DNA of 29,241 bases, from positions 1-29,241 of the IMG/VR virus record IMGVR_UViG_3300020558_000022, one strand, 5' to 3'. Position numbers and translations under genes: made by a program. Shown here in pieces: positions 1 through 29,241 of the stretch (positions are counted from its first letter, which is position 1; each line of letters opens with the position of its first letter). Source of the stretch: a virus. The notes beneath the pieces were generated by a model that was not told the origin of the DNA, ran no database searches, and saw only the letters and a program-made list of their open reading frames with translations.

Positions 1-408
1 ACTAAACATCATATCACCCTGAAGCACACCCTCAATACCAATCTTAGGTAAGTATGCAAGAGCAACTTTAAGTTTTTTGTTCAAGCCTTCAGAAGGATGA
101 TTATTGTCAATATCTTCTTCAGTATAGTTTAGTTTAGGATTTGCGTTGAATATGCCTTTTGTAGCTACAAAGAATTTACCATTTTCAGGATTTGTACCAG
201 CAAAAACTGCTGGCGCACCATCCCACTTTGTCGTTACATTTACTTTTGAATCAGAACTACCAGCAAGCATGTCTCGCAGTGAACGCAAAAAATTTAATGC
301 ATCTCTCGCGCCTGGAACACCACGATTTAAAACCTCATCCTCAATATGTTCAAGGTGTACATTCTTCCCTTCTTTAACAGATTCCGTTAAAAATTCTTTA
401 AATCTCAT
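1..408 (-). CDS. Nucleotidyltransferase-like protein (KxDG motif), C-terminus cut by window edge
   Basis: The first 136 residues are present and the frame is open to position 1. The ATG at 408 overlaps the upstream stop as ATGA. Residues 61-64 read KWDG, with GAPAVFAG following, which looks like the lysine-nucleotidylation motif I (KxDG) of ATP/NAD-dependent ligases and RNA ligases. Residues 127-135 (GVLQGDMMF) could be the motif III acidic strand. The start (FKEFLTES) and the conserved-looking KNVHLEHIEDEV stretch resemble uncharacterised proteins I recall from T4-like marine phages. Being downstream of a late promoter, it is probably expressed late. A covalent nucleotidyltransferase is an inference; the remaining motifs IV and V lie outside the window. 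Confidence 0.7.
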   Translation of the reverse strand, partial: MRFKEFLTESVKEGKNVHLEHIEDEVLNRGVPGARDALNFLRSLRDMLAGSSDSKVNVTTKWDGAPAVFAGTNPENGKFFVATKGIFNANPKLNYTEEDIDNNHPSEGLNKKLKVALAYLPKIGIEGVLQGDMMFS

Positions 409-1214
409 ACACTGCCTTTTGTCTCTATTCGGAAAGCAACACTCGAAATACCGCCTCTAGATTTTGCTCTAAGGTCCATTTTGATTTTTGGTTTTATTTT
501 TTGAACATATTTACTATCAATCATATGAAAACCCGATGGTGATATGATTGAGTTGGCAACTGCGCCTTTAAATTGTTTTAATGTTTTTTCACCAGTCATT
601 GCTTCAAATATGATTGCGTCAAAAAAATCATCATTATCTTTAACAAATTTTAACAGTGCTGCCATCAATTGTGGTTTATTGTTTTCGAGCCAGTATTCAT
701 AACTTTTGTCTTGAATAATTTTACCTTTTTTAATAAATTCACTTATGACTTTTTCATTGCCTTCATCCATAATTCTTTGAAAATTGGATTCTGAAAGAAG
801 TCTGGTCGGCATAGTCTTTAAAGATTTTATGATTGATTTTAAAACTGCTGCACCTCTAGCATTTTTTAAATTGCCGGCTGCTGCTTCAAACAATTCTGCC
901 GTAGAAGCACCTTGACCAGAAGCCAATTGTATACCACCCTCCATCTTCACGGAAACAAAATACTTTTTTGAACCTGCAAGTATAACAATATCAGTTTTCG
1001 GTTCAGGTTTTGCAAATATGCCTTTAGGTGATACACCAGGAATAGGTTCATCGGAGTGATAAATTTCAAATTTATTTCCAATTGCCTTTATGATGTGTCC
1101 AACACATTTGTCAGCCTGAGCCTTAATTTTAGGTGAATAATTTCTAGTAGGCTTTTGTCGTCTTGCTGTTTCGACAATAGCCCACTCTAAATCTACGCCT
1201 TCTGATGCTGCCAT
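405..1214 (-). CDS. Conserved late protein, possible PD-(D/E)XK-like fold
   Basis: A 269-residue protein starting at ATG 1214, preceded by a GGAG ribosome binding site about 7 bases upstream. I do not recognise a named family. Residues 73-90 (KTDIVI, then YFVSVK) form a beta-strand pair with an aspartate and a lysine spaced as in the core of PD-(D/E)XK nucleases, although the usual E/D before the lysine is serine here, which weakens the case. The following GGIQLASGQG is glycine/glutamine rich. The C-terminus is basic. It is the first gene after the TATAAATA late promoter and is coupled by ATGA overlap to the KxDG protein, so the two probably act together late in infection. Function unknown. 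Confidence 0.75.
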   Translation of the reverse strand: MAASEGVDLEWAIVETARRQKPTRNYSPKIKAQADKCVGHIIKAIGNKFEIYHSDEPIPGVSPKGIFAKPEPKTDIVILAGSKKYFVSVKMEGGIQLASGQGASTAELFEAAAGNLKNARGAAVLKSIIKSLKTMPTRLLSESNFQRIMDEGNEKVISEFIKKGKIIQDKSYEYWLENNKPQLMAALLKFVKDNDDFFDAIIFEAMTGEKTLKQFKGAVANSIISPSGFHMIDSKYVQKIKPKIKMDLRAKSRGGISSVAFRIETKGSV

Positions 1215-1235
1215 AAAATCTCCAAAATTATTGGA

Positions 1236-1243
1236 TATTTATA
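1236..1243 (-). promoter_or_regulatory. T4-type late promoter (TATAAATA)
   Basis: The minus strand reads TATAAATA exactly, the consensus -10 element of T4 late promoters recognised by gp55 with gp33 and the gp45 clamp. It overlaps the stop codon of gp41 and lies about 20 bases before the next start codon. gp55 and gp45 are both encoded in this window, so the factors for using it are present. No -35 element is expected in this class. It marks the switch from the early/middle replication operon to late genes. Confidence 0.8.
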
Positions 1244-2636
1244 CTCTCACACCCTCAAATTTTGAATTGAATTTGCGCTCACGGTTTCCAAAAGTATTCA
1301 ATGGTTTATCATCCTGTACTTGACCAGAATCAACAATCTTCTGTGCCGTATCTTCTACATCATACAGCTTCATCTTAGCCCTGTCAACTCCAATCACAAA
1401 CTTTTTATTGGAACTAGGGTCATTATAACGGTTTTTCAACTGTTTGACCATAATCTGATTCAATTGCTCAAGTTCTTCAGTGTTAATCAAGGCAAACATA
1501 AAGTCAGCCGTGGCTGGCAAACCGAAGGATTCACTAGTGTCTGTCAAATCCACATCGGAATTACTGTATCCTGAGCGAGTTGTTTGTGTAGCTGAGACAA
1601 TCGGCACATTAAACTCTACAGCCAAGCCACGGAGTTCCTCAGCGATTGCTTTGATGTATGTGTAACTGTTGACATTAGAACCAGGCTTGAGTCTTGAGGA
1701 ACAACAAATATTCAGGTAGTCGATGAAAATGATTTTCGGTCTGAAACTCTTTTTCAATTGTAGTTCATTTAACAACGAACGAAAGTGCATTGAACCAGCA
1801 GATGCGGTCGGATATTCTTTAATGATAAGTCTGCCGTGGGTCTTGTTCTGTAAGGATTGAAATTTTCTGGTGTAGTCGTCCTTGGATATAATATGTAAAT
1901 CATCAAGACGAATATTAAGAAGATTCGCATCTATTCTCTCCGCAATTTTTTCTTCAGCCATTTCCATAGTGATGTAGAGAACATCGTAACCCTGTGAAAT
2001 GCAGCCAGCGGCAACATGACACATAAAGAGAGACTTACCAACACCAGTGCCAGCCAAGGCAATATTAAGAGTTTTGTTAGGAAGACCACCTTTTGTAATC
2101 TTATTGAAGAAATCGAGGTCAAAAGGAATCCTTTCTTCTTTTCTATGGTAGAAATCATATCGGCTTTCATAGTCGCTTATATAATCATGACCAACGTTTC
2201 TGTCGAATGAAACGCCTAGTGCATCGGACAAAATCTTTGGAATTTCACCTTTTGCTTTGTTAGTCTTAGAGTCAAGAATTTGCACTGCATCCATAATTGC
2301 ATTATAGATTGCCTTGTCTTGGCAAAACTTTTCAGTTTGTTCAGTCAGCCATTGCTGTTCTGTTGGCTCATCTTTGTTTTTATGAAGTTGGTTCAGAATT
2401 TCTATAGAACTGCGAACCTGTTCTTCGGTCAGCTTTTTACTTTCAGTGAAGTTAATCACCAATGCTTCATGGGTCGGTAGGTTCTTATATTTCTCTACAA
2501 ACTCTTTGATTTCACCAAAAACAATCTTCTCAGTGTTATCTGAGAAGTATTCGGGTTGAATGAAAGGCATCACCTTTCGGGTGTATTCCTCATTATAAAT
2601 CAGATTCTTCAGAATAGAGTGTTCTAGACGGTTCAA
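1239..2636 (-). CDS. 41: Replicative DNA helicase gp41 (DnaB-like)
   Basis: A 465-residue hexameric 5'-3' helicase (T4 gp41 has 475) that unwinds the fork ahead of gp43 and recruits primase. Walker A is GTGVGKS at 196-202 and Walker B is IIFIDYLN around residues 302-309, in a RecA-type core; the N-terminal region aligns by eye with T4 gp41 (hydrophobic start, then PEYF at 28-31). The start is a TTG at 2636: an in-frame TAA lies five codons upstream and the next ATG is at residue 23, inside the conserved N-terminal domain. The first 44 bases overlap the 3' end of the upstream small gene, with GGAAAC as a plausible ribosome binding site. The stop codon sits inside the late promoter. Confidence 0.95.
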   Translation of the reverse strand: MNRLEHSILKNLIYNEEYTRKVMPFIQPEYFSDNTEKIVFGEIKEFVEKYKNLPTHEALVINFTESKKLTEEQVRSSIEILNQLHKNKDEPTEQQWLTEQTEKFCQDKAIYNAIMDAVQILDSKTNKAKGEIPKILSDALGVSFDRNVGHDYISDYESRYDFYHRKEERIPFDLDFFNKITKGGLPNKTLNIALAGTGVGKSLFMCHVAAGCISQGYDVLYITMEMAEEKIAERIDANLLNIRLDDLHIISKDDYTRKFQSLQNKTHGRLIIKEYPTASAGSMHFRSLLNELQLKKSFRPKIIFIDYLNICCSSRLKPGSNVNSYTYIKAIAEELRGLAVEFNVPIVSATQTTRSGYSNSDVDLTDTSESFGLPATADFMFALINTEELEQLNQIMVKQLKNRYNDPSSNKKFVIGVDRAKMKLYDVEDTAQKIVDSGQVQDDKPLNTFGNRERKFNSKFEGVRV

Positions 2637-2961
2637 TTTCAGTTTCCGTTAAAATTAGTTCAGTAAGTATGTCACCCATGAGTGTAACAAAGTTTTCATC
2701 TTTTTCCAATAGATAGCGATTAAATTCGCCTGCTTGGACAATTTGATAGCCGAACTTTAATCTGGCACCAAGGCCTTCTTCGTTCAGTCCTGCATGTGTA
2801 TAATAGTATACGACACCGGCATATTCTCCTTTACGAAGAATGATGCCGGTTAAATTCGTATCTGCAAAATTATAAAACTGAAAATCTTCGCCGAGTTTAT
2901 ACTTCTTCGACTTGAACTTCTTCAGTATCTTGTCCCATAATGTTACCAAAAGCGACTTCAT
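2593..2961 (-). CDS. Conserved small protein between UvsX and gp41
   Basis: A 122-residue acidic-tailed protein of unknown function. Beta-rich segments such as YNFADTNLTGIILRKGEY and GVVYYYTHAGL recall a small conserved protein found at the same place, between uvsX and gene 41, in cyanophage genomes (from memory, not searched). The ATG at 2961 gives a 65-base overlap with the uvsX 3' end; the only other conventional start nearby is TTG at codon 5. No strong ribosome binding site is visible, so translation is probably coupled to uvsX. Its own end overlaps gp41 by 44 bases. Position suggests a role in replication/recombination, but this is guilt by association. Confidence 0.75.
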   Translation of the reverse strand: MKSLLVTLWDKILKKFKSKKYKLGEDFQFYNFADTNLTGIILRKGEYAGVVYYYTHAGLNEEGLGARLKFGYQIVQAGEFNRYLLEKDENFVTLMGDILTELILTETEIEPSRTLYSEESDL

Positions 2962-3952
2962 ATTTTTCTTTCACAAATTGCTTGAAAGATTCATCTGTAA
3001 GAATATCTTTCCAAAAAGATTCTTGTTGAGTGTCTGCAAGACGTTTTTTGTCGCCAACTTCACCCGTTTCTTTGTTTACTTTCGAATACCAACCATTGCT
3101 AGGCTTGATAACGTGTCCGGATTCCAAAGCAACATCAAGTAAGCCAGACCACTTGTTAATACCGCCATCAAAAGATACATTAACAGGGATTTTAGATTTT
3201 TCTTTGACATATCGTGATTTCTCTACATTGATAATAAAATTATAACCAGTAATTTCTGTGCCATCTTTTTCTTGCTGGCGACCAAGAATAAAAATATTAT
3301 CTGCTGAGTAGTAAGAACCAGTGCCACCACCAACAATATCTTTCGGGAACATGCCAATCTCTTTGTAGGTGTGATTAACAACTACCATTGGAATATCTTT
3401 CATTGTCAAGTGAGGTGTAACCATACGGAACAAACTCTTGACCTGTTTTGCTCGGCTCATGTCTGCAACAGACTTTTGGTCTAACGCATCTTCAACTTCT
3501 TTTTTTGAAGCAAGATTGCCAATAGAATCAATAACAACCATGACACGTTCACCGCGTTCGATGTTTTGCAACTGATTCATAATATCAAATTTTAATTGCT
3601 CAATGTCGGTAATAGGAGTATGTAGAACCCTATCTGTATCAATCCCAAAAGTATCAAAGTAAGATTGTGGCGTACCGAATTCAGAATCATAGAAAAGAAG
3701 GACAGCTTCATCGTATTTCTCCATGTAAGATTTGGCCATCAACAATGAAAATGCCGTCTTAAAATGCTTGGATGGACCTGCCCACATTGTAAGACCTGGT
3801 GTCAGACCGCCGTCGAGGCGGCCAGATAACGCAACGTTCACCATAGGAATAGATGTTGGAATCATATCCTTTTCGGTGAAAAATTTAGATTTAGATAGAA
3901 TAGCAGCATCTTTAATTGTGCTATTCTTTTTAATTTTGTCCAACAAACTCAT
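2897..3952 (-). CDS. uvsX: UvsX RecA-like recombinase
   Basis: A 351-residue strand-exchange ATPase (T4 UvsX has 391) that forms filaments on ssDNA and starts recombination-dependent replication with UvsY. Walker A is GPSKHFKT at 59-66, the variant typical of T4 UvsX (GPSKSFKS), and Walker B is VMVVIDS around 137-143. The C-terminus is strongly acidic, as in RecA-family proteins. ATG 3952 follows AAGGAA about 5 bases upstream and is 9 bases after the gp43 stop. A promoter-like sequence about 100 bases upstream, inside gp43, could give it independent expression. Confidence 0.96.
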   Translation of the reverse strand: MSLLDKIKKNSTIKDAAILSKSKFFTEKDMIPTSIPMVNVALSGRLDGGLTPGLTMWAGPSKHFKTAFSLLMAKSYMEKYDEAVLLFYDSEFGTPQSYFDTFGIDTDRVLHTPITDIEQLKFDIMNQLQNIERGERVMVVIDSIGNLASKKEVEDALDQKSVADMSRAKQVKSLFRMVTPHLTMKDIPMVVVNHTYKEIGMFPKDIVGGGTGSYYSADNIFILGRQQEKDGTEITGYNFIINVEKSRYVKEKSKIPVNVSFDGGINKWSGLLDVALESGHVIKPSNGWYSKVNKETGEVGDKKRLADTQQESFWKDILTDESFKQFVKEKYEVAFGNIMGQDTEEVQVEEV

Positions 3953-3961
3953 AATTATTCC

Positions 3962-6508
3962 TTAAAAAAATGCATCTAGCGAATTAGTTTTTTCTGGTTT
4001 CCAACCAATGCAATCTAAAATGATTTTAATTGGGTCTAGAAATGTCTTTTCGAATTGTAAATCATAATCGATGTACTTGTCAAGATTCATTTCTGGCGGC
4101 AAACGAGAAGGGTACGAAATTACCGTATCATTGATAGGATTTGGTTGCTTCAGATAAGTGAATTTAAGTTTTTCACCCTCTTGAATTTTAGGATATTTCT
4201 TATCAAGACTTAGCTTGTTAAGATAATAATTGTAAAGCAAAGCACCCTTCACATGAATTGGTGTTCCTTTAGTATATATCTGGCCTTTGTCAGAATAAGT
4301 TTTCAAACCATTGACAGAACGAGGAAAAGATATTTCTTCAGGAGGTAAAGATTTGAATTCGTTTCTGAAGTCCTCAATAAACTTTTGAATTGTATTCTCA
4401 TCTGATGTAACAACTAGGCGAATCACTTCTTTCATTTTATCCCTGACGGCAGCAGGTGTTGAGGACTTGACCATTTCAAGACCCATCACCTTCAAATCAG
4501 GCTCTGCATACTGCACACCTTCATTGTTATACACTTGCAGAATGTAACGCTTCTTAGCAGTCCAGATACCCTTATCAGACAAACCTTCACGTTTCATCTG
4601 CATCTTTTGTGCATAAGCATTTACATACGTAGCAAGTTCTTGATAACTTTTATCAATGAACGGTTGTATTTTATCCTCACAGACTCTATCCATGAATTCG
4701 ATAACTTTGTTTTTGGGGAGCGATACCACACCTCCCGCACCGTACACTTTATTAACAAGTGAACCAAGACGTAGGTAAATCGAATCCGTATCTGATGCAA
4801 TGATATAATCTTCATTTTCGGTACTCAATAATTTGTTCATGTATTCGTTAACTTTATTTTCAATCCAACGAATCGACAATTGACCGGCAAGAGTAACAGC
4901 AACAGCAATTCTCAAATCATAGAATCTGAAATATTGTGAACCCATTGCACCATAAGCTGAATTCAAGGATACTTTTTTAGCAAGTTGAAGGTTGTTATAA
5001 CGCGCAATCTTCTTTGACAGTTCTAGTTTCTTTCGACCATCAGTTTCTTTTTCATATTCCTGTTTAGCTGAAATCATCAACTTCTTAAACTTTTTTCTAT
5101 CTTCATACATTTCTTCAAGCATCTTCGGTACAAAACCGTGAATGTCTTTACGGAAGAATTGTCCATTAGGAGTCAGAGTTACATCACCAATGTTTGATAG
5201 GTCAATTTTTTTATAAAGAAGCTTTTCAACATCTACACCATTAGAAATAACTTTTCGCATTTCTGGTGTGTAATCAGAAACCTCAATCAAAGTTTCAGGT
5301 GAAATATTATACTGCATCATCAAGTGAGGATACAAACTGTTTAAGTCAAACGATGCAACCCAATCATGCAGACCAATCTGAGGGTCTTTGACATAAGCGC
5401 CTTCGAATCTTTCATTCTTTGATGCGCTGCCTTTTGGTGGCACAATGATGTTTTGTGCAAGTAGATAACTGTAAATCAGCGCATCCCACATCCTAGTCTG
5501 TGCGAACACATCTTCGAAATTAGATTTTGTGTCATATGCAAGAGTAAGTGCTAGTTCAATAAGCTTCAACTTATCTTCAAGTTCTTCAATCAGCCTCGCG
5601 TCAACGATGTTATACTCAATAAACTTTTGGTAGTTTAGTTTGTATAGTTGGTGCAGAGTGTCAAACTCATCATAAGATAGTTTGCTCTTACCAAGTTCTA
5701 CGTTTGCGATATTGTCGAGACGGTATGACTCTTGTGATTTACCACCAGGCGCATACCATTTATACAACTCAATGTAGTCTAGGCAAGAAACACCTTTCAA
5801 TTCGTAAGCAGTCATATCACGACCGTTTACAACAGCTTTTCTTTCACCAATATAATTCCAAGGTGAAAGCTTACGTGTTTCTTCTTCACCAAGAATTTTA
5901 TTCAAACGATTAACGAGATATGGAATATCGAAGAACTTAATATTCCAGCCAGTCAATACGTCTGGTGTATCATGAAACCAATCTTCTAAGAAACGTTTAC
6001 AGAGATGATATTCATCACGGCATTTGTGATAAGTAACATCATCTTCATAGTTGTTGAAATCACCGCAGCCATAAACAACCATTGCACCGCCAAGTTTTTT
6101 GATGGCGATTGCTGTGATTGGCTCATTAGCCAAGTATGGGTCAGGGAAACCATTCTCTGAGCCAACCTCAATGTCGATGATTCCAATTGAAATGAGAGAT
6201 TGGTCCCAATCAATCATGCCTTTGAATTCATCAGCAATAAATGCGTATTCATAACGTGTATTGCCATACACTTTAAAATTTTCTACATCTTCATACTTCT
6301 CAATGAATTCTTTGCAGTCACGAATAGAACCAGGGCGAATATCAGAAAGATACTCACCCTGAAGATTTTTCCATTGTGTAGGTTTATTCGCCGGCAAAAA
6401 CAAAGTCGGAGAATAAGCAATCTTGTGCTTTACTCTCCGACCGTTTTCTACACCACGAAAAAGAATGTTGTTGCCTACACAAATTGCATTTGTATAAAAG
6501 TCACTCAT
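3962..6508 (-). CDS. 43: DNA polymerase gp43 (family B)
   Basis: The 848-residue replicative polymerase (T4 gp43 has 898). The 3'-5' exonuclease has Exo I D112/E114 (IDIEVGS), Exo II near N189-D194 (WNIKFFD) and Exo III Y299-D303 (YNIVD). Polymerase motif A is DLNSLYP at 388-394, motif B KKVSLNSAYG at 511-520 and motif C DTDS at 573-576, all intact. The protein ends in SLDAFF, a short hydrophobic clamp-binding tail of the kind that docks onto gp45. ATG 6508 overlaps the upstream stop as ATGA. In T4 this gene lies directly after regA; here Hsp20 and a nucleotide-metabolism cluster are inserted between them. Confidence 0.98.
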   Translation of the reverse strand: MSDFYTNAICVGNNILFRGVENGRRVKHKIAYSPTLFLPANKPTQWKNLQGEYLSDIRPGSIRDCKEFIEKYEDVENFKVYGNTRYEYAFIADEFKGMIDWDQSLISIGIIDIEVGSENGFPDPYLANEPITAIAIKKLGGAMVVYGCGDFNNYEDDVTYHKCRDEYHLCKRFLEDWFHDTPDVLTGWNIKFFDIPYLVNRLNKILGEEETRKLSPWNYIGERKAVVNGRDMTAYELKGVSCLDYIELYKWYAPGGKSQESYRLDNIANVELGKSKLSYDEFDTLHQLYKLNYQKFIEYNIVDARLIEELEDKLKLIELALTLAYDTKSNFEDVFAQTRMWDALIYSYLLAQNIIVPPKGSASKNERFEGAYVKDPQIGLHDWVASFDLNSLYPHLMMQYNISPETLIEVSDYTPEMRKVISNGVDVEKLLYKKIDLSNIGDVTLTPNGQFFRKDIHGFVPKMLEEMYEDRKKFKKLMISAKQEYEKETDGRKKLELSKKIARYNNLQLAKKVSLNSAYGAMGSQYFRFYDLRIAVAVTLAGQLSIRWIENKVNEYMNKLLSTENEDYIIASDTDSIYLRLGSLVNKVYGAGGVVSLPKNKVIEFMDRVCEDKIQPFIDKSYQELATYVNAYAQKMQMKREGLSDKGIWTAKKRYILQVYNNEGVQYAEPDLKVMGLEMVKSSTPAAVRDKMKEVIRLVVTSDENTIQKFIEDFRNEFKSLPPEEISFPRSVNGLKTYSDKGQIYTKGTPIHVKGALLYNYYLNKLSLDKKYPKIQEGEKLKFTYLKQPNPINDTVISYPSRLPPEMNLDKYIDYDLQFEKTFLDPIKIILDCIGWKPEKTNSLDAFF
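4054..4083 (-). promoter_or_regulatory. Promoter-like sequence inside gp43, upstream of uvsX
   Basis: On the minus strand TTGACA (4083-4078) is followed after 18 bases by TACAAT (4059-4054), a near-consensus sigma70 arrangement. It lies in the 3' end of gp43, about 100 bases before the uvsX start, and could supply uvsX, the small protein and gp41 independently of gp43. The spacer is one base longer than in the other promoters of this window and the site is within coding sequence, so coincidence is possible. Confidence 0.4.
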
Positions 6509-6798
6509 TTAAATTTCGGAATAGTTGTTGCGATTTGAATGCCAGAACCAAACATCTGATTATACTGATTTTCAAGTTCAACAACAGGCAAAGTTTTGCA
6601 TAGAATATCTGCCTGAGCAATACGAATGCCTGTTTCAAACTCTTGTGCAAACTCAAGGAAAGGAACGAAACCAATCATTGGACCGTCTTTCGTAAACTGA
6701 GTAGCCACTTGCACCGGCTTTTTAATTATTGCATCACCTCTTTCCTCTACTTCACCAAGTAGAGTGTGATTTGTTTTAAGTGTAAGAAGCATTAACAT
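6505..6798 (-). CDS. Sm/LSm-like small protein upstream of gp43
   Basis: A 97-residue protein. The start (LLTLKTNHTLLGEVEE, then IIKKPV) reads as the first two strands of an Sm-like five-stranded barrel, and the rest (TGIRIAQADIL, ENQYNQMFGSGI) matches my memory of small Sm-like proteins conserved in T4-like marine phages, one of which, of putative cyanophage origin, has a known structure. Sm-fold proteins usually form rings that bind RNA. ATG 6798 shares its A with the preceding TAA; the ATG at 6792 is an alternative start. The ATGA overlap with gp43 suggests coupled translation. A second Sm-like gene lies at 26181-26618. Confidence 0.75.
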   Translation of the reverse strand: MLMLLTLKTNHTLLGEVEERGDAIIKKPVQVATQFTKDGPMIGFVPFLEFAQEFETGIRIAQADILCKTLPVVELENQYNQMFGSGIQIATTIPKFK

Positions 6799-7019
6799 TA
6801 TGCAGCCACCTTAAAGTCTGCATCAAAAACTTTGAGAGTGACCCAACGTTTTGGGAACAACATCTCACGACCTTGGAAGTCGTTAATGTCACAATTAGGG
6901 TCATTGACTAACCCAATGAGTTCAACTTTATTGTCAAACTCCCTCAAAAAGAGGTCATATTTAAGAGCCTGAAGGCCGCTCTTTTGAGCCAGGGAATAAG
7001 CTAGTTTAGAGATTTCCAT
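6798..7019 (-). CDS. Small conserved phage protein, function unknown
   Basis: A 73-residue protein (MEISKLAYSLAQ at the start, FPKRWVTLKVF near the end), alpha then beta by eye. I do not recognise a named family. ATG 7019 is one base after the MazG stop and has GGAG 15 bases upstream; an in-frame ATG at 7058 would add 13 residues but overlap mazG, so the shorter form is preferred. It sits between MazG and the Sm-like gene in the gp43 operon. A role in replication or RNA handling is only suggested by position. Confidence 0.65.
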   Translation of the reverse strand: MEISKLAYSLAQKSGLQALKYDLFLREFDNKVELIGLVNDPNCDINDFQGREMLFPKRWVTLKVFDADFKVAA

Positions 7020-7020
7020 T

Positions 7021-7296
7021 TTAGAGTTCAAGATTGCTCCATTGTTTAAGTTTTTCAAATTTTTGTTTTTTGGCGGCGAGTAGACTGTCCCAATTAACGC
7101 CTACACCATTCCACACAAGAAGGTCAATCATTGCAAGCAAGTCGCCCAATTCTTCTTGCAGCATATCAATATTCGTTCTGTCTTTTCCAGGTTTAATTTG
7201 GTCAGGACCAAACCGAAAACACTTGCTGATGGATTGGGAGACCTCAGCACATTCTTCCTGGAGAATCAATAGAATTTCACGGGTGTCATCATTCAT
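7021..7296 (-). CDS. mazG: MazG-like NTP pyrophosphohydrolase
   Basis: A 91-residue all-alpha pyrophosphohydrolase. EECAE at 14-18 and EELGD at 48-52 form the paired acidic Mg2+-binding helices (ExxE and ExxD) of the MazG superfamily, which cleaves (d)NTPs to monophosphate and pyrophosphate. Start ATG 7296 is chosen because an upstream TTG would overlap the preceding gene; there is no good ribosome binding site, and a consensus sigma70 promoter ends only 7 bases before this ATG. The transcript from that promoter would be leaderless or start inside the gene. Cyanophage MazG proteins of this type act on dNTPs, but the substrate here cannot be read from sequence. Confidence 0.85.
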   Translation of the reverse strand: MNDDTREILLILQEECAEVSQSISKCFRFGPDQIKPGKDRTNIDMLQEELGDLLAMIDLLVWNGVGVNWDSLLAAKKQKFEKLKQWSNLEL

Positions 7297-7303
7297 AGTG
7301 TTT

Positions 7304-7332
7304 AGTATATTATGATTTAATGAAGTTGTCAA
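7304..7332 (-). promoter_or_regulatory. Sigma70-like promoter before mazG (TTGACA-17-TATACT)
   Basis: The minus strand has TTGACA at 7332-7327 and TATACT at 7309-7304, separated by exactly 17 bases. The -35 box is in the last codons of the upstream AbrB-MazG gene. The expected transcript start falls at or just beside the A of the mazG ATG. It could serve the mazG to gp41 block. Same architecture as the promoters at 9873, 15679, 19249 and 28943. Confidence 0.65.
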
Positions 7333-7825
7333 GCTTTGGTGGTGTCCAACCTTCAGGTTTCATAACTTTGCCTGCTTCGTTCTTGATAACTTTGCCTGTT
7401 CGAATATCAATCTTTGCGAGGTTGCTACGTGCGACTTCGTTCCACGCACCGTAAACATTATACCCCTTCATTTTGCAGTAGCCAAGGATAACCCAAATCA
7501 TGTCCATGCAGGCATCAAGTCGTTCAATGTCATCATTCTTATCATCACCTGCTTTGAATTCCCAAAATTCTTCAACAATAAGATTTCGATAGAGGCTAAT
7601 GTTCTCAACACTAGGCACTTGGTCACATGCATCGATGAAAGTTCTAACATCTGCCCACATATCAGTTTTAAGTTCTTTCAAAATAAGTGCTCCATTTTCT
7701 TCACTAATATCTAGCACAGTACCTTCAGACCAATTCATGTCTTTACACAATTGGTCAGGCAAATTTAAAACAGCGTCACCGTTTTCCAAAATTTCTGCTA
7801 CGTCAGCAGTATATGTTTTACTCAT
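7310..7825 (-). CDS. AbrB/MazE-like domain fused to MazG/PRA-PH-like pyrophosphohydrolase
   Basis: A 171-residue two-domain protein. Residues 4-52 (VAEILENGDAVLNLPDQL, then GTVLDISEENGALILKEL) read as an AbrB/SpoVT swapped-hairpin DNA-binding domain of the MazE type. Residues 55-170 carry EEFWE at 85-89 and D104/D108, the acidic helix pair of the MazG/phosphoribosyl-ATP pyrophosphohydrolase superfamily, with a GWTPPKL tail familiar from phage relatives. The C-terminal part probably hydrolyses a nucleotide; the N-terminal part may bind DNA, dimerise the protein or regulate its own operon. It overlaps dCMP deaminase by ATGA and is followed by a second, shorter MazG protein. Confidence 0.8.
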   Translation of the reverse strand: MSKTYTADVAEILENGDAVLNLPDQLCKDMNWSEGTVLDISEENGALILKELKTDMWADVRTFIDACDQVPSVENISLYRNLIVEEFWEFKAGDDKNDDIERLDACMDMIWVILGYCKMKGYNVYGAWNEVARSNLAKIDIRTGKVIKNEAGKVMKPEGWTPPKLDNFIKS

Positions 7826-8337
7826 ATTTTATTCACCTTTACATTACATTTTTCTAAGAATTCAATACCAGCATCACTGCGATAACTGTTTCGATAATAA
7901 ACAGAGTTGATACCGGACTGATATATTAACTTTGCACAATCAAGACACGGAGCATGAGTGCAAAACATAGTAGAATTATCGCCAGCTTCATTACTTCTAG
8001 CGAGTTTACTGATTGCGTTCGTTTCCGCATGAAGCACCTCTGGTTTAGTTACAAGCTTATATCTTTTCCAAATGTTGGATTCTTTTGGAAGTTGTTGCTC
8101 TTGGTTCGGCCATTGATGTTCAATTTCTTCTGGACTGAGCCAACCGCCAGCATCTCTGTCCATGTATATTTTATCTTCACATGTATTATCCCAACCTGCT
8201 GGCATTCCATTGTAGCCAATAGAAATAATTCTATCCTCTTTTACTATGATAGCACCAACATGAAGTCTTTGAGCCGTAGATAGACCTGCAAATATCTCGG
8301 CCGTTTTCATGTATGCTTCGAGAAATTTTTGTTTCAC
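7822..8337 (-). CDS. cd: Deoxycytidylate (dCMP) deaminase
   Basis: A 171-residue zinc enzyme that converts dCMP to dUMP, supplying dTMP synthesis (T4 Cd has 193 residues). The zinc/catalytic motif is HAETN at 103-107 (H103 ligand, E105 proton shuttle) with the PCLDC motif giving C131 and C134. VGAIIV and GYNGMPAG are typical of the family. A long segment at 52-100 between the substrate loop and HAE is also common in phage dCMP deaminases. ATG 8337 overlaps the SGNH hydrolase stop as ATGA. No thymidylate synthase or dCMP hydroxymethylase is in the window. Confidence 0.93.
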   Translation of the reverse strand: MKQKFLEAYMKTAEIFAGLSTAQRLHVGAIIVKEDRIISIGYNGMPAGWDNTCEDKIYMDRDAGGWLSPEEIEHQWPNQEQQLPKESNIWKRYKLVTKPEVLHAETNAISKLARSNEAGDNSTMFCTHAPCLDCAKLIYQSGINSVYYRNSYRSDAGIEFLEKCNVKVNKI

Positions 8338-8744
8338 TTAGATTGTTCCGCAAGAATTTTATAACCTTTGCCTGTTGGATGAACACCATCACCACTCATG
8401 TGTTCCTTCGGTCGAGGCAAAACAAAATCACCGTACTCTTTTGCAATTTGTTCAATTGCAGTCTGAGGTACAGGTTTGCGTTCCATACCTGGACTAATCC
8501 AAAAAACTCTATCCGCTTTGATAGCTTGACGCATCTTGCGAAGTTCTTGTTCGGTTTTTACACCTTTATGGTCATTGGCGCCTAAGCTAATAATCACAGT
8601 TTTGTAGGACTTACTTGAAGCTTTATCAAGATAGTCTTTATTCCACTGCCAACTATTCCAACCACCACGCGAATAACTAACACATTCTTTTCGGTACATT
8701 GCTGTACCAACCGCAATACTATCACCAATGACCATGCAATCCAT
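8334..8744 (-). CDS. SGNH/GDSL-type hydrolase
   Basis: A compact 136-residue esterase-fold protein. Block I is GDSIAVG with nucleophile S9, the block II glycine is near G28 (SRGGWNS), block III is GAND with N57, and block V is DGVH with D119 and H122: a complete catalytic set. ATG 8744 has GGAG about 8 bases upstream. No signal peptide or membrane segment is seen, so it probably acts in the cytoplasm or in the virion. Substrates of SGNH enzymes range from acyl esters to O-acetyl sugars; none can be assigned. It lies between a metallophosphoesterase and dCMP deaminase. Confidence 0.85.
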   Translation of the reverse strand: MDCMVIGDSIAVGTAMYRKECVSYSRGGWNSWQWNKDYLDKASSKSYKTVIISLGANDHKGVKTEQELRKMRQAIKADRVFWISPGMERKPVPQTAIEQIAKEYGDFVLPRPKEHMSGDGVHPTGKGYKILAEQSK

Positions 8745-8757
8745 AAATTACTCCTAA

Positions 8758-9612
8758 TCAAACTTCAACAAATTTCAACTTGAAGTTATCAGCTTCATAT
8801 TCATAACCAATATAACCGCGAGGGTTACATACAATGCGGGTTGAACCAACCATGTAATCAAACTCATGGTGCGTATGACCATGAGTCCACACTTTGATTT
8901 GTGGATGATTCAAAATAAATTCAGTCAAGTTGGAACTATAAGCACCGTTGACCATCACATCTTTTTCATACTGTGGCTTGGTTGATTGCTTACTAGGTGA
9001 GTGGTGACCAACGACAATAACAGGCATTGTAGGATTACTAGCAATGCTTGTCTTGATAAATTCCAACATTGATTTGTGGTCTTTCACAGAATCTTCTGGT
9101 GAAAACCTTGCTGTACGTGTATGAAAATTTCCATCTTCATCTTTAAAATGTACGACCTCATTACTGTTTTCTATAATGCGATAGTCATTCATATAACGCT
9201 TAATACGATACAAAGTATCAGAATCTTCTTTGTTCATATCCGTCCACAAGGTGCCACCAATGAAAAGGTGGTCATTTAGAACGACACTCTCTTTATCTAG
9301 AACATGAAGATTAGAAAGATAACCAAGATGAGTACGAATAATTCCAATAGACTTAGCGTAATCACCATGATAATGTTCATGATTCCCGGCGATGTATATA
9401 ACGGAAGGGAATCTAGCACAGCATTCTTCAAAGAACGTATGATATTGATTAGACTTATCATTTTCACCCCTCAGATTATAAGAGTCTCGCTCTTTCAAGT
9501 CATTGGCAACACAAATGTCTCCGGACAGGATAAGAACATCAGCATTCTCGGCGTTTTCGAGACTGATAGTTCCAAATTCTAGGTGTAGGTCTGAGCAAAC
9601 CGCAATTTTCAT
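8758..9612 (-). CDS. Calcineurin-like metallophosphoesterase
   Basis: A 284-residue dinuclear-metal phosphoesterase with every motif of the fold: D8/H10 (SDLH), GD at 31-32, GNHE with N77 and H78, then GHH and a C-terminal GHTHH. The class hydrolyses phosphodiesters or phosphomonoesters of nucleotides, proteins or nucleic acids. It is distinct from gp47, the Mre11-like nuclease at 23535. The ATG at 9612 overlaps the preceding stop as ATGA. It follows the new promoter at 9873-9901 and belongs to the same operon as the SGNH hydrolase and dCMP deaminase. Substrate unknown; it resembles stand-alone phage phosphoesterases rather than a repair nuclease. Confidence 0.88.
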   Translation of the reverse strand: MKIAVCSDLHLEFGTISLENAENADVLILSGDICVANDLKERDSYNLRGENDKSNQYHTFFEECCARFPSVIYIAGNHEHYHGDYAKSIGIIRTHLGYLSNLHVLDKESVVLNDHLFIGGTLWTDMNKEDSDTLYRIKRYMNDYRIIENSNEVVHFKDEDGNFHTRTARFSPEDSVKDHKSMLEFIKTSIASNPTMPVIVVGHHSPSKQSTKPQYEKDVMVNGAYSSNLTEFILNHPQIKVWTHGHTHHEFDYMVGSTRIVCNPRGYIGYEYEADNFKLKFVEV

Positions 9613-9854
9613 GTTAAATATTTTCCGATTTCAACTCTTGCTTGAGTCAATGATGGGAATTTTTTCCCGTTAATGTAAATAGACTTTGAAGAATAAACAT
9701 ATATCGTACCAATTTCTGTCTCAAAAGTGTACCGTGTTTTACCCTTCGAATCTTTTTCTTTTGTCTTGCAATGGTAGTCACTGACTAGACCGGAAAACAA
9801 AAGAGTTTCACGCAATTCGTCAGAGATAAGTTTCCGCAAGTAAGCATCATTCAT
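9609..9854 (-). CDS. Small hypothetical protein, first gene of the dCMP deaminase operon
   Basis: An 81-residue protein with a helical N-terminus and a beta-rich centre (YTFETEIGTIYVYSS, then IYINGKKFPSLTQA). No family is recognised. ATG 9854 is preceded by AGGTGG at good spacing and lies 19 bases from the -10 box of a strong promoter, so it is probably among the first phage products. Small leading genes behind early promoters in T4-like phages often encode host-takeover proteins, but nothing here shows such a role. An upstream GTG/TTG extension would run through the promoter and is rejected. Confidence 0.7.
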   Translation of the reverse strand: MNDAYLRKLISDELRETLLFSGLVSDYHCKTKEKDSKGKTRYTFETEIGTIYVYSSKSIYINGKKFPSLTQARVEIGKYLT

Positions 9855-9872
9855 AATTCCACCTTTTGATGC

Positions 9873-9901
9873 AGTATAACACCAAAAGGCGGAACAGTCA
9901 A
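9873..9901 (-). promoter_or_regulatory. Sigma70-like promoter after hsp20 (TTGACT-17-TATACT)
   Basis: TTGACT at 9901-9896 and TATACT at 9878-9873 on the minus strand are 17 bases apart, with TGT just before the -10 (extended -10). The -35 box lies in the loop of the hsp20 terminator hairpin, so terminator and promoter share sequence. The promoter faces the 81-residue gene and the metallophosphoesterase to gp43 operon. Confidence 0.75.
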
Positions 9902-9906
9902 CCACC
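9884..9906 (-). terminator. Hairpin terminator of hsp20, overlapping a promoter
   Basis: The minus strand reads GGTGG, a 9-base loop TTGACTGTT, CCGCC and then TTTT. The stem is five pairs (one G-U) and is followed directly by four U, a short Rho-independent terminator 11 bases after the hsp20 stop. The loop holds the -35 box of the next promoter. Confidence 0.55.
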
Positions 9907-9916
9907 AATCAGGCAA

Positions 9917-10375
9917 TTATTCCTGAAGTAGTTCTTTCTTCTTACTTACCGTAGTGATAGGAATGCGCTTAGGAATGTCTTCCTTTGGAATCACGTTCTC
10001 CAGTTCAACAGACAGAATGCCGTTGTCCAGGCGCGCTCCTTTGACTTTGATTGTGTCTACCAAGTGAACAATCTTCTTGAAGGAACGGGTGGCGATTCCA
10101 CGATGCAAGAAAGAACGGGCATCTTCCGCGGTTTTATTTCCACGGATTACTAGTTCATTCTTTACAATTTCTATTTCAATCTCGTCCTCTTTGAAACCAG
10201 CAACCGCAAGTTCGACGATATAATTATTATCATCTTCTTTTACAATGTTGTGTGGAGGGTAAGTTGTTGTCACTGCCTTCTCCAATGCTTCAAATGCATC
10301 GAAGTAGCGGTCAAAACCAACAGTTGAAGGGACCAAAGGTCCAAAGTTAATACGACCTAGATTTAGGTGAGTCAT
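9917..10375 (-). CDS. hsp20: Small heat-shock protein Hsp20 (alpha-crystallin family)
   Basis: A 152-residue ATP-independent holdase. The alpha-crystallin domain covers about 45-135 (NYIVELAVAGFKEDEIEI, ELVIRGNK, then the FLHRGIATRSF region and NGILSVELENVIP). The basic C-terminal tail carries an IPI anchor motif (RIPITTV) for oligomerisation. ATG 10375 is chosen because of a strong AAAGGAG about 5 bases upstream; a longer frame would read through the leader hairpins. Hsp20 genes are common in T4-like cyanophages, where they presumably protect folding or assembly. The leader contains structures that could make translation temperature-dependent. Confidence 0.93.
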   Translation of the reverse strand: MTHLNLGRINFGPLVPSTVGFDRYFDAFEALEKAVTTTYPPHNIVKEDDNNYIVELAVAGFKEDEIEIEIVKNELVIRGNKTAEDARSFLHRGIATRSFKKIVHLVDTIKVKGARLDNGILSVELENVIPKEDIPKRIPITTVSKKKELLQE

Positions 10376-10381
10376 AGTTTT

Positions 10382-10394
10382 CTCCTTTAAAAAG
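10382..10394 (-). promoter_or_regulatory. Hairpin over the hsp20 ribosome binding site (fourU-like)
   Basis: The minus-strand RNA CUUUUUAAAGGAG can fold with CUUUU pairing to AGGAG around a 3-base loop, five weak pairs that bury the Shine-Dalgarno sequence. A U-run against AGGAG is the hallmark of fourU RNA thermometers, and UUGCU just upstream recalls ROSE elements. The stem is marginal in energy, as thermometers must be. Thermometer function is inferred only. Confidence 0.4.
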
Positions 10395-10406
10395 CAAGTT
10401 AATAAT

Positions 10407-10427
10407 ACCAACCCCGAAGGCATTGGT
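10407..10427 (-). promoter_or_regulatory. UUCG-tetraloop hairpin in the hsp20 leader
   Basis: The minus strand reads ACCAATGCC TTCG GGGTTGGT: eight base pairs (one G-U) with a single bulged G, capped by an exceptionally stable C(UUCG)G tetraloop. It is followed by ATTATT rather than a U-run, so it is not an ordinary terminator. It may insulate or stabilise the 5' end of hsp20 mRNA or position the weaker downstream hairpin. Confidence 0.55.
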
Positions 10428-10438
10428 CCGGCTTCTGG

Positions 10439-10444
10439 ATTATA
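10439..10444 (-). promoter_or_regulatory. Possible -10 element for hsp20 (TATAAT)
   Basis: A perfect TATAAT on the minus strand, about 64 bases before the hsp20 ATG, would start an RNA just ahead of the UUCG hairpin. No -35 box resembling TTGACA is found 16-18 bases upstream, so this may need an activator or be fortuitous. Confidence 0.35.
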
Positions 10445-10469
10445 CAGCCCACACCGGTTTGCTGCTCCC

Positions 10470-10482
10470 ATCCCGAAGGGAT
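10470..10482 (-). repeat. Short perfect inverted repeat ATCCC-TTC-GGGAT
   Basis: A five-pair perfect inverted repeat just after the stop of the 61-residue gene, with no U-run behind it. It shares the core CCTTCGGG with the larger hairpin at 10407-10427, so the leader holds two copies of this core 43 bases apart. Confidence 0.4.
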
Positions 10483-10486
10483 ACTT

Positions 10487-10672
10487 TTATTTAGCAACTT
10501 TTACGAAAGCCGCACCATTTACAAAGTATCTACGTGCTGGATTTTCCTCTTTATAAACCTGAATGAATGTCAGATTGCTATCAATTCTTTTCTCAAACAA
10601 ATTGCTAGTACAGACAATTTCACCTGTATAGATGTTCTTTAGCTTTGTAATTTTTTCTTTCACTTTTTTCAT
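10487..10672 (-). CDS. Small basic conserved protein downstream of regA
   Basis: A 61-residue lysine-rich protein (KLKNIYTGEIV, then IQVYKEENPARRYFVN). Similar short proteins with NIYTGE and VYKEENP segments occur in T4-like marine phages as I recall them, without a known function. ATG 10672 is 13 bases after the regA stop with only a weak GAG as ribosome binding site. It probably belongs to the gp45 to hsp20 operon. Confidence 0.65.
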   Translation of the reverse strand: MKKVKEKITKLKNIYTGEIVCTSNLFEKRIDSNLTFIQVYKEENPARRYFVNGAAFVKVAK

Positions 10673-10685
10673 GATGTTAACTCAA

Positions 10686-11087
10686 TTATTCCTGAGATTT
10701 TTTACCTATATTGTACTTACTCACCAACTGCCATTCATCTTTTTCACGATACGAAATTATCTTAATCTGGTGAATAGGTGCAATCTTGCCTTCCATTATT
10801 TCTGGGTTGACAATCTTAACTAAGCCCCATTCTTCCAAAAGTTTAGCAATAGCATTTCTTCTTTCAATATCGTTATCAATGATGCTAGAAGGTTTTCCGT
10901 CCAATGCAAAAAGTTCTTTAAAATGAACAATGTAGTATTGTCCTCTTTTATGTAAGATATGGCAAGATTGATAGAGCATCTTTTCCTTGCGTGATGACAC
11001 ACCAATCCTAGTTAGTGTCTCTCTTACCTTCAAAAAATCATCTTCTTGCTTTAATTTTACCTCAACAAACGTTGACAAATCGACCAT
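10686..11087 (-). CDS. regA: RegA translational repressor
   Basis: A 133-residue RNA-binding protein (T4 RegA has 122) that blocks initiation on early mRNAs such as those of clamp-loader and clamp genes. The match to T4 RegA is long and clear: EDDFLKVRETLTRIGV, LYQSCHILHKRGQYYIVHFKE, RRNAIAKLLEEWGL and a C-terminal EWQLVSKYNIG. ATG 11087 follows the gp62 stop by one base, with AAGGAA upstream. The order gp44-gp62-regA is that of T4, but the next gene is not gp43. Confidence 0.97.
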   Translation of the reverse strand: MVDLSTFVEVKLKQEDDFLKVRETLTRIGVSSRKEKMLYQSCHILHKRGQYYIVHFKELFALDGKPSSIIDNDIERRNAIAKLLEEWGLVKIVNPEIMEGKIAPIHQIKIISYREKDEWQLVSKYNIGKKSQE

Positions 11088-11088
11088 A

Positions 11089-11472
11089 TCATTTCCTTAA
11101 TCCACCTATATCGGTTTTTTCTTTTAGTTCTTGGATTTGTTCTTCAGTAAGGAGGCGTAAGGCTTCTCGTGCTTTTGCATCCGATAGACCATAGTAGGTC
11201 TTAACACATGCTAAATCTTCACTTTTTTCAGGCTTAACCCACTTATTGAAAGGTCGCTTCTTTGACCTTACGGTATTTAGTAAATAGTCATTTTGCATTG
11301 CCCGGTCTAGGTGATGCCTGCGATTCATTTCGTTCGCATACATGATACAGTCTTTATGATATGACAACGCACGATTGATTAGAAAAGGTGCGTATACAGC
11401 TTCAGTTTCTTCATCAACAATCAGTTGTTTCTTACCCTGAAGAATTTCATTAACAAAATCAAACGGACTCAT
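11089..11472 (-). CDS. 62: Clamp-loader small subunit gp62
   Basis: A 127-residue subunit (T4 gp62 has 187) that joins four gp44 subunits to load the gp45 clamp. Diagnostic segments are VYAPFLINRALSYHKD, NEMNRRHHLD, and KKRPFNKWVKP; the shorter C-terminus is typical of non-coliphage relatives. ATG 11472 overlaps the upstream membrane-protein stop as ATGA. Unlike in T4, two genes separate it from gp44. Confidence 0.93.
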   Translation of the reverse strand: MSPFDFVNEILQGKKQLIVDEETEAVYAPFLINRALSYHKDCIMYANEMNRRHHLDRAMQNDYLLNTVRSKKRPFNKWVKPEKSEDLACVKTYYGLSDAKAREALRLLTEEQIQELKEKTDIGGLRK

Positions 11473-11756
11473 ACAACCATCCTTATCAGACCAACAGTGT
11501 CAATAGTTGTCAGCAGAAGGTAGTTAGCCAACATGCCAAAAGACTTTCTAGTGTAAGCAGCCCAAGCGTACAAAGAACAACCAAGAATCCAAATGGGATA
11601 AAGAATAAGTAGCGGAGGGTTGGGTACAGTGAGCGCCATTGTAATAGAACAGCCAATACTGATAGCCCAAGCCAACAACTCAACGAAAAAACGAAAAGTA
11701 TGAGAGTGGTAGTCATCTTTTATCCAATCAAAAGTTGGCTTCAATAAGTCGTGCAT
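11469..11756 (-). CDS. Small membrane protein between gp44 and gp62
   Basis: A 95-residue protein with about three hydrophobic segments: roughly 22-45 (FFVELLAWAISIGCSITMAL), 49-67 (LLILYPIWILGCSLYAWAA) and 74-94 (MLANYLLLTTIDTVGLIRMV). The N-terminus (FDWIKDDYHSHT) is polar. Motifs such as LYPIWILGCSLYAWAA and SFGMLANYLLLTTID recall a membrane protein that I remember at a similar place in cyanophage genomes. ATG 11756 overlaps the GIY-YIG gene by 16 bases. Function unknown; its place inside the clamp-loader operon might reflect membrane tethering of replication, which is speculation. Confidence 0.75.
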   Translation of the reverse strand: MHDLLKPTFDWIKDDYHSHTFRFFVELLAWAISIGCSITMALTVPNPPLLILYPIWILGCSLYAWAAYTRKSFGMLANYLLLTTIDTVGLIRMVV

Positions 11757-12244
11757 GTATTTTCCAATTGAATCTGTAAAGAACTTATGTCTCTGTTACG
11801 ATAGATTTCATTATTAAATTTTGGCTTCAAATCATATATCAATTGAGTTTCAATGTCTTCCATGGTAACATCACACAATAATGTAGTGTAAACCAAAGGA
11901 ATAATTTTCAGCTTTTGATTCAAATTTTTCCTACCAAAAACTTTCACAAACTTATGTGCGGCTGGATGATTCTCATCGCAACGTTCAGTTCCCCGTATAC
12001 CAGCAAACCACCGACCAATTCTATTTCTAACTGTATGGTTTGAGTGTCCAATATAAACTAGTTCATCATCATGATAGATAAAATATAGGCCGGCACCATC
12101 AATAAAGTCATCAGCTATAACTCCCTTATCAGTCTCAAAATTTGGCTTTATAGAAATAAAATTCGTATATTTTAATTCTTGAATAATTTTTGACGAATAA
12201 TCTTCCGCTGTAACATCAAAGTTACCAAAAACATTTCTTCTCAT
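11741..12244 (-). CDS. GIY-YIG family nuclease
   Basis: A 167-residue protein with a GIY-YIG core: GLYFIYHDDELVYIG at about 52-66, an arginine-bearing helix (TVRNRIGRW) and a glutamate helix (MEDIETQLIYDLKPKFN). The two tyrosine motifs, arginine and glutamate of the catalytic site all appear present. ATG 12244 overlaps the gp44 stop as ATGA; a TTG-initiated extension would overlap gp44 further. Such genes in T4-like phages are often free-standing homing endonucleases that target the flanking conserved gene. No zinc-finger or NUMOD-like DNA-binding tail is evident, so a repair or structure-specific role is also possible. Confidence 0.82.
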   Translation of the reverse strand: MRRNVFGNFDVTAEDYSSKIIQELKYTNFISIKPNFETDKGVIADDFIDGAGLYFIYHDDELVYIGHSNHTVRNRIGRWFAGIRGTERCDENHPAAHKFVKVFGRKNLNQKLKIIPLVYTTLLCDVTMEDIETQLIYDLKPKFNNEIYRNRDISSLQIQLENTCTTY

Positions 12245-13176
12245 TTGAACTCCACACTGACCATCAATTCGGTCAAACATGCAACGGTGTTAATCTCAGC
12301 ATCTGCAACAAATGCTTGTTTGTACTGATAGTCAGCTAAAATAATAACTGCTTGCGGAATGCTTTGAGGTTGCAAAACATCATACAGACTATCATAAATC
12401 TTACGATAGAGATTTGCTGCATCAATATCATTCGAAGCAACCCACTTACGAATTGCACCAAAGTTTTTCTCTTTCAGGTAACCAACAATCTCATCGATTG
12501 TGATATCACCAATTTGTGCAAGAATGCCAGTGTCGATTGTCTTGGTGTCATTCGAAGAATAACGCTGCAACTCGTTAAGCACACGCCGAAAATCAGGAAA
12601 ATGTTTCTTGATAACTTCAGCGATAACTTTCTGGTCGAAGTTTACACCTTCTTCATTCAGAATATTATTGACACGTTTAAAGAACTGAGAAGCCATAGTT
12701 GCTTTCTCAGAAGCTTTCATTGTGAAATCAATAACTGCACAACGAGAGTGCAGTGGTTCAATCATCTTGTTCTTGAAGTTACAAGTAAAGATGAAAGAAC
12801 AATTCGAAGCAAATTCTTCAATGACATTACGAAAAGCAGCTTGAGCATTTGTGGAAAGATAGTCGGCCTCATCAACAATAATAACTTTACGACCACCAGT
12901 GAACGACATGGTCGAAGCAAAGTTTTTGATTTTGGAACGAACAACATCAACACCAGTCTCATCTGAACCATTAATGATTAGATAGTCGGCATTGATTTCA
13001 TTACACATTGCTTTTGCAACGGTAGTCTTACCAACACCTGCGCCGCCATGCAGCAACAGGTTTGGAATTTCATTTTTGTTCACATAGTCCTGAAAGGGCT
13101 TCTTCATTCTTTCAGGAAGAATACACTCAGCTACAGTTTTAGGACGGTGTTTCTCCGTCCAAAGAAGATGTTCCAT
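12241..13176 (-). CDS. 44: Clamp-loader large subunit gp44 (AAA+ ATPase)
   Basis: The 311-residue ATPase (T4 gp44 has 319) that opens and loads the sliding clamp. The N-terminus LWTEKHRPKTVAECI is the RFC/gp44 signature; Walker A is GAGVGKT at 45-51, Walker B VIIVDEADYL with D102/E103, and the arginine-finger SRC motif is at 144-146. ATG 13176 follows GAGG at normal spacing. gp45 and a 60-residue gene precede it; RegA, encoded downstream, is known in T4 to repress this transcript. Confidence 0.97.
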   Translation of the reverse strand: MEHLLWTEKHRPKTVAECILPERMKKPFQDYVNKNEIPNLLLHGGAGVGKTTVAKAMCNEINADYLIINGSDETGVDVVRSKIKNFASTMSFTGGRKVIIVDEADYLSTNAQAAFRNVIEEFASNCSFIFTCNFKNKMIEPLHSRCAVIDFTMKASEKATMASQFFKRVNNILNEEGVNFDQKVIAEVIKKHFPDFRRVLNELQRYSSNDTKTIDTGILAQIGDITIDEIVGYLKEKNFGAIRKWVASNDIDAANLYRKIYDSLYDVLQPQSIPQAVIILADYQYKQAFVADAEINTVACLTELMVSVEFK

Positions 13177-13200
13177 AATGCCTCATAATAAAAAATAAAA

Positions 13201-13383
13201 TCAAAAAGAAATATTAGAATTCAAATGTGAGTTAAATTCCAAAAGTTTTTCTTTGGTGTGTATGATAACACCATCACTCATCACAATCATTAAACTGTCG
13301 CGTGTTTCAACGACACGGCTAATCATTTTCTTATTGAGAGAATATCTTGTGCCGTTTTTGTCAGTGACAATTAGAAACAACAT
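13201..13383 (-). CDS. Small FlbD-like protein between gp45 and gp44
   Basis: A 60-residue beta-rich protein: FLIVTDKNGTRYSLN, MISRVVETRDSLMIVMSDG and VIIHTKEKLLEF. The pattern of NG turn, residue-rich 'LN' strand and 'DG' turn with a KE helix resembles the small FlbD-type fold of flagellar operons, but this is a loose match. ATG 13383 shares its A with the gp45 stop (TGATG), implying translational coupling to the abundant clamp. In T4 genes 45 and 44 are nearly adjacent, so this is a lineage-specific insertion. Possible partner of clamp or loader. Confidence 0.6.
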   Translation of the reverse strand: MLFLIVTDKNGTRYSLNKKMISRVVETRDSLMIVMSDGVIIHTKEKLLEFNSHLNSNISF

Positions 13384-14066
13384 CAAGCTTCTCCAATGGA
13401 GCCGATTTCAGTTGCAACCCAATATTGAATTGGCTTTGTCGTATGCTTGAAGCTTGCAATACCTTTGAAAGAAATGCTAACTTCATAAGAGCCAGTAATC
13501 ATCTTCAAGTTTTCAGTCTTGAAAAGTACCTTGTATTTCTTACCATTACCATCACAGATTTCAAGTTGATTGGTGTGTGAAGCGGTATTCTTAACATCAA
13601 GAGCACCAACAAAAATCTTACCACCATCAGAATGAACGGAAATCTGAGGTGCACCAAGAGTATTTGCAGCACGTAGTACAAATTCAAAATCAGTCTGTGT
13701 CAAATTAAACACCACATCTGGCGCAGGCATTGAAACAGATTTCTCTGGAGAGTTTTTGATATTGCTTGCATCACAGAAACGATATGTCGTGGTAATACGA
13801 CCACTCTTATCTTTCAGAATAAGTGATTTATTTGCATCTTCAATCTGAAGTGTTGTATCGCCCTCATGAAGGCTGAGTACAGACAAGAATTTATTCAAGT
13901 CAAAGATGCCGAAATTACCAGGAACACTTTCAGTGATAGTAGTTTCAGCCATGACTTGTTTGTTTGCATCACAAGTACGCAGAACATTACCAGAACGGAA
14001 CATTAGTCCATCGTTAATGCTTGCAAAGTTTTTAAGAACACTCAATGTTTCTTTCGAAAGTTTCAT
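13383..14066 (-). CDS. 45: Sliding clamp gp45
   Basis: The 227-residue DNA polymerase processivity clamp (T4 gp45 has 228); it is also the mobile co-activator of late transcription with gp55. The N-terminus MKLSKETLSVLKNFASINDGLMFRSGN matches T4 in order and spacing, and IYDLN-type FDLNKFLSVLSL follows at about 77-88. It is toroidal and binds the C-terminal tails of gp43 and gp55. ATG 14066 has AGAGG upstream. It is the first replisome gene after a glycosyltransferase and a MazZ-like gene. Confidence 0.96.
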   Translation of the reverse strand: MKLSKETLSVLKNFASINDGLMFRSGNVLRTCDANKQVMAETTITESVPGNFGIFDLNKFLSVLSLHEGDTTLQIEDANKSLILKDKSGRITTTYRFCDASNIKNSPEKSVSMPAPDVVFNLTQTDFEFVLRAANTLGAPQISVHSDGGKIFVGALDVKNTASHTNQLEICDGNGKKYKVLFKTENLKMITGSYEVSISFKGIASFKHTTKPIQYWVATEIGSIGEA

Positions 14067-14081
14067 AATATACCTCTAAAA

Positions 14082-14441
14082 TTATTTTTCAACAACAGAA
14101 TAAATTGTATCATGCTCATACAAAAACATCAGGCAACAAAGAGCATGAGCCAAGTGATGCTTGCCCGATTCTGGGTCAAGTTGTTCACCTTGTTTCCATG
14201 CCCACATGTGTCTTTGTAGTGCATCAAAATACCTACGTTTAGAATCATCAACATACTTCCAATTATCACGCTCATACTTTTGAGCACCAAATGTAAGAAC
14301 ATCTACGGTAGCTTCAAGTGCTTTTGGTGGCAGCAAACCATATTCCAGTTTACCACCATCAAACTTTCGACCTTGTTCCAACTCCAGTTTTGGTTCTATT
14401 GAAGGCGGAGTGTTTTCAAATTCTTCATCGAGTCTTGGCAT
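14082..14441 (-). CDS. MazZ-like dATP/dGTP pyrophosphohydrolase (DUF5664 family)
   Basis: A 119-residue member of the MazG-related family whose hallmark segments are all here: GRKFDGGKLEYGLLPPKAL (24-42), VDVLTFGAQKYERDNW (46-61), YFDALQRHMWAWKQGE (71-86) and ESGKHHLAHALCCLMFL (91-107). The family includes MazZ of 2-aminoadenine phages and removes pyrophosphate from dATP or dGTP. No purZ, datZ or dpoZ-type gene is in the window, so Z-DNA synthesis cannot be claimed. The ATG at 14441 shares its A with the glycosyltransferase stop. Together with two other MazG-type proteins it points to active dNTP pool editing. Confidence 0.85.
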   Translation of the reverse strand: MPRLDEEFENTPPSIEPKLELEQGRKFDGGKLEYGLLPPKALEATVDVLTFGAQKYERDNWKYVDDSKRRYFDALQRHMWAWKQGEQLDPESGKHHLAHALCCLMFLYEHDTIYSVVEK

Positions 14442-15256
14442 TATAGTCTCCCAGTATGTTCAGCAATTTTTGGCATGTTGCCAGTAAACGGATATGTTCC
14501 GATGTGTTGCGTTTTCATCCAAGGGCACAGATAGATTTGACCACCTAGTTTACGCCACAATTGACAGAACATGTAATCTTCACTCAGATAACGGTCAGAA
14601 CCACCACCTGTTGCAGAATCTTTGCTATCAATGATAGTGTCAAAGTATGCATGAATGTAACGTGAACCATCAAAGTTAGCCTGACCAACGTGGTCTGGTT
14701 TGTACCTCAATTGGGGATATGCCGCTTCCATTTTAGGGAACACTTCACGTTTAATCAGCATGTAACCAGTTCCGATTTCCAAAACTTCAAGCGGTTCGGT
14801 CACTTGAAACTGTGCAGTGCCTTTTACTACGTTGAACACATAATCACCAACAAGGTTCTCTAATTCACCAGGATTAATATCTGGATTCTTTTTGATTGCG
14901 TGAGCAATGTTTGACCAGTTAATGGATTTCTTAGGATAAGGTCCACCAATAACTTCCTTGTCAAGTGCAAGCAATGCTAGAACATCTTGGGGATTGTAGT
15001 GAATATCGGAGTCAATGAAAAGCAAATGCGTACAATCAGAACGCAAGAATTCATCAACCAAATAATTACGTGCCCGTGTAATTAGCGATTCGTTAAACAA
15101 GAAAGAGAATCTTGTTTCAACACCATATTTTGACATGACAGCCTGAAGGTCAAGACAAGACTTAACATACATGCCGTGTGCCATGCCACCGTACATTGGT
15201 GTCGCAATGAACAGTTTAGATTTTTTCAATTCATCAATTTTTACTTTTATTTCCAT
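14441..15256 (-). CDS. Glycosyltransferase-like protein, GT-A fold
   Basis: A 271-residue protein. The nucleotide-sugar fold begins at KLFIATPMYGG (14-24) and has the metal-binding DxD motif DSD at 82-84 in the segment HLLFIDSDIHYNP, followed by VIGGPYPKK and a late acidic segment (YLSEDYMFCQLWRKLGG, about 223-239) like the catalytic-base region of family 2 enzymes. No signal peptide or membrane helix is seen. The acceptor is unknown: modified phage DNA, host surface sugars or a virion protein are possible. No hydroxymethylcytosine synthesis gene is visible to support DNA glucosylation. It starts 15 bases after a strong terminator and has no obvious promoter of its own. Confidence 0.8.
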   Translation of the reverse strand: MEIKVKIDELKKSKLFIATPMYGGMAHGMYVKSCLDLQAVMSKYGVETRFSFLFNESLITRARNYLVDEFLRSDCTHLLFIDSDIHYNPQDVLALLALDKEVIGGPYPKKSINWSNIAHAIKKNPDINPGELENLVGDYVFNVVKGTAQFQVTEPLEVLEIGTGYMLIKREVFPKMEAAYPQLRYKPDHVGQANFDGSRYIHAYFDTIIDSKDSATGGGSDRYLSEDYMFCQLWRKLGGQIYLCPWMKTQHIGTYPFTGNMPKIAEHTGRL

Positions 15257-15270
15257 ATTACACCCATAAA

Positions 15271-15309
15271 CGAAAAGAGGAAGCGATACCTCTATATATC
15301 ACTTCCTCT
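15271..15309 (-). terminator. Strong Rho-independent terminator after the winged-helix gene
   Basis: On the minus strand a 13-base stem (one G-U pair) with an 8-base loop, arms at 15309-15297 and 15288-15276, is followed by TTTTCGTTT. It closes the single-gene winged-helix unit 20 bases after its stop codon. Confidence 0.85.
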
Positions 15310-15328
15310 ATTCTATTTCACCAATAAA

Positions 15329-15607
15329 TTAGGCGAATGTGCTAACACCTTTAGCACGGAGTGCTTTGAAACCTTCTGCGATAACACGCTTGGTTGGCTG
15401 ACCAAGGCGGTAGAAGGAGATTTTGCGACCATCAGAGAGGGTGCGAGTATTGGTGTAGATAGCATGGCCATCTTCACGCAACTCAGCGATACGAGCCGCA
15501 ACGTTGGTAACACCGAAACGGGCACGGGCTTGTGCAACGGTGAAAGTGTTATAACCATTGGTCTTGCTCAGGGTAGCAAGCATTTTCTCTTTAACGGATT
15601 TAACCAT
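15329..15607 (-). CDS. Winged-helix DNA-binding protein
   Basis: A 92-residue basic protein. Residues about 4-75 form a winged helix: MLATLSKTNGYNTFTVAQA (helix 1 and turn), ARFGVTNVAARIAELREDG as helix-turn-helix with recognition helix NVAARIAELR, and HAIYTNTRTLSDGRKISFYRL as the wing. ATG 15607 has GGAG 7 bases upstream; the longer frame reads backward through the leader and is rejected. The gene has its own strong promoter and its own terminator, and is richer in G+C than most neighbours, so it is probably highly expressed and recently modular. A repressor or nucleoid-type role is likely; the inverted repeat at its promoter is a candidate self-binding site. Confidence 0.82.
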   Translation of the reverse strand: MVKSVKEKMLATLSKTNGYNTFTVAQARARFGVTNVAARIAELREDGHAIYTNTRTLSDGRKISFYRLGQPTKRVIAEGFKALRAKGVSTFA

Positions 15608-15678
15608 TATTTTACTCCATAATAAACAACCACACTTACATAAAAATCTGAGGGGTGGTCTTAGCCTCAAGATGAGTA

Positions 15679-15707
15679 ATAATAGCACAGCCAGAATGGT
15701 CTGTCAA
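15679..15707 (-). promoter_or_regulatory. Strong sigma70-like promoter of the winged-helix gene (TTGACA-17-TATTAT)
   Basis: TTGACA at 15707-15702 and TATTAT at 15684-15679 on the minus strand are 17 bases apart, and TGC precedes the -10 as an extended -10 element. It is the best promoter in the window. The implied leader is about 65 bases. The -35 box lies in the loop of the inverted repeat at 15690-15717. Confidence 0.8.
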
Positions 15708-15717
15708 CCATTCTGGC
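15690..15717 (-). repeat. 10-bp perfect inverted repeat around the -35 box
   Basis: GCCAGAATGG and its complement CCATTCTGGC flank an 8-base loop that carries TTGACA. It lies 12 bases after the stop of the AAA+ gene but has no U-run behind it, so it may be an operator for a dimeric regulator, a weak terminator, or both. Confidence 0.7.
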
Positions 15718-15728
15718 GGCAGAATTAA

Positions 15729-16889
15729 TTAAAAAGGAATTTCATCATCTACATTTACCGTTACCGCAACAGGAACATCCGGCACGGCAGGCTTGTTAGC
15801 TTCAGCATCAAGCTTGGTGTACAAGTCAAGGAAAGACATTTTAGTATCAGTGTCGAAACGATTCAGACAGAGACTAACTGCTTTCAGGCGGTCACCATGT
15901 ACGCCGTAGGTCTTGACAATGTGAACCAGTCGGCGAGTGGAGATAATCTCATCACAACCACCTTCAAGGAAGGTTTTGCGGGTAATATCTGCCCAAGACA
16001 CAAGCATATCGGCAAATTTGTCATCTTCACGACCAACAGTCGCCAGTTCTTTCTTGATGATTTTCTTTTCAACATTGACAGGAGGATATTCCTGTTCATA
16101 CGTATTCAAGAAACGTTCCAAGAAAGCTTCGTTCAGTACGTTGGTAAACATATAACGACCATCATCGGAGCCTTTACCTTTGGTGTTTGCAGTAGCAACA
16201 ATCGTAAAGCCTTCAGCAGGTGCAACCAATTCGTTTTTCTTCTTCAAAAGAAAAGGCTTGCCCTCAAGGACCCGCTGCAAACAGGAAAGATTCTGAGCAC
16301 CGTAGTCAATCTCATCGATACAGAGAACAGCACCTTGGCGAGCCGCAACAGTCACGGGACCATCACGCCATTCCATCTGACCATTGATAAGAACATAGTT
16401 ACCAAGCAAATCACCCTCATCAGTATCAGGCGTCATAGACACGCAAACGAATTTACGTTTAGTCTTGGCGCAGGCCTGTTCAACGGACATAGTTTTACCG
16501 TTGCCTGATTGACCAGTAATAAAGATGGGAAAGAATTGATTGCTATTGAAAATGGAAATCAAGTCATCAAAGTTACCGAAAGGAACATAATTCTTGTAAG
16601 ATTTCGGAACAAGATTCTCAGTTTCAAGGTCGGTCACTACGTTACCGATACGTTTCGGCTCAGCCACGGTTTCTATTTTTTTCATAGGCAAAACTTGTGC
16701 AGTAAGTGCAGGAACTTTATACAGTCCACGACCAGCACGGTTATTAACATCTTTCATGTACCATTGAGGAAGGCTCAAGTCATTTTCGGCACACAAATCC
16801 TTAATTTCATTTAGGCTCAGAACAGACTTACCGGTTGCAGAAGCAAGGGAAAGAAACTTCTCACGGATTTCAGTGTTCACAGTACGCAT
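15729..16889 (-). CDS. cobS: CobS/MoxR-like AAA+ ATPase
   Basis: A 386-residue AAA+ ATPase. An N-terminal helical region (about 1-60, SLNEIKDLCAENDLSL and NNRAGRGLYKVP) resembles a winged-helix/CobS N-domain; Walker A is GQSGNGKT at 126-133, Walker B LCIDEID at 189-195, sensor-1 ATANT at 232-236 and the arginine motif FLERF at 256-260. CobS is the ATPase partner of the VWA protein CobT in cobaltochelatase and is common in T4-like cyanophages; the CobT-like partner is the adjacent upstream gene. ATG 16889 has GGAG 9 bases upstream. A chaperone or remodelling role in phage particles or host proteins is an alternative to cobalt chelation, since no CobN is here. Confidence 0.9.
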   Translation of the reverse strand: MRTVNTEIREKFLSLASATGKSVLSLNEIKDLCAENDLSLPQWYMKDVNNRAGRGLYKVPALTAQVLPMKKIETVAEPKRIGNVVTDLETENLVPKSYKNYVPFGNFDDLISIFNSNQFFPIFITGQSGNGKTMSVEQACAKTKRKFVCVSMTPDTDEGDLLGNYVLINGQMEWRDGPVTVAARQGAVLCIDEIDYGAQNLSCLQRVLEGKPFLLKKKNELVAPAEGFTIVATANTKGKGSDDGRYMFTNVLNEAFLERFLNTYEQEYPPVNVEKKIIKKELATVGREDDKFADMLVSWADITRKTFLEGGCDEIISTRRLVHIVKTYGVHGDRLKAVSLCLNRFDTDTKMSFLDLYTKLDAEANKPAVPDVPVAVTVNVDDEIPF

Positions 16890-16918
16890 TACAAATACTC
16901 CAAAATTTCAATACAAGT

Positions 16919-16947
16919 AGTATACAAGAAAAACACCACTCAGGCAA
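16919..16947 (-). promoter_or_regulatory. Promoter of the CobS-like gene (TTGCCT-17-TATACT)
   Basis: TTGCCT at 16947-16942 and TATACT at 16924-16919 on the minus strand are 17 bases apart. The -35 box has two mismatches to TTGACA and occupies the loop of the CobT-like gene's terminator, the same layout as at 9873-9906. Confidence 0.5.
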
Positions 16948-16956
16948 GTGGTGTTT
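16926..16956 (-). terminator. Rho-independent terminator of the CobT-like gene
   Basis: A perfect 10-base stem (AAACACCACT paired with AGTGGTGTTT) with a 6-base loop TGCCTG is followed by TTCTTG on the minus strand, five bases after the stop codon of the 753-residue gene. Confidence 0.85.
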
Positions 16957-16961
16957 ATGAT

Positions 16962-19223
16962 TTATGCCGCAATTTGCCCAATGAAGCGATTCACCAGGAC
17001 TCGGCTGACCTGTTTTTTCTTATTCATTTTCAGGAATGCATTCTTCAGTTTAGAAGGGGTAACATTGCCATCCACGGTAAGAACATCAGAATCCACACTC
17101 AAGTCTTTATCACCAGGAATCAAGAACATTGAATCGTAACCAGGATTATAAGAATCTAGGAACTTCTTTTCTTTGAGAATCGCAGTCAGTTCCTCAGTTT
17201 TCTCTAAACGTTTGTGGTAATCTGCATTCAAAGGAAACTTATGCCAAATCGATTCACCATCTTTGAAGTGATAACGGCGCATTACACCTTCTTTTGCGGA
17301 ACGACCACCACCAACAATGAAGAAACCCAAGATTTTTACATCAGTGGTTTTACGAAACCAATTGAACACTGCGACTCGCAAAGGACTATCAACATGAACG
17401 GTGTTATTTTCAAGTCGATAATCCGTTTTAGTTTCAGTATCACGAATAACAACATTGATTTTTTTCAAGTCGAAAGAATAAGCACCTTTAGGTGTCCAGT
17501 ATGCGTTAACCGTATCGGAATCACCATCATGAATAAGTGCCATGTTAACAATGTCAAGATGATTATTCTTCTTGAATTCTTGAACAATCGTTTTCATTGC
17601 AATGACAGACTCAATCATAGGAGTATGCGACAGCCTTTCAGACCAAGGAGAAGTAAACTTCCTTGAATACCTGTCAGTGTAGCATTCAGCCAATGCGACA
17701 AGATTGCGGACGCAACGGTTGAATTCTGCATTGCCAAGTTGGGAGTTCAAATACTCACGCAGGTAAACATTCGACATTTTCAATTCATTATTTTTCATAG
17801 TGAATGAAGAACGCGAACTACGATTATGGTCGATTCTGAATGAATCATCTTCATTACCAAAGCCGTAAACGACAAACGGAATATTAACTTTGCGGCAGAA
17901 CAATCCAAGAATCAAAATCTGTTCGATAGAGTTTGCCATGTTACCTGCCATAGAACCAGAACGGTCGAAAAGCAAAACAAGACCGTGCGACTTACCCTTA
18001 GGCACTCGCATGATTTTGCGGAAGATGTTGTCATCAATCTGATACTTGTAGATGCGAGAAACATCAATGTCACCGGTTTCAGAAACTTTTTGTTTCGCAA
18101 ACTTAGATGCAGCCTTACGCATTTCGAATTCTTTGGCTAGCAAAGAAATATAGCGGTCATTCCTTTGTTTAAAATCTTTAAAAAGCTTTTCCCGTTGCTC
18201 TTGTTTGTGCTTTTCTGTTTTGATTCCCCAATGTTCTTCAAGCAATTCATGCACACGTTTATAGGGTGTGATGATTTCGGAAAAGATAGGTTGAGGAAAA
18301 TTCAGATAGATAAACTCTTTTGAGGAATTATCAAGCAAAAGTGCTTCATTGTTTCGATAAGTTTCATCTGTTTCGCAAAACGGCTCATCATTACCACCAG
18401 AAGATTCTTTCGATTCTTTGTAACGATTAACAGAGTTACCTTGAGATTCTTTTTCTTCATCTTTTTCCGAAGATGACTTACCGCCACCACCAGAATTTTC
18501 AGATTCAGATTCTTCATCTTTTTTGTTGGTACTATTTTCTTCCAATTCAGATTCTTCATAGTCACCAAAATCGGATTCCGATTCTTCATCTTCAAAATTA
18601 TTTTCACTAAAACTGCCAGGCATAGCCATCTGTTTCAGTTGTGACTTTTGCATTTCTTCTTTAGCTTTTTCGAAGATTGCACCAGTCACGCGAACAACAT
18701 CATCCCACGTTTCGCAGGATTCAACTTCCTTAACAAGCTTTTCTTCTTCTTCGGTGAACTGAATGCCAAGGTTGTAACCACCCTTAGTGTAAAGATTCAG
18801 CCTATCGATAAAGGGTAGACGGTTGATATCACGATTTTTGATACCGAAAAAGTCACGCTCAAGCAACTGACCGTATGCGCGGACCATGGAAGGACGCAGA
18901 CCAGGAAACTTGCGTTTGATTTTCTTTTCGATACGTGCATCCTCAACAACATTGAGGAAGCCTTTGAAGTTTTTGGAGAATTTACCTTCAGCACCAACAA
19001 CAGCATTGTGCCAACCTTCTTCAGGTGTTTCCAGTGCGTGACCAACTTCATGACCAAGCAGAAGGTCATACAGGTCACCAGACATATCTGCCCAAATAGG
19101 ACAGTAAAGAACTCGGTTCTTTAGGTCAAACATAGCTGTGGACATTTTACGGTGTTCGACCGTAATGTTTTCCGCAGCCATCAACTTAGCGAGTTGGGAT
19201 TTTGATTCTTGAGTGTATTGCAT
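16962..19223 (-). CDS. cobT: CobT-like protein: HExxH metallopeptidase-like domain, acidic linker, VWA domain
   Basis: A 753-residue protein. Residues 54-97 hold LLGHEVGHALETPEEGW (H58, E59, H62) and NVVEDARIEKK with E94, which together look like a gluzincin-type zinc site. Residues about 205-282 are an extremely acidic, serine-rich linker. The C-terminal half has a VWA domain starting LVLLFDRSGSMAGNM with MIDAS D420, S422, S424. This architecture is that of CobT-like and related VWA proteins that work with MoxR/CobS ATPases; the partner is the next gene. The intact HExxH suggests that proteolysis is possible. Its ATG at 19223 lacks a visible ribosome binding site. It has its own promoter and terminator. 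Confidence 0.88.
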   Translation of the reverse strand: MQYTQESKSQLAKLMAAENITVEHRKMSTAMFDLKNRVLYCPIWADMSGDLYDLLLGHEVGHALETPEEGWHNAVVGAEGKFSKNFKGFLNVVEDARIEKKIKRKFPGLRPSMVRAYGQLLERDFFGIKNRDINRLPFIDRLNLYTKGGYNLGIQFTEEEEKLVKEVESCETWDDVVRVTGAIFEKAKEEMQKSQLKQMAMPGSFSENNFEDEESESDFGDYEESELEENSTNKKDEESESENSGGGGKSSSEKDEEKESQGNSVNRYKESKESSGGNDEPFCETDETYRNNEALLLDNSSKEFIYLNFPQPIFSEIITPYKRVHELLEEHWGIKTEKHKQEQREKLFKDFKQRNDRYISLLAKEFEMRKAASKFAKQKVSETGDIDVSRIYKYQIDDNIFRKIMRVPKGKSHGLVLLFDRSGSMAGNMANSIEQILILGLFCRKVNIPFVVYGFGNEDDSFRIDHNRSSRSSFTMKNNELKMSNVYLREYLNSQLGNAEFNRCVRNLVALAECYTDRYSRKFTSPWSERLSHTPMIESVIAMKTIVQEFKKNNHLDIVNMALIHDGDSDTVNAYWTPKGAYSFDLKKINVVIRDTETKTDYRLENNTVHVDSPLRVAVFNWFRKTTDVKILGFFIVGGGRSAKEGVMRRYHFKDGESIWHKFPLNADYHKRLEKTEELTAILKEKKFLDSYNPGYDSMFLIPGDKDLSVDSDVLTVDGNVTPSKLKNAFLKMNKKKQVSRVLVNRFIGQIAA

Positions 19224-19226
19224 AGA

Positions 19227-19266
19227 GATATCTAGAAGTTACGTATGGAGTGTAACTCAAGATATC
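19227..19266 (-). repeat. Interrupted inverted repeat over the -10 of the CobT-like gene promoter
   Basis: Arms GATATCT and AGATATC (7 bases) and inner arms GTTAC and GTAAC (5 bases) are separated by short mismatched segments around a 9-base centre that includes part of the -10 box. The dyad is centred at about 19247 and only its downstream half would be in the RNA, so it looks like an operator for a dimeric repressor rather than a leader structure. Confidence 0.5.
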
Positions 19267-19277
19267 GACCATGTCAA
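19249..19277 (-). promoter_or_regulatory. Sigma70-like promoter of the CobT-like gene (TTGACA-17-TACACT)
   Basis: TTGACA at 19277-19272 and TACACT at 19254-19249 on the minus strand are 17 bases apart, giving a leader of about 19 bases before the ATG. It lies in the 67-base gap after the DruA-like gene, which has no evident terminator. Confidence 0.7.
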
Positions 19278-19290
19278 GTACAGAGAAAGT

Positions 19291-20628
19291 TTATCTACCG
19301 ACCTGTTGTAGATACTTTTGTTTCGTTTCTTCCCAGGACATATAAATCAAGTCATCATAGAACAAGGTTTCATATGAAACATTGCCCTTTTTGACAAGTT
19401 GTTTTATTCGTCCCTTGGCGTGCTTTTCTTTCCAGATGTTGACCAAGGAATCATAGCTGGTATCGAAAGACTTTACAAGTTTATCCTCAGTTATTTCTTT
19501 CCGTAGGAATTCATTTGTGTTGTCGTACAGTGGGCTAAAGTAAATACCACGAGCGTGTTCGCTACGGATAAGTTCTTTAGGCACATTCATTTTGCCGTAG
19601 GTGAATGCGAGTGAACGATTCTTATGGTCACGCTTGAATGGTTGACCAGCAGGGTTCGTTGCAACATACCATTCAAAGTATTTCTCGGTATGATTTTTCT
19701 TCAACCACTGCTCAACATCTTTTCTAGCTTTTCTGCTAGGCTCAAATGATACGGAACCAGAAGTAAAGCCCATAGGTTTCCAATGGTCAAGATTGTCATA
19801 TTGACTTAGACCACCAGCTTTTGTTTTACCATACAATGAAGTTGTTGTGACACCAACAAGAACATCACCATATGTTTTCTTCCATAGTCGCTGAACTTCA
19901 TCGGACAAGCAAAGCAGTGCCAGCAATTTACCACCAACATAGTTGAAACCAAGAGGTTGGAAAGGAACAATTGTCGAACCAATCGCAGTATGATTAATCA
20001 TTCTGCCCTGAGTCTTTGTTTCTCTAGACCAACCAATGAAGTTATCTCTTGGTGTCAAGTCAAGAAAGTCGGATGAGATACAGATAACACCAAGATACTT
20101 ACCGCTTGCATCATCTTTGACAAGAAAGTTTAGATTTCTACCGATGTTGGAGTTGTTCTTCATTGTAGAAATAAATGTGCGTGTCGTGTTCCATAAAACA
20201 GGAAGTTCTTTGCTTCGCTTTGTGTCGTGTTTTACCACACTACCATCTATTCCTGTCGTGAAATTTGAACCCGAATCATCAGTGTATTCAAGCACAGGTT
20301 GAAGCTTGAGATAATCTTCAGGCGATTCTGGAATCCAGATATTCTCTTTAACAGAACGAATGATATCTTCCTGAGAAATATCGACAAGTTGATTCTCAAC
20401 ACCAAAGATGGTATTGGTTTCTACAGTAGGATACTTCTCATGAATCTCACACCACTTTTGATAGAGTGTGTACTCTTTAACGTCCATTTGTGAGACATAA
20501 CCAAGTTCACGAATGACTCTATCAGTCAGTTCTTTCTCATCTACATCACAAAAGGAATCGGTGGGATTTTGTGATGACCACTCATCCCATTGTTTTTGAA
20601 TATCTGGTGTCCAGTTTTCGCTACTCAT
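19291..20628 (-). CDS. DruA-like protein (DUF4338 family)
   Basis: A 445-residue protein whose central region (about 165-295) carries the features of the DUF4338 family: LVKDDASGKYLGVICISSDF, RDNFIGWSRETK, the small-residue stretch INHTAIGSTIVPFQ, then GGKLLALLCLSDEV, LWKKTYGD, and VTTTSLYG with a C-terminal HWKPMGFTSG. This family includes DruA of the bacterial Druantia anti-phage system, where its biochemical activity is unclear. Residues 1-110 and 330-445 are specific to this protein. No helicase-type druE neighbour is present. ATG 20628 overlaps the deformylase stop as ATGA. A defence-like, counter-defence or DNA-processing role is open. Confidence 0.8.
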   Translation of the reverse strand: MSSENWTPDIQKQWDEWSSQNPTDSFCDVDEKELTDRVIRELGYVSQMDVKEYTLYQKWCEIHEKYPTVETNTIFGVENQLVDISQEDIIRSVKENIWIPESPEDYLKLQPVLEYTDDSGSNFTTGIDGSVVKHDTKRSKELPVLWNTTRTFISTMKNNSNIGRNLNFLVKDDASGKYLGVICISSDFLDLTPRDNFIGWSRETKTQGRMINHTAIGSTIVPFQPLGFNYVGGKLLALLCLSDEVQRLWKKTYGDVLVGVTTTSLYGKTKAGGLSQYDNLDHWKPMGFTSGSVSFEPSRKARKDVEQWLKKNHTEKYFEWYVATNPAGQPFKRDHKNRSLAFTYGKMNVPKELIRSEHARGIYFSPLYDNTNEFLRKEITEDKLVKSFDTSYDSLVNIWKEKHAKGRIKQLVKKGNVSYETLFYDDLIYMSWEETKQKYLQQVGR

Positions 20629-21218
20629 TTGATTTTAGAAATTTTCCGAATAAGTTTTTTCTGCCTCTTTTTTGCCAACTCAAGTGCAAGAGGTCCAACT
20701 TTGTTAGTATACACTACTCCATTCATGTGGTCAAGCTCATGCTGGTAAACTTGTGCGGAAATACCTTCAAGTGTTGTGGTATTATATTCACCAAGATGGT
20801 CAAAATGTTCAACAACAATCTTTTTATACCTAGGAACATTGAGATACAAACCTGGGTATGACAGGCAACCTTCTCGCATTTTTTCTGGTTCACCGAAAGT
20901 TTCAACAATTTTAGGATTAATACAGACCATTTGAAATTCATCAGAACCCATAACGAACATACGGAATCTAATACCACATTGATTAGCCGATAAGCCAAGT
21001 CCGCCATAAGTTGTCATCGTCAACTTTAATTGCTTGATGAACTTTTGAATTTCTGGATTCATCACTTGTGACAAATCAAATTCTTCCATTCTCTCAGCAA
21101 GTTTAGGATGCCCATCGCTAAGAATCGGCAAAGGAAGAATTGGTTCTTCAACAACCCTTGTCGGCGCTGTCGTATTAATGACTAAAAAATCATCTTGTTG
21201 TGTTTCAACTACATTCAT
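20625..21218 (-). CDS. def: Peptide deformylase
   Basis: A 197-residue metal-dependent deformylase that removes N-formyl from nascent proteins. Motif 1 is GLGLSANQ at 73-80, motif 2 EGCLS at 116-120 (metal ligand C118) and motif 3 HELDH at 160-164 (H160, E161, H164), all intact. The length is slightly above the 150-190 typical of bacterial enzymes because of a short N-terminal extension. Deformylases are frequent in T4-like cyanophages, where they may favour processing of phage or host photosystem proteins. Start ATG 21218 overlaps the gp46 stop as ATGA. Confidence 0.95.
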   Translation of the reverse strand: MNVVETQQDDFLVINTTAPTRVVEEPILPLPILSDGHPKLAERMEEFDLSQVMNPEIQKFIKQLKLTMTTYGGLGLSANQCGIRFRMFVMGSDEFQMVCINPKIVETFGEPEKMREGCLSYPGLYLNVPRYKKIVVEHFDHLGEYNTTTLEGISAQVYQHELDHMNGVVYTNKVGPLALELAKKRQKKLIRKISKIK

Positions 21219-22927
21219 TTTACTATCCTTGAAAAATTATTTACTTTATCAAACCTAATTACATTACGGAATTTGTCTTGCAGAATGTCACCCTTATGTG
21301 AGATAACAAACAGATTAACATCTTCCAAGATATGCAAAAGGTTCATCAGATATTCTGTACCATTTGCATCTAAACTACTATCAAACACTTCATCAAGAAT
21401 CAACAAGTTAGTATTTGTTGAGTTCTTCATCTTAGCAACGGCTCGCCAAGTTAACATCAGTGCCATGTCGATACGTTGCTTTTCACCTTCACTGAAAGAA
21501 GCATAACTAAATTCATCACGGTGTCTGGATTTAATTGTCTCCTTGAATGATTCGTCCAGATTAAAGTTGACAAAGAAATCTAGAGTTGCAAGATATTTGT
21601 TTACTAACTTATTGATTACTGGCAAGTATTGTTTAACAATTTTTGTTTTGATACCAGTATCTTTCAGCAAGATAGAAGCGACTTCATACTCTGCTTTTTC
21701 TTCAATCAGTTTCTTCTTCTGAGAACTCAACTCTGTCAACTTATCTTCCAACTCTTTGAGTTTGGTATTCTCCAAATCAAGGTTTTTTTTATTGTCTTTC
21801 AGTGCCTGAATTTCTTTGCGAATCTTACCAATGTATTTGTTTGTTTCAGTAATGGTAGTATTCTTTTGTACAATTTGAATATTCAGTTGCTGAATCTGTT
21901 TCTGAAATTCCGAAATAGAATTTAGTTTATCTTGTTCTTGGAGTAATTTTGCCTCCAATTGGCTGAGACCATGTTCACATTCTTTAACCTTGTTGGTGAT
22001 ACTGGATAGCTCCGCCTCTTTAAACTCCATGGCAATGGTTTGCCTGCACGTTGGACAATTATCATTTGCCTCAAAGAAATGTATATCTCGTCGAAATTTT
22101 GATAAGTTTGTTTCAATTTGCGATTCAAGTTTATTAAGTTTCTTGACCTTATTCTCAACTTCAGATTTACCAGAGATTTGTTCGGTGAGTGTCGAAACAT
22201 TCGATGTAAGTCTATCAACTTCGACATGTAAGGTTTGTACCAAACTATCACTACTCTCAATCTCTTTTTCATACTCTTTTACTTTGTTCTCATTGTTCTG
22301 CTTCAATTTTTCTATTTGAGTTTTTTGATTCTCATAGTTCTGTTCAGCAAGTTCAATTGCAAATTTGTTTTCGGTAATCTCATCTTTGTTCAGAGATACT
22401 TTCTCTTTCAATAAAGAATTCATCGTAGAAAAGATTTGAATATCCAATAACTCCTCAATGATGGCTCTCCTGTCGGCAGCAGACAGTTGCATGAAAGGAG
22501 TAAAAGATGCAGAACCAAGTATAACAATCTGCGTGAAAGACTTGTAGTTTAGTTTGAGAATTTGCTTCTCAAGTATTTCTTGATAATCTCTTGATGCTGC
22601 TTCTTGATTTAGTATTTCACCGTTCAAATAGATTTCAAAAATGCCTGGCTTTATACCACGGACAATACGATACTCTTTTTTACCGATGGAGAAACAACAT
22701 TCAACAACACAATCTTTTTGGTTGATTGAGTTGATAAGTTGTGGTTTGTTAATGTTTCGGAATGCTTTACCAAACAACACAAAGCACAGTGCATCCAACA
22801 TAGTGGATTTGCCTGCGCCGTTTGTACCAACAACCAAGGTATTTGGTGCTTCATCGAATTTAATTTCGGTGAAGTAATTACCTGTCGATAAGAAGTTCTT
22901 AAATTTTAAACTCTTGAAAAAAATCAT
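21215..22927 (-). CDS. 46: Recombination endonuclease subunit gp46 (Rad50/SbcC-like)
   Basis: A 570-residue ABC-type ATPase (T4 gp46 has 560) that with gp47 resects DNA ends for recombination and degrades host DNA. Walker A is GTNGAGKST at 34-42 in the first lobe; long coiled coils (about 170-430) surround a zinc hook CPTC at 291-294; the signature FSEGEKQRIDMAL and Walker B LLILDEVFD lie near 475-515. The first ATG shares its A with the stop of the oxygenase gene between it and gp47. Confidence 0.96.
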   Translation of the reverse strand: MIFFKSLKFKNFLSTGNYFTEIKFDEAPNTLVVGTNGAGKSTMLDALCFVLFGKAFRNINKPQLINSINQKDCVVECCFSIGKKEYRIVRGIKPGIFEIYLNGEILNQEAASRDYQEILEKQILKLNYKSFTQIVILGSASFTPFMQLSAADRRAIIEELLDIQIFSTMNSLLKEKVSLNKDEITENKFAIELAEQNYENQKTQIEKLKQNNENKVKEYEKEIESSDSLVQTLHVEVDRLTSNVSTLTEQISGKSEVENKVKKLNKLESQIETNLSKFRRDIHFFEANDNCPTCRQTIAMEFKEAELSSITNKVKECEHGLSQLEAKLLQEQDKLNSISEFQKQIQQLNIQIVQKNTTITETNKYIGKIRKEIQALKDNKKNLDLENTKLKELEDKLTELSSQKKKLIEEKAEYEVASILLKDTGIKTKIVKQYLPVINKLVNKYLATLDFFVNFNLDESFKETIKSRHRDEFSYASFSEGEKQRIDMALMLTWRAVAKMKNSTNTNLLILDEVFDSSLDANGTEYLMNLLHILEDVNLFVISHKGDILQDKFRNVIRFDKVNNFSRIVK

Positions 22928-23535
22928 TATCTAAATTTAGGTCCAGTGACCCACGAAACCAAAGATTTTCTCACACCCTCAGTTACTGGTGTTACTCTAT
23001 GCATGAAGAAAGAAGGAAACAATAGCATATCACCTTTTTTCAAATTATGTCTGATAGGTTCTTGACTAACCAAAAATTCAAAATCACCACCAACATAGTC
23101 ATCATTCAACATAAGAGAAAAGGATAATTTTCTAGTCATATAGTCATATTCATTTTGTGGAATTGCATCATGAATAAAATCAGTATGAAAATCATATCGA
23201 CCACCATCTTCTGCTCTATACTCAGAATATTGAATTGAATCATATCCATTCAAATCAAAATTATAATATTCTTCATTAACAGTTTCGATTACTTTGTTTA
23301 TCTTTTCAAACAACCATTTAGTTTCTTGGCTATAATCAAAAAAATGAATTTTGCTTTTTCTCGCTTTTTCTATTTTGCCTTCTAGACCAACTTCACCATC
23401 AGTCAACTCTTTATCTGTTAAAAAATTTTCAACAATTTCAATCTCCGCCTCATTCAAAAATCTATCAACTTTAACAGAATGAGTAAACAAAAATTCTCTA
23501 GATAGGGAAAAATTTATCAATTTATTATAAGGCAT
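22927..23535 (-). CDS. 2OG-Fe(II) oxygenase between gp47 and gp46
   Basis: A 202-residue dioxygenase of the prolyl-4-hydroxylase type. The iron triad is H117-T-D119 (in YDFHTDF) and H179 (FFMHRV), and R189 (GVRKSLVSW) would bind 2-oxoglutarate. Segments SFSLMLNDDYVGGDFEF and GDMLLFPSF are typical of the jelly roll. The gene is coupled on both sides by TAATG overlaps and looks more AT-rich than gp46 and gp47, hinting at later acquisition. Substrate unknown: proteins or nucleic acids are both possible for phage members of this group. Confidence 0.88.
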   Translation of the reverse strand: MPYNKLINFSLSREFLFTHSVKVDRFLNEAEIEIVENFLTDKELTDGEVGLEGKIEKARKSKIHFFDYSQETKWLFEKINKVIETVNEEYYNFDLNGYDSIQYSEYRAEDGGRYDFHTDFIHDAIPQNEYDYMTRKLSFSLMLNDDYVGGDFEFLVSQEPIRHNLKKGDMLLFPSFFMHRVTPVTEGVRKSLVSWVTGPKFR

Positions 23536-24605
23536 TATTCAATACTTTCCATGTTGATAGCTTCGACATATAACTCACGCATAATTTTTTTAAGTTTATC
23601 AGATTCAATGTTGGTTGTCAACCCATCAATATACTTATTCAGAATCGTTATTGTATCTTCTGCCTGGTCTATGACTTCATCATCACCATTAAGAATTGAA
23701 TCTGAAAAGTCCTCAACAACAACTACATCAGCAGCGCCAGCTTTAACAAGATTATCCAAAACAAAATCAAACATGTAAGAATTGTTTTTGTTTATGGTGA
23801 CAATTTTTACATACGTGTCTTTGTGCTGGGTATAATTATAGTTCTTCCAGAAATCGAAGTCTTGTACCGAATCATCATACTGTACTTTATAAAACATTTT
23901 GTTCGGGTTAGGAACGAATGTCACCTCTCTGGTTTCCGTATCAAACACATGGAAGCCTCTCTGGTCATCGTAGTCCGCCCATGTTATTTCATACTGGTTA
24001 CCCAAGTATGTGATAGTTCCGTTTGTAGATTTGTGGTGAAAGTGTCCTGAAAGAACCATGTCAAATCTATCAAACAACTTGCTATCAAGACCTTCATGGC
24101 AAATGTTGCCTCGGTCCATTTCAAAACCTGCAATCTCAAAGTGACCGAAAACAATTTCACTTACAGAATTTTTCAATGCATCTAATGATTGGTCATAGTT
24201 GCCACTATTAATCCAAGGCATCAATAGAATAGGCAAACTACCATATTCTTTCAATACAGGTTCAGTAAACACATTGATGTTATCATAGTGGTCAAACAAC
24301 TCATTCATCGCATTGATTTCATTTGTGTTCTTATATGTCACATCATGGTTACCAACCAGAACATCCATGGTGATGTTTTCTTTTTGTAGAACATCAAAAA
24401 ATCTTTTGCGCCACTGATTTAAAATCACATAGTTAATAAATTTTCTGCGGTCAACTACATCACCCAAGTGTATCACATGAGTAATGTTATTCTCTTTCAA
24501 GTAAGGAAAGAATGTGCTTTCCCAGAACTTGAAAAAGAATTCGTTGAACAACAGACTGTCTCCTCGCGCTCCCGCATGAGTATCATTTATCAATGCAATT
24601 TTCAT
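23535..24605 (-). CDS. 47: Recombination nuclease gp47 (Mre11/SbcD-like)
   Basis: A 356-residue metallophosphoesterase nuclease (T4 gp47 has 339), partner of gp46. Motifs are D8/H10 (NDTH), GD at 48-49 (LGDVVDRR), GNHD at 85-88, GHFEIAG in the middle and SGHFHH near 200. The order of motifs and DVVDRRKFINY are those of T4 gp47. ATG 24605 overlaps the cytidylyltransferase stop as ATGA. Confidence 0.96.
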   Translation of the reverse strand: MKIALINDTHAGARGDSLLFNEFFFKFWESTFFPYLKENNITHVIHLGDVVDRRKFINYVILNQWRKRFFDVLQKENITMDVLVGNHDVTYKNTNEINAMNELFDHYDNINVFTEPVLKEYGSLPILLMPWINSGNYDQSLDALKNSVSEIVFGHFEIAGFEMDRGNICHEGLDSKLFDRFDMVLSGHFHHKSTNGTITYLGNQYEITWADYDDQRGFHVFDTETREVTFVPNPNKMFYKVQYDDSVQDFDFWKNYNYTQHKDTYVKIVTINKNNSYMFDFVLDNLVKAGAADVVVVEDFSDSILNGDDEVIDQAEDTITILNKYIDGLTTNIESDKLKKIMRELYVEAINMESIE

Positions 24606-25048
24606 AGTGTAGGTTTACTTGCAACTCTCTTACGCAATTCAGTTGTGGAAAAACTGTGCTTTCTTTCGTTGTAGTATATCTTAATTCCTCGTTGTTCGCA
24701 AACTTCTTTACCGGTATATTGTTTGTCTCGGTATTCTTCACCAATAATCCGAATAGAAATGGGCAAGAACATCAACAAATCCTCAAGGTCTTTCTCTGTT
24801 TGATAGACAATAATTTCATCGACAAACTTGACTGCCTTCAACTGTACGTATCTCTCAACAATAGACTGTACAGGTTTATTTTTTGTCTCTCTGTCTATCG
24901 ATGGGTCAATTTGTAAACCCACAATCAAGTAGTCACATATTTGTTTGGCTTCGGCTAACATTAATATGTGACCCGCATGTAACAAGTCAAAAGTAGAACA
25001 GGTAAATCCTACAGGCTTACCATTCATCTCATCAGGCAAAACTAGCAT
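24602..25048 (-). CDS. Cytidylyltransferase-like protein (HxGH motif)
   Basis: A 148-residue nucleotidyltransferase of the glycerol-3-phosphate cytidylyltransferase type. The catalytic motif is FDLLHAGHI with H24 and H27, and a C-terminal STTELRKR segment mimics the ISSTxLR signature (here FSTTELR). Such enzymes make CDP-alcohol or CDP-sugar precursors from CTP. ATG 25048 has GGAG 9 bases upstream; a TTG at 25060 would place the ribosome binding site inside the gene and is rejected. It sits between gp55 and gp47, the place of the alpha-glucosyltransferase gene in T4. Confidence 0.85.
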   Translation of the reverse strand: MLVLPDEMNGKPVGFTCSTFDLLHAGHILMLAEAKQICDYLIVGLQIDPSIDRETKNKPVQSIVERYVQLKAVKFVDEIIVYQTEKDLEDLLMFLPISIRIIGEEYRDKQYTGKEVCEQRGIKIYYNERKHSFSTTELRKRVASKPTL

Positions 25049-25063
25049 AGTATACTCCAAAAA

Positions 25064-25648
25064 TTATAAGTTGTCAGGTATTTGTTCAATTATTTCAGGC
25101 AATTCTTCCAAGACAACATCTTCTTCAATAAACTTGTCTAAACCTTTTGCCTTGGTTTTTTTCTTTGCTTTTTTCTTTTCTTCAAACGTCTGAATGAATT
25201 CAGAAATGTTATCATACAAAACAAACTGTTTCACATTGCCCTCAGAATCCTCAAAGAGTTCTGCTTCATCCAGTATACCAAACTGTTCCGTTGCTTTGTA
25301 CTTGACATAAAGTTGTTTCTTCTCTTTCTGTATTCTCCTTAAGAATGCAAAGTAGATAATCTGTGTGAAGTATGCAAATGGATTGGTCGACTTTGTTGGG
25401 TCAAAGTTCCTAAAATACATAATGCAGTTTTCAATGCCGTCACATATCATTTCTTCTCTAAAGGAATATGAAATGAAGTTTGGCTTTCTGGATAAATGTT
25501 CTGCAATTTTCAGAAAACATTCTCCAATATAGTTGGGTACAATTGGTTCTTCTCTGTTTTCTTTTTTTGCGATATCACAAGATTGCTTATAATCGATAAG
25601 TGCCTGTAAAAAATCGGGGTTGTTGACATAGTGTTTTGTTTTAGACAT
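25064..25648 (-). CDS. 55: Late-transcription sigma factor gp55
   Basis: A 194-residue divergent sigma factor (T4 gp55 has 185) that guides host RNA polymerase to TATAAATA-type late promoters. The match includes YVNNPDFLQALIDYKQSC, IGECFLKIAEHLSRKPNF, FREEMICDGIENCI, NFDPTKSTNPFAYFTQIIYFAFLRRIQKEKK; the acidic C-terminus probably holds a clamp-binding tail. The ATG at 25648 lies 6 bases inside the oxygenase 3' end, without a clear ribosome binding site. A lysine-rich stretch around 155-170 is unlike T4. A matching late promoter is at 1236-1243. Confidence 0.95.
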   Translation of the reverse strand: MSKTKHYVNNPDFLQALIDYKQSCDIAKKENREEPIVPNYIGECFLKIAEHLSRKPNFISYSFREEMICDGIENCIMYFRNFDPTKSTNPFAYFTQIIYFAFLRRIQKEKKQLYVKYKATEQFGILDEAELFEDSEGNVKQFVLYDNISEFIQTFEEKKKAKKKTKAKGLDKFIEEDVVLEELPEIIEQIPDNL

Positions 25649-26114
25649 ATGTGGGTTTTACTTTGTAACTCCATGGATTAATTGCTAATGATATTCTTTG
25701 TCCTTCAAATTTTTCCACGCAATGATGTATGCCAGGAGAAAAACATAAAAGACTATTTTGTTTTGGTTTGATTGAGACATGCTCAGTAATAAAGTTGCCG
25801 CCGGAAATCAAATCTATTTTAGGATAGTAAACAATACTACAAATAGGAAATTTACCTTTGTCATTTGATTCATCGGTATCATAGTGCCAACCCTTATCGA
25901 CGTTGTAGTTCACCCAATATTCAAAACCAACCATACTGGATAAATCAAAAAACTTTGAAACACTCAATAATAAACTACCTACTGCTGAATCAGAAAGTTT
26001 TTCAGCATCATTCAAGGTAAAATCTTTCCAATTGAATGGTACAGGAAATTGACAATATCCCTGAATTTCTTTTTCTTGCTGCTCGTTCAAAACATCATCC
26101 ACAACAACTAACAT
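25641..26114 (-). CDS. Second 2OG-Fe(II) oxygenase
   Basis: A 157-residue dioxygenase-fold protein with H77 and D79 (HYDTDE), a distal H130 or H131 (GIHHCVEKF) and R140 (GQRISLAINPW). GGNFIT and SLLCFSPG are typical strands. ATG 26114 with AGGTAAAG upstream is preferred to a TTG at 26141. The protein is unlike the oxygenase at 22927 in sequence, so it is not a recent duplicate. It precedes gp55 with a short overlap. Substrate unknown. Confidence 0.82.
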   Translation of the reverse strand: MLVVVDDVLNEQQEKEIQGYCQFPVPFNWKDFTLNDAEKLSDSAVGSLLLSVSKFFDLSSMVGFEYWVNYNVDKGWHYDTDESNDKGKFPICSIVYYPKIDLISGGNFITEHVSIKPKQNSLLCFSPGIHHCVEKFEGQRISLAINPWSYKVKPTYV

Positions 26115-26118
26115 TTCT

Positions 26119-26184
26119 TTACCTAAAAAAAGACTTGACAACTTTCAGACTGTCTCTTACAATCTCGGTGTTGCCTTTAATCAA
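26119..26184 (-). CDS. Possible 21-residue mini-ORF
   Basis: A TTG at 26184 overlaps the Sm-like stop codon (ATTGA), has AAGGAAA upstream, and opens a 21-codon frame that ends 4 bases before the oxygenase ATG. The peptide (MIKGNTEIVRDSLKVVKSFF then R) would be a basic amphipathic helix. The tight fit suggests coupling, but TTG starts are weak and a frame this short can occur by chance. Confidence 0.25.
   Translation of the reverse strand: MIKGNTEIVRDSLKVVKSFFR
26135..26163 (+). promoter_or_regulatory. Possible antisense promoter on the plus strand (TTGACA-17-TACAAT)
   Basis: The plus strand has TTGACA at 26135-26140 and TACAAT at 26158-26163 with a 17-base spacer, as good as the minus-strand promoters. 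It would transcribe against the Sm-like gene and uvsW, where no plus-strand gene exists. It lies in one of the few intergenic gaps. Confidence 0.35.
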
Positions 26185-26618
26185 TGAATTAATTTCCTTT
26201 TGGTGCCTGGTTCCTTTGATTGTAACATCTCTCTGATTTCTTCATCCATATCATCCAAGATAACTTCATCTAATTCTTCTTCGGTTGCTTCTTCAAGCAA
26301 TGCTTCATCGATGATTCTTTCACTTTGTTTCATTACTTCATTTGCTTCTTCGACGGCATTATTGTAATATTCGATTAGAGATTCTTTTGGTTCGATAAAG
26401 GTCAATATTTCATGTTTGTATATCTCAACCACATTTTGTTGAATCAATTCTATAGGCAACCATGGACTCATCATGACCATTGATTTAGAAACACTTAATC
26501 GTTTAAAAAATAAAGACATTGGATTTTCCAAAATCAACATATGATTTGGCATTTCAATGAAGCTAGCCATAATATCTTCACCATCTTTAAGTCTTATAAT
26601 TTTAATTTGTTTGACCAT
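26181..26618 (-). CDS. Sm/LSm-like protein with acidic C-terminus
   Basis: A 145-residue protein. Residues 1-85 (KIIRLKDGEDIMASFIEMPNHML, ILENPMSLFF, then LPIELIQQNVVEIYKHEILT) have the order of strands of a small Sm-like barrel, as in the protein at 6505; the C-terminal 55 residues are glutamate/aspartate rich and end in KRKLIH. Related Sm-like proteins are known to me from T4-like cyanophages. ATG 26618 overlaps the uvsW 3' end by 17 bases. A ring-forming RNA-binding role is inferred from fold only. Confidence 0.75.
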   Translation of the reverse strand: MVKQIKIIRLKDGEDIMASFIEMPNHMLILENPMSLFFKRLSVSKSMVMMSPWLPIELIQQNVVEIYKHEILTFIEPKESLIEYYNNAVEEANEVMKQSERIIDEALLEEATEEELDEVILDDMDEEIREMLQSKEPGTKRKLIH

Positions 26619-28077
26619 TTTTTAACTCTATATTGTAAAATTTGTATGAGAACTTCTCATCATCATACATTTTAATTCTTTCTATCAAATGTTGCAAGGT
26701 AAAATTGGTATGTTTGCCTATTCTGAAATCATCAGCAATATCGAATAAGGTAGCTTCTTCTTTGTTATCACCTTTTCTTAAACTGCGACCAATAGATTGT
26801 AAGTTTCTTATTCTAGATTTTGATGGGCTTGCAAAGATAACATTGTGCAAGTTTCTTATGTTAATACCTGTTGAGAATGTGCCATAAGACGCAACAATGA
26901 TTGCATCGTTTTCTTTTTCGGTGATAGCTCTTGTTTGCTCTCTAACTTCAACGTCAGTATTACCGTAAACTAAGAATACTTTTCGTTCTTTACTTTCCGA
27001 CTTTATGATTTCATAAAGTATTTTTCCATGCTTCTCAACAAGCTGAAATAAAATTAGAGAATTACCCTTCAAAGACAAAGCAAGATTCTTGATAAAAATA
27101 TTTCTCTGTTTGTTTTGTACTATGTATGTTAGTTCTTTTTGGTAGTCCCATTTGCGACTCAGTGTGCATACTTCTTCAGGATATTTTAGAACAAGACATT
27201 TTATTTTGAAGTCTGCAATATGTTTGTTGTCCATCAACTCTTTAGTCGTTGTTACTTTCAGTACAGGTCCAAATAAACCTTCAAGAACCAACTTGTGTGT
27301 TTTTGTTCCGTCTAGTGTTCCAGTGCAACCAATTCTATACATAGCATTCTTCATGTTGGTCATGATTGTAGCTAAAGATTTAGCTTTGAAATTATGTGCT
27401 TCATCACCAAGAACAAAATCAAATTGTTCAAAGTATTCTGGTTCTTTATTGTAGATTGATTGCCAAGTTGTGATGGTCAAAAACTTATCTGTCACCTTAT
27501 CTTTACCAGCATATTGTCTATGGCAATATTTTTCAACATCATAACCATAAGACTTAAAATCGGAATACATCTGCTCAACAAGAGATGTGGTAGGTACAAT
27601 TAACAGACCCTTATTGCACTTTGTCTGAATGTATCGTAGAATAAGATATTGAATGAGAGACTTACCAGATGCGGTGGGCGATAAGAGTAGCACTCTGCGA
27701 TTCCTAATAGCATGAACAAACGCCGTTATCTGGTATTCTCTTTGTTCAATTGTATCAGGCAAATTCAATGATGAAGCAAAATCAATTGCTTCATTGACTG
27801 AAAAATTGTCAGTCATATTTACATTGCTATCAAAATGTATTGAATAGCTTCGTTCATTACAAAAACGTTCAATGTAAGGAACTAACCCATGATACATCTG
27901 GTTTGTTCTTAAATCGAACAAACGTATTTTGCCGTCCCACAATTTATTTTTATATGCAGGTGTGAATTGGAAACCGGGGACAAAAAAAGTGAAATAGTCA
28001 GAAAGTTCTTGTGCTAAACTTCTTTCACACTTCACATGAATGAATGATTCATTCTTTTTTGAAATTATCAAATCCAT
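26602..28077 (-). CDS. uvsW: UvsW helicase (recombination, replication fork and R-loop remodelling)
   Basis: A 491-residue SF2 helicase (T4 UvsW has 503). The N-terminal substrate-binding region has FVPGFQFTPAYKNKLWDGKIRLFD (about 32-55), close to T4; Walker A is SPTASGKS at 133-140, DEAH at 225-228, and motif VI SIGRSLRKG is near 428-436. UvsW resolves R-loops, regresses forks and helps switch from origin-dependent to recombination-dependent replication. The 5' end overlaps the DUF2452 gene by 29 bases. Confidence 0.96.
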   Translation of the reverse strand: MDLIISKKNESFIHVKCERSLAQELSDYFTFFVPGFQFTPAYKNKLWDGKIRLFDLRTNQMYHGLVPYIERFCNERSYSIHFDSNVNMTDNFSVNEAIDFASSLNLPDTIEQREYQITAFVHAIRNRRVLLLSPTASGKSLIQYLILRYIQTKCNKGLLIVPTTSLVEQMYSDFKSYGYDVEKYCHRQYAGKDKVTDKFLTITTWQSIYNKEPEYFEQFDFVLGDEAHNFKAKSLATIMTNMKNAMYRIGCTGTLDGTKTHKLVLEGLFGPVLKVTTTKELMDNKHIADFKIKCLVLKYPEEVCTLSRKWDYQKELTYIVQNKQRNIFIKNLALSLKGNSLILFQLVEKHGKILYEIIKSESKERKVFLVYGNTDVEVREQTRAITEKENDAIIVASYGTFSTGINIRNLHNVIFASPSKSRIRNLQSIGRSLRKGDNKEEATLFDIADDFRIGKHTNFTLQHLIERIKMYDDEKFSYKFYNIELKNGQTN

Positions 28078-28489
28078 CTTCTACTTCTTCCCATGTGCTG
28101 TCACCCATCAATCTCACTGTCATAATATATGTATAGTGACCAGGTAAAGCACTCCAACTGTTCGGTGCATTTATGCTAAGAACGTTTTCATTTTTATATG
28201 AATTAAAATAGACATAATAATAATGTCCATGAACAACCTTGAAACCATATTTGCACCGATGCATTATCTCACTCACTTGCATCCGATTAGCTAAAGCTTC
28301 AGCTTGTCTTTTCAAGACATTGACCTGTTCCATAATTCGGTCATATTCTTGTTTCGCGTTTAGTTTGCTGATATTTAAAAGAATGTCTTTTTCTTTTTCA
28401 ATAGCAATTGGTGCGAATGCAGGACTTCCTAGTTCCATAGGATAAGGAAGACTACTTCTTCTCATCGGGTCATGTTCATCTAATTCCAT
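28049..28489 (-). CDS. DUF2452 family protein between uvsY and uvsW
   Basis: A 146-residue protein of the conserved DUF2452 type: RSSLPYPMELGSPAFAPI near the start, a helical middle (VNVLKRQAEALANRMQVSEIMHRC), then GFKVVHGHYYYVYFN and NVLSINAPNSW, closing with TVRLMGDSTWEEV. ATG 28489 shares its A with the uvsY stop and has AAGGTG upstream; longer starts would overlap uvsY. The family has no known function and also occurs outside phages. Its place between two recombination genes suggests, but does not show, a link to recombination. Confidence 0.85.
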   Translation of the reverse strand: MELDEHDPMRRSSLPYPMELGSPAFAPIAIEKEKDILLNISKLNAKQEYDRIMEQVNVLKRQAEALANRMQVSEIMHRCKYGFKVVHGHYYYVYFNSYKNENVLSINAPNSWSALPGHYTYIMTVRLMGDSTWEEVEDGFDNFKKE

Positions 28490-28923
28490 TATACACCTTG
28501 TATAAATCTTTCCCACTCAATGAAAGATTTTAATTGAAACGTTCTGCTATGCAACTCTTTAAGAATTGCTTCACATGCAGAAACCATTTCCTCATTCATT
28601 ATTTTTGATGCAAGATACTTATTTAATTCCTCATCTGCTTCCATATAAGTTGTTATATCCGATTTGAGAATAAATGGAAAAGGTTCAAGTCCATATTTCT
28701 TCAAATCATCATTGCTCATTTTACCGGTGTAATATTCCCAGCGAATCTTTTTAATTCGGTTATATTTAAATTCTGAATCTTTAACCAGCAACTTATGCCT
28801 AGAAAGAATATTTAAATATTTGCTATGTAGTTTGGGTATTTCAAGCAATGCTTTGCCTGGTTCTGTTCTATCTATTTGGGAGTCTTTTTCCCATTCAGTC
28901 ATCAAATCATCAAGTTTACTCAT
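28489..28923 (-). CDS. uvsY: UvsY recombination mediator
   Basis: A 144-residue protein (T4 UvsY has 137) that loads UvsX onto gp32-covered ssDNA. Helical throughout; the pattern ALLEIPKLHSKYLNILSRHKLLV, IRWEYYTGKMSNDDL and ILSDITTYMEADEEL-type middle (here LKSDITTYMEADEEL) follows T4 and cyanophage UvsY. ATG 28923 has GGAGG about 8 bases upstream. It is the first gene after a sigma70-like promoter, so it leads the recombination operon. The short dyad CTCC-GTGAT-GGAG just upstream includes the ribosome binding site and could modulate it. Confidence 0.88.
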   Translation of the reverse strand: MSKLDDLMTEWEKDSQIDRTEPGKALLEIPKLHSKYLNILSRHKLLVKDSEFKYNRIKKIRWEYYTGKMSNDDLKKYGLEPFPFILKSDITTYMEADEELNKYLASKIMNEEMVSACEAILKELHSRTFQLKSFIEWERFIQGV

Positions 28924-28942
28924 TACAATACCTCCATCACGG

Positions 28943-28971
28943 AGTATACATTAATTAAAAAAGTTTTTCAA
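28943..28971 (-). promoter_or_regulatory. Sigma70-like promoter of the uvsY operon (TTGAAA-17-TATACT)
   Basis: TTGAAA at 28971-28966 and TATACT at 28948-28943 on the minus strand are 17 bases apart. The -35 and spacer overlap the last codons of the tail gene. It separates the late tail gene from the early/middle recombination genes. Confidence 0.65.
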
Positions 28972-29241
28972 TATTATAATAGGTAAATCTGAATGATGCA
29001 TCAGAAGTCAAAATGCTTTCCGGACTATCTGCTGTTGAAAGAATGAATGATGACAGTGATGTTGGGAAAACATCATAGAATTTAAACCTGTAGTATGGTT
29101 TAAATGAGGAAGAATAAACTGTGAGTGTTGCATCCGAAAATTGCGGTTGCGGTGGGTTTGCTGGCTTAGACAGTCTGGGCAATTGTTTGTAATCTGAATA
29201 AGATTCTGGAAAAGTCATTGCACGAATCCAATCGTGTATTT
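28955..29241 (-). CDS. Tail-tube type protein (T4 gp19 family), C-terminal part only
   Basis: About 95 C-terminal residues; the frame is open to the right edge and the true start is outside. The segment VYSSSFKPYYRFKFYDVFPTSL followed by a beta-rich end (SDASFRFTYYNIEKLF) is characteristic of the C-terminus of phage gp19-type tail-tube proteins and their relatives gp48/gp54 that initiate the tube. Which of these it is cannot be decided from the fragment. It ends just before the uvsY promoter. Confidence 0.75.
   Translation of the reverse strand, partial: IHDWIRAMTFPESYSDYKQLPRLSKPANPPQPQFSDATLTVYSSSFKPYYRFKFYDVFPTSLSSFILSTADSPESILTSDASFRFTYYNIEKLF

What the first reader, a model, noticed from the sequence alone, without database searches (positions are those of the whole stretch)
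19291..20628. DruA-like (DUF4338) protein carried by a T4-like phage
The central 130 residues match the family that gives Druantia its name, yet it sits in a phage recombination operon, coupled to peptide deformylase, and has long unique N- and C-terminal regions. It could be inter-phage defence, a decoy or antagonist of host Druantia, or a clue that DruA's basic activity is in DNA processing.
Basis: partly seen in the sequence, partly recalled or inferred. Interest (0 to 1): 0.7.

Follow-up and report, generated by a model that had tools for sequence, protein, structure and literature searches.

The report
DruA-type GNAT protein in T4-like phages
A T4-like phage carries a real relative of the bacterial anti-phage protein DruA; it has the predicted fold of acyl-transferring (GNAT) enzymes, is linked through transposon-borne cousins to the phage Mu DNA-modifying enzyme Mom, and sits among the phage's DNA replication and recombination genes, so it may mark or handle phage DNA rather than fight other phages.

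Summary
Observation confirmed, on the minus strand. The 445-aa ORF at 19291-20628 is a true DruA/DUF4338 (PF14236) protein (E 2.6e-22), under strong purifying selection, overlapping an upstream peptide deformylase gene by 4 nt (ATGA) downstream of gp47/gp46. It is not a Druantia system: no DruB-DruE lies beside it. The predicted fold is a GNAT acyltransferase; the highest-ranked solved structure is phage Mu Mom (Z 9.6), tied with other GNATs. Sequence links to Mom are indirect: transposase-fused DruA domains match Mom (hhalign E 5e-6; 0 of 150 shuffles) and match this phage family (1.7e-8); phage DruA does not match Mom directly. The serine at Mom S124 (its mutation inactivates Mom) is kept in the transposase-fused domains but is glycine in the phage and Druantia types, so chemistry cannot be assumed. 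The family is large, with two paralogous subfamilies among replisome genes, sometimes both in one phage. That cyanophages carry DruA-like proteins was already published. Best reading: a Mom-fold transferase acting on phage DNA or a DNA-bound partner (confidence 0.4). Decoy or inter-phage defence roles have little support.

The parts
19291..20628 (-). druA-like gene (DUF4338/PF14236), 445 aa
   Evidence: ORF; PF14236 E 2.6e-22; dN/dS about 0.04-0.06 to close relatives
19501..20199 (-). stretch matched by Pfam DruA, residues 144-376
19459..20319 (-). GNAT-fold region, residues about 104-390
   Evidence: AlphaFold2 model pLDDT 88.1; VIA-align: Mu Mom Z 9.6 over model 104-378, nearly all other top rows GNATs
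19921..19971 (-). conserved strand-loop-helix IVPFQPLGFNYVGGKLL (residues 220-236), at the place of the GNAT acyl-CoA loop; G233 aligns through the transposase-fused DruA to Mom S124; K234 invariant
   Evidence: invariant columns; hhalign; secondary structure; the equation with the GNAT loop is inference
19828..19845 (-). TTSLYG motif (residues 262-267); T262, S264 and G267 also invariant in the bacterial DruA sampled
20044..20052 (-). PR(D/N) motif (residues 193-195); R194 invariant in phage and bacterial DruA sampled
20625..20628 (-). ATGA overlap: druA start and peptide deformylase stop
   Evidence: sequence read; a short overlap or junction is common across related loci
20625..21218 (-). 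peptide deformylase gene upstream in the operon
   Evidence: PHROG 2890 E 3e-36; nearest recognised gene upstream of druA in 144 of 151 related loci of this type with sequence upstream
21215..22927 (-). gp46-like (Rad50-type) recombination nuclease subunit
   Evidence: ORF; annotated homologues in Mosig and HTVC008M
23535..24605 (-). gp47-like (Mre11-type) recombination nuclease subunit
   Evidence: ORF; annotated homologues
19249..19277 (-). sigma-70-like promoter (TTGACA-17-TACACT) between druA and the peptidase gene
   Evidence: consensus scan; such matches are hardly above chance (53 found, 44.9 expected)

Best explanation
Shown: the gene encodes a DruA/DUF4338 protein with a predicted GNAT acyltransferase fold, belonging to a phage-specific branch of the DruA family placed among T4-type replication and recombination genes. 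Inferred: it works like Mom in the broad sense. It is made with the replisome, engages phage DNA (or a DNA-bound partner) at or behind the fork, and transfers a small group from an activated donor using the invariant R194 / GGK234 / T262-S264 site, so that progeny DNA or its processing is protected from host nucleases. The donor, the group and the acceptor are unknown. Because the serine required in Mom is glycine here, the chemistry must differ from Mom's, or the protein may be a non-catalytic DNA-binding derivative.
For: DruA family. GNAT fold: model pLDDT 88.1; highest-ranked solved structure is Mu Mom, Z 9.6, 176 of 202 residues aligned, nearly all other top rows GNATs; a lower-confidence model of bacterial DruA gives the same picture, with Mom the longest alignment in the list (177 residues, Z 8.5). 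DUF4338 is called a GNAT domain in PMC10853773. Link to Mom: transposase-fused DruA versus Mom, hhalign E 5e-6, score 46.3 against a maximum of 20.1 in 150 shuffles; 3 of 5 such domains match Pfam Mom and none matches any other GNAT family; transposase-fused DruA versus this phage family E 1.7e-8, 65.4 against a null maximum of 25.7. Placement: 144 of 151 loci of this type behind peptide deformylase; 63 loci of the sister subfamily behind gp44 and 61 before gp62; a second copy directly behind gp43 in HTVC008M and behind gp41 in another phage. Catalytic-like conservation across phage and bacterial DruA: R194, K234, T262, S264, R360, N370, W399 in 29 of 29.
Against: Direct comparison of the phage family with Mom is not significant (4 of 150 shuffles as good). 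Mom's Z of 9.6 is tied with polyamine acetyltransferases at 9.1. The position of Mom S124 is G233 here, and Mom D149 aligns to L265. The canonical GNAT CoA-loop glycines are only partly kept. The window protein is not basic overall (pI 6.3), unlike bacterial DruA and Mom. In cyanophages the gene is patchy: about 26 DruA-positive records against about 437 with gp44, so it is not an essential replication factor there. I know of no base modification reported in these phages.
Confidence: 0.4

Rival explanations
1. A GNAT that modifies a protein (host or phage replication, transcription or nuclease protein) during takeover, with no DNA product.
For: Nearly all best structural matches are protein or small-molecule acetyltransferases; phage GNATs that acetylate host RNA polymerase are known (PMC7824862).
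Against: No Pfam match to any GNAT family other than DruA, and the transposase-fused relatives match Mom only. Placement follows replisome genes, not takeover genes.
Confidence: 0.25
2. A non-catalytic Mom-fold DNA-binding accessory of recombination or replication (for example, modulating gp46/gp47 end processing).
For: The Mom serine is lost. The gene neighbours gp46/gp47 in this type and in S-B68. Some bacterial DruA genes lie in an operon with NurA-type nuclease and HerA-type ATPase genes.
Against: Invariant polar residues across about 20% identity suggest an active site; the gene is absent from most cyanophages.
Confidence: 0.2
3. Inter-phage defence: a DruA used against superinfecting phages.
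For: Family membership with Druantia type I DruA (hhalign E 1e-14 to an alignment that includes DruA of a locus whose DruB, DruC and DruD models match). Patchy presence in cyanophages.
Against: No DruB-DruE or other defence partner next to it; PADLOC hits among the neighbours are generic Rad50-, 2OG- and helicase-type matches. It is embedded in core DNA genes rather than in a variable island.
Confidence: 0.1
4. Decoy or antagonist of host Druantia.
For: Homology to DruA only.
Against: The residues shared across phage and bacterial DruA sampled are kept. The phage clade is internally duplicated and deeply split. PF14236 is found in only 16 of 274 (gamma) and 10 of 289 (alpha) proteobacterial genomes sampled, so few hosts would have it. 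The host of this phage is unknown.
Confidence: 0.05

Closest known systems
DruA of Druantia type I (PF14236, DUF4338)
   Same: Same Pfam family; hhalign E 1e-14 to an alignment with DruA of a locus that has DruB, DruC and DruD matches; shared R, GGK, TxS and W positions; same GNAT-type fold in models
   Different: Stand-alone in the phage; phage-specific acidic N-terminal region; separate clade; no DruB-DruE beside it
DruA-like proteins of Synechococcus phages (Phold paper, PMC12774648)
   Same: Same phage clade in the tree; already published as structurally similar to DruA
   Different: They are the sister subfamily, usually between gp44 and gp62; this protein belongs to the subfamily linked to peptide deformylase; about 25% identical
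Mom of phage Mu (PF25680, PDB 8bv8)
   Same: GNAT fold, highest-ranked solved structure; homologous to transposase-fused DruA by profile comparison
   Different: No direct significant sequence match to this protein; Mom S124 is glycine here and D149 is not kept; this protein is nearly twice as long
Transposase-fused DruA domains (ISAs1/Tn5-type elements)
   Same: Same Pfam family; profile match E 1.7e-8
   Different: They keep Mom-like serine, aspartate and tyrosine positions; fused to DDE transposase domains

Membership tests
DruA family (PF14236, DUF4338) | Match above the curated cut-off | tested here: met
   79.8 bits against 27, E 2.6e-22; all 63 relatives match at E up to 1
Druantia type I system | druB, druC, druD and druE next to druA | tested here: not met
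   PADLOC scan of ten window neighbours gives no Dru component; a true type I locus scanned the same way gives DruB, DruC and DruD
GNAT superfamily | GNAT fold | tested here: met
   Predicted model only: nearly all top PDB matches are GNATs, Z 8-9.6; Foldseek top matches also mostly GNATs but at E > 0.03
GNAT superfamily | Binding of an acyl-CoA donor | not testable with these tools
   Loop partly degenerate (GFNYVGGKLL); no ligand or assay
Mom family (PF25680) | Match to the Mom profile | tested here: not met
   No Mom match listed for the 63 phage proteins at E up to 1; hhalign not significant
Mom family (PF25680) | Serine required for activity (S124) | tested here: not met
   Aligns through transposase-fused DruA to G233; requirement taken from the PDB title 'inactive mutant S124A'
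Mom family (PF25680) | Modification of adenine in DNA | not testable with these tools
   Needs LC-MS of phage DNA

The most novel reading that the evidence does not exclude
DruA/DUF4338 is a branch of Mom-type, nucleic-acid-modifying GNATs. In many marine and freshwater T4-like phages one or two paralogues travel with the replisome genes and install an undescribed mark on progeny DNA; Druantia type I would then be, at root, a modification-based system.
Probability: 0.25. Interest if true: 0.85.

Novelty: new variant of a known kind. Interest (0 to 1): 0.55.

Why it matters
The activity of DruA, which gives Druantia its name, is to my knowledge unknown. Finding it as a common two-paralogue family in T4-like phages, with a GNAT fold and a traceable sequence link to the DNA-modifying enzyme Mom, turns 'what does DruA do' into a direct test: mass spectrometry of DNA from cultured phages that carry it (HTVC008M, Mosig, S-SSM7) against close relatives that lack it. 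No paper found in the open-access library searched links DruA to Mom.

Tried and rejected
Direct profile comparison of phage or Druantia-type DruA with Mom: no significant match. Search of solved structures by sequence with the phage or DruA alignment: nothing. NCBIfam: no match for the window protein. Replacement of DruA by Mom in related phages: Melnitz phages (Kyanoviridae) have Mom and no DruA match, but Mom lies in a different region and the four genomes are near-identical, so this is weak. I first took the phage for a pelagiphage because its DruA is closest to Mosig and HTVC008M; its UvsX is closest to an unassigned phage and Stenotrophomonas phages and its gp44 to Synechococcus phages, so the host is left open. 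Bacterial DruA model: mean pLDDT only 65.8, used as support only.

Full report
WHAT IS THERE. The ORF at 19291-20628 runs on the minus strand, 445 aa from ATG. Pfam DruA (PF14236, formerly DUF4338) matches at E 2.6e-22 over residues 144-376, PADLOC DruA at 3e-18, and a PHROG of unknown function at 6e-28. The gene is real and constrained: dN/dS about 0.04 and 0.06 against two close relatives, median 0.13 over 112 pairs, many of them near saturation.

SURROUNDINGS. The window is a 29 kb fragment of a T4-like phage (G000 is a virus record) with gp43, gp44, gp45, gp46, gp47, gp55, uvsX and uvsW homologues, most identified by similarity to annotated relatives. The gene overlaps the upstream peptide deformylase gene by ATGA. 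Its host is unknown: DruA is closest, among cultured phages, to Pelagibacter phages Mosig and HTVC008M (60% and 54%), gp44 to Synechococcus phages, UvsX to an unassigned phage and Stenotrophomonas phages. PADLOC on ten neighbours gives no Druantia component.

HOW WIDESPREAD. Two subfamilies exist. The one of the window sits behind peptide deformylase in 144 of 151 loci with sequence upstream; the sister one lies behind gp44 in 63 loci and before gp62 in 61 (cultured cyanophages). HTVC008M carries both: the first behind a gene at the deformylase position and a second directly behind gp43, overlapping it by 4 nt. A 169 kb IMG/VR phage also has two, the second behind gp41. In a tree all phage proteins sampled group together (96/95), split into the two subfamilies, apart from Druantia-type and other bacterial DruA (96/93), with transposase-fused domains on a long branch (long branches meet there, so that root is unsure). 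In public phage records about 26 cyanophage records carry it, against about 437 with a gp44 match, so there it is an optional gene at preferred places.

FOLD. An AlphaFold2 model from 63 relatives has pLDDT 88.1 and pTM 0.82. Foldseek against the PDB lists mostly GNAT acyltransferases, at weak E-values (best 0.035). VIA-align ranks phage Mu Mom first (8bv8_B, Z 9.6, rmsd 4.2, 176 of 202 residues), tied with spermidine acetyltransferases at 9.1. A weaker model of bacterial DruA (pLDDT 65.8) also gives GNATs, with Mom at Z 8.5 and the longest alignment in the list. The literature agrees on the fold: DUF4338 is called a GNAT domain in PMC10853773.

LINK TO MOM. The phage family does not match Mom directly (4 of 150 shuffled profiles score as high). 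But DruA domains fused to DDE transposases do: hhalign E 5e-6, score 46.3 against a null maximum of 20.1 in 150 column shuffles, and 3 of 5 hit Pfam Mom with no other GNAT family listed. The same domains match the phage family at 1.7e-8, 65.4 against a null maximum of 25.7. So DruA and Mom are probably one lineage within the GNATs. In the alignments, Mom S124 corresponds to an invariant serine of the transposase-fused domains but to G233 in the phage family, within GGK, and the Druantia type also reads GGK; Mom D149 corresponds to an aspartate in the transposase-fused domains and to L265 here. PDB 8bv8 is titled 'inactive mutant S124A'. The phage and Druantia types therefore share a different invariant set: R194, G233-K234, T262, S264, R360, N370, W399.

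HOW IT MOST LIKELY WORKS. Shown: DruA family, predicted GNAT fold, replisome-linked position, strong constraint. Inferred: a transferase acting on phage DNA or on a DNA-bound partner during replication, perhaps as protection against host nucleases, as Mom does for Mu. Not shown: donor, group, acceptor, catalysis. The lost serine means Mom chemistry cannot be carried over. Rivals are a protein-modifying GNAT, a non-catalytic accessory of end processing, an inter-phage defence protein and an antagonist of Druantia; the last two have little support.

NOVELTY. DruA-like proteins in six Synechococcus phages were reported in the Phold paper (PMC12774648), so the presence of DruA in phages is known. 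I found no paper in the library searched that links DruA to Mom, nor one describing the two phage paralogues or their placement; that library is open-access only, so this is not proof of novelty. In passing: bacterial operons joining DruA with NurA-type and HerA-type genes, DruA next to a GHKL-type ATPase in small, low-GC alphaproteobacterial genomes, and DruA-like models in giant viruses.

Noticed in passing
L384:6536-7660 (HTVC008M 99535-100659); L386:13366-14478: Second, cyanophage-type DruA paralogue in the same phage genome, directly behind gp43 (HTVC008M) or behind gp41 (IMG/VR phage G610).
   Followed up: yes
L372:4816-8901, L375:3284-7397, L376:6555-10728: Bacterial three-gene operon: DruA, a NurA-domain protein, and a HerA/DUF87-type ATPase; the NurA-domain proteins scanned in PADLOC have no match there, so this may be an undescribed system.
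   Followed up: partly
L370:4997-9087, L371:4885-8866: In small alphaproteobacterial genomes (GC of the stretches 27-34%) an enlarged DruA-like protein (640-737 aa) follows a GHKL-type (HATPase_c_3) ATPase gene.
   Followed up: partly
BFVD A0A3G4ZXG3, A0A5K0UAJ3, A0A3G4ZRA1: Giant viruses (Faunusvirus, Yasminevirus, Dasosvirus) encode proteins whose models match the window protein strongly (E down to 2e-20).
   Followed up: no
L325:1465-2547, L343:1474-3222, L324:1-2292: DruA domains fused to DDE transposases; those aligned keep Mom-like serine, aspartate and tyrosine positions.
   Followed up: yes
window 11741-12280, minus strand: GIY-YIG-like ORF between gp44 and gp62, the place where cyanophages carry their DruA.
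   Followed up: partly
L289:292-1101 (phage Melnitz-2): A Mom-family gene in a Kyanoviridae phage of Methylophilales that has no DruA match, annotated as DUF465.
   Followed up: partly
window 22927-23535 and 25641-26141, minus strand: Two 2OG-Fe(II) oxygenase-like genes in or near the recombination operon; Mosig has several more around its druA.
   Followed up: no
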